From assembly GCF_900115675.1 (NCBI RefSeq), contig NZ_FOXI01000010.1:1-64000 (forward strand): a stretch of DNA of 64,000 bases, given 5' to 3'. The notes below the pieces were generated by a model. That model worked only from the letters and a program-made list of their open reading frames with translations. It searched no databases and was not told the DNA's origin. Both the position numbers and the translations under genes were made by a program. Below, one piece after another: positions 1 to 64,000 of the stretch (the first letter of the stretch is position 1; every line of letters begins with the position of its first letter). Source of the DNA: Halolamina pelagica (lineage in GTDB: Archaea; Halobacteriota; Halobacteria; Halobacteriales; Haloferacaceae).

Positions 1-540
1 CCCTCGCGTGCTGAACTGGCCGCCCGCGTCGAGGAGCTCGAGGAGGAACTCGCCGACGTGGCCGCCGAGACCGGCGAGGACGAGAAGAAGATGTCCATCA
101 TCGCCACGAAGGGCACGCTGGACATGGCGTACCCGCCGCTGATCCTCGCGAGTACGGCAGCGGCGTTCGGCTACGAGGTCACCGTGTTCCACACGTTCTG
201 GGGGCTGGAAATCCTCCACGAGGAGCGTTCGAAAGACCTCAAGCTCAGTTCGGTCGGTAACCCCAACATGCCGGTTCCGAACGTGATCGGCGCGATCCCG
301 GGGATGGACCGCATGACGACGAAGATGATGGAGAAGAAGATCGACGACAACGAGACCGCCTCGATCGAGGAGCTCATCGAGACCTCCCTCGATATGGGCG
401 TGGAGTTCCAGGCCTGTCAGATGACCATCGACCTGATGGACTACGACGAGGAGAACTTCTACGACGGCGTCACCACCGGCGTCGGCGCCGCCACCGCCAT
501 CCAGGACATGGCCGAAGCCGACATCCAACTGCTCGTCTGA
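1..540 (+). CDS. DsrE/DsrF/DrsH-like sulfur-relay protein (5' end cut off)
   Basis: The frame is open from base 1, so the true start lies outside the window; 179 codons are visible. A Glu-rich, probably coiled-coil N-terminus (EELEEELADV) leads into an alpha/beta domain starting at MSIIATKGTLDMAYPPLILA, typical of the DsrE2/DrsH-like family. A conserved cysteine sits in FQACQMTIDLMD at bases 415-417; in this family it carries persulfide sulfur. Cytoplasmic sulfur carriage is the family role. The sulfide:quinone reductase-like gene and TusA gene convergent with it support that role here. Its stop overlaps the start of the HalOD1 gene (TGATG). Confidence 0.85.
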   Translation, partial: PSRAELAARVEELEEELADVAAETGEDEKKMSIIATKGTLDMAYPPLILASTAAAFGYEVTVFHTFWGLEILHEERSKDLKLSSVGNPNMPVPNVIGAIPGMDRMTTKMMEKKIDDNETASIEELIETSLDMGVEFQACQMTIDLMDYDEENFYDGVTTGVGAATAIQDMAEADIQLLV

Positions 541-767
541 TGACCCCAACAACCCCCCGCCCCGCAACGCGAGTCGTCGACGTGATCGCCGAGCGAACCG
601 GCGTCGATCCCGGCGACCTGACGCCGCCGCTCTCGACGGTCGTCGATCCGGACGCGCTCAACGCGATAGTCGACCACGCCGACACTGCCGACGGAGTCGC
701 GGTCCGCTTCGAGTACGGCGACGACGAGGTCGTCGTCCGTGGCGACGGACGCGTCGAGATCCAGTAG
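540..767 (+). CDS. HalOD1 output-domain protein
   Basis: A 75-residue acidic protein of the stand-alone HalOD1 type (haloarchaeal output domain 1). It has the usual layout: a short helix region (VIAERTGVDPGDLTPPLSTVVDPDALNAIV) followed by two beta strands (VAVRFEYGDDEVVV and DGRVEIQ). HalOD1 is a presumed output module of haloarchaeal signalling systems with no known biochemical activity. The ATG overlaps the upstream DsrE stop codon, so the two are probably translated from one mRNA. Its role in a sulfur locus is unknown. Confidence 0.75.
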   Translation: MTPTTPRPATRVVDVIAERTGVDPGDLTPPLSTVVDPDALNAIVDHADTADGVAVRFEYGDDEVVVRGDGRVEIQ

Positions 768-893
768 TTTTCTGCGAGGGTACCCCGCGCGCCGACTGTG
801 ACCGACAGCGGCGCCGTCTCCACCCACGACAGGGTGTTCGACCGGTGCCGCGTCGCCGACACTGACGGACCGAACGAAAGCCGAGAAGCGGCG

Positions 894-1520
894 CTACTCG
901 TCGGCGCCGCCCGACTTCGCACGGCCCAGCGCCGCGGCGAGTGCCAGCAGGTAGCCGAGGCCGTACTGGACCTCGGGATCCCGGACCGCCCGCACCAGCC
1001 CGAGGGCGCCGACTCGTTCCGGCTCCCCCTGTTCGGCCTCGCCGACGCCCTCGAGCAGCGTCTCGAGCCCGTCGCGGGTGTCGTCGTCCGCGGCGGTCTG
1101 GGCCAGTTCGCCCACCGAGCCGCCGGTGTCCGCGAGCGAGCGGACCATCTCGTCGTCCAGCGCGGCGGTGCCAAGCGACACGACCTCCGCGAGTTCGACG
1201 AGCTCGTCGAGGGTGCCCGTCTGCTGGAGCTCCACTAGCGACTCCAGGGCGGCCTCGAGTTCGGCGCCGTTGTCGCCGACGGCGCCGGCGAGCCCGACGG
1301 TCTCCTCGGTCGCGAGTCCGTCGGCGGACTCGGCCAGCGTCGCGGTCGTGCCCGACAGTTCCCGCACCATCTCGTCGCTCAGCGCGCTCTCGCCGAGCGA
1401 GAGCACGTCGAGCAGTTCGTTGACGGCGTCGAGACGGCGGACGAACGACGCGACCGCCTCGGGGTTCTCCTCGATGGCGGCCTCGAGTTCGCTCGTCTCG
1501 GGCAGTGACTCCTCCGACAT
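894..1520 (-). CDS. DUF1641 family protein
   Basis: A 208-residue acidic, alpha-helical protein with two internally similar stretches: LLDVLSLGESALSDEMVREL and, about 80 residues later, VVSLGTAALDDEMVRSLADT. It has no cysteines and no membrane segment. DUF1641 proteins are commonly encoded next to SQR-like flavoproteins and formate dehydrogenase-type genes, and their function is not established. Here the start follows the stop of the SQR-like gene by one base, so the two are almost certainly cotranscribed. A physical partnership with the flavoprotein is my inference. Confidence 0.8.
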   Translation of the reverse strand: MSEESLPETSELEAAIEENPEAVASFVRRLDAVNELLDVLSLGESALSDEMVRELSGTTATLAESADGLATEETVGLAGAVGDNGAELEAALESLVELQQTGTLDELVELAEVVSLGTAALDDEMVRSLADTGGSVGELAQTAADDDTRDGLETLLEGVGEAEQGEPERVGALGLVRAVRDPEVQYGLGYLLALAAALGRAKSGGADE

Positions 1521-1521
1521 C

Positions 1522-2661
1522 TCAGAGGAGCCCCCGTGCAGTCAGCCAGTACGCCTCGTTGTACGCCAGCTTCGACCAGTGGAGCTTCTCCGACGGCGGC
1601 GCCGGGGACGGCGGGTTCTCGTAGTCGAACTCGACGAACGACGCCGAATCCATCCCCGTCTCGATGAAGCACAGCGTCTTGCCGTCGTAGGTCGCCGTCG
1701 CGGGGCGGCCGCGGATCTGGCTGGCCAGCCGCTGCCCGACGACGCCGGCCTGGTAGTGGGCGACGCTGCCGGCGTTGGGGACGCCCGTGTCGGCCGTGTC
1801 GCCGAGCGCGTACACGTCGTCGGCGGCCTCGGCCTCGAGGGTGTGCTTGTCCACGTCGACCCAGTCCTCGCCGAGCCCGGCCTCCTCGATCAGGTCGATG
1901 CTGCTGTGGGGCGGGATCCCCACGAGGAGGTCGTACTCCAGGGTGGTCCCCTCCATCGAGGTGATCGTCTCCGCGTCGGGGTCGACCGATTCGGCGTTGA
2001 AGAACGTCTCGACCTCGATGCCGCGCTCGTCCATGATCGGGCGCGCCCACTCCCCGATGTTGGCGTTGCCGTGGACCCGCTGGATGGGGTAGGTGTACGT
2101 GATCTCGACGTCGTCCCGGAGCCCACGCTCGCGGAACCAGTCGTCGACCATGAACACGAACTCCAGGGGCGCAGCCGGGCACATGTGCGGCGTGCCGACG
2201 ACGCTCAGCACGATCCGACCCTCGGTGAAGGAGAGCAGTTCCTCCCGGAGCTCGGTCGCGCCCGACTCGCTGTAGTAGTCGTGTGCAGCCGACGCCAGCC
2301 CGGGAATCTTCTCCGGCACGAGCGTCGACCCCGTCGCGAGCACGAGGTAGTCGTACTCCATCGCGCCGCCGTCCCGCGCCTGGAGGCGGTGGGCGTCCGT
2401 GTCGAGGTCGGTGACGCGGTCGATGCGGAGGTCGACGGCGTCGTCGACGAGCTCCTCGAGCGGTCGCCGACCGGCTTCGGGTTCGCGCTGGCCGAAGGGG
2501 ACGTACAGCCAGACCGGCTTGTAGACGTGGTCCGGGTCGTCGTTGATCAGCGTGACCTGGACCTCGCCGCGCTCGATCTCCGTGTCCAGTCGCTCGGCCA
2601 GGTTGTTCGCCAGGACGGTGCCCCCGGTGCCGCCGCCGACGATCGCGATGTGGTCGGTCAT
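1522..2661 (-). CDS. sqr: Sulfide:quinone oxidoreductase-like FAD/NAD(P)-binding protein
   Basis: A 379-residue pyridine-nucleotide-disulfide-fold flavoprotein. It opens with the FAD dinucleotide motif IAIVGGGTGGTVLANNL (residues 5-21), has the ATG motif in YLVLATGSTLVPEKIPG, and ends with the FAD-binding VYALGDTADTGVPNAGS. Only two cysteines are present, in GTPHMCPAAP and in KTLCFIETGM near the C-terminus. Classical SQR uses three, so this is a divergent type. The expected reaction is sulfide oxidation to persulfide or polysulfide with electrons passed to the membrane quinone. TusA upstream (4-base overlap) and DUF1641 downstream fit sulfur handling. Confidence 0.8.
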   Translation of the reverse strand: MTDHIAIVGGGTGGTVLANNLAERLDTEIERGEVQVTLINDDPDHVYKPVWLYVPFGQREPEAGRRPLEELVDDAVDLRIDRVTDLDTDAHRLQARDGGAMEYDYLVLATGSTLVPEKIPGLASAAHDYYSESGATELREELLSFTEGRIVLSVVGTPHMCPAAPLEFVFMVDDWFRERGLRDDVEITYTYPIQRVHGNANIGEWARPIMDERGIEVETFFNAESVDPDAETITSMEGTTLEYDLLVGIPPHSSIDLIEEAGLGEDWVDVDKHTLEAEAADDVYALGDTADTGVPNAGSVAHYQAGVVGQRLASQIRGRPATATYDGKTLCFIETGMDSASFVEFDYENPPSPAPPSEKLHWSKLAYNEAYWLTARGLL

Positions 2662-2900
2662 GCTTTCTCGACGTAGAACGTGTGGTAGTCGTCGCCCTCG
2701 TCCACTTCGAGGAGATCGTTACCGGCCTCCTCGGTCCACTCGGGCACGTCCGTCAGCGACTGATCGTTGTCGCTCAACAGCCGCACTACGGTCCCCGAGT
2801 CGGCGTCGCGCATCTCGCCGATGAGGTCCATCAGCGGGCCGGGGCAGGCCGAGCCACGCGCGTCGACGGTCTCGTCGTAGGCGATATCGGTGTCAGTCAT
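2658..2900 (-). CDS. tusA: TusA-family sulfurtransferase
   Basis: An 80-residue protein with the family hallmark CPxP (DARGSACPGPLMDLIGEM, Cys19), where Cys19 is the persulfide-carrying residue. It ends with the usual beta strand DYHTFYVEKA. The ATG at 2900 is chosen because the longer open frame upstream is Arg-rich and not protein-like. A TATA-like TTATTAAG lies about 30 bases upstream on the minus strand. It is first in the tusA-sqr-DUF1641 operon and its stop overlaps the sqr start by 4 bases. It probably relays sulfane sulfur between SQR, DsrE and biosynthetic acceptors. Confidence 0.85.
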   Translation of the reverse strand: MTDTDIAYDETVDARGSACPGPLMDLIGEMRDADSGTVVRLLSDNDQSLTDVPEWTEEAGNDLLEVDEGDDYHTFYVEKA

Positions 2901-3024
2901 TAGTACAGTTGCATATGGGTGGCCAACCTCCTTAATAATGCGTAGTAGTTTCAAGACTGTGGGAACACAGGCGCTGTTCGTGGCTGCACGTAGCTGTCGG
3001 ACGGAGAAACGGAATCGTCGCCGA

Positions 3025-3411
3025 CTACAGCGAGTCGAGGACGCGCTCGAACCGGTCGCCGACCTCGGCGCCGATGTGTTCGAGGTCGTCGTTCCCGGCA
3101 ACGTCGAGGAGGCGCTCGGGATCGACGGCACTCACGACGACGCTCCCGTCGCCTTCCTCGTAGACGACGACGTTGCAGGGCAGCAGCGCGCCGAGTTCGA
3201 TCTCCTCGCCGAGCCCCTCGAACGCGAGCGCCGGGTTGCACGCGCCGAGAATGCGGTACTGGCGGAACTCCTCGTCGAGTTTCTCCGCGAAGGTGGCCCG
3301 GACGTCGATGTCACAGAGCACGCCGAACCCCTCGTCGCCGAGCGCCTCGATCGTCCGATCGACCACGTCGTCGAACTCGCCGTCGACCTGCTGTTGTAGA
3401 GTATACTCCAT
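3025..3411 (-). CDS. DUF302 domain protein
   Basis: A 128-residue protein with the DUF302 signature (EKLDEEFRQYRILGACNPALA and LLPCNVVVYEEGDGSVVVSAVDPERLL). The fold is a small alpha/beta dimer of unknown biochemical role, often found in thiol or sulfur-oxidation neighbourhoods. Three cysteines occur, in VLCDID, GACNPA and LLPCNV. I chose the ATG at 3411; a possible ATG at 3438 would add nine residues (MSVRTKLSR). It has its own promoter region and sits just upstream of tusA on the same strand. Confidence 0.8.
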   Translation of the reverse strand: MEYTLQQQVDGEFDDVVDRTIEALGDEGFGVLCDIDVRATFAEKLDEEFRQYRILGACNPALAFEGLGEEIELGALLPCNVVVYEEGDGSVVVSAVDPERLLDVAGNDDLEHIGAEVGDRFERVLDSL

Positions 3412-3499
3412 ACGGGACAATTTCGTCCGAACACTCATTACTGTTTCGTGCAGGCCCGGCTGGCGGTAGTGACAGCCAGCAACGGGTTCACGGCAACCG

Positions 3500-4744
3500 T
3501 CAGGCGTCGACCAGGTCGGCCCACACGGCCGGGAGCCGCGCGTACACCGCTGCGTTACCGAGGAGCGCGTCGACGGTCGTGTACTCGTCGACGGCGTGGA
3601 CGGTGTCGGTCCCCAGCGCGAACTCGACGGTCGGTACGTCGTGGTTCCGCAGTCGCTTGGCGTCGCCGCCGCCCGTCGCGCTCCGGCGATAGATCCGGTC
3701 GCCGGTCACGTCCGCCGCCGTCGACGCGACTGCCTCGACCAGCGGTCCGTCGATCGGTTCCGCGGTTCCGACGCTCCAGGAGACGTCCGCGATCGTGATC
3801 CCCTCGCAGTCGGCGACACAGTCGCGGATCTCCGCGAGGATCGCCGACGTGTCGACGCCCGCGGTCAGACGGATGTCGATCTCCGCACTGGCCGTCTGCG
3901 GGACGCTGTTGACCGCCTCGCCGCCATCGAGGACGCCGAGGTTGATCGACGGGTACCGGAAGAGGTCCCGCGCGGTCGTCTCGCCCATGGTCGGCGCGTA
4001 GTACTCCACCGACTCGTCGACGATCGCCGCCATCGCGGGGTCGAGGTCGAGTTCGACCGTCCCGAACCGGTCCCGCAGCGTCTCGACGGCGCCGTAGAGT
4101 CGGTCGATCGCGTTGTCGCCGAGAACCGGCCGCGACCCGTGGGCGGCGGTGCCGCTGGCCGACAGCGTCAGCCAGATGCTGCCCCGGTCAGCTACGGTGA
4201 CGGAGTGGCGCCACTCGTTGCACGTCGGTTCGCCGATGACGCAGGCGTCGGCGTCGAGTTTTCCGGCGTCCAGCAGCGCCGGGAGCCCGGCGTCGCCGCC
4301 GACCTCCTCGTCGCTGACGAACGCGAACTGCAGCGTGACCGGCGGCGTCGGACCCTCGGCGTACGCCCGCAGCACCATCAGCATGGACGCGACGGCCCCC
4401 TTCATGTCGGTCGCGCCGCGGCCGTAGATGCGGTCGTCGACGCGCTCGCCGCCCGGGTCGAACGACCACTCGTCGGCGTCGTAGGGCACGGTGTCCAGGT
4501 GGCCGTTGAACAGCAGCGTCCGATCGCGCTCGCCCGGCACCGTCACGAGGAGGTTCGGCTTCGCCGGATCGGCCGCGAACCGCTCGGTCTCGACGGCCAG
4601 CGGCTCCAGCCACGACTCGACCAGGTCGACGACCTCCCGGGTGTCGCCGGGCGGGTTCGCCGTATCGACCGCGAGGAGATCGAGCGCCAGCTCCACGAGC
4701 GCCTCCCGCCGCGTCGTGACGTCGACGGGGCTACTCGTCGGCAT
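3500..4744 (-). CDS. M20 family zinc peptidase (ArgE/DapE/ACY1 type)
   Basis: A 414-residue enzyme from the ATG at 4744; an in-frame upstream start at 4810 would add a Pro/Arg-rich 22-residue tail. M20 metal-binding motifs are in order: LLFNGHLDTVP (His, Asp), GRGATDMKGAVASML (bridging Asp), FVSDEEVGGDAG (catalytic and metal Glu), VIGEPT and, near the end, ATGGGDAKRLR with a late His. The family removes acyl or amino groups from N-acyl amino acids or dipeptides (acetylornithine deacetylase, succinyl-DAP desuccinylase). The substrate cannot be decided from sequence, and no arginine or lysine genes lie nearby. Confidence 0.85.
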   Translation of the reverse strand: MPTSSPVDVTTRREALVELALDLLAVDTANPPGDTREVVDLVESWLEPLAVETERFAADPAKPNLLVTVPGERDRTLLFNGHLDTVPYDADEWSFDPGGERVDDRIYGRGATDMKGAVASMLMVLRAYAEGPTPPVTLQFAFVSDEEVGGDAGLPALLDAGKLDADACVIGEPTCNEWRHSVTVADRGSIWLTLSASGTAAHGSRPVLGDNAIDRLYGAVETLRDRFGTVELDLDPAMAAIVDESVEYYAPTMGETTARDLFRYPSINLGVLDGGEAVNSVPQTASAEIDIRLTAGVDTSAILAEIRDCVADCEGITIADVSWSVGTAEPIDGPLVEAVASTAADVTGDRIYRRSATGGGDAKRLRNHDVPTVEFALGTDTVHAVDEYTTVDALLGNAAVYARLPAVWADLVDA

Positions 4745-4938
4745 CGTCGGCCCCCTCGGAGGACGTGGCAACCGCGTCGGTTCGGCCGCCCCCTGCCCCG
4801 CCGTCGCCACCGAACGTGTTGCACATACGCGACGTTTCGTCCGCCCAACCTAAAGAACACCGCACGTTGCACAATACCGGGAACCGGTCGGCGCTTCGAA
4901 ACGCGCGACCGCTGCGAGTAGCGCGGATCGACGCCGGT

Positions 4939-5478
4939 TCACCGGGTCGGGTCGATCGAGCAGGTCCGCGGGTCGCCGGTCCGTCCCACGAAGTACGCCA
5001 GCAGCAGGATCCCGCCGATCCGGAGGAGGTTCCCCTCGAACGGGAGTGCCGCCATCGCACCGAGAAACCCCAGCGTGCCGAGGACGCCCGCACCACAGCT
5101 CGCACAGCCGGCGGCGAGCAGCCCCGGGAGGACGCCGGCGAGCGTCGACGCCCCGCCGCGTCGCGCCCGGCGGGCGACTGCGACGGCGTTCGTGACGGCG
5201 ACGCCCGTCAGGAGCGCGTAGGCGGCCACGAGTGCGATCCCCAACCAGCCGGTTCCGAGGTACACCTCCCGTGTGAGCGCCGACACGGCGTAGGCGAGCT
5301 GGGCCGGGTCGCGGGTGAGGGTCTGGACGGCGAACTGCGGGAACGAGCTCAACACCAGTACGGCGTAGGTCACCGCCGTCGCGACCCCGGCGAGCAGTAG
5401 TCGCCGGTTCGACGTGAGCGGGTAGGCGAGCCCATCGCGGAGATCGCGAAGCCAGCCCCGGTGACGAGTGTCGGTCAC
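4939..5478 (-). CDS. Small multi-pass membrane protein with intramembrane CxxC
   Basis: A 179-residue protein starting at GTG 5478, which overlaps the stop of the DsbA-like gene by 4 bases; the longer frame upstream is Arg-rich shadow. It has about four hydrophobic segments (LLLAGVATAVTYAVLVLS, LGIALVAAYALLTGVAV, STLAGVLPGLLAAG, LLRIGGILLLAYFV). A GCASCG motif (CxxC) lies at the edge of the third segment, and there is a further Cys near the C-terminus. I do not recognise a named family. The gene order suggests a membrane redox or membrane-anchoring partner of the DsbA-like protein. Confidence 0.7.
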   Translation of the reverse strand: MTDTRHRGWLRDLRDGLAYPLTSNRRLLLAGVATAVTYAVLVLSSFPQFAVQTLTRDPAQLAYAVSALTREVYLGTGWLGIALVAAYALLTGVAVTNAVAVARRARRGGASTLAGVLPGLLAAGCASCGAGVLGTLGFLGAMAALPFEGNLLRIGGILLLAYFVGRTGDPRTCSIDPTR

Positions 5479-6212
5479 GCGTCCAGCACCCGGTCGATCG
5501 CGTCGGCGAAGTTCTCGTAGGGTTGTGCGCCGGTGATCTTGCCCGCGGCGTCGCTCTCGCGGTTGTAGATGACGAATCCCGGCGTCCCCCGGAACGGGAC
5601 CGATCGGGCCAGCTCGGCGTCGACGGTGATCGACTCCCGGACCGCGTCGCCGCGAGACTGCCGGCACTCCTCGACCGCGTCGAGGGAGACGCCCGCCGTT
5701 CGCTCCGTAATCCCTCTGAACGTCTCCGCGGTCGCCCAGTCGTTCCCGTTCCTCTCCTGGGCGTCGAACGCGGCACCGTGCCATCGCCAGAAGGCAGCCG
5801 GCTCGTCGGCGGCGACCGTCTCCCAGACACAGCGCCCCCAGACCGCCGCCGGCGTGGAGTACTCGCCGATGACCGGGAAGGCGAGGGCGACCAGCCGCAC
5901 GTCGCCGGCGTCGACGTAGTTCCGGCCCACCTTCGGGAGCGTCTCCGTCTCGAAGCGCTTGCAGAACGGGCAGAGGTAGTCGGTCCAGTAGTAGACGTCG
6001 ACTGGGGCGTCCGCCTGTCCGGCGATCGGTCGCCCGGCGAGTTCGACGCCGAAGCCGGTCGTCCCGTCGCTGGGGTGGGACGTTTCCGGAACGTACTCAC
6101 CCGCACTCGAGCCGCTGCGGGAGGCGAGATACGCGACGGCGCCGCCGAAACCGAGCGTCCCGGTGCCGGCGAGGAGTGCTCGGCGTCTCGTAATCTTGCC
6201 CTTCGAACCCAT
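5475..6212 (-). CDS. Tat-exported DsbA-like thiol oxidoreductase
   Basis: A 245-residue protein. The N-terminus is a Tat-type signal (TRRRALLAGTGTLGFGGAVAYL). The mature part has a thioredoxin/DsbA fold with active site CPFC in YWTDYLCPFCKRFETETLP and a cis-Pro loop SVPFRGTPGFVIYN. Haloarchaea export folded proteins by Tat, so this should act outside the membrane, making or shuffling disulfides. It overlaps the downstream CxxC membrane protein by 4 bases and follows the ars operon on the same strand after a roughly 195-base gap that contains an arsC remnant. Confidence 0.88.
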   Translation of the reverse strand: MGSKGKITRRRALLAGTGTLGFGGAVAYLASRSGSSAGEYVPETSHPSDGTTGFGVELAGRPIAGQADAPVDVYYWTDYLCPFCKRFETETLPKVGRNYVDAGDVRLVALAFPVIGEYSTPAAVWGRCVWETVAADEPAAFWRWHGAAFDAQERNGNDWATAETFRGITERTAGVSLDAVEECRQSRGDAVRESITVDAELARSVPFRGTPGFVIYNRESDAAGKITGAQPYENFADAIDRVLDA

Positions 6213-6267
6213 TGATACCCAATAACGGGATCTCGCCGAAGGGCCTTGCGGTCACCAGCGCTCCCTT

Positions 6268-6312
6268 CTGCGAGCGACCCGCGTTCTGAACACAGACGAA
6301 AGCGGTCCGAAC
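6268..6312 (-). pseudogene. Remnant of an arsC-type low-Mr phosphatase N-terminus
   Basis: Read on the minus strand, these 15 codons give VRTAFVCVQNAGRSQ. That matches 14 of 15 residues of the N-terminus of the intact ArsC at 8423-8866 (VRVAFVCVQNAGRSQ) and includes the C-x5-R phosphatase loop. Homology stops abruptly after Gln, and no start codon lies just upstream (PPGP precedes). Synonymous codons differ throughout from the intact gene, so it is not a recent copy. It lies in the gap after acr3, where ars operons often carry extra arsC genes. Confidence 0.7.
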
Positions 6313-6407
6313 CGGACCCGGCGGATCGGTCGTTCGTCCCCACCCGAAACTGCCGTCGCGCGTCCGGGGGCGTCGGTCAGGGCCGGCAGCGTGTCGACGG
6401 ACACGAG

Positions 6408-7589
6408 TCAGTCGTCCTCGGTGAGGTGATCGGCGTCGTCGCCGGCGGTGCTCCCCGTTCTCGTACTCCCGAGCGATCCCGTCCCGTGGCCGGTCCAGTC
6501 GAGCCGGCGCTGGAGCCACAGCGCGACGTACACGAGCGAGAGCAGGACGGGCACTTCGATCAGCGGTCCGATGACCGTCGCGAAGGCGACGCCGGAGCCG
6601 ACACCGAACACCGCGGTGGCGACGGCGATCGCGAGTTCGAAGTTGTTCGAGGCCGCGGTGAAGCCGATCGCGGTCGTCGTCGAGTAGTCGGCGCCGATGC
6701 CGTGGCCCATCCCGAAGCTGACGAGGAACATGACCACGAAGTAGATCGTCAGCGGGACCGCGATCAGGAGCACGTCGCTGGGCTGGCCGACGATGCGTTC
6801 GCCCTGCATCGCGAACATCACGACCACGGTGAACAGCAGCGCGATCAGCGTCAGCGGGTCGATCGCCGGCACGAACTCCTCCTCGTACCACTCGACGCCC
6901 TTCGTGCGCGTCCCGACGACGCGCGAGACGATCCCCGCGGCGAAGGGGATCCCGAGGAAGACCGCGATCGCGGTGAACACCTCCCAGGGGCCGATGTCGA
7001 AGGCGTTGATGCCCGCTGCGAGCGCCTCCAGTCCCAGCAGGTCGGGGACGAACAGGGCGAAGAACCAGATGTACACGCCGTAAGTGACGATCTGGAACAC
7101 GCTGTTGAACGCGACCAGTCCGGCGGCGTACTCGCTGGAGCCGTCCGCGAGTTCGTTCCAGACGAGCACCATCGCGATACACCGGGCCATCCCGATGAAC
7201 ACGAGCCCGAGGAAGAACTCCGGTCGGGCCGGCAGCCCCGGGACGAGCCCGCTGAAGAAGACGATCGCCAGCGCGAACATCACGGTCGGGCCGATGAGCC
7301 AGTTCTGGACGAGGCTCAGCCCCAGCACCTTCCCGTTCTTGAAGACGGTCGGGAGCCGGCCGTAGTTGACCTTCGCGAGCGGCGGGTACATCATCAGGAT
7401 CAGGCCGATCTCCACGAGGTGGAACTCCCGGATGGGCCGGGTCACGCCGGGAGCGACGTAGCCGAGGCCGACGCCGACGGCCATCGCACCGAAGATCCAG
7501 ACGGTGAGGTACTTGTCGAGGAAGTCCATCGACCGCGGATCGCCGCAGTCCGGGCAGTCGCAGTTCGGGCCGTGGTCGACGTTACTCAC
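6408..7589 (-). CDS. acr3: ACR3-family arsenite efflux transporter
   Basis: A 393-residue, about ten-helix transporter of the ACR3 branch, which expels arsenite across the membrane. Typical ACR3 stretches are GMARCIAMVLVWNELADG (the conserved Cys in helix 4) and GFTAASNNFELAIAVATAVFG. The N-terminal cytoplasmic tail carries an extra cysteine cluster, CDCPDCGD (Cys10, 12, 15). The ATG overlaps the end of arsM by 8 bases, so it is the last intact gene of arsR-arsC-arsM-acr3. The C-terminal 25 residues are hydrophilic and Asp-rich. Confidence 0.93.
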   Translation of the reverse strand: MSNVDHGPNCDCPDCGDPRSMDFLDKYLTVWIFGAMAVGVGLGYVAPGVTRPIREFHLVEIGLILMMYPPLAKVNYGRLPTVFKNGKVLGLSLVQNWLIGPTVMFALAIVFFSGLVPGLPARPEFFLGLVFIGMARCIAMVLVWNELADGSSEYAAGLVAFNSVFQIVTYGVYIWFFALFVPDLLGLEALAAGINAFDIGPWEVFTAIAVFLGIPFAAGIVSRVVGTRTKGVEWYEEEFVPAIDPLTLIALLFTVVVMFAMQGERIVGQPSDVLLIAVPLTIYFVVMFLVSFGMGHGIGADYSTTTAIGFTAASNNFELAIAVATAVFGVGSGVAFATVIGPLIEVPVLLSLVYVALWLQRRLDWTGHGTGSLGSTRTGSTAGDDADHLTEDD

Positions 7590-8430
7590 CGTCCACCTCC
7601 GGCTTCCGGGCAGTGATGGCGGCGGCGACGAGGAACTCGCTCACGTCGTACTCGTCGTCCCAGTCGCGGATGACCTCCTCACTGTCGTCTTTCGGCGCGA
7701 TATCCACCGACGTGAACCCTGCCGCGGCGAGCATCGTTTCGAGGCGGTCGATCGTCGACGCGCCGGCGACACAGGACGCGACGGACTCCGGATCCGCCCG
7801 AACGTCGGCGGGGACCTCGGCGGTCAGCACGACGTCCGAAATGGCGAGCCTGCCGCCCGGACGGAGCACGCGGAACGCCTCCTCGAACACCTGTGGCTTC
7901 TCCGGCGAGAGGTTCACGACGCAGTTCGAGATGATCACGTCGACACTGGCGTCCGCGACCGGGAGATGCTCGATCTCACCGAGTCGGAACTCGACGTTGT
8001 CTGTTCCGTTCTCCCGGGCGTTCTCGCGTGCCTTCTCCACCATCTCCGGAGTCATGTCGACGCCGATCACCCGGCCCGCGTCGCCGACCTCCCGTGCGGC
8101 GAGGAAGCAGTCGAACCCCGCCCCCGATCCGAGGTCGAGCACCGAGTCACCGGCGTCCAGCGACGCGATCGCTTGGGGATTACCACAGCCCAACCCCAAG
8201 TTCGCCCCCTCCGTGACACTGGACAACTCGGCGTCCGAGTAGCCGAGTTTCCGCGCCGTCTCGTCGGCGGGGGCGGTGGCTTCCGCGGAACTGCAGCAGG
8301 AATCGTCAGTCGAACAGCAGTCACCGGCACGCTCTTCGGTCGCGATGCGTGCGTACCGTTCCCGCACGACTTCTCGTTGTGTCTGTGGGTCGAGACTGGA
8401 CTCCGTCGAGGAGTCTCCTGGTTCAGGCAC
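7582..8430 (-). CDS. arsM: Arsenite S-adenosylmethionine methyltransferase
   Basis: A 282-residue class I SAM methyltransferase. The Cys-rich N-terminus (GDCCSTDDSCCSSAE) is usual for prokaryotic ArsM. The SAM motif is VLDLGSGAGFDCFLAAREVG. The three As(III)-binding cysteines of ArsM are recognisable in GFDCF, ISNCVVNLSPEK and VASCVAGA. It should methylate trivalent arsenic to mono-, di- and trimethyl forms in the cytoplasm. It overlaps arsC upstream and acr3 downstream by 8 bases each, so expression should follow ArsR control. Confidence 0.93.
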   Translation of the reverse strand: MPEPGDSSTESSLDPQTQREVVRERYARIATEERAGDCCSTDDSCCSSAEATAPADETARKLGYSDAELSSVTEGANLGLGCGNPQAIASLDAGDSVLDLGSGAGFDCFLAAREVGDAGRVIGVDMTPEMVEKARENARENGTDNVEFRLGEIEHLPVADASVDVIISNCVVNLSPEKPQVFEEAFRVLRPGGRLAISDVVLTAEVPADVRADPESVASCVAGASTIDRLETMLAAAGFTSVDIAPKDDSEEVIRDWDDEYDVSEFLVAAAITARKPEVDGE

Positions 8431-8866
8431 TGGTGGTCACCTCGCGTTCGATTTCGTCGAAAAGCGCACTCACGCGGTCACGGATCTCGTCGCGGATCGC
8501 TCGGACCCCTTCGAGGTCCGCCCCGTCGGGATCGTCGAGCGCCCAGTCACGGACATCGACGGCGGATCGGTCCGCGTCGAGGTCGAGCGTCGAACAGCCC
8601 ATCGTGGCGACGTAGTCACACGCCGCGAGCTCGTCCGACGAGATCGCCCCCGGGCTGCGATCCGAGAGGTCGAACCCGGCCTCGCCCATCGCGTCGACGA
8701 CGACGTCGTGAACGTGCTCGGCAGGGCGAGTGCCGCCAGTACGGATCTGGACGGCGTCGCCGAGACCGCGACGGTCCCGTTCCCGTTCGGCGAACGCGGT
8801 CGACATCTGCGACCGCCCGGCGTTCTGGACGCACACGAACGCCACGCGAACCGGGGTGTCGGTCAT
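8423..8866 (-). CDS. arsC: Arsenate reductase, low-molecular-weight phosphatase type
   Basis: A 147-residue LMW protein-tyrosine-phosphatase fold with the P-loop CVQNAGRSQM (C-x5-R-S) near the N-terminus and the acid loop VRDWALDDPDG in the last third. A further Cys occurs in MGCSTLDLD. It converts arsenate to arsenite for methylation or export. The ATG overlaps the arsR stop by 4 bases and its end overlaps arsM by 8. A plain phosphotyrosine phosphatase is the alternative, but the operon context makes ArsC far more likely. Confidence 0.9.
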   Translation of the reverse strand: MTDTPVRVAFVCVQNAGRSQMSTAFAERERDRRGLGDAVQIRTGGTRPAEHVHDVVVDAMGEAGFDLSDRSPGAISSDELAACDYVATMGCSTLDLDADRSAVDVRDWALDDPDGADLEGVRAIRDEIRDRVSALFDEIEREVTTSA

Positions 8867-9261
8867 CGGTCGGTCCCTCGCGTCTCGTCGAGGGCTGCCA
8901 GGAGCGCCTCGGCGCGATCAGTGGTCTCGTAGTACCGCCACGTCCCGTCTTTTCGCCGCGTGACGAGTCCGGCGTCGAGGAGATCCGAGAGGGCGTGACT
9001 GATCGCACTGTCGCTGACGTCGACGACCGGGTTGATCTCACAGACACACAGTTCCCCATCCGCGGCCGTGAGTAGCCGGACGATGTTGTACCGCGTATCG
9101 TTCCCGAGGGTCTTGAGCGCGCGCAGATCAGCGTCGAGATCCGAGGGCGCCGCGGACTGATGCGACCGGAGCGTATCGAGCCGTGCCTCCAGGTCGGCGT
9201 CACAGCAGCCGCCGTTTTCCTCGGTGATGAGTCGTTCGAGGCGGTCCGTTTGCGAGCTCAT
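8863..9261 (-). CDS. arsR: ArsR-family metalloregulator
   Basis: A 132-residue winged-helix repressor from ATG 9261; a GTG at 9279 would add MFNYSF. The recognition region is VSDSAISHALSDLLDAGLVTRRKDGTWRYY, and the metal-sensing CxC lies in DGELCVCEI at the start of the alpha3 helix. It also has vicinal cysteines in GGCCDADLEARL near the N-terminus. ArsR proteins leave DNA when As(III) or Sb(III) binds. It leads the operon and its promoter carries a 24-base dyad overlapping the TATA box and start site, so autoregulation is likely. Confidence 0.92.
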   Translation of the reverse strand: MSSQTDRLERLITEENGGCCDADLEARLDTLRSHQSAAPSDLDADLRALKTLGNDTRYNIVRLLTAADGELCVCEINPVVDVSDSAISHALSDLLDAGLVTRRKDGTWRYYETTDRAEALLAALDETRGTDR

Positions 9262-9263
9262 GA

Positions 9264-9287
9264 ATGAGTAGTTGAACACCTCCTCAT
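9264..9287 (-). promoter_or_regulatory. Probable ArsR operator over the arsR promoter
   Basis: The 24 bases form an imperfect palindrome: ATGAG/CTCAT outer arms, inner AG..TG/CA..CT, 18 of 24 positions symmetric. The left end overlaps the minus-strand TATA-like GTTATAT (9287-9293) and the right end lies 2 bases from the arsR ATG. A leaderless transcript would start inside it, so bound repressor would block transcription. Confidence 0.6.
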
Positions 9288-9429
9288 ATAACGGTGTCGG
9301 GGCGAGACGACGGTCGATTGCAGCCGCGACGGCGACCCCGACTCCGGGAGCACCGACGGACGACTTAATAAATAATTCCCGCTCGATTACTAAAAAGACG
9401 CATCTTACCCCGGGTCGTTAGCAGCGGGA

Positions 9430-9437
9430 TTATTAAC
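9430..9437 (+). promoter_or_regulatory. TATA box of the P-type ATPase gene
   Basis: TTATTAAC lies 23-30 bases before the ATG at 9460, in an AT-rich patch (9361-9440) that contrasts with the surrounding GC-rich DNA. The spacing fits a leaderless haloarchaeal transcript. Confidence 0.5.
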
Positions 9438-9459
9438 TACACAGCGACTACCGGCAGGC

Positions 9460-12021
9460 ATGAGCGGTCCGAAGGAATCCGAGGGGGACCACGACGAGGG
9501 CGCCGACAGCTCCCCGCCCCCCGAAAACGGCGATCCGGCCGGCTCCGAAACGGCGGAGTCAGTCGAGCTCAGCGTCCCCGGGATGGACTGTCCCTCCTGT
9601 GCCACCAAGGTCGAGACAAGCGTCCGGGAACTCGACGCCGTCGAGACCGTCGATCCGGAAGTGACGACGGGGAAGGTGAGAGTCAGCTACGACGGCGACG
9701 GCGCGGCCCCCGGGGACGTCGCCGAGCGCGTGGAGAAGGCGGGGTACGAGATCGACGACGCCGTCGGCGAGGCGACCGAGACGTTCACCGCCCCCGAGAT
9801 GGACTGCCCGTCCTGTGCCGGGACGGTCGAGAACGCGATCACGGCCCTCGACGGGGTCACGGGCTACCGGACCGAACCGACGACCGGGAAGGTCGTCGTC
9901 ACGTTCGATCAGTCCGACACGTCCGCCGCGGCGGTCCGCGAGGCCATCGAGGGCGCTGGGTACGAGGTCGTCGACTCCTCGGCCGACGGCGACGGCGGCG
10001 TCGCCGGAACCGACAGCGTCTGGCGCAGCCGCCGCGCGATCAAGACGTGGATCAGCGGCGTGTTCACGCTGCTCGGCCTCCTCTTCGAGTTCGTCCTCCG
10101 CGGTGTGAACGCCGAGCTACTCGCAGCGGGCGGCATCGCGCTCACGACCGCGGACGTGCTGTTTCTCGCGGCCGTCGTGGCCGGCGGGCAGGAGATCGTC
10201 CGCGGCGGCTACTACTCGCTCCGCAACCGGAACCTCGACATCGACCTCCTGATGAGCCTCGCGATCCTGGGCGCAATCGCCGTCAGCGTCGGGTTCGGGG
10301 AGTCGCTGTACATGGAGGCCGCGACGCTGGCGTTCCTGTTCAGCGTCGCCGAACTGCTGGAGCGCTACTCGATGGACAAAGCCCGCAACTCGCTCCAGGA
10401 GCTGATCGACCTCTCGCCGGACGAGGCGACGGTCCGGCGTGACGGCGAGGAAGTCACGGTGTCCGTCGACGACGTGAACGTCGGCGACGCGGTCGTCGTC
10501 AAACCCGGCGAGAAGATCCCCCTCGACGGCGAGGTGACCGACGGCGAGAGCGCGGTGAACCAGGCGCCGATCACCGGCGAGAGCGTCCCGGTCGACAAGA
10601 CCCCGGGCGACGAGGTGTACGCCGGGACGATCAACGAACAGGGCTACCTCGAACTACAGGTGACCTCGGCGGCCGGCGACAACACGCTCTCCCGGATCAT
10701 CGAGATGGTCGAGGACGCCCAGTCCAACAAGACCGAGCGCGAGCAGTTCGTCGAGCGCTTCGCGGGCTACTACACGCCGGTGGTGGTCGCCTTCGCCGTG
10801 CTGGTGACGCTCGCGACGCCGACCGTTCTCGGCGCCACGCAGACCGAAGCGATCGTCTACGGCCTGACGCTGCTCGTGCTCGCGTGTCCGTGTGCGTTCG
10901 TTATCTCGACGCCGGTCTCGGTGGTCTCGGGGATCACCAGCGGCGCGAAAAACGGCGTCCTGATCAAGGGCGGCAACCACCTCGAGGCGATGGGCGAGGT
11001 CGACGCGGTCGCGTTGGACAAGACGGGGACGCTCACCACGGGCGAACTCAGCGTCACCGACGTGATCCCGCTCGGCGACCGCACCGAAGCGGACGTGCTC
11101 CGGTGTGCCCACGGGCTCGAACGCCGGTCGGAGCACCCGATCGGCGAGGCCATCGTCGACCGCGCCCAGCAGCGGGAGGTCGACCGACGCAACCTCGACG
11201 AGTTCGAGAGCATCACCGGGAAGGGGGTCCGGGCGGACCTCGACGGGGAGACCCACTACGCCGGCAAGCCCGGGCTGTTCGAGGAACTCGGGTTCGACCT
11301 CAACCACGTCCACGCCGCGACCGACGGCGGCGTCGTGACCGGGAAGAGCCAGCAGCTGTGTGAGCGAAACGACTGCGTCGACCTGCTGGAGACGGTCGTG
11401 CCCGAACTCCAGGCCGAGGGGAAGACGGTCGTCCTCGTCGGCACGGACGCGGAGATCGAGGGCGTGATCGCCGTCGCCGACGAGGTGCGCCCGGAGGCCG
11501 AGGCCGCCGTCGCCCGGCTCCACGATCTCGGCGTCGAGCACGTGGTCATGCTCACGGGGGACAACGAGCGCACGGCGCGGGCGATCGCCGAGCGCGTCGG
11601 CGTCGACGAGTACCGCGCGGAACTGCTCCCCGAGGACAAGGTCGACGCGGTGAAAGAACTCGACGCGGCCGGCGACGGCGTGGCGATGGTCGGCGACGGG
11701 ATCAACGACGCGCCCGCGCTCGCGACGGCGACGGTCGGCGTCGCGATGGGTGCGGCGGGGACGGACACCGCCCTCGAGACGGCCGACATCGCGCTGATGG
11801 GCGACGACCTCTCCCGGCTGCCCTACCTCTACGAGCTCTCTCACGACGCGAACAGCGTCATCCGCCAGAACATCTGGGTGAGTCTGGGCGCGAAGGCGGC
11901 GCTCGCGCTCGCCGTGCCGTTCGGACTCGTCCCCATCTGGGCGGCCGTGCTGGTCGGCGACGCCGGGATGACCCTCGGCGTCACCGGGAACGCGATGCGG
12001 CTCTCCCGGATCGAGCCCTAG
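9460..12021 (+). CDS. P1B-type heavy-metal ATPase, zinc/cadmium (ZntA/CadA) class
   Basis: An 853-residue pump. After a Glu/Pro-rich start, two HMA domains carry GMDCPSCATKVE and EMDCPSCAGTVE. Membrane helix 6 holds C476-P-C478 (LACPCAFVISTPVSVVSG) and D520 is the phosphorylated Asp (DKTGTLTTG). TGE is in ITGES, the HP motif in RSEHPIG, and the hinge is MVGDGINDAPALA. STPVSVVSGITSGAKNGVLIKGG, the Lys in SLGAKAALAL and the Asp in VGDAGMTLG of the last helices point to zinc/cadmium/lead rather than copper. It is divergent from arsR, so metal stress genes share this intergenic region. Confidence 0.9.
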   Translation: MSGPKESEGDHDEGADSSPPPENGDPAGSETAESVELSVPGMDCPSCATKVETSVRELDAVETVDPEVTTGKVRVSYDGDGAAPGDVAERVEKAGYEIDDAVGEATETFTAPEMDCPSCAGTVENAITALDGVTGYRTEPTTGKVVVTFDQSDTSAAAVREAIEGAGYEVVDSSADGDGGVAGTDSVWRSRRAIKTWISGVFTLLGLLFEFVLRGVNAELLAAGGIALTTADVLFLAAVVAGGQEIVRGGYYSLRNRNLDIDLLMSLAILGAIAVSVGFGESLYMEAATLAFLFSVAELLERYSMDKARNSLQELIDLSPDEATVRRDGEEVTVSVDDVNVGDAVVVKPGEKIPLDGEVTDGESAVNQAPITGESVPVDKTPGDEVYAGTINEQGYLELQVTSAAGDNTLSRIIEMVEDAQSNKTEREQFVERFAGYYTPVVVAFAVLVTLATPTVLGATQTEAIVYGLTLLVLACPCAFVISTPVSVVSGITSGAKNGVLIKGGNHLEAMGEVDAVALDKTGTLTTGELSVTDVIPLGDRTEADVLRCAHGLERRSEHPIGEAIVDRAQQREVDRRNLDEFESITGKGVRADLDGETHYAGKPGLFEELGFDLNHVHAATDGGVVTGKSQQLCERNDCVDLLETVVPELQAEGKTVVLVGTDAEIEGVIAVADEVRPEAEAAVARLHDLGVEHVVMLTGDNERTARAIAERVGVDEYRAELLPEDKVDAVKELDAAGDGVAMVGDGINDAPALATATVGVAMGAAGTDTALETADIALMGDDLSRLPYLYELSHDANSVIRQNIWVSLGAKAALALAVPFGLVPIWAAVLVGDAGMTLGVTGNAMRLSRIEP

Positions 12022-12031
12022 TGCCGACCGT

Positions 12032-12886
12032 TCAGCGCGTCTTCGACGGCGGCACGAGCAGCACGTTCGACCGCGCCCTGGCAGTCACCGTCTCGGAGGT
12101 GCTGCCCAGCAGCAGGCGGCGAATCGGCCCCTGCCCCCGCGATCCCATGAGGATCGTCGTGGGGTCGAACTCCTCCTCTGCGGCCAGGATCTCGTCGGCG
12201 GCCTCGCCCGCTCGCACGACGGTTCGGGTCTCGATGCCCAACGACTCCAGCCGATCGGCTAACTCGGCTAACTGGGCCTCCGCGTCCGCGTCGGTGTCGC
12301 CCTCGCTGCCGGCCCGACGTTCCGGCGGCGCCACGTGGAGTAGCGTCGCTTCCTCCGTCGCCGACTGGAGCTGCTCGAACTCGTCAAACGCCCGCTCGGC
12401 GTTCTCGGAGAAGTCCGTCGCGTAGAGGACCCGCTGGAACAGGTGTTCGTTGGCGACTTCGGGTTCCTTCTCGCCTTCGACGATCCGCTGGACCAGCAAC
12501 GGCCGAACCGCTGTTCGGGCCACGTTGCGGGCCGTGCCGCCGATGAACCGTTGCTCGAGTGGGCTCTGCCCACGCGACCCGACGATGATGAGGTCGGCGT
12601 TCACGCGATCGGCGAGGCCGTTGATACGTCGGTGCGGCGTCCCCCGGAGGACGTGTGTCTCGACGGTGAAGCCCTCGTCCTCGAGCAGCCGGCGCTGGCG
12701 TGCGAGCGCCTGCTTCGTGCGTCCCCCGACGTCGCTACCGGGCATGCCGGTCGTGACGTTGGGACTCGTGACTGTGACGAGGTCGATCGCGTCGATCCCG
12801 TAGCGCTGGAGACACTCCAGGCAGGTCTGGGAACCGATGGCGGTCTCGATTGCGGCGGACAAGTCAGTCGCGTATACTGCGCGCAT
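12032..12886 (-). CDS. Tandem universal stress protein
   Basis: A 284-residue protein with two UspA domains. The first runs from about residue 1 to 140 with the nucleotide-binding-like IVGSRGQSPLEQRFIGGTARNVARTAVRPLLV. The second (from FQRVLYATDFSENAERAF) has MGSRGQGPIRRLLLGSTSETVTARARSNVLLV. Both keep the G-2x-G-9x-G(S/T) ATP-binding pattern. The role is cytoplasmic stress or energy response and no substrate can be named. The promoter has ATATTAATAC about 27 bases before the ATG and a perfect 7-base inverted repeat next to it. Confidence 0.88.
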   Translation of the reverse strand: MRAVYATDLSAAIETAIGSQTCLECLQRYGIDAIDLVTVTSPNVTTGMPGSDVGGRTKQALARQRRLLEDEGFTVETHVLRGTPHRRINGLADRVNADLIIVGSRGQSPLEQRFIGGTARNVARTAVRPLLVQRIVEGEKEPEVANEHLFQRVLYATDFSENAERAFDEFEQLQSATEEATLLHVAPPERRAGSEGDTDADAEAQLAELADRLESLGIETRTVVRAGEAADEILAAEEEFDPTTILMGSRGQGPIRRLLLGSTSETVTARARSNVLLVPPSKTR

Positions 12887-12915
12887 ACTCGACGTAGGTG
12901 GCCGGTCGTATTAAT

Positions 12916-12934
12916 ATTGTGTTTACCACACAAT
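12916..12934 (-). promoter_or_regulatory. Operator-like inverted repeat upstream of the tandem usp gene
   Basis: ATTGTGT-5 bases-ACACAAT is a perfect 7-base inverted repeat that overlaps the upstream edge of the minus-strand TATA box (ATATTAATAC, 12909-12918). A regulator bound here would contact the TFB/TBP site. Confidence 0.5.
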
Positions 12935-13036
12935 TCTGCGGCCCGGTCCCGATGTTCGACGACGAAACGGGCCTTCTTTCGTGGATCAGCACTGGGGACG
13001 TGGCTCGCGAAACTGCTTCGAAGGCGGCGGGAACTG

Positions 13037-13429
13037 CTACCTCGACGTCACTCGCACCTCCAGTGACCTGGTTCGCGGGCCGTCGCACTCGACGAACAGG
13101 ATCGACTGCCACGTGCCGAGCGATAGCGAGCCGTCGACGACCGGAACGGCGACGCTCTCGCCGAGGAGCATCGCCCGGAGGTGTGCGTCGGCGTTGTCGT
13201 CGACCTCGTCGTGGTCGTACCCCTCCCCGCGCGGGACGAGCCGGTCGAGCGCTCGCTCGGTGTCCCCGAGGAGTCGAGACTCGTTCTCGTTGACGACGAC
13301 GCCCGCGGTCGTGTGCGGGACGAAGACGGTACAGACACCGTGCTCGATCCCGCTCGGGACCGCCTCGGCCACCTCCGCCGTCACGTCGACGATATCGGTT
13401 CGCGCGGTGGTCTCGACCTGGAGCGACAT
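13037..13429 (-). CDS. YjbQ/UPF0047 family protein
   Basis: A 130-residue protein starting MSLQVETTARTDIVDVT at ATG 13429. Family signatures are FVPHTTAGVVVNENE, DNADAHLRAMLLGESVAVPV and GTWQSILFVECDGPR. Bacterial YjbQ can replace thiamine-phosphate synthase in vivo, but the physiological reaction is not settled. The His of PHTTA and the His of DAHLR form the presumed metal site. It stands alone between a usp gene and a methyltransferase. Confidence 0.88.
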   Translation of the reverse strand: MSLQVETTARTDIVDVTAEVAEAVPSGIEHGVCTVFVPHTTAGVVVNENESRLLGDTERALDRLVPRGEGYDHDEVDDNADAHLRAMLLGESVAVPVVDGSLSLGTWQSILFVECDGPRTRSLEVRVTSR

Positions 13430-13483
13430 AGCGGTCGGTACGGCGGCTGGCGGAAAGAGCCTGCCCGTCACGGGCTCCGTGGC

Positions 13484-14113
13484 CTACCGGGTCGCCTCGA
13501 TCGCCACGAACGATCCCTCGCCATAGCCCGGTTCGATCGGTTCCCCGCCGTCGGCCTCGCCGGGCCAGTCGTACAGCGTCTGGACGAACTCGAACTCGCT
13601 GAACCCCGCGTCCTCGAGTGCGTCGACGAGTCCCTCCGTCGAGACGAACGTCGCCTCCCGGTAGAAGGGGCTGTCCGACTGCTTCTCCAGGTACCGCGCC
13701 CCCACGGGGCTCTCCTTGTCGATGTACCCGATCACGAGGCGTCCATCCGGGCCGAGGACGCGTGCCGCTTCAGCGAGCGTCCGTGGGATGTCGTCGACGA
13801 AGCAGATCGTCGTCACCAGCAGCGCCGTGTCGAACGTCCCGTCCCCGAACGGGAGGGACTCGGCGACGCCCCTGACCACGTCGACGCCGCGCTCCCGCGC
13901 GATGTCGAGCATCGCCGCGGCGGGGTCGACGCCGACGCCGATCCCGAGCGGGGCGGCGAACCGCGCGCTCCCGACCCCGATCTCGAGTCCGTCGCCCGGC
14001 GACGGCACGAGCCGGCGCAGCGCCGCCAGTTCGGCCCGATAGGCGGCCTCGTTGTCGTCGAACCAGGCCTCGTACTGAGCAGTGCGCTCCTCGAAAGGGG
14101 TTGCGGTGGGCAT
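13484..14113 (-). CDS. Class I SAM-dependent methyltransferase (type 11)
   Basis: A 209-residue protein with the SAM-binding motif LEIGVGSARFAAPLGIGVGVD, the acidic strand-2 end and a motif-IV region FDTALLVTTICFVDDIPR, then ARVLGPDGRLVIGYIDKESP. This is the UbiE/Methyltransf_11 fold; the acceptor substrate cannot be predicted. It is followed on the same strand by yjbQ after a 54-base gap, without clear functional linkage. Confidence 0.85.
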   Translation of the reverse strand: MPTATPFEERTAQYEAWFDDNEAAYRAELAALRRLVPSPGDGLEIGVGSARFAAPLGIGVGVDPAAAMLDIARERGVDVVRGVAESLPFGDGTFDTALLVTTICFVDDIPRTLAEAARVLGPDGRLVIGYIDKESPVGARYLEKQSDSPFYREATFVSTEGLVDALEDAGFSEFEFVQTLYDWPGEADGGEPIEPGYGEGSFVAIEATR

Positions 14114-14190
14114 ACCGGACCCTAGGCGCCGTGGTGACAGTAAGGTTGGGACGGCAGCAGTTCCCGTCGGCGGACTCCCGAGGTCCCGGG

Positions 14191-14610
14191 CTACCGAACG
14201 ACGGTCACCGGCACGGGCGAGTGCTGGACGACCTTCTGGGCGACGTTCCCGACGATGAGCCGGTCAGCCAGGGTGCCGCTGTGGCTGCCGATCACCACCA
14301 CGTCGAACCCGTCGGCGTGGTTGACGATCGCTTTCGCGGGGCTGCCCCAGGAGACGTCGGTCTCGATTTCGACGCCGTGTGAGTCGGCGATCTCGCGGGC
14401 CCCGTCGAAGATCTCGGCGGCGCGTTCCTCGGCGGCTTCCTCGATGTCCGACTCCAGCGCCAGCCCCACGCTCGCCCCCATCATCGCCGAGGGGGCGCCA
14501 GCGATGTGCAGGACCGTAATCTCCGCCTCCGGGTGCGTCTCCAGGGCGTACTCGAGCGCGTGTTCGGCCATCTCCGAGCCGTCGATCGGCACCAGAACTC
14601 GGTGGGTCAT
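14191..14610 (-). CDS. Universal stress protein, single domain
   Basis: A 139-residue single UspA domain, MTHRVLVPIDGSEMAEHALE, ending VIGSHSGTLADRLIVGNVAQKVVQHSPVPVTVVR. The ATP-binding glycine pattern is partly altered (GSHSG-x-LADRLIVGN). The ATG at 14610 is preceded by a CTTTATCG TATA-like element about 26 bases upstream, which supports a leaderless start. The longer frame upstream is shadow sequence. Confidence 0.88.
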   Translation of the reverse strand: MTHRVLVPIDGSEMAEHALEYALETHPEAEITVLHIAGAPSAMMGASVGLALESDIEEAAEERAAEIFDGAREIADSHGVEIETDVSWGSPAKAIVNHADGFDVVVIGSHSGTLADRLIVGNVAQKVVQHSPVPVTVVR

Positions 14611-14758
14611 ACAGTCGATAAGGAGCCCCAAACGATAAAGGCAGGCCCCGGCCGAGGGAACCGGCCCCAACGAGACCGGTGGCGAGCGGCTGAACCGACC
14701 CAACGATGCTGTTCGACCTCGCGACGACCGCCCGGCGGATACCCGGTATTTTGTAGTT

Positions 14759-14776
14759 GTGTCCCCAAGGGAACAC
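14759..14776 (+). promoter_or_regulatory. Dyad between TATA box and start of a usp gene
   Basis: GTGT-x-CCC-xx-GGG-x-ACAC is symmetric at 14 of 18 positions. It ends one base before the ATG at 14778; the TATA-like GGTATTTTG lies at 14745-14753. The dyad covers the expected transcription start and the end of the promoter. Confidence 0.4.
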
Positions 14777-14777
14777 G

Positions 14778-15656
14778 ATGTACGATAAGCTCCTCTTCCC
14801 GACTGACAGCAGCGAGGGCACATCGACCGCGTTCGATCACGCCCTCGACGTCGCCGCGACACACGACGCGACGGTACACGTCCTCAACGTGGTAGACACG
14901 TCCGGTGACGGCCGCCGCCGAGGGGGCGACGACGCCGTGGCCGAGCTCGAAAGCGAGGGGGAACAGCTCGTGAGCGAGACGGCGGCAGCAGCCCGCGAAC
15001 GCGGCGTCGACACCGAGACCGCCGTCGAGCGGGGGAATCCCTACCGGGCGATCGTCGACTACGCGAACGCGGAGGGGATCGACCTCATCACTATGCCGAC
15101 CCACGGGCGCCGCGGTCTCGAACGGTTCCTGCTCGGGAGTACGACCGAACGCGTCGTCAGACGTGCCGACGTGCCGGTGCTCACGATCCGCCCGCACGAG
15201 GAAACCCGGATCGAGCACCCCTACCGGAACGTCCTGGTGCCGACCGACGGCAGCGCCTGTGCGGAAGAGGCCCTCACGACGGGGATCGAGATGGCGACCG
15301 TCGATAATGCGCGGCTCCACCTTCTGTCGGTGATCGACACGATGGCGCTCGGCGCCGACGTGCGGACCGAGATGCAGCTGGAGACCATCGAGGAGTCCGC
15401 GAACCGGATCGTCGACGACGCCGCCGACCTCGCGACGGAGCGGGGGATCGACGTCCCCGTCACCGCAGTCGAGTTCGGCTCGTCGATCCCGAACACGGTC
15501 CTCTCTTACGTCGACGAACACGAGGTCGACCTCCTCGTCGTCGGCACGCACGGGCGGACCGGCTTCGACCGGTATCTGCTCGGCAGCGTCACGGAGAAGC
15601 TGATCCGGACCTCGCCGGTCCCGGTACTCACGGTCCGAGAGCCCGCCGAGGAGTGA
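14778..15656 (+). CDS. Tandem universal stress protein
   Basis: A 292-residue protein with two UspA domains, MYDKLLFPTDSSEGTSTAFD and YRNVLVPTDGSACAEEALTT. Each has an intact G-2x-G-9x-GS/T motif (PTHGRRGLERFLLGSTTERV and GTHGRTGFDRYLLGSVTEKL). It is divergent from the single-domain usp at 14191-14610, so two stress proteins share a promoter region of about 170 bases. ATG 14778 is preferred over an upstream frame-matched start because it sits 27 bases from the TATA box. Confidence 0.9.
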   Translation: MYDKLLFPTDSSEGTSTAFDHALDVAATHDATVHVLNVVDTSGDGRRRGGDDAVAELESEGEQLVSETAAAARERGVDTETAVERGNPYRAIVDYANAEGIDLITMPTHGRRGLERFLLGSTTERVVRRADVPVLTIRPHEETRIEHPYRNVLVPTDGSACAEEALTTGIEMATVDNARLHLLSVIDTMALGADVRTEMQLETIEESANRIVDDAADLATERGIDVPVTAVEFGSSIPNTVLSYVDEHEVDLLVVGTHGRTGFDRYLLGSVTEKLIRTSPVPVLTVREPAEE

Positions 15657-15665
15657 GAGGCCGGT

Positions 15666-16247
15666 TCACCCCGGGAGCAGGAAGTTCAACACGGCGACGA
15701 GAACGCCGGCCAGCCCCATCCTGGCGCCGGCGACGAGCCAACTCTGCTCGGAGATCGTCGCGAGATACGCCCCGAAGGCGAAGAGGATACCGACGGCGAC
15801 GCCGATGGAGATCAGCGTCGCCGCGCGCATGCTCAACAGGGTTCCTTCGGCGAGGAACGGGACCATCGGCAACACCACCCCGATGATCGGGCCGATACCG
15901 CTCATCAGTGCGTTCACCTGGCGGGCGCCGGCTTGCTGTCGCTGAACCCGCGTGTCGGCGAGGTCAGTCAACATTGCGTGTTCGATGCGGGCGCGCTCGG
16001 CCCGCTTCTCGGCGCGTTCGATCTCCCAGACGCTCCAGACGCCGGAGGTACCGAGCCCGATCGCGGCCCCGATACCGATACTGAACACCGTCAACCCGTC
16101 GGGGATACCCGATAGGTAGGCGCCGACGGTCACGCCGATGCTCGTGAGCGCGCCGTCGAACCCGTTCGAGATGAAGTAGCGCCGGGAGATCGACCGGACG
16201 TCCTCCCGTTCCAACGCTCGTACCAGCCGTCGCAGGGGGGAACGCAT
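15666..16247 (-). CDS. VIT1/CCC1 family membrane transporter
   Basis: A 193-residue protein, MRSPLRRLVRALEREDVR then ISRRYFISNGFDGALTSIGVTVGAY, the VIT1/CCC1 hallmark region. It has about four further hydrophobic segments and a polar charged insert (EIERAEKRAERARIEHAM) like the cytoplasmic metal-binding helix of that family. Members move Fe2+ or Mn2+ across membranes, usually out of the cytosol. The start lies 2 bases after the DUF211 stop, which suggests one transcript with it. Confidence 0.82.
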   Translation of the reverse strand: MRSPLRRLVRALEREDVRSISRRYFISNGFDGALTSIGVTVGAYLSGIPDGLTVFSIGIGAAIGLGTSGVWSVWEIERAEKRAERARIEHAMLTDLADTRVQRQQAGARQVNALMSGIGPIIGVVLPMVPFLAEGTLLSMRAATLISIGVAVGILFAFGAYLATISEQSWLVAGARMGLAGVLVAVLNFLLPG

Positions 16248-16249
16248 GC

Positions 16250-16537
16250 TCAGTCCTGTGGCGTTTTGCTCTGTTCGACGAGGCGCTCGCCACAGGCGGC
16301 CTCGTCGATCGAGTGCACCGCCGCACCGAGATCCTCGATCGTTTCGTAGACCGCCTCGACGCGGATCGGATCGCCCTCGACGGTCATCTTGACGTTCTGG
16401 ACTTCCTCCTCGTTCTCGGCCAGGACGACGTTGACGCCGTCGACGCCGTCGATGTCGGCGACGGCCTCGGCGGTCGTGACGACATCCGGATCGTACGGTT
16501 TCAACAGGTCGAGGACGAGTCGTCGAGCTGTGACCAT
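16250..16537 (-). CDS. DUF211 family protein
   Basis: A 95-residue ferredoxin-like alpha/beta protein from ATG 16537 (an ATG at 16558 would add seven residues). Family features are RRLVLDLLKPYDPDVVTTAE, DGVDGVNVVLAENEEEVQNV and MTVEGDPIRVEAVYETIEDLG. DUF211 proteins are archaeal, oligomeric and of unknown function; a Ca2+-binding assembly is known structurally for one. Placement directly before a VIT1-type metal transporter suggests a regulatory or metal-sensing role. Confidence 0.8.
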   Translation of the reverse strand: MVTARRLVLDLLKPYDPDVVTTAEAVADIDGVDGVNVVLAENEEEVQNVKMTVEGDPIRVEAVYETIEDLGAAVHSIDEAACGERLVEQSKTPQD

Positions 16538-16558
16538 GTCGAACAGTTGTCGCCCCAT

Positions 16559-17088
16559 CGCTTAATCCCGGGGGCCGGTGGTCGTCAGACGGGAAGTCAG
16601 TAGTGAATGGCCGTGGAACCGGTCTCAGTCGGCCGATCGTACCCGGCGGCACAGTTCGGAAGCCAAGGGTTCGGATCACGGTCGGGGGGCACCGTTCGAA
16701 CCGGCGGGAAACGCTGGCAAGGTGAGGACGCGACAACCCGCAGGATCGAGTGGATTCGACGCATCGACGGGATCGGACGCAATCGGGACGACACACTCTC
16801 GCTGCCCACCTCCTGAGGGGGAAGACGGACCGGTCGTCCCCCCACTATCAGCCCTCGGGAATCGTCGTCCCGTCGATCGGTTCGGTCGGATCCGAAACCG
16901 GGCGCAGCGTGAGCCCGTTTTCACACGCCGGACGCGAAGACGATGTTCCACGGCCGCCCCGGCAACCCCCGCCACTTCGGGTGCCTTCGTTACCTTCGGC
17001 ACCTGCGTTTGCGAAACCGAGTCACTGCCAGTCGCTCCGGGAGCGGGATGACCCGTGGTTTAACTACGGGCGGAGCGACTATTGATCA
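16559..17088. other. Intergenic region, no gene seen
   Basis: About 530 bases between DUF211 and the LOV kinase. Open frames here are Arg/Ser-rich without haloarchaeal acidic composition and match nothing I know. Near 16817-16843 there is a weak GC hairpin. The last 60 bases hold the kinase promoter. Confidence 0.5.
17030..17080 (+). promoter_or_regulatory. Nested inverted repeats over the LOV-kinase promoter
   Basis: The outer arms are AGTCGCTCCG (17030-17039) and CGGAGCGACT (17071-17080), a perfect 10-base inverted repeat. Between them, 17052-17070 is a 19-base near-palindrome (CCCGT.GTT.AAC.ACGGG) whose centre GGTTTAAC is also the best TATA candidate, about 29 bases before the ATG at 17089. 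Confidence 0.55.
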
Positions 17089-18903
17089 ATGACGGATTCG
17101 TTCCCCGGGGGAATCGAGGGAGCCATCGACGAGCAGGGGCTCATCGCCGACGTCGGGGAGGGCGTGTCCGTTCTCCACATCGAGGACGACGAGCGTTTCG
17201 CCGACCTGGTCTCGACGTTCCTGGAACGCCAGCGCGACTACTTCACCGTCGAGACGGAAACCGACCCCCGGGCGGCTCTCGATCGCCTGGAACACGCCGA
17301 CGTGGACTGCGTCGTCTGCGACTACGACATGCCGGGCCTGGACGGCTTGGAGGTACTCGAACGCGTCCGCGCGGAGTATCCGGACCTCCCGTTCGTCCTC
17401 TTCACCGGGAAGGGTAGCGAGGAGATCGCCAGCGAGGCGATCTCCAAGGGGGTCACGGAGTACCTACAGAAGGGCGGCGGCACCGAGCAGTACGCGGTGC
17501 TGGCCAACCGGATCGAGCAGGCCGTGGCGCGGTACCGCGCGGAGCGACAGGTGACACGCGGGTTCCACGCGATCGAGACTGCCCACGACGGTATCAGCCT
17601 CCTCGACGAGGGCGGCCAGTTCATCTACGTCAACGAGGCGTACGCCGACATCACCGGCTACGACCGGGAGGAGCTGATCGGCACCCACTGGGACGTCCTG
17701 TATCCGGCCGGCGAACTGGACCGGGCCTACAACGAGATGATCCCCGCGGCCCGGGAGGGCGAGTGGAGGGGACGGACCGTCTACGTCCGGAAGGACGGCG
17801 ACACCGTCGACGTCGACCACCGGATCACCTTCACGACGGACGACACGCTGATCTGCACCATCACCGACGTGTCCGAGGACGAAGCGGTACGCGAAGAACT
17901 GTCGCTGAAGGAACGCGCGATGGACGAGGCACCCATCGGGATCACGATCACCGACCCCGAGCAGGCGGACAATCCCATCGTCTACGCCAACGACGGGTTC
18001 GTCGAACTGACCGGCTACGCTCGCGAGGAGATCACGGGGGAGAACTGTCGGTTCCTCCAGGGCGAGGAGACGCGTGCGGAGCCGGTCACGGCGATGCGAG
18101 AGGCCGTCGCCGACGCCGAGCCGGTCACCGTCGAGCTTCGTAACTACCGGGCCGACGGCGACCTGTTCTGGAACCGCGTCAGTATCGCGCCGATCCGGGG
18201 CGCGGACGGCGACCCCGACTACTTCGTCGGCTTCCAAGAGGACGTGACCGAACGCCACGCGATCCAGGAGCGACACGAGGAGTGGATCCAGCTGATGCGG
18301 GGGTTCGGGGACGTGCTGTCACACGATTTGCAGACGCCGCTCTCCGTGATCCGTGGTCGCGTGGAGTTAGCACAGGAGACGGGCGATGTCGGTCACCTCG
18401 AGGATATCGACGAGCCGATCGACCGGATGGCGGCGCTGATCGAGGACGTCGCAGCGGTGATGGAGACCGGCGAACTGGTGAGCGACGAAGCGCCCGTCGA
18501 CGTGGCGGCGGTCGCGGAGGAGGTCTGGCAGACGTTGGAGGTCGGCGACGCGTCGCTGGCTCTCGACGACGGGACGCCGACCGTGGCCGCCGACGAGGAC
18601 GCGCTGCGACGGCTGCTCGAGAACCTGCTGGGGAACTCGCTGGAACACGGCGGGGACGCCGTGACGATCCGCGTCGGGGGGCTGGACGGCGAGGCGGGGT
18701 TTTACGTCGCCGACGACGGCCCGGGGATCCCGGAGGCGGAACGGGACGACGTGTTCACCCCCGGGTTCACGACGAAGGAGGGCGGCAGCGGGCTCGGGAT
18801 GGCCAGCGTGGCCCAGATCGTCGCTGCTCACGGCTGGGAGATCCGGGTTCGGGACGGGATCGACGGCGGCGCCCGGTTCGAGATCGTCGACGTCGAGGCG
18901 TAA
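17089..18903 (+). CDS. REC-PAS-LOV-histidine kinase (putative blue-light sensor)
   Basis: A 604-residue cytoplasmic sensor kinase. Receiver at residues 27-143 with acidic pair D33-D34 and phosphoacceptor D78 (CDYDMPGLDG). PAS at about 158-262. LOV-type PAS at about 277-388 with GENCRFLQGEE, where C320 is the flavin-adduct cysteine, and the flavin-contact residues N352 (RNY), N362 (FWN) and Q383 (GFQEDV). HisKA follows with H412 (SHDLQTPLSV), then HATPase with LENLLGNSLEHG, VADDGPGIP and GSGLGMASV. No membrane segments. No response regulator is adjacent, so the partner is elsewhere; the N-terminal REC may act as a phosphate sink. Confidence 0.9.
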   Translation: MTDSFPGGIEGAIDEQGLIADVGEGVSVLHIEDDERFADLVSTFLERQRDYFTVETETDPRAALDRLEHADVDCVVCDYDMPGLDGLEVLERVRAEYPDLPFVLFTGKGSEEIASEAISKGVTEYLQKGGGTEQYAVLANRIEQAVARYRAERQVTRGFHAIETAHDGISLLDEGGQFIYVNEAYADITGYDREELIGTHWDVLYPAGELDRAYNEMIPAAREGEWRGRTVYVRKDGDTVDVDHRITFTTDDTLICTITDVSEDEAVREELSLKERAMDEAPIGITITDPEQADNPIVYANDGFVELTGYAREEITGENCRFLQGEETRAEPVTAMREAVADAEPVTVELRNYRADGDLFWNRVSIAPIRGADGDPDYFVGFQEDVTERHAIQERHEEWIQLMRGFGDVLSHDLQTPLSVIRGRVELAQETGDVGHLEDIDEPIDRMAALIEDVAAVMETGELVSDEAPVDVAAVAEEVWQTLEVGDASLALDDGTPTVAADEDALRRLLENLLGNSLEHGGDAVTIRVGGLDGEAGFYVADDGPGIPEAERDDVFTPGFTTKEGGSGLGMASVAQIVAAHGWEIRVRDGIDGGARFEIVDVEA

Positions 18904-18961
18904 CTGACGGGGTTCCACCTCGCGAATCGGGTCACGTATCCGTGAAGAAAGGTCGGCGTGG

Positions 18962-19522
18962 TCAGCCGAGGACGTATTCGAGGACGGGGTAGCGCTCGAC
19001 GAGCGCTTCGCCGCCGACCTCGTACTGTTCGATGTACTGGTCGAGTCCCAGGATGCGGCCCGCAGCGAAGGCGCCGACCGCGAGGAACACGAGCATGTAC
19101 GCGAAGTCCCCGTTGATGAACCCGTGGGCGATCTCCCAGTTGCCGAAGTAGAACATCGCCATCATCAGCGCGCCGAAGAACGCCGCGAGGCGGACCAGCG
19201 CGCCCACGAGCAGGCCTACCCCGATGAGCAGCTCGCCCCACGGCACGGCGACGTTCGCGAACTCGACGAACCACGGCGTCGACCCCATCCACGCGAACAT
19301 CCCCGCGAGCGGGTTCCCGTTCGTCGCGGCAACGTTCGACAGGTAGCCGCCGGCGCCGAACTCGCCGGTGACCTTCGTGAAGCCGGAGTAGGCGAACGCG
19401 TACCCCATCATGAGGCGGAGCGCGAGCACGAACCACGCGCTGAGACTGTGGACTTTCCCGCCGACGGTCAGGCCGCCGACTCTGCTCTCGAGCTGGTTCA
19501 TGCCGGGGTCGAGTGTGGACAT
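18962..19522 (-). CDS. DoxX family membrane protein
   Basis: A 186-residue protein with four hydrophobic helices and the DoxX pattern (FVLALRLMMGYAFAYSGFTK, VAVPWGELLIGVGLLVGALV, AAFFGALMMAMFYFGNW). The haloarchaeal members resemble the thiosulfate:quinone oxidoreductase subunit DoxD and the MauE/DoxX superfamily; function is usually unassigned. ATG 19522 follows a possible GGTG ribosome site and a CTATATGC box about 43 bases upstream. It shares a divergent promoter region with the HTH gene at 19637. Confidence 0.82.
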   Translation of the reverse strand: MSTLDPGMNQLESRVGGLTVGGKVHSLSAWFVLALRLMMGYAFAYSGFTKVTGEFGAGGYLSNVAATNGNPLAGMFAWMGSTPWFVEFANVAVPWGELLIGVGLLVGALVRLAAFFGALMMAMFYFGNWEIAHGFINGDFAYMLVFLAVGAFAAGRILGLDQYIEQYEVGGEALVERYPVLEYVLG

Positions 19523-19604
19523 AGTTATTGCACCTTCAACTACCCGTAGGTCGGGACGGAGCATATAGCTGTGAGCCGACGTTCCGGGTCAGAAAATCGA
19601 CGGG

Positions 19605-19612
19605 CTATATTA
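19605..19612 (+). promoter_or_regulatory. TATA box of the small HTH gene
   Basis: CTATATTA begins 32 bases before the GTG at 19637, a spacing that supports the GTG as a leaderless start. Confidence 0.5.
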
Positions 19613-19636
19613 CCCCTCTGTCGCGTGTAGGGACGT

Positions 19637-19987
19637 GTGACCGAGGAGCCAGTCCCGGCGGACGTCTTCGCCACCCTCGACGACGAGTACGCCCGCGACA
19701 TCCTCGTGGCGACGAAGACGGCGCGGCTGTCGGCGAAGGAACTCAGCGAGGAGTGCGACATGTCACGGCCGACCGTCTCCCGTCGCGTCAGCCGCCTGGT
19801 CGAACAGGGCCTCCTCGAGGAGTACACGCACGTCGACCCGGGCGGCCGACACTACAGCGAGTACGAGGCGCGGCTCGAACGCGTCGAAGTGTTCCTCCGG
19901 GCGGAGGGCTTCGACGTCAAGATCGACGTCCGGCCGGACCCCGCCGACCGGATCGCGTCCCTCTTCGAGGAGATGCGGGGAGACTGA
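19637..19987 (+). CDS. Winged-helix transcription regulator (ArsR/MarR-like)
   Basis: A 116-residue protein starting at GTG. HTH core is LSAKELSEECDMSRPTVSRRVSRLVEQGLLEEYTHVD, followed by a beta wing and the helical VEVFLRAEGFDVKIDVRPDPAD. No cysteine metal site is present apart from the Cys of SEECDM. It is followed after 3 bases by a small membrane protein, a pairing repeated in haloarchaeal genomes. The target is probably its own operon or the divergent DoxX gene. Confidence 0.82.
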   Translation: MTEEPVPADVFATLDDEYARDILVATKTARLSAKELSEECDMSRPTVSRRVSRLVEQGLLEEYTHVDPGGRHYSEYEARLERVEVFLRAEGFDVKIDVRPDPADRIASLFEEMRGD

Positions 19988-19990
19988 CCC

Positions 19991-20266
19991 ATGGAACACA
20001 CGCTATACGTCGTCGCCAAACTGTTCACGACCGCACTCGCGCTGGTGATCGCCTCCCAGGCCTACCGCGGGTACCAACGGCACAGCACGCAGTTACTCCT
20101 GTACGTCGCAGTCGGCTTCGGGCTCGTCGGGCTCGGCGGCCTCCTCGAGGGCGTGCTGTTCGAGGTCCTCCAGGTATCGATCTTCGAAGCGGGCTTCATC
20201 GCGGCCGTCGTCACCGCCGCGGGAATGCTCTCGATCCTGTACGCCCTCTACGCGCCGAACCCCTGA
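19991..20266 (+). CDS. Small membrane protein (DUF7521-like)
   Basis: A 91-residue protein with three hydrophobic helices (LYVVAKLFTTALALVIASQAY, LLLYVAVGFGLVGLGGLLEG, GFIAAVVTAAGMLSILYALYA) and almost no loops. Haloarchaeal proteins of this shape follow a winged-helix gene and are of unknown function. It starts 3 bases after the stop of that regulator, so the two are translationally linked. A membrane tether or signal input for the regulator is possible. Confidence 0.75.
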   Translation: MEHTLYVVAKLFTTALALVIASQAYRGYQRHSTQLLLYVAVGFGLVGLGGLLEGVLFEVLQVSIFEAGFIAAVVTAAGMLSILYALYAPNP

Positions 20267-20326
20267 GTTCCGGGTCGGTATCGCCGGTTCCGCGGTTCGG
20301 GTAACAGCGGTAAGTGCAGCGACCTC

Positions 20327-20582
20327 TTTTACCGGGGTCCTCGCTCGCTTCGCTCGGTCGAACCCCGGTAAAACCCGTTGATGCCAAAAGGCCGCCTTCG
20401 CGGGGTTTCACCCCGCTCCGGCGGGGAACCGCTCGCTCCCGCTGGTCGCTCGCGGTTGCTTCTCAGGAGATGTATTTTCCGCGAACGAGCGAAGCGAGTG
20501 AGTGGGCCGAGGAACCCCGAAGGGGGTGACGACGGCTTTTGGTCAAGCTTTTGCAAGGGCCCTCCGGAGCCCGACGCAAAAG
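20327..20582. repeat. Cluster of hairpins in a non-coding region
   Basis: Three perfect stem-loops are visible. One has TTTTACCGGGGT at 20327-20338 and ACCCCGGTAAAA at 20362-20373 around a 23-base loop. The second is GCGGGGT-TTC-ACCCCGC at 20400-20416. The third has CTTTTGC at 20548-20554 and GCAAAAG at 20576-20582, with an inner GGGC/GCCC pair. Runs such as CGCTCGCTTCGCTCG and GAACGAGCGAAGCGAG occur between them. The Arg/Ser-rich frames across it are not protein-like. It could be a structured transcript, a terminator array or a miniature mobile repeat. Confidence 0.6.
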
Positions 20583-20684
20583 GTCGGTGGGCAACCCAAC
20601 GTACCGCCTGTTTCACCGCGTATCGTACCCGCTCATAGGGCTGGGGGGGACAGTACCAAGAGCGGCGGGCCCCATTGTGGGGGT

Positions 20685-21284
20685 ATGACTTCCTGGGACG
20701 AACGATTTCGCACCGGAGAGTATCCCGCCAACCCGGATCCGTCACCAGTTCTACGCGAGTACGTCGACGAGACAGCCGACGGACGGGCGCTTGATGTCGC
20801 GTGTGGAACGGGCCGCAACGCGCTCTTTCTCGCCGAGCAGGGGTACGAGGTCGACGCGCTTGATCGGTCCATCGAGGGGCTCCGCTTGACCGAAGCGAAC
20901 GCCGTGGAGCAGGGCGTCGACGACCGGATCAATCCGATCCAGGCCGATGCAACGGAGTTCGAGTACCCCGAGGGGCGATACGACGTCGTGACGATCAGTT
21001 TCTTCCGGGTGGTTGACCGCCTGACCGACATCAAGGGAGCACTGCGGCCCGACGGACTGTTCTTCTACCAGCACCACCTCCGTTCGGAGCCCCCGGCAAC
21101 GGTCGGGCCGAGTACCGACCGCCACCGGTTCGGGGCGAACGAACTCCTCCGCGCCTGCCTCGATCTGACCGTCCTCTACTACGAAGAATCGAGCGAGAAC
21201 CGGGACGGGGAACTCTCGGCGACCGTCGAAGTGGTCGCTCGCAACAGCCACGGTGACGCTCAATCGTATCCCGAAACGCGATAG
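20685..21284 (+). CDS. TehB-like class I SAM methyltransferase
   Basis: A 199-residue protein. The first 30 residues (WDERFRTGEYPANPDPSPVL) and the SAM motif ALDVACGTGRNALFLAEQGYEVDALD are typical of the TehB/thiopurine methyltransferase group. It continues VVTISFFRVVDRLTDIKGALRPDG. ATG 20685 is used; the longer frame upstream runs into the hairpin region. Substrate unknown; relatives methylate tellurite, selenite or thiols. Confidence 0.85.
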   Translation: MTSWDERFRTGEYPANPDPSPVLREYVDETADGRALDVACGTGRNALFLAEQGYEVDALDRSIEGLRLTEANAVEQGVDDRINPIQADATEFEYPEGRYDVVTISFFRVVDRLTDIKGALRPDGLFFYQHHLRSEPPATVGPSTDRHRFGANELLRACLDLTVLYYEESSENRDGELSATVEVVARNSHGDAQSYPETR

Positions 21285-21723
21285 CGACGAACTCGCTTTC
21301 GAGGGTTTCAGCGACGATACACATCGACGAACCAGCACCCCTCTTCGTGGTCGCAGATCTCCGAGGAGTTCGGTCGGTTCGCCGAGAACCACGCACCGGT
21401 CCTCCGTCGCAGCCGGCCGGACGCTCCTCGACGCCGCTCGGCGGGGAGGTCCCCGCGGATCCCTCGATATCCCCCGACGTCTCCGGCGGCGCGATCGTCC
21501 GTTCAAGTGGTCCTTCAGTGCACTCTCGGAAGGGGATCCCCTCGCGACCGGCGATCCCCGAGGCGTCGACGACCCGCCCGGCTCACCGATAGAACGAGAA
21601 CCACGCCGCTCTCGATGGTTGATACCTCGACACTGTACGAGCACTGTTCTGCTTCCGGCCTGCCGGGACCGGATCACCCCTATCGGACTGACGCCCGCCT
21701 CAGTGGCCTCCCGATGGAACTTC
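21285..21723. other. Intergenic region, nothing recognised
   Basis: About 440 bases between the convergent TehB-like methyltransferase and dgcA-like genes. Several open frames cross it on both strands but are Arg/Ser/Pro-rich, lack acidic bias and show no recognisable motif. No repeat or RNA gene is seen. Confidence 0.4.
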
Positions 21724-22776
21724 TCACTCTGAAGGGGTCACTCCGTGACCCGGCCCCGAGATGTCGTGAATAGGACCGTCCGCGTCGACGATATCTGACT
21801 CGAGCAGACGGTTTCCATCCAAGTCGATATAGTCGAACGACCCGATCCCGGCAACGACGTGGGCGCTCGTATGGATGCCGACCGCACTCTCCAACATACA
21901 ACCGATCATCAACTCCAGGTCGGCACCCTCGGCAATAGCAGCGATATCCCCGACTGCTAGAGGTCCAGATTTGCCGAGTTTGGCATTGATCACGTCGGCG
22001 GCCCCCTCGCGGACGACTTGGATCGCGTCGGCCGGCGTGAAAACCGCTTCGTCAGCCGCGATCGGGAGATCGACCCGGTCACGCGCCTGCGCGAGGCCGG
22101 CGATATCGGTCGCCGGGACGGGTTGCTCTATCAGTTCCAGGTCGACCCCCCTGCTCGCTAGCTCTTCGGCAAACTGAGCGGTTTCCTTTGGTGTCCATCC
22201 TTGGTTCGCGTCGACTTTCAGGGCCACGTTCGGTGCCGCCTCCGCAACAGCACTGACTCGCTCAACGTCAGCCGTAACGTCGGTTCCCGTCTTGACTTTC
22301 AGGTGCTTGTATCCCCGTTCCGTCGCGGAGACTGCGCGCTCGGCCGCCTTTTCCGCCGGAAGAATCGGAATCGTCAGGTCCGTCTCGACGGGAGTCGGTT
22401 CCCCACCGAACAGCGCAGAGAGCGGGATTCCTTCCTCCCGGCAGTAGGCATCGAGGATGGCCGTCTCGATCGCAAACAGCGCCGATGCCATTCCCGGGAA
22501 CGTTTCTCGAACGTCCCCGACTAGTTGGCGGTACTCACCGACCGGCCGACCCTCGATCACCGCCGCAGTTGCCCGGGCAGTTTCGACGGCAGCCGCCTGA
22601 GTCTCACCGGTTACTGGTGGGATCGGCGATCCTTCACCGTACCCAGTGACTCCACACTCAGTCTCAACCGTTACGAGGAGGTTCGATGCTTCGTGCTGTG
22701 TGCCCAGCGAGATCTCGAACGGCTCCTTCAGCGACAAGTCGACCGGCCGAACTGTGAGGTTCGTAATACTGCTCAC
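21724..22776 (-). CDS. dgcA: Enolase-superfamily racemase, DgcA-like (N-acetyl-D-glutamate racemase candidate)
   Basis: A 350-residue member of the muconate-lactonizing/dipeptide-epimerase group. Catalytic features: the Lys pair in HLKVKTGTD, metal ligands in ALKVDANQGW (Asp), ELIEQPV (Glu) and IAADEAVF (Asp), and the opposing Lys in VINAKLGKSG. By fold alone it could be an L-Ala-D/L-Glu epimerase. The adjacent DUF1611 gene, overlapping by 4 bases, matches the DgcN-DgcA pair described for D-glutamate catabolism in marine bacteria and haloarchaea, where DgcA racemises N-acetyl-D-glutamate. Confidence 0.82.
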   Translation of the reverse strand: MSSITNLTVRPVDLSLKEPFEISLGTQHEASNLLVTVETECGVTGYGEGSPIPPVTGETQAAAVETARATAAVIEGRPVGEYRQLVGDVRETFPGMASALFAIETAILDAYCREEGIPLSALFGGEPTPVETDLTIPILPAEKAAERAVSATERGYKHLKVKTGTDVTADVERVSAVAEAAPNVALKVDANQGWTPKETAQFAEELASRGVDLELIEQPVPATDIAGLAQARDRVDLPIAADEAVFTPADAIQVVREGAADVINAKLGKSGPLAVGDIAAIAEGADLELMIGCMLESAVGIHTSAHVVAGIGSFDYIDLDGNRLLESDIVDADGPIHDISGPGHGVTPSE

Positions 22777-23855
22777 TGATCCGTCCCCTCGAGGTGAACT
22801 CCCTTTTCGTCCCTCAGCGTCTCCCGGACTACTGATAGCAGTTCGGACGCGCCTCCCTCGTGGTACACGTTGGAGGCCGGCAATCCGTAGCGTTCCGCTT
22901 GCTCGTCCGGATCACCCCATGTCGAAAGCGCGGCCACACGAGCATCGGACAGGTCCTCAATGAGACGGACCTCCTTCTCGACTCCCTCGACCTGGAATCG
23001 CTCGAAGTGTGTTCGACCCTCGCGTACCGGTTCGTCAGCTAGCACCACCGCATCCGGCCACGCCCCGTGGAGGATAGACAGTGTGACACCCGAGTAGGCC
23101 CGGTGCGTGAGGGATGCCTGCCCCTCCACGAACACGAGGTCGTGATCGGTACCGACCGCGGTCACTAGGTCCTCCACAACGCCGGCAGTAAAGTCGGCAG
23201 GGACGCGGTCAACAACCACGCCCTCATGGGCGCCGACCATTATCCCGGTCTGACCGGTGGCAACCCACCCGGCGTCGAGGCCGGCGGCCCGAGCCGCTTG
23301 ATACAACTCGAAGGTCGTTGTCCGCTTCCCGACTGCACAGTCGGTCCCCAGCGTGAGAACCACGTCGGCGTTCACGTCGTCCACGGACCCGTCGCCGACA
23401 CGGAGATCATCGTCGGCGGGAGGCTTTCGGACATCGAACAGCCGGACACCGTGCTGATCGGCTAAGTTCTTCCAACGGTCCTCCTCACCCAGAAAGACGT
23501 GCAATCCGGAGACGATATCACAGCCGGCACGGATCGCGTCCTCCATGTCTGTGATCCAGGCCTCGGGCAGCTCTCCACCTGCGGGTGCCACGCCGATGAC
23601 GAGTGCTGCAGCCTCCGGGGCCTCGTCGAGAGCTGCTTCGACGGACTCGACGATGGGTACCTCCGGGGCATCGGGCTTTCCGAGAACGTCCGCCGGCGTG
23701 CGTCCAGCAGTATCGGTATCCACGATGGCCCGAGTATCGAACACTTCACTGTGCATGACCACCCCGTTAGCGGTTTTGCCGCCCGTCTCTCCGAACTCGC
23801 CCTCTGCGAGGACGATTGCCGGGACGGGAACGTCGAATACGTCTCGGAGGTTCAT
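22773..23855 (-). CDS. dgcN: DUF1611 protein, DgcN-like (D-glutamate N-acetyltransferase candidate)
   Basis: A 360-residue two-domain protein: a Rossmann-like N-terminal half and a P-loop C-terminal half with LGTDCAVGKRTTTFEL. FVEGQASLTHRAYSGVTLSI is the characteristic DUF1611 motif. Proteins of this type (DgcN) acetylate D-glutamate before racemisation by DgcA. It leads a two-gene operon with the racemase. A TATA-like AGTTTAGG lies about 30 bases before the ATG on the minus strand, fitting a leaderless transcript. Confidence 0.82.
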   Translation of the reverse strand: MNLRDVFDVPVPAIVLAEGEFGETGGKTANGVVMHSEVFDTRAIVDTDTAGRTPADVLGKPDAPEVPIVESVEAALDEAPEAAALVIGVAPAGGELPEAWITDMEDAIRAGCDIVSGLHVFLGEEDRWKNLADQHGVRLFDVRKPPADDDLRVGDGSVDDVNADVVLTLGTDCAVGKRTTTFELYQAARAAGLDAGWVATGQTGIMVGAHEGVVVDRVPADFTAGVVEDLVTAVGTDHDLVFVEGQASLTHRAYSGVTLSILHGAWPDAVVLADEPVREGRTHFERFQVEGVEKEVRLIEDLSDARVAALSTWGDPDEQAERYGLPASNVYHEGGASELLSVVRETLRDEKGVHLEGTDQ

Positions 23856-23941
23856 CGTGCCGGAGCGTTGGCGGACGTTTTCCTAAACTACACCCCCTTC
23901 CATGAAAGGCTGAAAACGAGTACGCTCCCCCGCGATCGACT

Positions 23942-25171
23942 TCAGTCGTCCGACTGCACCACAGACGATCGACTGCCCGACCCGAAGAAGTCGGACCCCC
24001 AGTTGGGATCCCGGATTCGGAGCACTCCGACTGTGAGTAGCGGGAGCGCGAAGAGGGCGATGAAGAAGTACGCCATCAGCGTGTACCCCTGAGCGACGAG
24101 AGCGATGATGCCGACTCGTGAGAGCAGTAGCGCACCGACGAGGATCCCGACCGCGAGACCACCACTCTGGACCTTCGAAAGGCCCTCGAGCCCTTCGAGC
24201 GGGCCAATTGCGACGTCCTCGATGTTCTCGTCGACGCGGTCGAGTAGGGCGTGAATGAGACCCACGCTGGTCTCGACGAGCGTCCACCCCATCACTACGC
24301 CGTAGAAGCCGATGAGCAGCGTCCCGCCGGCGCTCTCCAACACCTGAAGCCAGGGAACTTCGGCGCCCATTACCTGTTCGGAAGGGTAGAACCCCATGAA
24401 CGTGACGTACGTGAGCGCGAACGGGAGGGTCATCATCGTACCGGCGAGGACTCCTGAGATGACTGACTCACGGCGGGTTTCCTGGTGATCCAACGCGAAG
24501 AACACTGCCGGGAACACCACGAGATTGTATCCCACGTAGAGGATTCCCGATTGCAGTACGGACAGAGTGCCGGCGTCGGCGACGTACGACGTATCTCCCG
24601 TCGCGAAGACCGAAGTCACGTCGCCCCAGACTTGGGAAAGCACGACTACTGCGAACAGGACGTACGCGAGGTACAGGAAGATCGTTCCCCCGGTTTTGAA
24701 CTCTTCGAGAAGCGTGTCGCCCGCGTAACTGAGTGCGCCCACGATAGCGATCACGATGCCCACCCCAGCGAGATAGGGGATCCCGATCGTCTGTTCCATG
24801 ATGTTTCCGGCCGCGGAGGCCATGATGGCGATGACGAGCACTGCCATCACGAGGAACAAGAGATCGAACACCGGCCACAGGCCGCCGATTATCTGCCTGA
24901 TGAACTGTTTGTAGTCGTAGACCTGGAACGTGCGAGCCAACTCGAACGTCACTACGGCCATCACGGTAAACCCGAGCCAGATACCCACCACGGCGAGCCA
25001 CCCAGCGGATCCGTACTTTGCTCCGTAGGCGACGATCTCTCGCCCGGTTGCGTACCCACCGCCGATGAGTACTGATTGAAGAATGATCGCGGGAAGTACG
25101 ATCTTCCCGAAGGGCCCGTACGTCAATCGTTCGAACAGGCTCGAATCCGAACCCATGTCATTTGCTGACAT
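23942..25171 (-). CDS. YkvI-like membrane transporter
   Basis: A 409-residue protein from ATG 25171 with about ten hydrophobic segments. It begins FGKIVLPAIILQSVLIGGGYATGREIVAYG; the GGGYATGRE stretch resembles the unwound helix 1 of APC/LeuT-fold carriers of the YkvI group. It lies 86 bases upstream of dgcN on the same strand and has its own promoter (GATATAAGATGG about 30 bases before the ATG). By position it is a candidate importer for D-glutamate or a related amino acid; transport itself is inferred. Confidence 0.78.
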   Translation of the reverse strand: MSANDMGSDSSLFERLTYGPFGKIVLPAIILQSVLIGGGYATGREIVAYGAKYGSAGWLAVVGIWLGFTVMAVVTFELARTFQVYDYKQFIRQIIGGLWPVFDLLFLVMAVLVIAIMASAAGNIMEQTIGIPYLAGVGIVIAIVGALSYAGDTLLEEFKTGGTIFLYLAYVLFAVVVLSQVWGDVTSVFATGDTSYVADAGTLSVLQSGILYVGYNLVVFPAVFFALDHQETRRESVISGVLAGTMMTLPFALTYVTFMGFYPSEQVMGAEVPWLQVLESAGGTLLIGFYGVVMGWTLVETSVGLIHALLDRVDENIEDVAIGPLEGLEGLSKVQSGGLAVGILVGALLLSRVGIIALVAQGYTLMAYFFIALFALPLLTVGVLRIRDPNWGSDFFGSGSRSSVVQSDD

Positions 25172-25305
25172 ACTATGGCGTGGGATTTGAACGTACCATC
25201 TTATATCACCCACCTCCCATGGAAGGGCCCCTCCCCGAGATCGTGCTGTAGTGGCCCCATACGAACTGAATCGTTGGCGAACCTCTCAACCGAGCATCGA
25301 GGGGG

Positions 25306-26025
25306 TCACGATTCGGGGCCGAGGAGTTTCGACTCGGCTTTCCGGAGGTGCTCAAGTATAGTCGCCTTGCTGACGTCGAGTTCGGCAGCGATGTCCGTAG
25401 CGGATACGTCCCGGGGCCAGGAGTAGTACCCGCGCTCACGGGCGAACTCGAACACCTCCCGTTGGCGCTCGGAGAGTCGATCGCCCGCTTGCGGCCCAGT
25501 CGGTTCCGTCCCGGGCGATTTCATTCCCCGGACAGTGATTTCAGCGTTCATCTCCTCACGGATCTCATCGAGCCGTGACTGGACGTTCGTTCGAGCCGTC
25601 GTGATAATGACCGTCCAATACTCGTAGCCGTTCCTGATCCGGATTTCCTCCTCGGGAATGAACCCGCGCGAAAGAATGGCGTCGTGAATGCTGTTGGACG
25701 GCTCGTACCGGACCAGTAACTCCTCGGTGACGTTCCCTGCTGCCTCGGTTCCGAGGCGGGGGTTGAAGTAGTTCGTGACTCGCTCAACCCGATGCGTCAG
25801 GTCGGAGGCGTCGATAGCCGAAACGAGATCGGCGATATCGGCACGACGATCGGCGTAGGCAGTCACCCGTGCGTTGATGAGCCCATCGTACTCGTGAACG
25901 CTATGGGCGACCATCCCGGCGTCGGCTTCGGCCGTCGTTTCCAACGTCCAACAGTCCGGGTGCCAGATTTCCAGCGTCAACTGTGTCGGCTCCCGCTCGT
26001 GCCCCTCCTTGCTAACGGTACCCAT
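25306..26025 (-). CDS. HTH_10 (bacterio-opsin-activator type) regulator
   Basis: A 239-residue protein from ATG 26025, 26 bases after a GTTATACGG box. An N-terminal Bat-like sensory domain (LTLEIWHPDCWTLETTAEAD) is followed by a C-terminal HTH_10: LSERQREVFEFARERGYYSW then SATDIAAELDVSKATILEHLRKAESKLL. It stands just upstream of the transporter-dgcN-dgcA genes on the same strand and is the obvious candidate to control them. The ligand is unknown. Confidence 0.85.
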   Translation of the reverse strand: MGTVSKEGHEREPTQLTLEIWHPDCWTLETTAEADAGMVAHSVHEYDGLINARVTAYADRRADIADLVSAIDASDLTHRVERVTNYFNPRLGTEAAGNVTEELLVRYEPSNSIHDAILSRGFIPEEEIRIRNGYEYWTVIITTARTNVQSRLDEIREEMNAEITVRGMKSPGTEPTGPQAGDRLSERQREVFEFARERGYYSWPRDVSATDIAAELDVSKATILEHLRKAESKLLGPES

Positions 26026-26168
26026 GACTAGACGGCTTTCGGCGAACCGTATAACTCCGATGGTCAAAGCGATAGGCCTCTCGCAAGAGGTTGCCACGGG
26101 GGGATAGTCCGCGACCCGGGAACCGGTACGGTGTTCCACCGATAAAGCCCGAGTTCGCGAGCCCTTCC

Positions 26169-27776
26169 CTACCCTTGCCCGACCATCGAGTCCTCGTCCG
26201 CCCACTCCTCCTCGCGGAGCTCGTACTTCTGGACTTTCCCGGTCGCCGTCGTCGGGAGGCTCTCGACGAACTCGACGCGCCGAATCGCTTTGTACGTGGC
26301 GAGGTTCTCGCGAGTGAACGCGACGAGGTCGTCCTCGGTGACGCCCGGGTTGTCGGTGTCACCGGATTCGGGGACGACGAACGCCTTCGGCGTCTCACCC
26401 CACTCGTCGTGTGGCGACGGGATGACGGCGACGTCGCTCACTGCCGGGTGGTCGAAGAGCGTGTCCTCGAGTTCGATACTGGAGATGTTTTCGCCCCCGG
26501 AGATGATGATGTCCTTCTTCCGGTCCTGGATGGAGAGGAAGCCGTTCTCGTCGACGACCGCGAAATCCCCCATGTGGTAGTAGCCCTCGAGTCGTTCGTT
26601 AAACGCTTCCTCCGTGGCGTCGGGCTTGTTCCAGTACCCCTCCATCACCTGGTTCCCGCTGACGACGATCTCGCCGATCGTCTCGTCGTCCCAGGGGACG
26701 TCCTCGCCGTCCTCGTCGACGACGCGGACGTCGGTGCCGAGGAAGCCGATCCCCTGCCGTTTCTTCAGCGCGTAGCGGTTCTCGTCGTCGAGTAACCGGC
26801 CGGCTTCCGACGTGGTGATGAGGGGGCCGGTCTCGGTGGCGCCGTAGACGTGCACGAGGTCCCAGCCGAACTCGTCCTCGACGGTGCGGATCGTGGCTTC
26901 GGGTGGGGCGCTGCCGGCGGTTGCGGCGCGAACGTCCGCATCTCCGGTGGTTTCGACGTCGTTGTTCGCGTCGTAGTCCTGAAGCATGTTCAGGACCGTC
27001 GGCGCCGCACAGAGGTAGGAGACGTCCTCGGTCCGGATGGTCTCGAAGATGTCGGCGGCGTCGACGCCGCGTGTGCAGACGTGAACCGCGCCGGCGCCGG
27101 TGATGGAGAAGATGTGCCCCCAGCCGTTGACGTGGAACATGGGGAGCGTCCAGAGGTAGGTGTCGGTGTCCCGGATGTTCTGGTGGTAGGAGACGAGATA
27201 GGAGTGCAGCGTCTCGTTCCGGTGCGTGCGGCAGACGCCCTTCGGATCGCCAGTCGTCCCCGACGTGTAGTTGATGGTGATCACGTCGCTCTCGTCCATC
27301 GCCGGCCGGTCGTACGACGGCGACGTGTCCGCGAGCCGGGCGTCGACGTCGTCCCAGTCACCCTCGACGGCGTCCGCGTCGTTCGTGAGGAACGTCTCCA
27401 CGGGAACCTCCTCGCGGATCGCTTCGACCTTCTCGGCGTACGCGTAGTCCGCATAGATCGCGGTGACGCCGGCATCGTTCAGGATGTACTCGAAGTCCGC
27501 GGGCGTGAGGCGGTAGTTGAGGGGGGTGTGGATGGCGCCGAGCTGTATCGCGCCGTAGGCTGCTTCGAGGTGGTAGTGGGTGTTCGGGTCGAGGACCGCG
27601 ACGCGGTCGCCCTTCTCGACGCCGCGCTGCTGGAGGAGTGCGGAGAAGCGGTCGACCCGGTCGCCGAACTCGTCGTACGTGTAGCGCTCACCCGTGGCGG
27701 CGACGACGCCGGTTTCGTCGCCGTAGTACTTGCGTGCGCGGTCGAGGAAGTCAGTGACGAGGAGTGGTCGCTCCAT
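26169..27776 (-). CDS. Acyl-CoA synthetase (AMP-binding)
   Basis: A 535-residue ANL-superfamily ligase. The P-loop-like motif is INYTSGTTGDPKGVCRTH, the A5 region VYGATETGPL, and the hinge/A8 region YHMGDFAVVDENGFLSIQDRKKDIIISGG. The C-terminal Lys is in TTATGKVQKYELRE. It activates a fatty or other carboxylic acid with ATP and CoA. Chain-length preference cannot be read from sequence; this subgroup covers medium/long-chain acids. It stands alone, with no beta-oxidation genes adjacent. Confidence 0.88.
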   Translation of the reverse strand: MERPLLVTDFLDRARKYYGDETGVVAATGERYTYDEFGDRVDRFSALLQQRGVEKGDRVAVLDPNTHYHLEAAYGAIQLGAIHTPLNYRLTPADFEYILNDAGVTAIYADYAYAEKVEAIREEVPVETFLTNDADAVEGDWDDVDARLADTSPSYDRPAMDESDVITINYTSGTTGDPKGVCRTHRNETLHSYLVSYHQNIRDTDTYLWTLPMFHVNGWGHIFSITGAGAVHVCTRGVDAADIFETIRTEDVSYLCAAPTVLNMLQDYDANNDVETTGDADVRAATAGSAPPEATIRTVEDEFGWDLVHVYGATETGPLITTSEAGRLLDDENRYALKKRQGIGFLGTDVRVVDEDGEDVPWDDETIGEIVVSGNQVMEGYWNKPDATEEAFNERLEGYYHMGDFAVVDENGFLSIQDRKKDIIISGGENISSIELEDTLFDHPAVSDVAVIPSPHDEWGETPKAFVVPESGDTDNPGVTEDDLVAFTRENLATYKAIRRVEFVESLPTTATGKVQKYELREEEWADEDSMVGQG

Positions 27777-27972
27777 CTCTAGCGTGGTAAACCGACGTTC
27801 GTGTCATAGCCTTTCGGATCGGGACAAATTTCGTACTGGAACCGTCACGAGCCGCGGAAGTTGTGTCCGGCTGTCCCGATGCCTCGGTGACAGGCTTGGA
27901 GACGCCGGGAGCGCTCGGCGTCGAACCCGAATTTCGCGCGTATTTATTTACCGGATCAGTCCCTTCTGACAC

Positions 27973-27987
27973 ATAGGAAGGTCCTAT
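27973..27987 (+). promoter_or_regulatory. Hairpin or operator touching a start codon
   Basis: ATAGGA-AGG-TCCTAT is a perfect 6-base inverted repeat ending one base before the ATG at 27989. The TATA-like TATTTATTTA lies at 27941-27950, so this gene should have a leader of about 20 bases containing the hairpin, with the GGAAGG purine run inside it. Confidence 0.45.
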
Positions 27988-27988
27988 C

Positions 27989-28732
27989 ATGTCTGACAGC
28001 CCCAGCATCCTGGTCCCGTTGCGTGTCCTCGAGGGAGAATCCATTCCGGAGGGTGTTCCGGATCTGCTTACGAACGCACACGTCGTCCTGCTCGGGTACC
28101 ATGTCGTACCCGACCAAACCGCGACCGATCAGGCGCGGAACCAGTTCGAAGACCAGGCCATCCGCCGGCTCGACGATTATACGGCGATGCTCGAACACGC
28201 GGGGGCAACTGTCGAATCCCAGCTCGTGTTCACCCACGATGGGCAGACCACGATCGACCGGATGACGGACGAGCACGACTGCCTCGCGGTACTGATCCCA
28301 AACGCGACGAGGCCGCTGAAGAACGTACTAGTACCGGTCCGCGGGATCGTGGGTATCGACCGGTTCGTCCGCTTGATCTCGGGACTGTTCGGAACGATGG
28401 ATGTCAACATAACACTGTACCACGTCGCCGAAGAGGACGAAACTGACGCCGACGTGGAGACGCTGCTCAACGGGGTCGCGAGCCGGCTCTCCGACGAAGG
28501 AATCCCCTCGGACCTGATCGATACCGAAATATCGCGTGAGGGCTCCCCCCGATCGAGGATCGTCGATACTTCCGGCGACTACGACGCCATCGTCATGGGC
28601 GAATCCGATCCGTCAGTGACGACCTTCTTGTTCGGGATGACTGCGGACCAAGTCGGCAAACAGTTCCTCGGTCCGGTGTTCGTAATCCAACACGGGGAAG
28701 CGAACGGTGCCGAGGAGGCTGACCACGAGTGA
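27989..28732 (+). CDS. Divergent tandem UspA-like protein
   Basis: A 247-residue protein with two UspA-like halves: SPSILVPLRVLEGESIPEG, and LKNVLVPVRGIVGIDRFVRL then IVMGESDPSVTTFLFGMTADQVGKQFLGPVFVI. The G-2x-G-9x-G ATP loop of the family is not conserved in either half, so it belongs to the non-nucleotide-binding class. Haloarchaeal proteins like this sometimes accompany amino-acid permeases; none is adjacent here. Confidence 0.78.
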   Translation: MSDSPSILVPLRVLEGESIPEGVPDLLTNAHVVLLGYHVVPDQTATDQARNQFEDQAIRRLDDYTAMLEHAGATVESQLVFTHDGQTTIDRMTDEHDCLAVLIPNATRPLKNVLVPVRGIVGIDRFVRLISGLFGTMDVNITLYHVAEEDETDADVETLLNGVASRLSDEGIPSDLIDTEISREGSPRSRIVDTSGDYDAIVMGESDPSVTTFLFGMTADQVGKQFLGPVFVIQHGEANGAEEADHE

Positions 28733-28916
28733 GTTCCCGCGGACCGCTCATGAGGGAGGGGACCGAACCCCGGAGAGCTACCTGATTCCCCGGACGGCTG
28801 TCCGACTCGCCACCCGTTCTCGGTCAGCCCGCGCCCGGAACGGCTGGGACGTAGAACGGTGATCTACGCCCCTGAGGGGGAAGCGTCTTGATCCCGTGGG
28901 TCAGTAACCCGTCGTA

Positions 28917-29258
28917 GTGTATCTCGTTACGTTTCGCCTCGATCCGGGGGAGTACGACGCAGCGTTCCACGAGCTGAATGACGCGGTACAAGCGGCTGCC
29001 GAGGAGACGGAGGGGTATCTGGGGAAGCGGACGTGGCACGCCCCCGAGAACGAGGAAGTCCTCGTCGTATACTACTGGGAGTCGCTCGACGCGCTCGAGG
29101 CGTTCGGCGCCGATCCGGAGCACGAGGAGGCGAAACAGCGGTGGACGGAGTGGTACGACGCGTATGAAGTCACCGTTACCGAGATCGTCGAGTCATACGG
29201 AAGTGGGTTCGGTGCCGACGCAGGCCCACCCGCATCGGACGGCCATGGTCCCGTTTGA
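28917..29258 (+). CDS. Antibiotic-biosynthesis-monooxygenase-like (ABM) domain protein
   Basis: A 113-residue protein starting at GTG 28917. The ferredoxin-like fold pattern is YLVTFRLDPGEYDAAFHELND, YLGKRTWHAPENEEVLVVYYWESLDALEAFG, then HEEAKQRWTEWYDAYEVTVTEIV, typical of the dimeric ABM superfamily (monooxygenases, heme-degrading enzymes and non-enzymatic relatives). The last 20 residues are a flexible Gly/Pro tail. It is monocistronic and no cofactor residue can be named. Confidence 0.72.
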   Translation: MYLVTFRLDPGEYDAAFHELNDAVQAAAEETEGYLGKRTWHAPENEEVLVVYYWESLDALEAFGADPEHEEAKQRWTEWYDAYEVTVTEIVESYGSGFGADAGPPASDGHGPV

Positions 29259-29314
29259 GCCGCGTACACGGCGAACAGCCGGTCAGCACACGCAGTAGTT
29301 TCGGACGTTCGACA

Positions 29315-29527
29315 CTACCCGGCTTCCTCCAGAACACCGAGATACAGTATGTAGGCGACGAACACCGCGATATACGCGACCGCGAGGGCCTCGGTGATCG
29401 GTGTCCGGTCAAGCACGACGATCATCCCGATGACGAAGGGGCCGGCCAGGAGGAGCGAATCGAAGACCCGGTCGTCCGCGCCGGCTTCAATCACGTACGA
29501 GACAACGGGGAACTCGCGCAGCCTCAT
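29315..29527 (-). CDS. Small two-helix membrane protein associated with trkH
   Basis: A 70-residue protein, MRLREFPVVSYVIEAGADDR, followed by two membrane helices (LLLAGPFVIGMIVVL and ALAVAYIAVFVAYILYLGVL). Its ATG overlaps the trkH stop by 4 bases. Haloarchaeal trkH genes are often followed by such a small protein, which may be a potassium-channel accessory. It is intact although the trkH beside it is broken. Confidence 0.7.
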   Translation of the reverse strand: MRLREFPVVSYVIEAGADDRVFDSLLLAGPFVIGMIVVLDRTPITEALAVAYIAVFVAYILYLGVLEEAG

Positions 29528-30239
29528 CGGTAGAGTCCTCCTCGCTTGAAGATCGTTCGGAGCATCACGAGCACCGGAATGATCTCGAGGCGCCCGATCC
29601 ACATGTGGAAGAGGAACGCGATCTTCCCGACCGTGGGCAGCGAGTCGGGGCCCGTGATCCGCGACGAAAGCCCCACGTTCCCCTGTGCACTCGCGACCTC
29701 GAACAGGACGTTGGCCAGCGAGTACTCCCCAGCCGGGAGTGCGAGCAGCAACACGAAGGTGCCGACGACCAGGAACGTGGTCCAGAGGACGACGATGATC
29801 GCCGTCGTCAGAACGATCACTCCCACGCCGCCGACCCACTCACTGAACGTCCGCCACCACTGGAGCGTTCGGGGCAGCACCTCCTCGTTGTCGGTCATCG
29901 TGAGCCCCGTGCCGGTGAAGCCGCTCACACTCTCGAAGAGGGCGTTCAGCGGCTCGGTGAACGCCGCGAGCGTCGCCGTCTGCGCCGGCTCGCGAACCCC
30001 GGTACTCCGAGTTGGACGCTCCACGCGATCAGGAGGAACGGGAGCGAGCCGAAGACGCCCACAGAAAACCAGCCGGATGCGGCGACGACCATCCCGTGGA
30101 GCCGACTCGGGGATTCTGCACCCCGGAACTGTCGATAGTGTAGCCACCCGAGCCCCAGCGGGACGAGCGCCGAGGCGAGCAGCGCCGGGACCGCGAAGTA
30201 CTCCCCCCAGACGATCGGCACGACCAGCGAGATCCGCAC
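29524..30239 (-). pseudogene. trkH: Decayed trkH potassium-uptake gene
   Basis: The N-terminal part is read in one frame (ISLVVPIVWGEYFAVPALL to WSVQLGVPGFA, 30239 to about 29995) and the rest in another (REPAQTATLAAFTEPLNALF onward), so there is a frameshift near 29985-30005. After WVGGVGVIVLTTAI the sequence jumps directly to IVVLWTTFLVVGTFVLLL near 29790-29815. The central half of TrkH, with pore loops 2 and 3, is missing. Pore loop 1 (GFTGTGL) and loop 4 (SAQGNVGLSS) remain. Total coding length is about 238 codons against roughly 480-550 for the family. Confidence 0.85.
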
Positions 30240-30409
30240 ACCCTTCGAAGGCCCGTTGCAACATCGTTCGCCCGGGATTTATGGTGGATCGACGGATCCG
30301 GGCCACTCAGGCTCGGTACGCGTACTTGGTCACGACGAGCGTGTGGAATCGCCACTCGCCGGGAATTGGCTTACACTTTTAGCACTGCTCGCCCACGACT
30401 ACCGTCTAT

Positions 30410-32095
30410 ATGGATTCAGACACGGAAGCGATCCCCGCGGACATCGACATCGCCCGGAACGCCGAGCGGAGAGCGATCGAGTCCGTCGGGGCGGACCTGG
30501 GACTCGCCGCCGCCGACCTCGAACGCCGCGGCAACGAGGTCGCGAAACTGACGTGGGACGCGATCCACCGAGAGATGGACCAGCCGGCGGACGGGAACCT
30601 CGTTCTCGTGACGGCGATGACGCCGACAAGACGCGGTGCGGGCAAGACCGTCACGACGGTCGGCCTCGGCCAGGCGTTCGGCCGACTCGACGAGCGCAGC
30701 GTCGTCGCGATCCGTGAGCCCTCTCTCGGTCCCGTCTTCGGGATCAAGGGCGGCGCCGCGGGCGGCGGGTACAGTCAGGTCCTCCCGATGGAGGAGATCA
30801 ACCTCCACTTCACGGGCGACATCCACGCCGTGACCTCGGCGCACAACCTCGTCTCGGCGATGGTCGACGCCCATCGACACCACGGCAACGAACTCGGCAT
30901 CGACCCCGACCGCGTCGTCTGGCCGCGGGTGCTGGACATGAACGACCGCGCACTCCGGGAGACGGTCGCCGGGCTCGGCGGCACCGCGAGCGGACCGCCC
31001 CGGGAGGACGGGTTCTCCATCACCGCCGCCTCGGAACTGATGGCGGTGCTCTGTCTCGCGACCGACGTGAGCGACCTCCGCGAGCGAGTGAGCCGGATCA
31101 TCGTCGCCTACGACACCGACGGCGACCCCGTCACCGTCGCCGACCTTGACGTCGCCGGCTCGGTCGCGTCGCTGCTGAAGGACGCCCTGCGGCCGAACCT
31201 CGTCCAGACGATCGAGGGGACGCCGGCGTTCGTCCACGGCGGGCCGTTCGCCAACATCGCGACCGGGACGAACTCCATCCTGGCCGACAAGCTCGGGCTC
31301 CGGCTCGGCGACTACGTCGTCACCGAAGCGGGGTTCGGGGCCGACCTCGGCGCCGAGAAGTTCGTCGACGTGGTCTCCAGGGAGGGCGTCGAGCCCGACG
31401 CGACCGTCATCGTGGCGACTGTCGACGCCCTGCAGAAACACGGCGGGATCGAGGATGACGAATCGGACCCGATGGCCGCGCTCCGGGCCGGGTTCGCGAA
31501 CCTCGACCACCACGTCGAGGTCCTCCAGTCGATGGGGCTGCCGGTCGTCGTCGCCGTCAACCGCTTCCCCGACGACTCCGACGCGGAGATCCGCGAGGTC
31601 CTCGACCACTGCGAGGAACAGAACGTCCCCGCGGCCGTCTCGACGGTCCACGCCGACGGCGGGGCGGGGGGAACCGACGTGGCCCGGTTGGTGAAAGGGG
31701 AAGTCGAGTCGGGCGACGGCGAGCTCCAGCGCGTGTACGACCTCGACGCGTCGCTCCCGGAGAAGATCCGGGCAGTCGCGACGCGGGTGTACGGCGCCGA
31801 CGACGTGGAGTTCACGTCGGGGGCGCGTGACGACATCGAACGCATCGAGGCACAGGGGTTGGACGACATGCCGGTTTGCATCTCGAAAACCCCCAGTTCG
31901 CTCTCGGACGATCCCGGGAAGATCGGCGTCCCGGAGGACTGGACGCTCACCGTTACGGAACTCTCACCCTCCGCGGGGGCCGGGTTCGTGGTCGTGCTGA
32001 CGGGCGACGTGCTGACCATGCCGGGGCTCCCGTCTGACCCGGCGGCTGCCCACATCGACATCGACGAGGACGGGTCGATCCACGGGCTGTTCTAA
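30410..32095 (+). CDS. fhs: Formate-tetrahydrofolate ligase
   Basis: A 561-residue enzyme. The ATP site is MTPTRRGAGKTVTTVGLGQAF (canonical TPTPAGEGKTTT modified), followed by REPSLGPVFGIKGGAAGGGY and later FADIATGTNS-like FANIATGTNSILADKLGL and TEAGFGADLGAEKFVDV, all family hallmarks. It makes 10-formyl-THF from formate and ATP in the cytoplasm for purine and one-carbon metabolism. CTTACACTTTTAG about 35 bases upstream is a plausible promoter. The downstream lut genes may be read through. Confidence 0.93.
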   Translation: MDSDTEAIPADIDIARNAERRAIESVGADLGLAAADLERRGNEVAKLTWDAIHREMDQPADGNLVLVTAMTPTRRGAGKTVTTVGLGQAFGRLDERSVVAIREPSLGPVFGIKGGAAGGGYSQVLPMEEINLHFTGDIHAVTSAHNLVSAMVDAHRHHGNELGIDPDRVVWPRVLDMNDRALRETVAGLGGTASGPPREDGFSITAASELMAVLCLATDVSDLRERVSRIIVAYDTDGDPVTVADLDVAGSVASLLKDALRPNLVQTIEGTPAFVHGGPFANIATGTNSILADKLGLRLGDYVVTEAGFGADLGAEKFVDVVSREGVEPDATVIVATVDALQKHGGIEDDESDPMAALRAGFANLDHHVEVLQSMGLPVVVAVNRFPDDSDAEIREVLDHCEEQNVPAAVSTVHADGGAGGTDVARLVKGEVESGDGELQRVYDLDASLPEKIRAVATRVYGADDVEFTSGARDDIERIEAQGLDDMPVCISKTPSSLSDDPGKIGVPEDWTLTVTELSPSAGAGFVVVLTGDVLTMPGLPSDPAAAHIDIDEDGSIHGLF

Positions 32096-32170
32096 GGGTC
32101 GAACCGTCCTCCCGGCCTGCGAGTGCGGGGAGGAAAACACCCAAGAGGCTGTTCCCGGAAGTTGGGGCAA

Positions 32171-32677
32171 ATGTCTGCCGAGCCGATCGCGACCTTCGCG
32201 TCGTCGCTCGAGGATCTCGGCGTCGACCTCGTACGGACCGCGGCCGACGAGTTCGCGTCGACGGTCGCGCCGCTCCTCGACGCGCCGGCCGTCGGCACGC
32301 CACTCCCCTTCGAGAGCGCCACACTGCCGGACAGCGTCGAGACCGATCCGACGGTCGCGGAACTCGAGGCGGCGGCGACCGGCGTCACCGCCGCCGGCTA
32401 CGGCATCGCCGACTACGGCTCCGTGGTCGTGCAGGGCGGGGCCGACGGCGCGGAGCCGGTGAGCCTCTACGCCGACGAGCACGTCGCCGTCGTCGCCGCG
32501 AGCGACGTGCTCCCGGACATGGACGCGGCGTTCGACCGACTCGCGGAGGACGTTCGAAGCGGCACCAGACAGTCGATCGTCGCCACGGGGCCGAGCGCCA
32601 CCGCGGACATGGGGTCGCTCGTGGAGGGCGCACACGGGCCGATGGACGTGACCGTCGTGCTCCTGGAGGACAGGTAG
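32171..32677 (+). CDS. lutC: LUD-domain protein (LutC-like)
   Basis: A 168-residue protein from ATG 32171. LUD features are AGYGIADYGSVVVQGG, LYADEHVAVVAASDVL, RQSIVATGPSATADM and VEGAHGPMDVTVVLLED. With LutA and LutB, LutC supports NAD-independent L-lactate oxidation via a membrane-linked electron chain. The next gene starts directly after its stop codon (TAGATG). Confidence 0.88.
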   Translation: MSAEPIATFASSLEDLGVDLVRTAADEFASTVAPLLDAPAVGTPLPFESATLPDSVETDPTVAELEAAATGVTAAGYGIADYGSVVVQGGADGAEPVSLYADEHVAVVAASDVLPDMDAAFDRLAEDVRSGTRQSIVATGPSATADMGSLVEGAHGPMDVTVVLLEDR

Positions 32678-34861
32678 ATGAGCGCCGACGATCGCCGGCG
32701 GAAGGCCGAACGCATCCGCCACCTCCTCGACACCGAGGGCGACGCCGTCCACGAGAACACCCAGGTCTTCAACGAAGGTCGGTACGAGTCGACCGAGAAC
32801 CTCGACGACTACGACGAGCTCAAGGACGAGGCCCGCGCGATCAAGGAGGACGCCATCGAGCGCCTCCCCGACCTCGTCGATCGAGTGACCGAGGCCGTCG
32901 AAGCCAACGGCGGCACCGTCTACCTCGCCGACGACGCCGCCGACGCGAACCGGTACCTCGCGGAGGTCGTCGACGGCCGGGACGTGGTGAAGTCGAAGTC
33001 GATGACCACCGAGGAGCTCGACGTGAACGAGTCGCTCGAGGGGAGCGGCGCGGACGTCTGGGAGACCGACCTCGCGGAGTTCGTCCTCCAGGTCGCCGAC
33101 GAGGCGCCCTCACACATCGTCGCCCCGGCGATCCACAAGTCCCGCGAGGAGATCGCGACCCTGTTCAACGAGGTGTTCGAGCCCGAGGAACCGCTCGAGA
33201 CCGCCGAGGAGCTGACGCGGTTCGCCCGCGAGTACCTCGGCGAGAAGATCCGCGACGCCGAGGTCGGCATGACGGGCGCGAACTTCGTCACCGCCGAGAC
33301 GGGCACGCTCGCGCTCGTCACGAGCGAGGGCAACGCACGCAAGTGCGTGCAGGCGACGGACACCCACGTCGCGGTCGCGGGCGTCGAGAAGGTCGTGCCG
33401 AGCGTCGAGGACCTCCAGCCGTTCGTCGAACTCATCGGCCGCTCGGGCACCGGCCAGGACGTCACCTCCTACGTCTCGCTGTTCACGCCGCCGGTCGACT
33501 CGCCGACGTTCGGCGAGGACGACCTCGAACCCGGCGACGACCGCGAGTTCCACCTCGTGCTCGTCGACAACGGGCGGATGGCGATGCGCGAGGACGACCA
33601 GCTCCGGGAGACGCTGTACTGCATCCGCTGCTCGGCGTGTGCGAACTCCTGTGCGAACTTCCAGCACGTCGGCGGCCACGCCTTCGGCGGCGAGACGTAT
33701 TCGGGGGGGATCGCCACCGGCTGGGAGGCCGGCGTCCACGGACAGGACAGCGCCGCCGAGTTCAACGACCTCTGTACGGGCTGTAGCCGCTGTGTGAACC
33801 AGTGCCCGGTGAACATCGACATCCCGTGGATCAACACCGTCGTCCGCGATCGGATCAACCGCGGGAAGGACGGCGACCTCGACTTCCTCGTCGAGGGGCT
33901 CACGCCGGACGACGAGCCGGGCGGCGTCGACCCGCAGAAACGCCTGTTCGGGAACTTCGACACGCTGGCGAAGCTCGGGTCAACGTTCGCGCCGCTCTCG
34001 AACTGGGTCGCCCGAACCGACACCGCCCGCGCGCTGATGGAGCGAACCCTCGGCGTCGACAGCCGCCGCGAACTCCCCGAGTTCGAACGCGAATCCCTCG
34101 TCGAGTGGTTCGAGAGTCGGGGCCCGCGCGTGAGCCGCGAGGCGGCCCGCCGACAGGTCGCGCTCTACCCCGACGCGTACACGAACTACGTCCGCACCGA
34201 GCGCGGGAAGGCCGCCGTCCGCGTGCTCGAAGCCCTCAACGTTCGCGTCGACGTGCCGGCCGCCGGCGAGAGCGGCCGCGCGCCGCTCTCCCAGGGGATG
34301 GTGGCGACCGCCCGGTCGAACGCCGAAGCCGTCTACGACGCGCTCGCGCCCGCCGTCGCCGCGGATCACGACGTGGTCGTCGTCGAGCCCTCGGATCTCG
34401 CGATGTTCCACCGGGAGTACGAACGGCTCCTCCCCGAGGACAGCTACGCCGCGCTGAAAGACCGGAGCTACGAACTCATGGAGTACGTCTACGGCCTGCT
34501 GGAGAACGGCGCGGGCGTCGACGCACTGCCCGACGGTGACGACGAGCGCGTCGCCTACCACAGCCACTGCCAGCAGCGCACGCTGGACCTCGAACCCTAC
34601 ACGGTGGCGGTGCTGGAGGACTGCGGGTTCGACGTGACGACCTCGGACGTGGAGTGCTGCGGGATGGCCGGGAGCTTCGGGTACAAGTCCGAGTACTACG
34701 AACTCAGCGTCGACGTGGGCGAGACGCTCGCCGAGCAGTTCACGACCGAGGATACCGCCGACCGAACCGTCGTCGCCAGCGGTACGTCCTGTCTCGAACA
34801 GCTCGACGCGCTGCTCACGCGGCGGCCCGCACACCCGGTGCGACTGCTCGATCGGGAGTAA
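32678..34861 (+). CDS. LutB-LutA fusion, iron-sulfur lactate-utilisation protein
   Basis: A 727-residue fusion. The N-terminal LUD domain spans about 1-300 (GANFVTAETGTLALVTSEGN). Two 4Fe-4S motifs follow at CIRCSACANSCANF and CTGCSRCVNQCPVN. The C-terminal third is LutA/GlpC-like. The last CCG domain is intact (HSHCQQRT, VECCGMAGSFG), but the first has lost its cysteines: YPDAYTNY where LutA has a Cys, and GESGRAPLSQG in place of CCG. Expected role is electron transfer from lactate to quinones with LutC. Confidence 0.88.
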   Translation: MSADDRRRKAERIRHLLDTEGDAVHENTQVFNEGRYESTENLDDYDELKDEARAIKEDAIERLPDLVDRVTEAVEANGGTVYLADDAADANRYLAEVVDGRDVVKSKSMTTEELDVNESLEGSGADVWETDLAEFVLQVADEAPSHIVAPAIHKSREEIATLFNEVFEPEEPLETAEELTRFAREYLGEKIRDAEVGMTGANFVTAETGTLALVTSEGNARKCVQATDTHVAVAGVEKVVPSVEDLQPFVELIGRSGTGQDVTSYVSLFTPPVDSPTFGEDDLEPGDDREFHLVLVDNGRMAMREDDQLRETLYCIRCSACANSCANFQHVGGHAFGGETYSGGIATGWEAGVHGQDSAAEFNDLCTGCSRCVNQCPVNIDIPWINTVVRDRINRGKDGDLDFLVEGLTPDDEPGGVDPQKRLFGNFDTLAKLGSTFAPLSNWVARTDTARALMERTLGVDSRRELPEFERESLVEWFESRGPRVSREAARRQVALYPDAYTNYVRTERGKAAVRVLEALNVRVDVPAAGESGRAPLSQGMVATARSNAEAVYDALAPAVAADHDVVVVEPSDLAMFHREYERLLPEDSYAALKDRSYELMEYVYGLLENGAGVDALPDGDDERVAYHSHCQQRTLDLEPYTVAVLEDCGFDVTTSDVECCGMAGSFGYKSEYYELSVDVGETLAEQFTTEDTADRTVVASGTSCLEQLDALLTRRPAHPVRLLDRE

Positions 34862-34882
34862 TCGAGCCCCGGGAGCGAGCGA

Positions 34883-36187
34883 TCACGCGCTCTCCAGCGT
34901 CTCGGCCGTCTCCTCGGAGACGCCCGGCGCCGCCTGCCCGACGGCTGTCGCGACGACGTACTCGGCGATCGTGCGGTCGAGCCGGGACACGGGGAACTCC
35001 CCGTCGTACCGTGAGAGGTCCCGGTCGGCGTGGGCAACCCGCCAGCCAGCGTTCGTGATGGCCGTCCGCGTCAGGTCCGGCGCGGCACTGTCCGCGAGTG
35101 CCGTCCTGAGCGCGTCGTACGCGTTCGACCGGATCTCCCGGACTGCCTCGGCACTCTGCGGTCGGGACAGGTCGCCGTCGTCGATACGCCCCCGGAGCCG
35201 ATCCAGTGCCTCGACCCGCGTGAGTTGTCGGTTCGCGTCGACGACGGCACTCGCTGGCCCGTTCGCGTCCGCGACCCGGCCCGCCCCGTAGATGAACCGC
35301 TGGCGGAGCTCGTCGATCACGAGCTCCTGAACGCCCCACTCCTCGCCGGTCGGCTCCGGCGGAACGTTCGAGTTGCGGGACTGGACGTCCGCGAACAGCG
35401 CCTCGGCGGCCCCGCGAAGCGTCTCCTCGACCGTGCCGGCGTCCGCCGGCAGCGACGCAGTGAACTGCTCGTCGAGGTGGCGTGCGTCGCCGAGGCACGC
35501 CAGGGCGGACTCGACTGTCTCGCCCCACTCCGCGACGGCGAGGAGCCGGTTCCCCTCCCGTCGGGGGTCGTCGGTGGCGATCGCGCGCTCCAGCAGGTCC
35601 TCGATCCGCCGGTGAACGAGCGCCGCCCGGACGGGGTCGTCGCCGACGTACTCGTGATCGTCTCGCACGGACTGCGCGTCCGAGACGACCTGTCGATGCT
35701 CCGCCTCGAGCGTCTCGGCCGAGCGGTCCTCCTCGACGACGGCCCAGCCGGCGGCAGCGTACCGGGCGTCCGCGCGGGCCTGACGGAGTGCCGTGAGCGC
35801 GACGAGGGCTGTCGGCGCGCCCTGTGCCTCACTGAGGCGGTCGGTGGCGTCGGCCGCGGCGTCGACGAGTTGTTCGCGAACGTAGCCGTTCGGGATGTCC
35901 CCCGGGCCGAGCGGCGTCGGGAGGTCCGCGAGGAGTGTCGTGACCCGGTTCCGGCTCGCGTCGAAGTACTCCGGCGCGATCTCGACGGGGACGGATTCGG
36001 GCACGACCGGCTCCTCCCGGCGATCGACGTCCGGGAGGTCGTAGGCACGGATCGCCGGTTCCGCCTCCTCGCCGAACTCGGGGAGCCCGTTACAGCCGGC
36101 GAGCGCGCTCGCACCGGCCACGGCCAGCAGCCCGCGACGGCTCAGCATCGGCGGGTCTGCCGCGTCGGAACGCTCGTCGTCCATCAC
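34883..36187 (-). CDS. Tat lipoprotein of unknown function
   Basis: A 434-residue protein. The N-terminus has a Tat-like SRRGLLAVAGAS and the lipobox ALAGC, so it should be anchored outside by a lipidated Cys. The mature part is long, alpha-helical and Ala/Arg/Glu-rich without cofactor motifs. Its ATG overlaps the stop of the 241-residue lipoprotein gene upstream by 4 bases, so the two are coexpressed. No family recognised. Confidence 0.75.
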   Translation of the reverse strand: MMDDERSDAADPPMLSRRGLLAVAGASALAGCNGLPEFGEEAEPAIRAYDLPDVDRREEPVVPESVPVEIAPEYFDASRNRVTTLLADLPTPLGPGDIPNGYVREQLVDAAADATDRLSEAQGAPTALVALTALRQARADARYAAAGWAVVEEDRSAETLEAEHRQVVSDAQSVRDDHEYVGDDPVRAALVHRRIEDLLERAIATDDPRREGNRLLAVAEWGETVESALACLGDARHLDEQFTASLPADAGTVEETLRGAAEALFADVQSRNSNVPPEPTGEEWGVQELVIDELRQRFIYGAGRVADANGPASAVVDANRQLTRVEALDRLRGRIDDGDLSRPQSAEAVREIRSNAYDALRTALADSAAPDLTRTAITNAGWRVAHADRDLSRYDGEFPVSRLDRTIAEYVVATAVGQAAPGVSEETAETLESA

Positions 36188-36909
36188 TGTTCACCCCCGG
36201 AACCGGTCGGCGGCGTCTCGGTTCGGGTTGGGCTCCCGTCGGTTGGTGACGGCTCGGTTCGGTCTCCCCCCTCCGAGGCTGCGTGCTGGCGGTCGCACAC
36301 GCCGGTCCCGATCGACGACGAGTAACTGGTCACCTCGTCGGCGTCGAGCGGGTCGGGGATCCGGATCAGGCGGGCCTCGATGACCCACGCGTCGGCCTCG
36401 CAGTGGTCCGTGTACGGGCGGCTCTCGCGGGTGTAGTCCGTCGAGATCCCCGTCGACGACCAGCCGAGGTGACACAGATCGAGTCGGAAACACGCCCGTA
36501 CCTCGCCCATCTCGACGTAGACCGCTTCGGCGTCGAACTCCGTCGCCGCGAAGAACGACTCGACCGCATCGCGGTCCACGCTGTCGGCGACGCTGATCCT
36601 GCCGGCACGGTCCGCGTCGTCGACGATGATGGAGTCCCGCCAGCCGTCACGCCGGCTGGCTGTCGGCCGATCACCGTCGTCGTCCGATCTCACGAGCCAG
36701 AGCGGCGGGCGATCGGTGTCGACCCGAACGAGGTGTGTTTCCGGATCCGTCGTCGACCCGGACATCGGTCCGTCGGGGCCGTCGTCGCGCGGTGCTGTTC
36801 GCGTCGAGCCGGCAGCGCCGTCACCGAGCCCGCCACAGCCGGCGAGCGCGGCGGAAAGGCCCGCGACTCCGGAGAGGAGGGCGCGTCGTGTCGAGAGGAC
36901 CATCGTCAC
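36184..36909 (-). CDS. Tat lipoprotein of unknown function
   Basis: A 241-residue protein with STRRALLSGVAG and lipobox ALAGCGG; MVLSTRRAL at 36903 is an equally good start. The mature domain has four cysteines (RACFRLDLCHLGWSS, TDHCEADAW, GTGVCDRQH) that could form two disulfides, consistent with the outside location. The C-terminal 35 residues are low-complexity Thr/Pro/Ser/Glu. First gene of a two-gene lipoprotein operon. Confidence 0.72.
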   Translation of the reverse strand: MTMVLSTRRALLSGVAGLSAALAGCGGLGDGAAGSTRTAPRDDGPDGPMSGSTTDPETHLVRVDTDRPPLWLVRSDDDGDRPTASRRDGWRDSIIVDDADRAGRISVADSVDRDAVESFFAATEFDAEAVYVEMGEVRACFRLDLCHLGWSSTGISTDYTRESRPYTDHCEADAWVIEARLIRIPDPLDADEVTSYSSSIGTGVCDRQHAASEGGDRTEPSPTDGSPTRTETPPTGSGGEQ

Positions 36910-36995
36910 GAGGCCGTTGGGACGACCAGCGTGAAAAAATCACCCGTGACCGACGCTCGTGTGCCCGCCCCCTGCGAGTACGGCCACGCGCGACG

Positions 36996-38462
36996 TCACT
37001 CGGCCGGCGAGGGGTTCTCGGTGGCCCGCCCGTCGATCGGGTCGTTCGCGTCGTCCTTGTAGAAGATCTTCCAACCGGTCACACCCATCACCACCAACAC
37101 CATCGGCGAGAGGAACCCGAAGAAGTAGTACGGCGCGTACGAGAGCACGGGAACCCCGAGCGCGGCGGACATGTAGACGCCGCCGGAGTTCCACGGGACG
37201 AGCGCGGAGGTCGTCGTCCCGGACGCCTCGATGGCCCGCGAGAGGTTCCGGCTCTCGAGGTCGTAGTCGTCGTAGAGGTTCCGGAACGTCATCCCCGGCA
37301 CGACCAGCGCCATGTACTGTTCTGCGGCCAGCACGTTGATCGCGAACGTTCCCACCGCGGTTCCGGCGGTGAGTCCGGCCACGCTGCTGACTGCCCTCCC
37401 CGTGTAGTACGCGACGGCTGCCAGCACGCCGGACTCCTGCAGGATCCCGCCCAGCGAGAGCGCCGCGACGACGATGGAGATGACCCAGATCGACCCGGAG
37501 AGGCCGCCGCTGGCCAACAGATCGTTGGTGAGCGCGACGCCGGTTTCGGGGCTGGTCCCGTAGTGGACGGTCGACCAGGCGGCCGCGAAACCCACACCCT
37601 GCAGCGTGATGCTGATCCCCACCGCCGCGAAGATGCCGGCGCCGAGCGAGGGGAGTGCCGGGTAGCCGTAGATCGCCAACGCGAACGTGATCACGATGGG
37701 CAGCAGCGTGAGCGGCGAGATCACGTAGACGCTCGAGAGGCCGGCCTGGATCTCCGCGACGCGGTCGACCGGGATCGTGCCGCTCGCGTTCAGCCCGAGG
37801 GCGACGAACAGCACGAGCGACACCGTGAACGCGATGAGCGTTCCGGGCCGCATCGCCCGGATGTGGTCCATGAGCTCGGTGTTCGTGACGGCGGCAGCGA
37901 GGTTGGTCGTGTCCGACAGCGGCGAGTTCTTGTCGCCCGTGTAGGCGCCCGAGAGCACGGCGCCGGCCGTCATCGGCGCCGGGATCCCGAGCCCGGAACC
38001 GATCCCGACCATCGCCACCCCCAGCGTGCCGGCGGTCGTCCACGACGAGCCGATCGCGAAGGAGGCGACGGCGGCGAGCAGGAGCGTGAACGGGAGGAAT
38101 ATCGCCGGGAAGAGGAACTCCAGCCCGTAGTACATGATCGTCGGGATCGTGCCGGCGTCGATCCACGACGCGATCACCATGTAGATCACGAAAAGGATGA
38201 GGATGGCCTGAAGCCCCATCAGGATGCTTCTGCTGACGCCCTCGTAGAGGTTCGCCCACGAGTAACCCAGGTGGTACCGTGCGAAAAAGCCCGAGAACAC
38301 GATCCCCCAGAGCAGGGGCATCTGCGGATCGAGTTCCAGCATGACGATCCCGACGATGAGGAACAACAGCATCCCGGCGACGGGAACGAGTGACTCGATC
38401 AGTGACGGGCGCAGATCTTCGGGTATCTCGTCGTACGTTTTCGGCGTGAAGTCCAGTTCCAT
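36996..38462 (-). CDS. NhaC-family membrane transporter
   Basis: A 488-residue protein from ATG 38462 with about eleven helices. NhaC/MleN features are FAIGSSWTTAGTLGVAMVGIG, TAGAVLSGAYTGDKNSPLSDTTNLAA and VVPGMTFRNLYDDYDLESRNLSRAIE. Named for Na+/H+ antiport, but relatives carry organic acids or amino acids. It lies 150 bases after hutH on the same strand, so a histidine or urocanate transport role is possible. Confidence 0.85.
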   Translation of the reverse strand: MELDFTPKTYDEIPEDLRPSLIESLVPVAGMLLFLIVGIVMLELDPQMPLLWGIVFSGFFARYHLGYSWANLYEGVSRSILMGLQAILILFVIYMVIASWIDAGTIPTIMYYGLEFLFPAIFLPFTLLLAAVASFAIGSSWTTAGTLGVAMVGIGSGLGIPAPMTAGAVLSGAYTGDKNSPLSDTTNLAAAVTNTELMDHIRAMRPGTLIAFTVSLVLFVALGLNASGTIPVDRVAEIQAGLSSVYVISPLTLLPIVITFALAIYGYPALPSLGAGIFAAVGISITLQGVGFAAAWSTVHYGTSPETGVALTNDLLASGGLSGSIWVISIVVAALSLGGILQESGVLAAVAYYTGRAVSSVAGLTAGTAVGTFAINVLAAEQYMALVVPGMTFRNLYDDYDLESRNLSRAIEASGTTTSALVPWNSGGVYMSAALGVPVLSYAPYYFFGFLSPMVLVVMGVTGWKIFYKDDANDPIDGRATENPSPAE

Positions 38463-38612
38463 GCGATGACAACAGGGTGTCCCGACAGCACCCACTAATA
38501 ACGTCTCGATAGAGCGACGTACTTAACAGAATCATCGCGGGACCGGGCTGTCCGCAAGCGGTACGGTTCGACGCCGGCGAACCGTCGAGCGGAAACCGCC
38601 CCACTCGCGGTG

Positions 38613-40178
38613 CTACTCTTCGAGAACGGTCCGTTCCAGCTGCTCGCCGAGGTCGCCGAAGCGGACGAGGTCGGCGACCAGTTCGACGTCGTCGTCCAGC
38701 GGCCGGTCGCCGTCCCACGGCTGCACCGCCGAACTGAGGAGGTCGCGGACGACTCCCGTCCCCGTCCCGTGGGCCAGCGAGTCGTCGACGAACGCGCTCG
38801 CACGGTTCCCGGCGAGGAGTTCGACGGCGACGACCGACGCCGCGTTCTCGACGGCGGTTCCCGCGAGGAGCGCACTCTGGCCGCTCATGCTCACGTGGTC
38901 CTCCTGCCCGCCGCTGACCGGGGTGTTGTCCGTCGCCGGCGACCCGATCGACCGCAGCTCGTTGACGAGCGCCGCCGCGGTGTACTGCGCGATCATGAAC
39001 CCGGACTCCTGCCCGGGATCGTTCGTCAGGTACGGCGTCAGGTGGGCCTCCTGCAGGTTCGGATCGAGCATCCGGTTCGTCCGGCGCTCGGAGATGGTGG
39101 CCAACTCGGTGAGCGCGTTGACGGCGTAATCGAGCCGCAGCGCGAGCGGTTCGCCGTGGAAGTTCCCGCCGGAGAGGACCGCCGCCGACTCCCCGCCGCT
39201 CGACCGGCTGTCGACCCGGTCGGCGTCGAAGACGAGCGGGTTGTCCGTCGCGCTGTTGAGTTCCGTCTCAACGGCCGACCGCAGGTGGTCGAGCGCGTCG
39301 CGGACGGCGCCGTGCACCTGCGGGATACATCGGACGGAGTAGGCGTCCTGCACGCGGTCACAGTTGCGGTGGGACTCGACGATCTCGGAGTCGGCCGTCA
39401 GGCGTTTGATCCGCCGCGCCGTCTCACACTGGCCGTCGTGCGGACGAACTTCCTGAATCGCGGCGTCACAGCTCGCGGTCGTCCCCATCGTCACTTCCGT
39501 CGTCAGGGCGCCCGCCACGTCGGCCGCTTCGAGCACTCGCTCGGCGTCGACGACGAACAGCGCCGCGAGGCCCGTCGTCAGCTGCGTCCCGTTGATGAGC
39601 GCCAACCCCTCCTTCGGTTCGAGTTCGAGTGGCTCCAGCCCTACCTGCTCCAGCGCCGTCTCGCCGCCGATGTGGCCGTCGCCGTCGAGTACCTCTCCCT
39701 CGCCGAGGAGCACCAGCGCCATGTGGGCGAGGGGGGCGAGGTCGCCGCTCGCGCCGAGACTCCCCCGCGACCGAACGGCGGGGTGGACGCCCTCGTTCAG
39801 CATCGTCACGAGGTGGTCGACGACGACCTCGCGGACGCCCGAGTACCCCTTGACCAGCGAGTTCACGCGCGACACCATCATCGCCCGGACCTCCTCGGGC
39901 GACAGGTACCGGCCGGCGCCGGAGGCGTGACTGCGGAGGAGGTTCGTCTGGAGGGCGCGGATGTCCTCGGCCGGGATGCGCTCGTTGACGAGCGAGCCGA
40001 ACCCGGTGTTCAGCCCGTACACCGCCTCGTCGGTCGCCATCACGTCCTCGACGCGGACCCGTGACTCGCGGAGTCGCTCGCGGGCCGGCTCGGCGACGCT
40101 CACCGTCGCCCCGTCACGCGCGACCGCTTCCACTCCCGCCGGCGTCAACGACTGCCCGTCGAGTATCACGTCACTCAT
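38613..40178 (-). CDS. hutH: Histidine ammonia-lyase
   Basis: A 521-residue enzyme. The MIO prosthetic group forms from Ala-Ser-Gly in SRGSLGASGDLAPLAHMAL. Other family stretches: YGLNTGFGSLVNERIP, QTNLLRSHASGAGRYL and the C-terminal GQEDHVSMSGQSA. It deaminates histidine to urocanate, the first step of the hut pathway. Its start overlaps the end of hutI by 8 bases, making it last in hutU-hutG-hutI-hutH. Confidence 0.95.
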   Translation of the reverse strand: MSDVILDGQSLTPAGVEAVARDGATVSVAEPARERLRESRVRVEDVMATDEAVYGLNTGFGSLVNERIPAEDIRALQTNLLRSHASGAGRYLSPEEVRAMMVSRVNSLVKGYSGVREVVVDHLVTMLNEGVHPAVRSRGSLGASGDLAPLAHMALVLLGEGEVLDGDGHIGGETALEQVGLEPLELEPKEGLALINGTQLTTGLAALFVVDAERVLEAADVAGALTTEVTMGTTASCDAAIQEVRPHDGQCETARRIKRLTADSEIVESHRNCDRVQDAYSVRCIPQVHGAVRDALDHLRSAVETELNSATDNPLVFDADRVDSRSSGGESAAVLSGGNFHGEPLALRLDYAVNALTELATISERRTNRMLDPNLQEAHLTPYLTNDPGQESGFMIAQYTAAALVNELRSIGSPATDNTPVSGGQEDHVSMSGQSALLAGTAVENAASVVAVELLAGNRASAFVDDSLAHGTGTGVVRDLLSSAVQPWDGDRPLDDDVELVADLVRFGDLGEQLERTVLEE

Positions 40179-41400
40179 GGACCACACGACCTCCCTTGAT
40201 AACCGTCTCGATGGCGTTCACGCCGAAGTTGTACGGGACGTGGACCGCCGTCGGCGCGTCGACGATCGCGAGGTCTGCCGGGGCGCCCTCCCGAAGCGTC
40301 CCGAGCCCGTCCGTGCGGTTCAGCGCGCGGGCCCCGCCCGCGGTCGCGGCGACCAGCGCGTCCATCGGCGCCAGCTTCATGCCGACGCAGGCGAGCGTGC
40401 TCGCGAAGCCCATGCTCTGTGCGTAGCAGTTCGGGTTGAGGTCCGACGCGATCGCGATCGCGGGCGAGTCGACGCCCATCTCGTCGGCGACTGCGCGGAA
40501 CATCCCTGCATCGGCGTACTCGGTGTCGAGCCCGAAGGCCGTCCCCGGGAGGAACACCGGCGTCACGCCCGCCTCGAACAGCGCTTCGGCGTCCTCCCGC
40601 GTCGCCATGAGCAGGTGGTCGGCGCTCGCCGCTCCCACGTCCGCGGCCAGCTGGGCGGCGCCGGTCCGGGCGAGCTCCTCGGCGTGGATCTTCGGCGTCA
40701 GCCCGTACTCGGCGCCGGCTTCGAGGACGCGCCGTGACTGCTCGACGGTGAACGCACCCTCGTCACAGAACACGTCGTTGAACGCCGCGATCCCCTGATC
40801 GGCCACGGCCGGCAGGAACTCGTCGATCACCCGGGCCACGTACTCGTCGGCGTCGCTGTCCCGCGGGACCGCGTGGGCGCCGAGGAACGTCGCGATCACG
40901 TCGACCGGATGCCGGTCGTCGGCCTCGTCGATGACCTCGAGCATCCGGAGCTCGGTCTCGAGGTCGAGCCCGTAGCCGGACTTCACTTCGACCGTCGTGG
41001 TCCCGTGGGCGAGCAGCACGTCGAGTTGGGCCAGCAGGTTGTCGAGCAACGTTTCCCGCGAGGCCGCACGGACTGCGTCGACGGTTCGGTGGATCCCGCC
41101 GCCCTCGGCCAGGATCTCCTGATACGTCTTCCCGCGGAGTTTCGCCGCGAACTCGTCCGACCGGTCGCCGGCGAACAGCGCGTGGGTGTGGGAGTCGACG
41201 AACCCAGGGATCACGGCTTGCCCCGAGGCGTCGATCGTCTGGGCCGCGTTCTCGCGGGGGTAGCGTCGCTCGATCTCCGCTGTGGGCCCAGTCGCCACGA
41301 TCTCGCCGTCCTCGACGACGACGCTGGCCGCCTCGAGCAGCTGTTCGTCGGGGCCGACGAGAACTTCGCTGGCGTCGTGGATCAGGAGGTCGACCGTCAT
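40171..41400 (-). CDS. hutI: Imidazolonepropionase
   Basis: A 409-residue amidohydrolase. Metal motif VIPGFVDSHTHALFAGDRSDEF and later KIHAEELARTG and MATREDAEALFEAG, with Asp in IASDLNPNC. It opens imidazolone-5-propionate to formiminoglutamate. It overlaps hutG by 4 bases and hutH by 8. Confidence 0.94.
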   Translation of the reverse strand: MTVDLLIHDASEVLVGPDEQLLEAASVVVEDGEIVATGPTAEIERRYPRENAAQTIDASGQAVIPGFVDSHTHALFAGDRSDEFAAKLRGKTYQEILAEGGGIHRTVDAVRAASRETLLDNLLAQLDVLLAHGTTTVEVKSGYGLDLETELRMLEVIDEADDRHPVDVIATFLGAHAVPRDSDADEYVARVIDEFLPAVADQGIAAFNDVFCDEGAFTVEQSRRVLEAGAEYGLTPKIHAEELARTGAAQLAADVGAASADHLLMATREDAEALFEAGVTPVFLPGTAFGLDTEYADAGMFRAVADEMGVDSPAIAIASDLNPNCYAQSMGFASTLACVGMKLAPMDALVAATAGGARALNRTDGLGTLREGAPADLAIVDAPTAVHVPYNFGVNAIETVIKGGRVVHE

Positions 41401-42323
41401 TGCCCCCCACCTCGATGAGCGAGGAAGTGTGCGATCGCCCGCGCGGCCACCGTCACCGTCCGTCCGTCACGGTCGAGCGACGGGGCACACTCCACCACTT
41501 CGAACCCGGCGACGCGGTCGTCGACCGCCAGTCGGCCGAGGACGGCGAACAGTTCCCGGCCGGTGAGCCCGCCGGGCGTCGGCGCGCTCACGCCCGGCGC
41601 CGTCGCCGCGTCCAGCACGTCGGCGTCCAGACTCACGTACACGGTATCGACCGCCGACAGCTCCTCCAAAGCGGTCGCCGCCGCCCCCGCGGGATCGGCG
41701 CCGACCGACGCGGCCGAGTGGATCCGCCCACCCTGCCCGTCGAGGTAGTCGTGATAGCGCGTGCTCGTCTCGAAGTGGCGCGCGCCGAGGACGACCAGCG
41801 AGTCCAGCCCGCGGTCGAACAGTTGGCGGTAGGGCGTCCCGCTCGTCGGCCCCTCGCGGATCTCGCGACAGTCGAGGTGGGCGTCCAAGCTAACGACGCC
41901 GACCGAGTCGCCCGACAGCAGCGGCGCGACGTTGGGCACCGTCAGCGAGTTGTCCCCGCCGAGGAACACCGGGAGCACGCCGGCGTCGTGGAGCGGTTCG
42001 ACCGTGGTCTCGACTGCGTGTTGCACCTCCGAAACGGTGCGAGTCCAATCGGTGTCGACGTCTCCCACGTCGCCGATGGGGCCGAGCGGGCCCTCCGCGA
42101 AGTGGTGCGTCTTCGTCGCGGCGAGGGCGTCGCGAACCGCCGCCGGGCCCTCGCGAGCCCCGGTACGACCGATGACGGCGCCGTCGTAGGGCTCGCCGAC
42201 GAACACGGTGTCGTACGCGCCCGCAGCGTCGACTGTCGTCCCGTGGACGATATCGCCGATCTGCTCGTCGTTCGGGTCCGACGACGGGCCGTGCCACGGG
42301 TCGGGTTCGGTGAATCCACTCAT
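41397..42323 (-). CDS. hutG: Formimidoylglutamase
   Basis: A 308-residue arginase-fold enzyme. Mn2+ motifs: [20 protein letters not shown] and [19 protein letters not shown]. It hydrolyses formiminoglutamate to glutamate and formamide. 4-base overlaps with hutU and hutI place it second in the operon. Ureohydrolase relatives such as agmatinase are the alternative, excluded by context. Confidence 0.92.
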
Positions 42324-44071
42324 GAGTCGGAGAGGGGGACGTGCACGTCCGAGCGGTCAGCTTCGTCCATCGCGTCCTCGTACCCCGCGTCGGCGTGGCG
42401 GACGACGCCCATCCCCGGATCCGTCGTGAAGACGCGTTCGGCCTTCTCGGCGGCGAGGTCCGTCCCGTCGAGCACGACGTGGTTGTTGGCGTGGATGGCG
42501 TTGCCGATCCCCACGCCGCCGCCGTCGTGGACGCTGACGATGTCGGCCCCTGCAGCGGTGTTCAACAGCGCGTTCAGGATCGGCCAGTCGGCGACCGCGT
42601 CGGTGCCGTCCCGCATCGCCTCCGTCTCCCGATTGGGGCTCGCGACGCTGCCGGCGTCGAGGTGGTCCCGCGTCACGACGATCGGACCCGCGATCTCGCC
42701 CTCCCGCACCAACTCGTTGATGCGGAGCGCGAACCGGGCTCGTTCGGTCACCCCGTCGTCGTCAGTCTCGTAGCCGAGCCAGCACACCCGACTCGGGAGC
42801 CCCTGGAACGGGACGCGCTCCTGCGCGAGGTCGATCCAGCGGTGGAGCGCCGCTTTCTCCGGGAACAGCTCCTTGACCGCCTCGTCCGTGCGGTAGATGT
42901 CGTCCTCCTCGCCCGACAACGCGAGCCAGCGGAAGGGTCCTTTCCCCCGGCAGAACAGCGGCCGGATGTACTCCGGGACGAACCCGGGGAAGTCGAACGG
43001 GTCGTGTTCGGCCCCCGTCGACGTGGTCACCGACCCGCGGTGGTCCGCGACCTGGCCGCGGATGTTGTTGCCGTACTCGAACGCGACGGCGCCGCGGTCC
43101 TGCAGCTCGAGGATGGCGGCGACGTGGCGGGCCATGGTGTCCACGCTCTCCTCGACGTAGCTGTCGGGGTCAGCGGCCCGGAGTTCGTCGGCCTCGTCGA
43201 CGGTGTACCCGGAGGGGTAGTAGCCTTCCAGTTCGTCGTGCGCCGACGTCTGGTCCGTGACGATGTCCGGAACGAACCCGCGGTCGAGCATCCCCTCGAG
43301 CATGTCCGCGGCGTTCATGTGCACGCCGACGCTGTAGGCCTCGCCGCGCTCGGCGGCGTCGACTGCGGCGTCGATGGCCGCGTCGAGGTCGTCGGTCTTC
43401 TCCTGGACGTAGCCGGTTTCGAGGCGGCGGTCGATACGCTCCTCGTCGACTTCGGCGGCGATACAGACGCCGTGGTTCATCGTCACGGCCAGCGGTTGGG
43501 CCCCGCCCATCCCGCCGAGCCCGCCGGTGACGACGATGGACCCCTCGAGGGTGCCGTCGAAGTGCTCGCGTCCCGCGGCGGCCAGCGTTTCGTAGGTCCC
43601 CTGGATGATGCCCTGGGTCCCGATGTAGGCCCAGGACCCCGCGGTCATCTGCCCGTACATGATCTTCCCCTCGGCCTCCAGTTCGTGGAAGTGGTCCCAC
43701 GAGTCCCAGTTCCCGACCAGGTTCGAGTTCGCGATGAGGACACGCGGCGCGCGCTCGTGGGTCTCGAACGTCCCGACTGGCTTGCCCGACTGGACGAGCA
43801 ACGTCTCGTCGTCCCCGAGGCCGCGGAGTTCGTCGAGGAGGGCGTCGTACGCGTCCCAGGAGCGCGCCGCTCGCCCCGTCCCACCGTAGACGACGAGGTT
43901 CTCGGGGTCCTCGGCCACCTCCGGGTCGAGATTGTTGTTCAGCAGTCGGAACGCTGCCTCCTGTCGCCACCCCTCACACTCGAGGTCGGTGCCGGTCGGA
44001 GCGCCCTGATACTCTCGCCACTGTTCGCTCGGTTCGCGGATCCGGTTCTCCTTGTCGGCAGACTCGTCCAT
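42320..44071 (-). CDS. hutU: Urocanate hydratase
   Basis: A 583-residue NAD+-dependent enzyme from ATG 44071. Family motifs: [60 protein letters not shown] and the active-site region ARIVCWLG-like [13 protein letters not shown]. It converts urocanate to imidazolone propionate. It leads the operon; the upstream region has a TATA-like ACTTAAAG and two palindromes close to the expected transcript start. Two further in-frame ATGs (44086 and 44119) are less likely. Confidence 0.94.
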
Positions 44072-44100
44072 GAATATCCGTAGCATCGGGCGGCAGCACA

Positions 44101-44126
44101 ATGGGCCCATCCTCTCCATTAGGAGA
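44101..44126 (-). promoter_or_regulatory. Two palindromes at the hut operon promoter
   Basis: ATGGGCCCAT (44101-44110) is a perfect 10-base palindrome, and TCTCC-ATTA-GGAGA (44113-44126) a perfect 5-base inverted repeat. Both lie just downstream of the minus-strand TATA-like TTACTTAAAG (44130-44139), so over the expected transcription start of hutU. Confidence 0.5.
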
Positions 44127-44278
44127 TGACTTTAAGTAATCCTGGGCGGCGGAGTGGTGTCTGTCCGAAGAAATCGGCGACGACCTCGGGAGCGGGGGAC
44201 GGACGACCGAGGAACAGCTCCGACGGGCGATCAGCAAGCGCAGGCACGCGTTCGTCGAGTACCGTCGACCGCGTTCCG

Positions 44279-45151
44279 TCAGCGGCGTTCGTGTCGCAGT
44301 ACCGTGGCTGTCTCGTCGACGGTGACCGAGAGACTTACCCCGTCGATTTCGAACACGAGGGTTAGTTCGAGGGGGTCACGGCGCTCGATCGTCGCTTCGG
44401 GGTCCAAGAGCGACTCGAGTTCCCACACGTGGGTCTTCCGCCGGTCGATGCCAACGTCGTAGAGAAACGAGACGACCGCTGGGTGGTCCATCACGACTGC
44501 CGCGACGTTCAGCCGGGATCTGGCACCGCACTCCCGGCACGTGAATCGAACGTCCAGCTCAGACCGGTGGGTGATCGACTTCTCGTCCGATCCCGTGGTG
44601 AGCGCGGCGTCGACGCGCCCCCGACAGAGTGAACAGAACCCGCGGCTCAGGCGTTCGGTCCGGGTCAGGACGTGTTTGTTGACCACGTCCGGGAGCGTGT
44701 CCGGATCGGCGGATGCGACGAGGATCGGCGGCACCGACATCTTGATCAGCAGTTCGTTACACGCCGAACACTCGACGACGACGAACCCATCGTCGTACGT
44801 CGCTTCGGTGGTGCAGCCACAGTGGATGCAGTCGCCGGCCGGCACGGGCTCGAGGTCGACCTCCTCCGCCGCGCTGAACCGCCCCGACGTGACGCTTCCA
44901 ACGGTCTGTCGACCGACGTACGTGAGCGTGTAGGCCTCGCCGTCCTTCGTTACGAACGCCGGGCGCAGTTGATCGAGGTGGTAGTTGAACGTCCCGGAGT
45001 CGTCGACGCCGACCCGTGTGCGGAGTTCGGAGAACGAGAGCGGCTCCGGACCTGCGTCCCAGAGCTCGTGAAGGATGTCGAGCCGGATGTCGTTCGCGAG
45101 GAGGGCGAACACGTCTTCCGGCCGCTGCCGGGCGTGCTGTGTGGGGGACAT
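44279..45151 (-). CDS. Winged-helix regulator with zinc-ribbon modules
   Basis: A 290-residue protein from ATG 45151. N-terminal ArsR-like winged helix ([43 protein letters not shown]). Three Cys-pair modules follow: CIHCGC with CSAC, FCSLCRG, and FTCRECGAR, which fit zinc ribbons. It precedes hutU on the same strand with a 207-base gap and could regulate the hut operon. It is divergent from the cytochrome b gene, across a 266-base region with paired palindromes. Confidence 0.83.
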
Positions 45152-45267
45152 CCCCTCGACGTTGCATCGTAGTGACAATCAGTATTCTGGAATCCGATCC
45201 AGGGGCGTCCGGTCCCGATCCCCATCACCCATCCCGGGGGCGCTAGGCCCACCACGATGAAGTATCG

Positions 45268-45292
45268 GTTCGCGAACAGGAACTCGTTCCTG
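45268..45292. promoter_or_regulatory. Abutting palindromes in a divergent promoter region
   Basis: GTTCGCGAAC (45268-45277) is a perfect 10-base palindrome. It shares one base with CAGGAAC-TC-GTTCCTG (45277-45292), a perfect 7-base inverted repeat. They lie between the zinc-ribbon regulator and the cytochrome b gene. Confidence 0.45.
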
Positions 45293-45417
45293 CGAGCCCT
45301 TACGGTCCCCTCGGCCATACCCTGTTCACGCATTCCCGCATCGAGCACGCGTTTCGGCCACCGTTGCACGCACCAACCGAGCGATGGCGTTCGAAACCGC
45401 GACGACCCTCCACAGCA

Positions 45418-46197
45418 ATGTCACAGCCCACCGCAGACGACCGAACCGACGACGAACCGCGAACCGACGGCGCCGGAGCGAACATCGTTTCTCCCGACGA
45501 CGAGACGCCGACGTGGGGTGAGCGCAAGCGCCGACGCGCTGGTCTCCCCCGACTCACCTACGAGTACTTCGAGCGCGCGCGCCGGGAAGACCAGGACCTG
45601 CGTCAGGAGTCGACGTACGTCGAGCGAGACGTCCTTGGCTTCCCCACCTGGCCCCACGAGTTGATCCGAAACCTCGCACTGGCCACGTTCTTCGTCGGCA
45701 TGCTCCTGTTACTGGCGGCGACACTCCCGCCCCACATCGGGGATCCCGCTAACCGAAGCGTGACGCCGGCGATCATCCTCCCGGACTGGTACCTCTACTG
45801 GTCGTTCGGCCTCCTGAAACTCGGTCCGTTGAACCCTGAACTTGCGGTTTTGGGCGGCGAGAAGGTCGTCAGTGACAAGATCTACGGCGTTTTGGCGAAC
45901 GTCGTCGTGGTCGGGACGATCTCGATCGTCCCGTTCCTGAACAAGGGGAGTGCCAGACGACCGGTCGAACAGCCGTTTTGGGCGGCGATCGGCGTCGGCG
46001 GCACCGTGTTCGCGTTCACGATCGCCGTCTACTCGGCGAAGAACCTCGTGCCGATGTCGCCGCCGCTCCTGTTCGACCTGACGTTCCTCCTGCCGCCGAT
46101 CGCTGCGGCGATTTCCTACGCAGTGCTGAAGACGATGCGAGAGGGGTACATGTACGACCTCAATCGCCGGTACTACCGGCTGCGGCCGCCGAAGTGA
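45418..46197 (+). CDS. Cytochrome b C-terminal subunit (subunit IV type)
   Basis: A 259-residue protein from ATG 45418. About 85 hydrophilic residues precede the first of roughly four helices. The Qo-site motif is PDWY (IILPDWYLYWSFGLLKLG), equivalent to PEWY in bc complexes, followed by VLANVVVVGTISIVPFLNKG. It matches the C-terminal half of cytochrome b and lacks heme-ligating histidine pairs. No heme-binding cytochrome b half, Rieske protein or halocyanin is adjacent, so it must pair with subunits encoded elsewhere. Confidence 0.82.
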   Translation: MSQPTADDRTDDEPRTDGAGANIVSPDDETPTWGERKRRRAGLPRLTYEYFERARREDQDLRQESTYVERDVLGFPTWPHELIRNLALATFFVGMLLLLAATLPPHIGDPANRSVTPAIILPDWYLYWSFGLLKLGPLNPELAVLGGEKVVSDKIYGVLANVVVVGTISIVPFLNKGSARRPVEQPFWAAIGVGGTVFAFTIAVYSAKNLVPMSPPLLFDLTFLLPPIAAAISYAVLKTMREGYMYDLNRRYYRLRPPK

Positions 46198-46488
46198 CCG
46201 GCGGGCCGACACCCCGAACCGATCTCGCCGGAGGTGTGTAACGACCGAGATTCGTTTCGGTTCGCGTACCATCGGCGGTCACGCTGAAACTCTGCACTTC
46301 CCCGGGGCGCTAGGCAAACCCCCGACAGAGGTGGTACGGTCATCATTCGTGCGCTTGTCGGCGATCTCCTCGCCCTCTACTGTGCGCCCCCGACCTATGT
46401 GCTCGTGTGACGGGGGCTGAATTACCACTCTCGGAGCCAAATCGCCTATCGGTGCTGCAATCGTTATCGGAGTACTCGCGGAGCCAAT

Positions 46489-48951
46489 ATGTCGCGACTT
46501 CCCGCCCTCCAACGTGACTCCATCAGGGTGCTCCACGTCGACGACGACGAGCAGATGCGGACGCTGCTGCGAGATAGCCTCGAGCACGTCGAGGGGGAGT
46601 TCGATGTGCAGTCGGTCGGTGACCCGACCGCCGCGCTCGATCTGATCGACGAGCGCGTCGACTGCGTCGTCTCGGACTACGAGATGCCCGGGATGAACGG
46701 GCTGGAGCTTCTGCGGACGGTCCGGGAGGAGTGGCCCGATCTCCCGTTCATCCTCCTCACGGGTCGCGGTTCGGAGAGCGTCGCGAGCGAGGCGGTCTCC
46801 GCCGGCCTCACGGACTACTTCCGGAAGTCGGACGTCGCCGGGCAGTTCCCCGTGTTGGCCCAACGCGTCGAGACTGCCGTCGAGGCGGAACGCGCCGAGG
46901 TGAGCTACCGGGAGCTGTTTCGGAAGGCCGCCGACGGCATCGCGCTGAACGATCCGGAGACGGGGGCGTTCGTCGACGCCAACCCCGTGTTCCGGGAGAT
47001 GCTCGAACTCGACCGGTCCGAGCTGATGGGAATGGGTATCTCCGACATCGGGACGATCCCGCCACAGCGGGAACAGGAGACGACGCTGCTCGACCGTCTC
47101 CGGCAGGCGGCTCGGGAGGGGGCCACTAGCACCGAGGAGTGTAGCCGGCGGGCGGACGGCGAGCGCTTCTGGATGGAACTCCAGTTCAAACCGATCGAGA
47201 TCAAGGGCAGCACGTTCGTGCTGACACAGGCCCGACAGATCACCGACCGGAAGCGCTACGAACAGACGCTTTCGGCGCTCCACGCCGCGGTGACGGAGAT
47301 CGTGAGCGCCGAGAAACCCCGGCAGGTGACCGGGAGCGTTCTCTCGACGGTCACGGACCTCCTCGGGGTCGACCGGGCCGTGGTGTTCCGCCACGACCCC
47401 GCCGAGAACTGGTTGGCGGTCGTCGACGCCACGTCACCCGACGGTGTGGTGACGGAGGTCCCGCTCGACCCCGAGAGGCCGATCGCCCGCGCGTTCATCG
47501 ACGGCGAGCCGGTCGACATCCGCGACTCCGTTTTCGAACGCGGGGGCGTCGACGAGCCAGCCCACGCGGCCGCGCTCCCGATCGGGGCCGCGGGCGTGCT
47601 GGTCGTCGAGTACGACCACGCGCGATCGTTCGACGACGACCAGGAGTTCGCGCAGATACTCACGAACGCGGCAGCCGCCGCCTTCGAGCGGATCGAGAAG
47701 GCCCGGGAGGCCCACTCGAGCAAGGCGGCACTCCGCGAGCAGACGAACGAGCTACAACGGCTGGAACGGCTCAACGCGACGCTGCGAGGCCTCAACGAGA
47801 CGCTGCTCCGCACCGACACCCGGGCCGAGGTGTTCGAGGCGGTCTGTGACCAACTGGGCCGGATCGAGGGGATCAAACTCGCGTGGATCGGCACCCCGAC
47901 CGACGGGAAGCAACTCGACCGGCGCGCGTGGGCCGGGGAGATCCCGCAGTATCTCGACGCCGTCCCGCTCGATCTCGAGACGAGCGACGAACCGGCCGTC
48001 GTCGCGGTGCGCACCGGTACACGCGTCCACGTCGAGAACGCGGCGACCGGCCTCACCCGGGAGCCGTGGCGACGGGCGGCGCTTTCCAACGGCGTCGAGT
48101 CGGTGATGGCGGTTCCCATCGAGGTCGGCGGCGCCACCGATGCGGTGCTCTCGCTGCTGGCGACCGACCGGACGACGTTCGACGAGCAGTTCGCCGATCT
48201 GCTCTCGGCAGTCGCGGCGACGGTCGGGGAGACGCTCCACTCGATCGAGCAGCGTCGAGGACTGCGGTCCGACGAGACTGTCGAACTCGAGTTCGACATC
48301 CCGCCGGAACGCCACCTGCTCGGCCGCCTCGCGACCAGTACCGGTGCCGAGTTCGCGGTGCAGGGCGTAATTCCCGAACCCGACGGCCGATCCCGGGTGT
48401 TCCTCGCGGTCGAGGGTGCCGATCCCGCGGATGTTGCGGCCGCTGGCGCGTCGATGAGTACGATCAGTGAAGCGACGGTCGCAGCCGACGACGACGGCGC
48501 GGGTGTCGTCGAGTTGGCTCTCGAGATATCGGTGCTCGGTACCGGGATCCGGGAGTACGCCCTTCGGCTCGGAGACCTCTCCGCAACGTCCGAGACCGTT
48601 CGCGCGAGCGTCGACGTCGCCCGGGCCGAGGACGTTCGACCGGTCGTCACGGCCGTCCTCGACCGGTTCGACGGCTCGCGGCTGCTCGCAAAGCGGACCC
48701 AGGCCGACACGCGCTCGGACTACGACCGTCTGCTCGCGTTCCGGAAGTCGCTCACGTCGCGCCAGCGCGAGGTGCTCCACGTGGCGTACCTCAGCGGTTA
48801 CTTCAAGTCGCCGCGCCAGTGCACCGGCGACGACCTGGCGGAGAAACTCGGCATCTCCTCGCAAGCGGTGTATCAACACATCCGTCAGGCCGAGCGGGCC
48901 CTGTTCGAGGAGGCGTTCCGACAGGTGCTGTCCGTTTCGGCGTCCGAGTGA
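46489..48951 (+). CDS. Multi-sensor Bat-type transcription regulator
   Basis: An 820-residue protein. Order: receiver (about 12-130, phosphoacceptor D63 in SDYEMPGMNG), PAS (about 140-255), GAF (about 265-405), a coiled linker, GAF (about 430-595, LAWIGTPTDGKQLDRRAWAG), bacterioopsin-activator domain (about 600-755), and HTH_10 (LTSRQREVLHVAYLSGYF; LAEKLGISSQAVYQHIRQAE). It has no kinase domain, so it is a one-component regulator with a receiver input. It ends 116 bases before the pilin-like operon on the same strand. Confidence 0.88.
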   Translation: MSRLPALQRDSIRVLHVDDDEQMRTLLRDSLEHVEGEFDVQSVGDPTAALDLIDERVDCVVSDYEMPGMNGLELLRTVREEWPDLPFILLTGRGSESVASEAVSAGLTDYFRKSDVAGQFPVLAQRVETAVEAERAEVSYRELFRKAADGIALNDPETGAFVDANPVFREMLELDRSELMGMGISDIGTIPPQREQETTLLDRLRQAAREGATSTEECSRRADGERFWMELQFKPIEIKGSTFVLTQARQITDRKRYEQTLSALHAAVTEIVSAEKPRQVTGSVLSTVTDLLGVDRAVVFRHDPAENWLAVVDATSPDGVVTEVPLDPERPIARAFIDGEPVDIRDSVFERGGVDEPAHAAALPIGAAGVLVVEYDHARSFDDDQEFAQILTNAAAAAFERIEKAREAHSSKAALREQTNELQRLERLNATLRGLNETLLRTDTRAEVFEAVCDQLGRIEGIKLAWIGTPTDGKQLDRRAWAGEIPQYLDAVPLDLETSDEPAVVAVRTGTRVHVENAATGLTREPWRRAALSNGVESVMAVPIEVGGATDAVLSLLATDRTTFDEQFADLLSAVAATVGETLHSIEQRRGLRSDETVELEFDIPPERHLLGRLATSTGAEFAVQGVIPEPDGRSRVFLAVEGADPADVAAAGASMSTISEATVAADDDGAGVVELALEISVLGTGIREYALRLGDLSATSETVRASVDVARAEDVRPVVTAVLDRFDGSRLLAKRTQADTRSDYDRLLAFRKSLTSRQREVLHVAYLSGYFKSPRQCTGDDLAEKLGISSQAVYQHIRQAERALFEEAFRQVLSVSASE

Positions 48952-48990
48952 ACGGCCGCCGACGGGGCGTCCGCCGAGGGGAGGGGTTTA

Positions 48991-49030
48991 CTACCCAACC
49001 CTCGAGTGAGTTGGAAGTTGGCTACCCAAC
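48991..49030 (+). promoter_or_regulatory. Cluster of four CCAAC/GTTGG half-sites
   Basis: CCAAC at 48995-48999, GTTGG at 49010-49014 and 49017-49021, CCAAC at 49026-49030. They build two inverted repeats and a CTACCCAAC direct repeat at 31-base spacing. They lie 38-77 bases before the ATG at 49068. Confidence 0.5.
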
Positions 49031-49067
49031 GGAGCCACACCTCCGTCTCTGGACGGTACGATGGGGT

Positions 49068-49589
49068 ATGCAACGAAGAACGGTGATTGCAAGCGTTGGA
49101 GCGATCCTCGGAACCAGTGTCGGCACGGCAGCGTACACGAGCGCGACTGTCACCCGTGATGCGACGTTCGCGGTCGCGACGGACGCCTCCTCGGCGCTGA
49201 TCGGCCTCAACGCCGGCACGACGGCAGGTGTCACGGAGAGCGGGGACGCGCTCTCGATCGCGGTTCAGGACCTCAACACGGACGGGACGTTCGTCTACGG
49301 TGACGGGGCGAACATCGACACGTCCCACGCGTTCTCGATTATCAATAACGACGGCTCCGAGCGGTCGTTCACGCTCGGCTACGACACCGCCGGCGTCACG
49401 TTCGAACTGTTCCAGCAGGGGACCGACTGGACGGACGCGACCTCGCTGGGCACCGTCGACAGCACGACGGACGTGACCTGGACTGCGGCTGCCGCCGAGG
49501 AAATCCGTGCGGTCATGACGATCGACACGACCGGTGTCGCGTCGGGTGCGACGGACCTCGACGGGACGCTGACTGTCTCGGCGAACTAA
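49068..49589 (+). CDS. Secreted DUF1102-like protein (candidate TasA/camelysin-type fibre subunit)
   Basis: A 173-residue protein. The N-terminal signal MQRRTVIASVGAILGTSVGTAA is followed by YTSATVTRDATFAVATDASSALIGL, the layout of SipW-dependent signal peptides: a short hydrophobic stretch, a small-residue cleavage site, then an aromatic residue, (S/T), Arg, and Asp-rich strands. The remainder is beta-rich and rich in Thr, Asp and Gly. The SipW-like peptidase gene follows after 17 bases. A fibre or surface-coat role is inferred from this pairing. Confidence 0.75.
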   Translation: MQRRTVIASVGAILGTSVGTAAYTSATVTRDATFAVATDASSALIGLNAGTTAGVTESGDALSIAVQDLNTDGTFVYGDGANIDTSHAFSIINNDGSERSFTLGYDTAGVTFELFQQGTDWTDATSLGTVDSTTDVTWTAAAAEEIRAVMTIDTTGVASGATDLDGTLTVSAN

Positions 49590-49606
49590 TCCGCTCCACC
49601 ATTTCG

Positions 49607-50587
49607 ATGATTCGTCGAGTGTTGGTCCTCTTAGCGGTTGGTAGCGTCCTCGTAGTGGCGCTGCCCGGGACGCCCGTCCAACTCTCGTACGTCTACAGCG
49701 ACAGCATGGAGCCGACGATCGGGACCGGCGACGGCTACGTCGTCGTCCCGGCCGGCGACGTGTCGGTCGGCGACGTCCTCGTGTTCGACTCCGACTACCG
49801 CGGCGAGTACGTCACCCATCGCGTCGTCGACGTCACCGAGGCGGGCTACGTCACACAGGGTGACGCTAACCCCGCGACGGACCAGGCAACCGGCCACCCA
49901 GTCGTCACTTCTGACCGTGTCGTCGGGCAGGTACTCACCCTCGGCGACCGACCGGTGGTGATCCCGGGGCTCGCGAGCGTCGTCTCCCTGCTTTCCACCT
50001 ACTGGCCGCTCGGCGTGCTGGCCGTGCTGCTCGGCGGCGGCCTCCTGGAGCGGAACCCCCGCGCCCGTGACCTCGTGCGCGTCGACGACCTGATCACGCC
50101 GCTCGTCCTCACGACGGTCGTCGGGAGCGCCATCGCACTCGCGTACTCGGCGCCGACGTACACGATGGCGTTCACCGCCGTGGCGACTGACGCCGACGGG
50201 GGGCGCGTCCTCCCGCTCGGCGAAGCCGTGAGCAGGACCATCGAAGTCGCGGCCGGCCCGCGATACACCTACCAGTTCGTCGAGGGGACGGGCGTCACGA
50301 TCGCCGATGTCGCCGCGAACGGCGACGTGTTCGACGTAGTCGTCGACGTCCCCGCACGGGCGGAGCGCGGCGCCTACGACGCGACGGTGACGACGTACTA
50401 CTACCCGGCGGTCCTGCCGTACGGCCTCGTGCGCGCGCTGCACGCGTTCCACCCCGTCACGGCGGCGCTCGCCACGATCGGGACCGTCGTCGCACCGGCG
50501 TACGCCGTCCACCGACTCGCTGTCGACGGCCGGGCACCGATCGAGAGTCGGTCACGGTCACGCACCGCGTGGTGGGACCCGCGATGA
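49607..50587 (+). CDS. SipW-like signal peptidase I
   Basis: A 326-residue membrane peptidase of family S26B. N-terminal membrane helix, then catalytic Ser in YSDSMEPTIGTGDGY. VGDVLVFD and YVTHRVVDV follow, where archaeal/SipW enzymes use His in place of the bacterial Lys. QGDANPATDQ comes next, then two further membrane segments and a C-terminal lumenal-type domain. Located between two presumed substrates, it probably processes them specifically. Its stop overlaps the next start (ATGA). Confidence 0.88.
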   Translation: MIRRVLVLLAVGSVLVVALPGTPVQLSYVYSDSMEPTIGTGDGYVVVPAGDVSVGDVLVFDSDYRGEYVTHRVVDVTEAGYVTQGDANPATDQATGHPVVTSDRVVGQVLTLGDRPVVIPGLASVVSLLSTYWPLGVLAVLLGGGLLERNPRARDLVRVDDLITPLVLTTVVGSAIALAYSAPTYTMAFTAVATDADGGRVLPLGEAVSRTIEVAAGPRYTYQFVEGTGVTIADVAANGDVFDVVVDVPARAERGAYDATVTTYYYPAVLPYGLVRALHAFHPVTAALATIGTVVAPAYAVHRLAVDGRAPIESRSRSRTAWWDPR

Positions 50588-51078
50588 GCGGACGTTCCCG
50601 CCGTCGGTCCCGCCGTGTACTTCCGGTCGTCGTCCTCCTGACGGCCGTGCTGCTCGTCGGTGCAGCCGTCCTTCCTGCTGCCTCCTACTCGACGGGCGAT
50701 GTCGACCGTGGGGCCGGTGTCGACGTCGTGAACGACCAGGAGGCCTCCTTGTCGCTCGACACGGCCGCGAACGTCAGCGTCGGGACGGTCGACCAACTCG
50801 TCGTCGTCACCAACGGTTTCGAGAGCACGGCGACGGTCTCGGTCTCGCTCACGAGCGCGTCCCCCGCGAACGCGAGTCTGGTCGTCGGTGGCGCGTCGGT
50901 CGGTGACGCCTACAGCACCGACCTCGGGCCGGGCGCGAGCCTCACCGTCGACGTCGACGTTCCCGACGACGACTCGCTCGACGGGAGCGAAATCGTGTTC
51001 GACGCTGCCGCAGAAACGGGCGACATCGACGCCACGGCCTCCGGCAGACGCGTACCGATCGAGGGGACCGCCACGTGA
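50584..51078 (+). CDS. Second secreted SipW-substrate-like protein
   Basis: A 164-residue protein from ATG 50584. The signal (RRVLPVVVLLTAVLLVGAAVLPAA) is followed by SYSTGDVDRGAGVDVVNDQEASLSL. That aligns with the start of the mature 49068 protein: Tyr-Ser/Thr, then V-x-R, D-x2-A-x-L. The rest is a beta-rich domain of Ser/Thr/Val/Asp. It overlaps the peptidase upstream and the DUF5305-like gene downstream by 4 bases each. Confidence 0.7.
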   Translation: MSGRSRRRSRRVLPVVVLLTAVLLVGAAVLPAASYSTGDVDRGAGVDVVNDQEASLSLDTAANVSVGTVDQLVVVTNGFESTATVSVSLTSASPANASLVVGGASVGDAYSTDLGPGASLTVDVDVPDDDSLDGSEIVFDAAAETGDIDATASGRRVPIEGTAT

Positions 51079-52154
51079 TTCCGGCCGCGAAGATCCGCTA
51101 CGTCGTGGCGACCCACGGCCGGCCGCTCCGGACCCTCGGCGTCGTGTTGCTCGTGGTCGGCGTCGTTGGCGTCGCCGCCACGCTGATGTACCCACCGACG
51201 ACGACGGTGACGGAAGTGACCGACAGCGCAACCGTCGAGACGGGGACGACGATGCGGGCACCGGTCGAGGGCGAGCACGCGATGTACGACGACGGCGAAG
51301 TGCTGACCGACGAACCGGTGTACATCCGCGCGGTCGCCCCGAACCTCTCGGTGACGGCCTCAACCCGATCCCCGCCGGACGGCGTCGACATCGAGCAACG
51401 GCTCTCGATCGTGTACGAGGCGTCGTCGTCCGCGGATGGCGTGTTTCGTGAGCGCCGCGACGTGCTCCGGACGACGACCGACCGCGTTGAGCAGGAGGGC
51501 CAGGCCGTCAACACGACCGTCTCGATCGAGATCGCCGAGATCGCGCGCACGCTGAACACGATGCGCGACGAGATCGGCGACGCCGGCGGGATAACCGCGT
51601 ACCTCCACGTGGAGACTGTGTACGACGGTCCGGAGTACGAGGGGACCCTCGAGAACCGGGCGCCGCTCTCCGTGAGCGAGGACGCCTACCGGCTGCCGAC
51701 GACGGACCTCCGCCAGGACCACCCCACGACCACGTCGGTGACCCAGCCTGACCCCCGGCAGGTGTTCGAGGTACCGCTCCCCGAACTGGGCAGCGTCGTC
51801 GTTCCCCATTGGACGCCCCTGTTCGGCGTGCTGGCCGTGCTTGGCGGGCTGGCGATCGGCGCTGCTCGGTACGGCCGCGAGTTCTCGGTCACCCGCGAAC
51901 GGGCCACCGTCCACCGGCTCCGGTACGCCGAGTGGATCTCGACCGGCGAGCTCCCCGCGACGCTCGCTGCGCACCCCTTCGTCGTTCCGATGGCGTCGCT
52001 CCAGGCGCTCGTCGATGTCGCCATCGACTCCGAGACGCGAGTCGTCCACGACGCCTCTCAGGACTGCTACGCGGTGCTGACGGCAGGCGCGCTGTACGTG
52101 TTCGTTCCGGATGCCGGCAGCGAGGTCGACGATCCGGCGCCAGCAGACGCCTGA
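51075..52154 (+). CDS. DUF5305-like membrane protein
   Basis: A 359-residue protein starting at GTG 51075. One membrane helix near the N-terminus (LGVVLLVVGVVGVAATLMY), a beta-rich outside domain of about 220 residues (YIRAVAPNLSVTASTRSP; TAYLHVETVYDG), a second helix (LFGVLAVLGGLAIGAARYG) and a cytoplasmic tail of about 100 residues. Archaeal DUF5305 genes accompany SipW-like peptidases. It may help assemble or anchor the two secreted proteins; that is inference. Confidence 0.78.
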   Translation: MIPAAKIRYVVATHGRPLRTLGVVLLVVGVVGVAATLMYPPTTTVTEVTDSATVETGTTMRAPVEGEHAMYDDGEVLTDEPVYIRAVAPNLSVTASTRSPPDGVDIEQRLSIVYEASSSADGVFRERRDVLRTTTDRVEQEGQAVNTTVSIEIAEIARTLNTMRDEIGDAGGITAYLHVETVYDGPEYEGTLENRAPLSVSEDAYRLPTTDLRQDHPTTTSVTQPDPRQVFEVPLPELGSVVVPHWTPLFGVLAVLGGLAIGAARYGREFSVTRERATVHRLRYAEWISTGELPATLAAHPFVVPMASLQALVDVAIDSETRVVHDASQDCYAVLTAGALYVFVPDAGSEVDDPAPADA

Positions 52155-52361
52155 CTGATCGTCGGCTGGGCGTGCTCGGCGATGATGTCCGCGTCGACAC
52201 AGGGCGCAGTCAGAACCCCTGGCAACCGGGATCGGAGGGTCGTTTCGCGGGCACTGAACACGTCGCATCGGTTTCGGCCACGAGTTCCCCTCCGACACAC
52301 GGCTTGATCATCCACTGAGACCGGTAGCTCCGCGTTTGTCGCTTGGACACCGGGAATTATA

Positions 52362-52382
52362 CTTCGGTCGGCCGACCCGAAG
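52362..52382 (+). promoter_or_regulatory. Dyad at the SDR gene start
   Basis: CTTCGG and CCGAAG arms enclose a perfect 10-base palindrome GTCGGCCGAC (52367-52376). The TATA-like AATTATA (52355-52361) abuts it on the left and the ATG at 52385 lies 2 bases to the right, so it covers the transcription start. Confidence 0.5.
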
Positions 52383-52384
52383 GC

Positions 52385-53236
52385 ATGGCACTCGCGACCC
52401 CGGACCTCTCGGGCTCGACGGCGTTCATCACCGGAACGACCCGCGGGATCGGCAAACAGCTCGCGCTCGCACTCGCCGACCACGGCTGTAACATCGTCTC
52501 GACGGGCAAGACGACCGACGACGACGACGCGGATCTCGCCGGATCCATCGAGCAGACGGCCCGCGAGGTGCGTGACCGCGGTGTCGAGGCCCTCGCGCTC
52601 GAACTCGACCTCCGCGACGAGGCCCGCGTCGAGGCGGTCGTCGAGGAGGCGATCGACCACTTCGGTGAGGTGGACGTCGTCATCAACAACGCGAGCGCCA
52701 TCCAGCTGGCGAACATCGCCGACCTGCCGGCCGACAGGTTCGATCTGCTAACCGACGTGAACGTCCGCGGGAGCCACCTCGTCGCGCACTCGTTCGCCGA
52801 TCACCTCGCGGAACTTGACGAGGCGTGGCTGCTATCGAACTCGCCGCCGGTCGTGACTGACCGCTCGCCGGGGAAAGCCCCGTACGCGTGGTCGAAGCTC
52901 GGGATGTCGTTTATCACGCTCTCGCTCGCCGAGGAGTTGGCGGGCGCCGACGTCGGCTGTAACACGTTCTGGCCGGTGACGACGATCGACACCCGCGCCA
53001 CCCGGTACTTCGGGCTCGGGACCGAGGACGACTGGCGCACCCCGGAGATCGTCTCCGATGCAGTGCTCGAGATCCTGGCACGCGATCCGTCGGCGTGTAC
53101 GGGCAACAGCTTCTACGACGAAGCCCTGCTCCGTGAGGCGGGAGTCACCGATTTCTCGGCGTACAACCTCACCGACGGCGATCCGGCACCGCTGTCGGCA
53201 CGGATGTTCGACCCGGAGTTCGAACGCGGGGAGTGA
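52385..53236 (+). CDS. Short-chain dehydrogenase/reductase (HSDL2-like)
   Basis: A 283-residue Rossmann enzyme. Cofactor motif FITGTTRGIGKQLALALADHG, NNAS in VDVVINNASAIQLANI, catalytic Tyr and Lys in APYAWSKLGMSF with Ser in LLSNSPPV. The C-terminal part (DDWRTPEIVSDAVLEILARD; CTGNSFYDEALLREAGVTDFSAY) resembles hydroxysteroid dehydrogenase-like 2 proteins. An NAD(P)-dependent alcohol/ketone conversion is expected; substrate unknown. Monocistronic. Confidence 0.86.
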   Translation: MALATPDLSGSTAFITGTTRGIGKQLALALADHGCNIVSTGKTTDDDDADLAGSIEQTAREVRDRGVEALALELDLRDEARVEAVVEEAIDHFGEVDVVINNASAIQLANIADLPADRFDLLTDVNVRGSHLVAHSFADHLAELDEAWLLSNSPPVVTDRSPGKAPYAWSKLGMSFITLSLAEELAGADVGCNTFWPVTTIDTRATRYFGLGTEDDWRTPEIVSDAVLEILARDPSACTGNSFYDEALLREAGVTDFSAYNLTDGDPAPLSARMFDPEFERGE

Positions 53237-53382
53237 CCGATCCCTTCCTCCACGGCGGGGAGTCCAGCAGCCTGCCCGGTGAACCAAGGGGGGCGCCCGG
53301 CGGTTGAAACGCCCTCTCCGTGGGGTATCACCACGGCCGGCGCAGGGTTACGACCCTCGCTCAGAACGCGCGAACCACCCTG

Positions 53383-53572
53383 GCGCGATACCTCAGTTCC
53401 GATCACCATCTCGGGCATTCGAAGTCGTCACGTGCCGCGATCGTCAGTTCATCTCGGGGGCTAGCGACATGCTCAACCGGTTCGACGAGACTGTCGGTCC
53501 CGGCGACGTACTGGTTCACTTGGGTGAGGCCGCGATGGACATACACGACGGAGGCTATCGCCGCCACCATCC
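53383..53572 (+). pseudogene. Frameshifted fragment of a calcineurin-like phosphoesterase
   Basis: Frame 1 gives ARYLSSDHHLGHSK (53383-53424) with the first metal motif D-x-H-x-GH. The adjacent frame then gives VVTCRDRQFISGASDMLNRF and DETVGPGDVLVHLGEAAMD, the usual continuation with the GD motif changed to GE. So a frameshift lies near 53418-53430. The sequence ends about 62 residues in; the GNHE/D and GHxH motifs are absent. It is the decayed N-terminus of a metallophosphoesterase. Confidence 0.75.
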
Positions 53573-53596
53573 CCTCCTCGATTAGTCTACACACCT

Positions 53597-53610
53597 AATA
53601 CCGTAGTATT
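53597..53610 (+). promoter_or_regulatory. Inverted repeat in the ABC exporter promoter
   Basis: AATAC-CGTA-GTATT, perfect 5-base arms, ends 26 bases before the ATG at 53637 and overlaps the likely TATA region (GTATTTT, 53606-53612). Confidence 0.35.
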
Positions 53611-53636
53611 TTGGGAGATGTACACGTACGGACAAT

Positions 53637-54626
53637 ATGGATACGGGTTCACTATCGGACGCACGGGGATCGGCCGGCGACGAGCCGGTCGCCATCCAGA
53701 CGAGGGGGCTGACGAAACGCTACGGGGAGGACGTGTTGGCCGTCGACGACCTCGACCTGACGGTGTACGAGGGCGAGATATTCGGCTTTCTCGGCCCCAA
53801 CGGCGCCGGGAAGTCCACGACGATCGACGTGATCATGGACTACGTCAGGCCGTCGGCCGGGAGTGCGACGGTTCTCGGTTTCGACGCCCAGCGGGAGACG
53901 CGAGCGATCCACGAACGGGTCGGTATTCTGCCGGACGGGTACGGCCTCTACGACCGTCTCTCCGGGCGGAAACACCTCGAGTACGCGATCTCGTTGAAAC
54001 GAGCGACCGACGACGTCGACGACCTCCTCGATCGAGTCGGGCTCGACGCGTCGGCTGCCGATCGCGTCGTCGGTGGCTACTCGAAGGGGATGACCCAACG
54101 ATTGGCCCTCGCGATCGCCCTCGTCGGCGACCCGGAGCTACTGATCCTCGACGAGCCGTCGTCGGGACTCGACCCCAACGGCGTCCGTCTCGTCCGTGAG
54201 ATCGCTCGGGACCACGCCGACCGGGGGAGGACGGTCTTCTTCTCGAGCCACATTCTCAGCCAGGTCGAGGCGGTCTGTGACCGCGTCGCGATCCTCAACC
54301 GTGGTCGACTCGTCGCCGTCGACTCGATCGCCGGGCTCCGCGACGCGCTCGGAACTGGGTCGACGGTGACGCTCACGGTCGATTCCGTCCCGGACTCGCT
54401 GACGGTCGCGGCTATCGCCGGCGTCTCCGACGTTGCCGTCGATGACCGAACGATTCGGGTACGCGTCGACGAGGCCACAGCGAAGGTCGACGTGATCGAC
54501 CGCGTCCGCGACGATGGTGCGGCAGTGCTCGACGTGACGATCGAGGAGTCGTCGTTGGAGGACCTGTTCAGCGCCTACACCGGCGATGCGCCCCGGCAGG
54601 TCGGCGCTCCGGAGGGGGAGCGATGA
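53637..54626 (+). CDS. ABC transporter ATP-binding protein
   Basis: A 329-residue ATPase. Walker A GPNGAGKST, Q-loop region GILPDGYGLYDRLSGRKHLEY, signature VGGYSKGMTQRLALAIALVG (LSGGQ replaced by YSKGM), Walker B LLILDEPSSGLDPNG and H-loop VFFSSHILSQVE. The C-terminal 100 residues form the extra domain of ABC-2 exporters. It overlaps the permease gene by 4 bases. Probably a drug, lipid or peptide exporter. Confidence 0.9.
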   Translation: MDTGSLSDARGSAGDEPVAIQTRGLTKRYGEDVLAVDDLDLTVYEGEIFGFLGPNGAGKSTTIDVIMDYVRPSAGSATVLGFDAQRETRAIHERVGILPDGYGLYDRLSGRKHLEYAISLKRATDDVDDLLDRVGLDASAADRVVGGYSKGMTQRLALAIALVGDPELLILDEPSSGLDPNGVRLVREIARDHADRGRTVFFSSHILSQVEAVCDRVAILNRGRLVAVDSIAGLRDALGTGSTVTLTVDSVPDSLTVAAIAGVSDVAVDDRTIRVRVDEATAKVDVIDRVRDDGAAVLDVTIEESSLEDLFSAYTGDAPRQVGAPEGER

Positions 54627-55462
54627 CGGCCGCGCCGATCTGGCTGACGATCGCTCGCAAGGAGTTCGCCGACGCCCTCCGGTCGCGCATGATCTGGGGC
54701 ATCGTCGTGATCATCGCCGTGATGACGTCGCTGTCCGCGGGTGTCTCCCTCCTCGTGCCCGACGTCGATGGCGGTGTCGAGATGGCGATCGGCGGCGCGT
54801 CGCAGTTCGCGGGGCTGCTCGTCCCCATCATGGCGCTGATCGCCGCCTACCTCGCGATCTCCGGCGAACGGGAGTCGGGGAGCCTGAAGGTGATCCTCGG
54901 GCTCCCGCCGTCGCGGGGCGAAGTGCTCTTCGGGAAGTTCCTCGGCCGGAGCGGTGTGGTCGCGATCGGACTCACGCTGGGGTTCGCGGTCTCGGGTGTC
55001 GTCACGGCGGCACTCTACGGCGGCCTCCCCGTGGGGGCGTTCGTTGGAACGACGATCCTGACCGTCCTTCTCGGCGTTTCGTTCGTCGGCATCGCCATCG
55101 GGATCTCCGCCGTCACGAAGACGCGATCCCGGGCGATGACGCTGGCGATCACGGCGTACCTCGGGCTGACGCTGCTCTGGGACCTGGCCCCAAACGCGGT
55201 TCACTTGCTCGTCACCGGCGAGATGCCCGGCGAAGTCGTGCCCGGGTGGTTCCTGCTCCTGCAGGGGTTCAGTCCGACCGGGGCGTACAACGCGCTCGTC
55301 CAGCGGCTGTTGCTCGGCGGCGGAACTGCCGTGGAAGCGCGACTCGGCGGCCCAGCACCGGGGTACCTCGATCCGGCGGTGTTCGTGGTCATCATGCTCG
55401 CTTGGGCTGTCGTCCCGCTCGTCGCCGGGTATCTCACGTTCCGCCGAGCCGACCTGAGCTAA
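54623..55462 (+). CDS. ABC-2 type permease
   Basis: A 279-residue protein with six hydrophobic segments (MIWGIVVIIAVMTSLSAGVS; FAGLLVPIMALIAAYLAISG; VVAIGLTLGFAVSGVVTAALY; FVGIAIGISAVTKTRSRAMTLAI and others). The ABC-2 feature GERESGSLKVILGLPPSR follows helix 2. It forms a half-transporter with the ATPase upstream. Substrate unknown. Confidence 0.88.
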   Translation: MTAAPIWLTIARKEFADALRSRMIWGIVVIIAVMTSLSAGVSLLVPDVDGGVEMAIGGASQFAGLLVPIMALIAAYLAISGERESGSLKVILGLPPSRGEVLFGKFLGRSGVVAIGLTLGFAVSGVVTAALYGGLPVGAFVGTTILTVLLGVSFVGIAIGISAVTKTRSRAMTLAITAYLGLTLLWDLAPNAVHLLVTGEMPGEVVPGWFLLLQGFSPTGAYNALVQRLLLGGGTAVEARLGGPAPGYLDPAVFVVIMLAWAVVPLVAGYLTFRRADLS

Positions 55463-55504
55463 CCGGCCTATCTCCCGGCAAGGAGGCTGGGACCGCCACG
55501 CCGG

Positions 55505-56839
55505 CTATCGCTCGTGCAGCCGCATCCGGATCTCCTCGTCGGGTCGGGAGGTGACCGTCTGGATCACCTCGACGGTACGGCCCGAGGTGAGTTCGAGGTG
55601 GTACTGCTGGTAGAGCATCGCGAGGATGAGTCGCGCTTCGAGCATTGCGAACCGGTCGCCGATGCAGCGGCGCGGGCCGGCGGAGAACGGGAAGTACGCG
55701 AGTTGGGGGAGCGAATCGCGCAGGTCGTCGGTCCAGCGCTCCGGGCGGAAGGCCAACGGGTCGTCGTACCACCGGTCGTCGCGGTGGACCACCCACTGGC
55801 TCAGGAACACCCGCGACCCGGCGGGGATCTCGTAGCCGCCGACGTGATCGGACTCCTTCGTCTCGCGAACGATGCTCGGCACCGGCGGGAACAGCCGCAT
55901 CGACTCCTCGACGACGCGCTCGGTGTACGTCAGGTCGGGCAGGTCCGCCATCGTCGGGCGCTCACCGCCGAGCACGGCTTCGAGTTCCGCGACGAGCTTC
56001 TCCTCGATCCCCGAGTGCTGGGCGAGCAGGTAGGTCGTGTAGGTGAGCGACACCGCGGTCGTCTCGTGGCCGGCGGTGAGCAGGGTGATCGCCTCGTCGC
56101 GGATCTGCTCGTCGTCCAGGGGTGCGCCGTCCGCCTGCGCTTCGAGCAGCATCGAGATCACGTCGTCCGCACCGGGGTCGTCGCGTTTCTGGGCGATGAT
56201 GTCGTCGACGACCTCGTCGAGGGTCGCCCGCGCGCTGGCCATCTTTCGCCGGGACGGGAGCGGGACGCCCTCGGGAACGAGCAGGTTCGAGAGGCTGGCG
56301 GTGGCGGGGAGGTAGCTGTTCATCGCCGCCTCGATCTCGTCGACGTACCGGTCGATGTCGACGCCGAACAGCGCCTCGGCGACGATCCGGAGGGTCAACT
56401 CCATCATGTCCTCGTGGATCGACCGGGTCTCGCCGGCCGACCAGTCGTCGAGCAATCGCGCGGTCTGGTCGGTCATCATCTCGCCGTAGACGCTGATCCG
56501 GTCGGGGTGGAAGGCGGGCTGCATCAGTCGTCGGTTCCGGCGCCACGCCTCGCCCTCGCTGTTGAGGATGCCGTTGCCGGTCAGCGGACGGAGGATCCGC
56601 TGGAACTGCTCGCCCTTGACGTAGTTCGTGTTGTTGTGGACGAGCACGTGAGCGATGTGCTCCGGATGGTTGAACTGGTAGAAGTGCTCGCCCAACCCCT
56701 CCCAGTGGACGACGTCGCCGTACTCGTGAGCGACGGACTCCGTGAACTCGAGGCCGCCGAGGATCGACTGCGGGACCGCGCCGACGACGGGGAGGCCGTC
56801 GGGGCCGGGTGGGAACTCACCGCTCGTGTCAGAGGGCAT
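55505..56839 (-). CDS. Cytochrome P450
   Basis: A 444-residue soluble P450. I-helix AGHETTAVSLTY, K-helix ExxR in VEESMRLFPPVPSIVRET, PERF-like FRPERW, and heme-binding FSAGPRRCIGDRFAMLEA with the axial Cys. It needs an external reductase and ferredoxin; none is adjacent. Substrate unknown; haloarchaeal P450s of this class are thought to act on fatty acids or terpenoids. Confidence 0.92.
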   Translation of the reverse strand: MPSDTSGEFPPGPDGLPVVGAVPQSILGGLEFTESVAHEYGDVVHWEGLGEHFYQFNHPEHIAHVLVHNNTNYVKGEQFQRILRPLTGNGILNSEGEAWRRNRRLMQPAFHPDRISVYGEMMTDQTARLLDDWSAGETRSIHEDMMELTLRIVAEALFGVDIDRYVDEIEAAMNSYLPATASLSNLLVPEGVPLPSRRKMASARATLDEVVDDIIAQKRDDPGADDVISMLLEAQADGAPLDDEQIRDEAITLLTAGHETTAVSLTYTTYLLAQHSGIEEKLVAELEAVLGGERPTMADLPDLTYTERVVEESMRLFPPVPSIVRETKESDHVGGYEIPAGSRVFLSQWVVHRDDRWYDDPLAFRPERWTDDLRDSLPQLAYFPFSAGPRRCIGDRFAMLEARLILAMLYQQYHLELTSGRTVEVIQTVTSRPDEEIRMRLHER

Positions 56840-57364
56840 CGCGTGGTACTACGACCGCCCCCGTGTTGAGGATACTTGCTCGGGAGGGTCGGACCGATGC
56901 CGAGCTCACGGCGGTCCGGAGCTCGTTCATCTACGGCGTCGGATCCGAGTCCGGAAACACGCGACGAGGCTGCGGGACGCCGCTGCTGTCGGCCCGGAGT
57001 CCGACTGCACACGGATCGAGGGCTGTACGTGGGGTCCGGCGAGGGGGACGGTTCGAGGCACGCGCTCAACGAGCGGCGGGACGTGCCCGAACGCCGGATC
57101 CGAGACCGGAAGACGACCGCGAAAAGGAAGGGACACCCAGCGAGGAGTACTGGGAGAAGCGCCTCGGGTGGCTGCTCGAGGAGTGATCTGGACGAGTCAG
57201 CCCCCGGCCATCATTCAAGCGACCTGTGCGATCGTGACGAGCCCCGGGGGCCCGTAACGATCGTCGGATGATGAGGATCCGAGCGCATACCCCCGACCGG
57301 AGGCGGGAGAGGAGGGCAAAACGGGCTAATTTATCTGGGTGCAGGTGGATTCGGGACTAAAGCG
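56840..57364. other. Intergenic region, no gene assigned
   Basis: About 525 bases between the divergent P450 and ZIP genes. One frame ends at 57186 with an acidic tail (EGTPSEEYWEKRLGWLLEE) that looks protein-like over about 30 residues, but the part before it does not, and no start fits. It may be the end of a lost gene. The ZIP promoter is at the right edge. Confidence 0.4.
57326..57335 (+). promoter_or_regulatory. TATA box of the ZIP transporter gene
   Basis: CTAATTTATC lies 30-39 bases before the ATG at 57365, giving a very short leader. Confidence 0.45.
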
Positions 57365-58198
57365 ATGATCTCGATCGCTGAACTGTTCGTTCGCGTCGCC
57401 GGCGAAAACCCGGTCGTCCAAGGGTTCGTCGGCGGGGTTGTGATCGCGGGGCTAAACCTGTTCGGCGCGATGCTGGTGTTCGTCTGGCGGGACCCGTCGG
57501 AACGTGCCCTCGATGGCGCGCTCGGGTTTGCGGCCGGGGTGATGCTGGCCGCAGCGTTCACGAGCCTCATCATCCCCGGAATCGAGCAATACTCCGGGGG
57601 GAATCCGATCCCGACGCTGGTGGGTGTCGCACTCGGCGTCCTCTTTCTCGATCAAGCCGATGCGCTCATCCCCCATGCACACTACCTCCTAACCGGGCGC
57701 AGACGGAGGGACGAGGCCAACCCGAGCACGTCCCTGCCGCTCGATAACGAGCGGCTGGCTCCTGTCGTGCTGTTCATCTTAGCGATCACGCTCCACAACA
57801 TGCCCGAAGGGCTGGCAGTGGGTGTCGGATTCGGATCCGGGAACATCGCGAACGCGATCCCGCTGATGCTCGCTATCGGCATTCAAAACATCCCCGAAGG
57901 CCTCGCCGTCTCTGTGGCCGCGATCAATGCCGGGCTGGATCGGCGGTCCTATGCCGTCTTCGCCGGCTTGCGATCCGGTATCGTTGAGATCCCGCTCGCA
58001 GTGCTCGGCGCGTTGGCGGTCAGTGCCGTCGAGCCGATCCTTCCGTACGCGATGGGCTTCGCCGCGGGCGCAATGCTGTTCGTGATTTCCGACGAGATCA
58101 TTCCCGAAACCCACACCCGAGGGTACGAACGGACTGCCACCCTGGGGGTGATGGCGGGCGTCATTGTGATGCTGTATCTCGACGTCAGTTTAGGGTGA
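57365..58198 (+). CDS. ZIP family metal transporter
   Basis: A 277-residue protein with eight helices. Helix 4 has ITLHNMPEGLAVGVGFG and helix 5 IGIQNIPEGLAVSVAAIN, the paired metal-binding motifs of ZIP proteins (GufA/ZupT-like). A His-containing loop (LIPHAHYLLTGRRRRDE) lies between helices 3 and 4. It imports Zn2+ or other divalent metals. Monocistronic. Confidence 0.9.
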   Translation: MISIAELFVRVAGENPVVQGFVGGVVIAGLNLFGAMLVFVWRDPSERALDGALGFAAGVMLAAAFTSLIIPGIEQYSGGNPIPTLVGVALGVLFLDQADALIPHAHYLLTGRRRRDEANPSTSLPLDNERLAPVVLFILAITLHNMPEGLAVGVGFGSGNIANAIPLMLAIGIQNIPEGLAVSVAAINAGLDRRSYAVFAGLRSGIVEIPLAVLGALAVSAVEPILPYAMGFAAGAMLFVISDEIIPETHTRGYERTATLGVMAGVIVMLYLDVSLG

Positions 58199-58364
58199 TC
58201 GCTGATAGGCACTCGGGGGGACTTAGAGCCATCCAGCGATCAAGGCCCCGAGGCTACCTGCTGTAATCTCGGAACGGAGGTCCCGAGTGGTGTACGGAGT
58301 CGCAGCGAGGGGTGCCGAACGATTCCAGAAACCTGTTAAGAAAGCGACTCGAAAGCCATGGCGC

Positions 58365-59276
58365 ATGGTCCCTACACTGGAACGCCGCACCCTGCTCGGC
58401 GCGCTGACTGCTGCCGGCGCCGCCGGGCTCGCTGGCTGTTCCCTCAGCCCTCCACGTCCCGACGAACGGACGGACGAGTTCCGAGACTGGCTCCACGAAC
58501 CCGGAACGGTTCGGGATCCGGGTCACTACCCGTTCGCCGCCATCGACGTCTCGACGTTTGCCGTCCGCGAGTCGGCAGTCGACGCCGAGGCGTACCGGGA
58601 CGTCGAATCGTTCGTCGACTACCACCTCGGCCCCGCCGGCTTGGGCGTCGATCGGGTCGACTGGCTGGTCGAAGGCAGCGTCGCCGGGGTCGCCGCCTGC
58701 TCCCGCTCGAAGGACAAACTGACCGACGCACTCGAGGGGAACGGCTACGTCGAGCGGACGACCTACCGGGAGTACACACTCTACGTCCCGGACGGGAGTG
58801 GGAGCCCGACCAGTTCCGTTGCGGTCGCCGACGACCGCGTCGTCTCGACCGGGAACGTTCAGCAACCCGTCGATGCCGCCCGTGCCGTGATCGACACTGG
58901 CGCCGGTGAAACCCCACGCTACGCCGCCGCTCGGGAACCCATGGTCGACCTCTTGGACGCCCTCGACGGGGACGCCATGACGTACGGACGGACCCGTGAG
59001 ACCGTCGCGGATTCCGGAGTAGCGCAGGGCGTGTTCGAAGGGATGGTCGCCGATGGAAGCGCGCTCTCGTTCGACGGCGACGCCGCCGAGGGTCAGTGGG
59101 CGTTCGTCCATGCGGACGCCGACGACGTCGACCTCGACGCCGTCCAGTCGTGGGTCGACAGCCAGTCCGACGGGACGGTCGGTGCGTTCGAGGACCGCTC
59201 GGTTTCACAGTCCGGCCGAACCGCCCTCGTCACGGGGTCGGCGTCGATTGGCGAGGCGCCGCTCCTCTGGCCCTAG
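58365..59276 (+). CDS. Tat lipoprotein of unknown function
   Basis: A 303-residue protein from ATG 58365 with twin-Arg ERRTLLGALTAAG and lipobox GLAGCSLS, so lipid-anchored outside. The mature part is a mixed alpha/beta domain with a probable tandem: VDWLVEGSVAGVAACSRSKDKL; TSSVAVADDRVVSTGNVQQPV; WAFVHADADDVDLDAVQSW. No catalytic motif. It resembles other haloarchaeal lipoproteins of unknown role. Convergent with the MMPL gene. Confidence 0.75.
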   Translation: MVPTLERRTLLGALTAAGAAGLAGCSLSPPRPDERTDEFRDWLHEPGTVRDPGHYPFAAIDVSTFAVRESAVDAEAYRDVESFVDYHLGPAGLGVDRVDWLVEGSVAGVAACSRSKDKLTDALEGNGYVERTTYREYTLYVPDGSGSPTSSVAVADDRVVSTGNVQQPVDAARAVIDTGAGETPRYAAAREPMVDLLDALDGDAMTYGRTRETVADSGVAQGVFEGMVADGSALSFDGDAAEGQWAFVHADADDVDLDAVQSWVDSQSDGTVGAFEDRSVSQSGRTALVTGSASIGEAPLLWP

Positions 59277-59500
59277 GGCTCACCGACGCGAATATCGGTC
59301 ACGGGTGAGAGCTCTCACCCCACCCTCGTCGGTGGGAAGAGTTGAGAACACGGACTGTACTTACCGGTGGCCGACTTCCCGATGATCGCGGTCGAATAGA
59401 GCTCGAAACGGCCGGTACCGGAGTCCATGTGAGCAAGCGGGTCGGGTCAGCGCTGACGGTCGTGTTCGGAGGCGCGGGTTCCGTACGCGGGCGAACGATC

Positions 59501-62332
59501 CTACCCACTCGTCGGCGGTCCCGATCCGGGACCTCGGTTCATGACCCGTGCCCAGACGACGAGCAAGCTCGGGAGGACGAACACGCTGGCGAGGAACGCG
59601 TAAACGATCGTCAGCGCGGTGATGAGGCCGAACGACTGGAGGAACGGGAGGATCGCGACGAGCAACACGGCGAACCCGGCGGCGGTCGTGGCCGCGCTCG
59701 ACAGCAACGCGCCGCCGGTGCCGGTTAGGGTTTCGTGCAGTGCTGCCGTAACCGTCTCCGCTTCGGCGAGTTCCTGGTTGAACCGCTCGCTGACGTGGAG
59801 GCTGTAGTCGACGCCGAGCCCGATGGTGAGCCCGGTGATCATCCCGGTCACGATGTTGAACGGGATGTTCAACAGTGCCATCGTCCCGAGCACCCACGTC
59901 AGGGTGAACGCGACGGGGACGATCGTGACGGCGCCGAGCGACGCGCTGCCTTCGGTGAGCCGGTAGGCGACCGCGAGGACGACAAATACCGACAGCAGCG
60001 CGACGACGAGACTCAGGAGCGCCGTCTCCGCGAGCTGGTCGGCCGTGATCTGGTTGAGGATCACGTCACCGGTCGCGATGACGGAAACGCCCTCCCCCTC
60101 CGCGTCGTCGGCGATCCACCCCATCTGGTCGCGGACGACCTCGTCGGCGACGCCACTGTCGACGGTCACGACCATCCGGAGGGCCTGATACTCGCCGTCC
60201 TCCCGGTGGACGACGTCGGCGGCCTCCTCGGGTGCGACCCGGTAGAGGTCGTCGTAGACGGCGGTCACGTTCTCGTCGGGGACGCCGTCACCGTCGGTGT
60301 CGGCGGCCGACAGCGTCCGGTTGAACGACTCGTCGTCCGCCGCGACGCGATCCATCACCGTGACCGGGTCGGTCACTGCGGGCTCACCGTCGGCGTACGT
60401 CTCCGTCGCCGACATGTCGCTGGCGTTCGTGCGTGCGGCATCGAGCCGGTCGAGCGTCGCGGGATCGGTCACGTCGCCCCTGACGAGTATCGTGGCTGTG
60501 GTGTCCTGTCTGACGAAGTCCCGGTCGAGCGTGTCTATCGCCGTCCCCGCCGTGTACGTCCCCGGCGCGATCGGATCGGGGAGGTCCTTCACCCAGTCGT
60601 CTGGATCCTCCGCGAGGAAGTCCGACTGTTCGAAGCTGGCGTCGATCCCTGTCGCCCCGTACGCACCTGCGGCGCTGACGAGGAGCGCGACGACGATGAC
60701 GACGTAGGGAGCCTTCGTTGCGAGCGTCGCACCCGTATCGAGGAGGCGATTGACCGGCCCACCCCCGGTTCCGACGGCTGGTTTCACCCGGTCGATCCCC
60801 CGGCGTTCGAGCAGTTCGTCGAGTTCGACCTTCAGCGCCGGAACGAGGAGGCCGAAGACCAGAAGCGTGGCCACGATCCCGATGGCGCTGACGACGCCGA
60901 GTTCGCGGAAGACCCCGAGCGGGCTCGTGAGGTTCGAGAGGAAGCCGATGACGGTCGTCGTGGTGACGTAGACGAGTGCGACGCCGACACTCCCGAGCGC
61001 GACAGCCATCGCGCGACGGGGTGGAGTCCCGCTCGACTCGCGAGCCTCCCGATAGCGCATCACGACGTGGAGGCCGTAGTCGATGGAGAGGCCGATCAAC
61101 AGGACGAGGACGACGATGAACGGCTGGCTGAACGCGATGTCGAACCACCCCATCGCGCCGAACGTCCACACGAGAACGAGCACGATCCCGAGGAGTCCGA
61201 GCAGAATGTCGAGCAGGTCCCGATAGACGACCACGAGCACGAGCAAGACGAACGCGATCGCCAGCGGGCCGACCAGGAGGACGCTGTCGATCATCGAGTT
61301 CGTGATCTCCGTCGAGACGATCCCGTCACCGTAGACCAGGACGGCCATCGAGTCGTCGTCCGGTGCCAGGTCCGTCATGGCGGCCTGTGCGTCCTCGATC
61401 TCCTCGGGTGCGTCACCGGGGGCGAACGACCCGCCTGCGGACTCTTGGGTCACGACGAGCAGCGTCGCGTTCGTCCCCGTCGATCCCGGTTCGTAGTAGT
61501 CGGGCATGAAGGCGAGCGCGCGTGCCGACCGGTCCGAATCCCCGGCGAGGACGTCTGCGACGAGGGTCCCGACTTCCGAATCGCTGAGCGACCGGAGTTC
61601 CTCGAGCTGCTTCTCGAGCGTGGGGTCGAGCTCCGCCAACTCGCGCCTGTCCTCGGCGAGACGTGCGTACTCGTCCGCGAGGATCTGTTCCGTGACGCTC
61701 CTGTCTCCTGTCTCGTTTTGTGCGGTGGCCGTGGGGGTTGTTTCGTTGTCGTCAGTTGATTCGCGTCGCTCCTCGACGGCGGCCGCGAACAGGGTGTAAT
61801 CCTCCTCCGTGAGGCCCACTGACGTGTTGGCGTCGACGGCATCGAACGCGGGGCGGACGCTCGCGTTCGGGTTGCTTTCGAGCGAATCGAGGGCTTCGGC
61901 GAGGTGCGCCTCCGTCCTGGCCAATTCGCGTTCGCGAGTCTGGAGCTCGGCGGCCCGGTCTTCCCGGATCGCTGCGGTCGCGACGACGTTCGCGACACTT
62001 CGGGTGGAGTCGTTCTCGACGAGCGTCTCGTTGACTGTTTCGTTGGTCTGGAGCGCCCGTTCGTATTCGAGGATGGACACGAGCGTCCCCTTATCGAGGA
62101 CGTCGTCGTCTCGGACGATGACCTGTGCTGACGTCGTGTCAGTCGTTCCGCGAGAGAAGTTCGCGTCGACGTACTCGAGCGCGTCGGCTTCGTCGGCGTC
62201 GGTCTGGAACTGATCGAGCGACGTCGAGCGGTCGACCATCGGCACGCCAGCGGCGACGACCGCGGACGCGACGACCATGACCGCGATGACGAGCCGAGCA
62301 TTGTCCGTGATCCACTCACTCACATCAAACAT
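59501..62332 (-). CDS. MMPL/RND-family exporter
   Basis: A 943-residue protein with the duplicated RND plan: helix 1, a large outside loop of about 300 residues with a coiled-coil part (AAELQTRERELARTEAHLAE), then helices 2-6 with SIDYGLHVVMRYREARE. Helix 7 and a second outside loop of about 200 residues follow, then helices 8-12 with GVDYSLHVSERFNQEL. The GxDY motif in each half is the family's proton-relay region. Probable export of lipids or small molecules, substrate unknown. Divergent from the HTH_10 gene at 62609. Confidence 0.9.
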   Translation of the reverse strand: MFDVSEWITDNARLVIAVMVVASAVVAAGVPMVDRSTSLDQFQTDADEADALEYVDANFSRGTTDTTSAQVIVRDDDVLDKGTLVSILEYERALQTNETVNETLVENDSTRSVANVVATAAIREDRAAELQTRERELARTEAHLAEALDSLESNPNASVRPAFDAVDANTSVGLTEEDYTLFAAAVEERRESTDDNETTPTATAQNETGDRSVTEQILADEYARLAEDRRELAELDPTLEKQLEELRSLSDSEVGTLVADVLAGDSDRSARALAFMPDYYEPGSTGTNATLLVVTQESAGGSFAPGDAPEEIEDAQAAMTDLAPDDDSMAVLVYGDGIVSTEITNSMIDSVLLVGPLAIAFVLLVLVVVYRDLLDILLGLLGIVLVLVWTFGAMGWFDIAFSQPFIVVLVLLIGLSIDYGLHVVMRYREARESSGTPPRRAMAVALGSVGVALVYVTTTTVIGFLSNLTSPLGVFRELGVVSAIGIVATLLVFGLLVPALKVELDELLERRGIDRVKPAVGTGGGPVNRLLDTGATLATKAPYVVIVVALLVSAAGAYGATGIDASFEQSDFLAEDPDDWVKDLPDPIAPGTYTAGTAIDTLDRDFVRQDTTATILVRGDVTDPATLDRLDAARTNASDMSATETYADGEPAVTDPVTVMDRVAADDESFNRTLSAADTDGDGVPDENVTAVYDDLYRVAPEEAADVVHREDGEYQALRMVVTVDSGVADEVVRDQMGWIADDAEGEGVSVIATGDVILNQITADQLAETALLSLVVALLSVFVVLAVAYRLTEGSASLGAVTIVPVAFTLTWVLGTMALLNIPFNIVTGMITGLTIGLGVDYSLHVSERFNQELAEAETVTAALHETLTGTGGALLSSAATTAAGFAVLLVAILPFLQSFGLITALTIVYAFLASVFVLPSLLVVWARVMNRGPGSGPPTSG

Positions 62333-62568
62333 TACTGACTACTCACCCCCGGTTTCGAAGGGGCGGACGAGACACGAGCCACAGCAGGTGCCGCCTCCTG
62401 CTTGACACGCGACAGCTCCCTGACGATAGAAACGCGGACGACGTGAAATCGAGAGCCCGGTCCGCTAGCCACGTATTCGCGGAGTACCGACATTACGTGT
62501 CTCTACACTCCTCGGCTGGTTAGTGATCAGCACGAGCTATTGAGGTACATCCTCACATGTTCGCATCC

Positions 62569-62586
62569 ACCGCTATTATGAGCGGT
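62569..62586 (+). promoter_or_regulatory. Operator-like inverted repeat before the HTH_10 gene
   Basis: ACCGCT-ATTATG-AGCGGT is a perfect 6-base inverted repeat with the TATA-like CTATTATG at its centre, 23-40 bases before the ATG at 62609. Confidence 0.5.
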
Positions 62587-62608
62587 CCGTTAGGGGACGC
62601 TACCGACG

Positions 62609-63250
62609 ATGCCACACGCGAAACTCTCCGTCGATATTCCGGACCACACCTGGATCGGGGATCTCTCGACCGCGCATCCGGAGGTGGTGTTTCAAGTCGT
62701 CACGAGTATTCCCGGCGAAGGGACCGGGATCGGACTGGTCAGGCTCAAGACTACCGACCCACTGCCGCTCATTACCGACATTCAGTCACGTGACGACGTC
62801 GAGGACCTCGAACTACTCTGGAAACACGACGACGAGGCGCTCCTCCAGATCGAGACGGCGAACCCGCTCCCGCTTCTCCCGGTCCTGCGAGCCGGTGTCC
62901 CGCTCAAGATGCCCTTCGATATCCAGGACGGGACGGCCACGTGGGAGGTGACGACGTCGACGAGCCGGCTCTCGAGTCTCGGCGATCACCTCGACGATTT
63001 GGGTATCGGCTTCGCGATCGAGCACGTCCGCGAGATCGACGCGAGTCGAGCGGACCAGTTGCTGACTGACCGACAGCAAGAAGTGCTGCTGGCTGCCGTC
63101 GACGCAGGCTACTACCGCGCACCTCGGGAATCGACGTTAGGCGACGTGGCGGAGGCGCTCGACGTCGCGAACGCGACGTGTAGCGACGTGCTCCATCGGG
63201 CTGAGGGCCACATCATCCACTGGTTCGTCGAGGAGCACGTGGAAGCGTAA
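62609..63250 (+). CDS. HTH_10 (Bat-type) regulator
   Basis: A 213-residue protein. An N-terminal beta-rich sensory domain (KLSVDIPDHTWIGDLSTAHP; LPLLPVLRAGVPLKMPFDIQ) is followed by a C-terminal HTH_10 (LTDRQQEVLLAAVDAGYYRA; LGDVAEALDVANATCSDVLHRAE). Divergent from the MMPL exporter and the natural candidate to control it. The promoter carries an inverted repeat around the TATA box, which suggests autoregulation. Confidence 0.85.
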   Translation: MPHAKLSVDIPDHTWIGDLSTAHPEVVFQVVTSIPGEGTGIGLVRLKTTDPLPLITDIQSRDDVEDLELLWKHDDEALLQIETANPLPLLPVLRAGVPLKMPFDIQDGTATWEVTTSTSRLSSLGDHLDDLGIGFAIEHVREIDASRADQLLTDRQQEVLLAAVDAGYYRAPRESTLGDVAEALDVANATCSDVLHRAEGHIIHWFVEEHVEA

Positions 63251-63474
63251 CTCTCGGGGTCCGCGGCTGAGAGCGGCGTGTTCAGGTACCGTGTCGGGGA
63301 TGGCCACCCCCTCGGTGTGCCGGCGGACCGTGACGGGAACGTGCGTGACTGCCCTTTCGACTTGGATCCATCCGAGACGGCGTTGCTCCGGTTTGGAATC
63401 CACAGTAGGAGCGCCCTCCCAACGGCGGTGTCCGAAGGACAACTGCAATAGATGATCCCTCCGATGATACACGT

Positions 63475-64000
63475 ATGCAGGTAACGATGATCGAGAGCGT
63501 TCTCGAGGCCCTCCGCATCGGTGTCGGGTTCCTCTGGACGGCGGCGTGGGCGATCATCATGGGCCTCACGATCACGAGTCTGGTCCAGGTTTACGTTTCC
63601 AAGGAGCGAATGGCGCAGGTGCTGGGCGACGGCGACCTGCGCGGCCTCACCAAGGCCACCGCGTTCGGGGCGGCGAGCAGCGGCTGCAGTTTCGGGGCCG
63701 TCGCCATCGGGAAGGGACTGTTCAAGAAGGGCGCCCACGCGGTGAACTTCCTCGCGTTCATGTTCGCGTCGACGAACCTGATCGTCGAACTCGGCTTGAT
63801 GATCCTGATCCTGCTGGGCTGGGAGTTCCTCCTCGCGGAACTGCTCGGCGGCCTCGTCCTCATCGCCGTCATGGCCGTCATCGTCCACCTCACGCTGCCC
63901 GAGACCTTGTTCGACGAGGTTCGTGACGCACTCAACCGGCGCGATCGGGAATCAGGCGTCACGGAAGACCCCACCTGCGGGATGGAGGGGACCGACGAGT
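63475..64000 (+). CDS. Permease of the SO_0444/ArsP-like family (3' end cut off)
   Basis: Starts at ATG 63475 and is open to the window edge; 175 codons are visible. Several hydrophobic helices, with family motif AASSGCSFGAVAIGKGLFKKGAHAVNFLAFMFASTNL (conserved Cys in SSGCS). Toward the visible end, DPTCGMEGTDE carries an extra CGM motif like the copper-binding YHS/TRASH type. Members export metals, metalloids or sulfur compounds. The arsenic operon is 55 kb away, so no link is implied. Confidence 0.8.
   Translation, partial: MQVTMIESVLEALRIGVGFLWTAAWAIIMGLTITSLVQVYVSKERMAQVLGDGDLRGLTKATAFGAASSGCSFGAVAIGKGLFKKGAHAVNFLAFMFASTNLIVELGLMILILLGWEFLLAELLGGLVLIAVMAVIVHLTLPETLFDEVRDALNRRDRESGVTEDPTCGMEGTDE

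Follow-up and report, generated by a model that had tools for sequence, protein, structure and literature searches.

A four-gene operon of the haloarchaeon Halolamina pelagica is likely to be a compact, divergent operon of the Taf/DUF1102 type that encodes a donor-strand fimbria. It lies in a window (the whole stretch of DNA analyzed) of 64,000 nucleotides, positions 1 to 64,000 of contig NZ_FOXI01000010.1. The RefSeq labels of the four genes are, in order, hypothetical protein, signal peptidase I, hypothetical protein, and DUF5305, and the spacing between successive genes is 17, -4, and -4 bp. The preliminary description of this DNA, which proposed four tightly spaced genes, was right about all four, each of which is present on the + strand, but it overlooked the Bat-type regulator upstream, the Taf fimbriae as the nearer known system, and the likelihood that B is an adhesin. 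The features are as follows.

46489 to 48951, + strand: Bat-type regulator, 820 amino acids, receiver-PAS-GAF-GAF-BAT-HTH_10 (Pfam)
48991 to 48999 and 49022 to 49030, + strand: two direct repeats of CTACCCAAC, 31 bp apart, in the promoter region of A
49068 to 52154, + strand: four-gene operon A-SipW-B-DUF5305
49068 to 49589, + strand: gene A, candidate major fimbrial subunit, 173 amino acids
49131 to 49190, + strand: mature N-terminus of A (AYTSATVTRDATFAVATDAS), candidate donor strand
49607 to 50587, + strand: SipW-like signal peptidase, 326 amino acids
50584 to 51078, + strand: gene B, putative minor, tip, or initiator subunit, 164 amino acids
50683 to 50742, + strand: mature N-terminus of B (SYSTGDVDRGAGVDVVNDQE), with the motif as in A (sequence alignments)
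51075 to 52154, + strand: DUF5305 membrane protein, 359 amino acids, GTG start

Gene maps place the strict order A-SipW-B-DUF5305, often with overlapping genes, in 29 distinct loci from several haloarchaeal families, with Haloferax, Halorubrum, Halohasta, Halonotius, Halorientalis, Haloarcula, Salinibaculum, and Halospeciosus among the genera, and the four genes are kept together in relatives. Halarchaeum has a plasmid copy of this order, and on a Halobaculum plasmid the B position is occupied by a RefSeq hypothetical protein that was missed by the gene finder used here. One cluster (L063) has no B. A DUF5305-like protein is encoded in 137 of the 170 genomes of the family, and strong A orthologs (E < 1e-27) are patchily distributed (20 of 292 genomes of the class). 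H. pelagica itself has a second SipW-DUF5305 locus on another contig (L010, C17:300500-313000), where the cluster consists of DUF5305, a SipW-like peptidase, a 280-amino-acid membrane protein, and a 493-amino-acid PGF-pre-PGF protein, with a 182-amino-acid pilin-like protein close by. Several further DUF1102-like proteins are encoded in the same genome; at one locus (L011, C22:125000-134000), four tandem DUF1102/Taf-like proteins have Tat-like signals, and no peptidase gene was seen beside them. Downstream of the operon in the window is an ABC transporter ATPase and permease pair (53637 to 55462), and in the Haloferax massiliensis cluster (L045) an ABC ATPase gene with a similar N-terminus is likewise downstream.

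The A protein has a signal sequence with RR close to the N-terminus and a predicted cleavage site after residue 21, between GTA and AYTS. The first 20 residues of mature A are its most conserved 20-residue stretch (permutation P value of 0.027). Although A alone has no direct Pfam match to DUF1102 (PF06510), the earlier assignment of A as DUF1102-like stands by way of its relatives: 5 of the 32 members of the A family match PF06510, and A orthologs align with DUF1102-like proteins from the same genome and its relatives over 148 columns, the whole length (hhalign, 98.5%; E = 1.9e-15). The DUF1102-like profile matches the 215-residue PDB entry 9P0A, named "Pilin," with an E value of 5e-16, and the pooled A profile also matches it (E = 8e-6), with the alignment in register from mature residue 1 onward. 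Family profiles were required for this, as PDB sequence searches with single A or single B gave no match. Among the NCBIfam models, 9P0A matches TafE only, and weakly, and when plasmids were searched with the 9P0A pilin, none matched. Based on these profile comparisons, A is a member of the DUF1102/Taf pilin superfamily.

For B, cleavage is predicted after residue 33, between PAA and SYST. The matching N-termini of A and B given in the preliminary description reflect genuine homology, since B matches the A/DUF1102 profiles at 96 to 97% (hhalign; best E value, 4e-10) and the control proteins from the cluster reach only 0.1 to 0.5%. The motif D-x2-A-x-L that had been given for both proteins is exact in B, but A has D-x3-A-L. 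Mature B without its first 20 residues still matches the same profiles at 37 to 91%. These matches, together with the clean negative controls, indicate that the homology of B to A reaches past the signal region. Two B homologs are fused to further domains, one to a Laminin_G_3 domain (L056:7181-8368; Pfam) and the other to two Malectin domains and a CBM35 domain (L204:6626-8494). The presence of lectin domains on relatives of B suggests that B may be an adhesive end subunit.

The N-terminal motif lies at the predicted cleavage site, where a preference of the peptidase could explain its conservation, and the AlphaFold2 (AF2) model of A is a compact monomer. Both observations are consistent with A and B being secreted surface proteins that do not polymerize, for example an envelope-associated adhesin pair, that are matured by the SipW-like peptidase and whose motif serves for peptidase recognition only. 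However, conservation continues through residues 18 to 26, well beyond the cleavage site, the remainder of A is homologous to the 9P0A pilin and to Taf-type proteins, and the homology between A and B extends past the first 20 residues. We therefore regard a pair of nonpolymerizing proteins as unlikely and favor polymerizing subunits.

The AF2 model of A, made with 32 sequences, is all beta (pLDDT, 82.8), and residues 1 to 9 of mature A fall below a pLDDT of 50 in this monomer model. Its Foldseek neighbors include FimA, the Pyrodictium cannula (probability, 0.99; TM-score, 0.49), and the Sulfolobus thread, all of which are donor-strand fibers. Structure prediction thus agrees with the proposed fiber subunit in giving an all-beta monomer with a free N-terminus, but the TM-scores of the model to donor-strand pilins are low (0.3 to 0.5), and generic beta domains match as well. 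TasA and AbpA are absent from the best 50 of 1,576 Foldseek matches. This bears on whether A instead truly belongs to the TasA/CalY/AbpA lineage and forms a biofilm matrix fiber of the TasA type, as the SipW-like peptidase in the operon, a gene content resembling that of tapA-sipW-tasA (PMC9674648), and the beta fold of A could suggest. PF12389 (TasA/CalY) has no match anywhere in the genome, although the B. subtilis control was positive, and none of the sequences in the alignments of A, B, and DUF1102 matches it. Membership of A in the TasA family by Pfam was rejected on this basis. In addition, the Taf/9P0A match is far stronger. A TasA-lineage origin of A is thus quite unlikely, and the label "TasA-type," given to this operon in the preliminary description, is not supported.

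The peptidase matches TIGR02228 above the cutoff of that model (E = 4e-19) and matches the Bacillus SipW model NF046067 over residues 24 to 109 at E = 3e-11, below that model's cutoff. His71, Asp86, and Asp92 do not vary among 32 relatives, and Ser33 is present in every relative whose gene start is complete. The protein has the features of an archaeal signal peptidase I, namely, a catalytic Ser with His (not Lys) and an Asp in the last box, so the SipW-like peptidase with an archaeal Ser/His pair is confirmed. An N-terminal transmembrane (TM) segment is followed by the Ser33/His71 catalytic domain, more TM segments, and an additional domain at the C-terminus. With this domain the protein extends well beyond the 189 positions of the Bacillus model.

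The gene for the Bat-type regulator ends 116 bp upstream of A and probably controls the operon. It is counted in the unit because a genome from another family of the order (G355) has the same five-gene order, regulator-A-SipW-B-DUF5305. The two five-gene modules align at the DNA level over 5.7 kb, with identities of 62% (regulator), 85% (A), 71% (SipW), 54 to 57% (B), and 58 to 60% (DUF5305). In contrast, a cluster from the same genus is only 33 to 41% identical to the window cluster, with A at 33%. Since A is 85% identical in another family and 33% identical within the genus, horizontal spread of the five-gene module would be the simplest reading. In single-sequence searches, 20 of 32 clusters have a regulatory gene (regulator, kinase, or receiver) no more than two genes away, with HTH_10 in nine; such genes make up 20% of near neighbors versus 8% of genes farther off (P = 0.0015, without phylogenetic correction). 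The two CTACCCAAC repeats upstream of A are the sole copies in the window, and each is near GTTGG. The expected number is 0.07, for a pattern that was picked after inspection, and conservation of the repeat does not extend to the G355 copy, the nearest relative. At most, these repeats might be a putative operator.

The fourth gene was described as DUF5305-like, and its product matches PF17231 with an E value of 4e-30 (105 bits; cutoff, 29). In the AF2 model, which is of high confidence (pLDDT, 89.8; pTM, 0.57), TM1 is followed by a long-stranded beta ectodomain (about residues 42 to 243), TM2, and a small conserved cytoplasmic domain. The Foldseek matches are Fn3/Ig-like domains, from which no specific function follows. 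The collection was scanned for DUF5305 with a five-sequence alignment, as the pooled DUF5305 alignment was too divergent. Among 80 named DUF5305 loci, a SipW-like gene is near DUF5305 in 71, a pilin-like gene in 69, and both in 62; in the other 9 loci, no SipW-like gene was found within the stretch examined. Mainly because of this constant company, we tentatively suggest that DUF5305 might be a dedicated assembly or anchoring factor of archaeal donor-strand fimbriae that forms a membrane pair with the SipW-type peptidase, in which case the window would hold a very small, self-contained, horizontally mobile version with its own regulator. The conserved cytoplasmic domain and the frequent regulatory genes nearby could also point to a sensor, whose outer domain would detect the fiber or the envelope and whose cytoplasmic domain would signal with the linked regulators, rather than to an assembly factor. 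However, DUF5305 also accompanies SipW and pilin-like genes at loci with no adjacent regulator, and we consider a sensor rather unlikely. Beyond this order, DUF5305 also occurs in families elsewhere in the phylum. The control genome, that of the genetic model Haloferax volcanii, has no DUF5305 match and may therefore be a clean host for reconstitution. At one locus (L118:5818-9636), an open frame of 1,272 amino acids encodes DUF5305 extended at the C-terminus by a very long acidic region.

Taken together, the conserved operon, the 9P0A/Taf homology, and the fold features give good support to the haloarchaeal surface fiber originally proposed, with a pair of related subunits, a peptidase dedicated to them, and a membrane protein for assembly or anchoring. 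In the mechanism that we envision, A and B would be exported with SipW-type signal sequences, and the dedicated Ser-His peptidase would cut both just before the conserved [AS]-[FY]-[ST] N-terminus, at the predicted cleavage sites. The freed N-terminal segment of one subunit would then serve as the donor strand in the beta-sandwich of the next. Most of the fiber would be made of A, and B would be a minor subunit placed at one of its ends, either a tip adhesin or an initiator. DUF5305, with two TM segments and a large Ig-like domain outside the membrane, may organize or anchor assembly beside the peptidase, and the probable switch of the operon is the Bat-type regulator upstream. The fiber might function in adhesion or biofilm formation. 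Four genes of vague annotation thereby become a testable minimal fimbria system, and DUF5305 becomes a candidate assembly factor for archaeal donor-strand fibers.

Compared with known systems, the operon has its closest counterpart in the Taf fimbriae. Chaperone-usher FimA, the Sulfolobus 0406 thread, and the Pyrodictium cannula resemble A in fold class, but no sequence kinship to A was detected, and no usher or chaperone gene was recognized within the operon. The TasA-TapA-SipW fiber of Bacillus and the AbpA pili of Pyrobaculum have in common with the window operon a SipW-type peptidase, a beta-rich subunit with an N-terminal donor-capable segment, and an accessory second subunit (PMC9674648). 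The tapA-sipW-tasA operon differs in having no counterpart of DUF5305. In the literature searched, there was no mention of DUF1102, of DUF5305 with a signal peptidase, or of 9P0A. The 2026 NCBIfam fimbrial models are TafA (NF052520), TafC (NF052521), TafE (NF052522), and TafF (NF052523); A and B fall below the curated cutoffs of all of the NCBIfam Taf models, and neither has an NCBIfam family. Nevertheless, B matches the TafC N-domain at 97.1% (hhalign; E = 6e-11) and at 94.1% after trimming of B. A matches TafE at 96.6% by way of the pooled A4 profile only, compared with 17.7% for A orthologs alone. Loci with TafA above the cutoff have SipW-like and DUF5305 genes in most of the stretches examined. 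Like the window operon, then, Taf loci encode DUF1102-type pilins that carry SipW-type signals, a SipW-like peptidase, DUF5305, and, in TafC, an N-domain homologous to B. The B-like N-terminus of TafC and the SipW and DUF5305 genes in Taf loci identify the window operon as a compact, divergent Taf relative. It differs from Taf in that its four genes run in one direction, genes for TafE and TafF are absent, the subunit genes are not separated by a small HTH gene, and a Bat-type regulator is attached. In addition, B lacks a C-terminal lectin domain, whereas most TafC proteins, judged by eye, run on into a LamG-like region. The Taf/DUF1102 kind of fimbria is already named; the curated models do not cover the compact form of four genes that includes B and DUF5305, and this form extends the Taf kind well past their reach.
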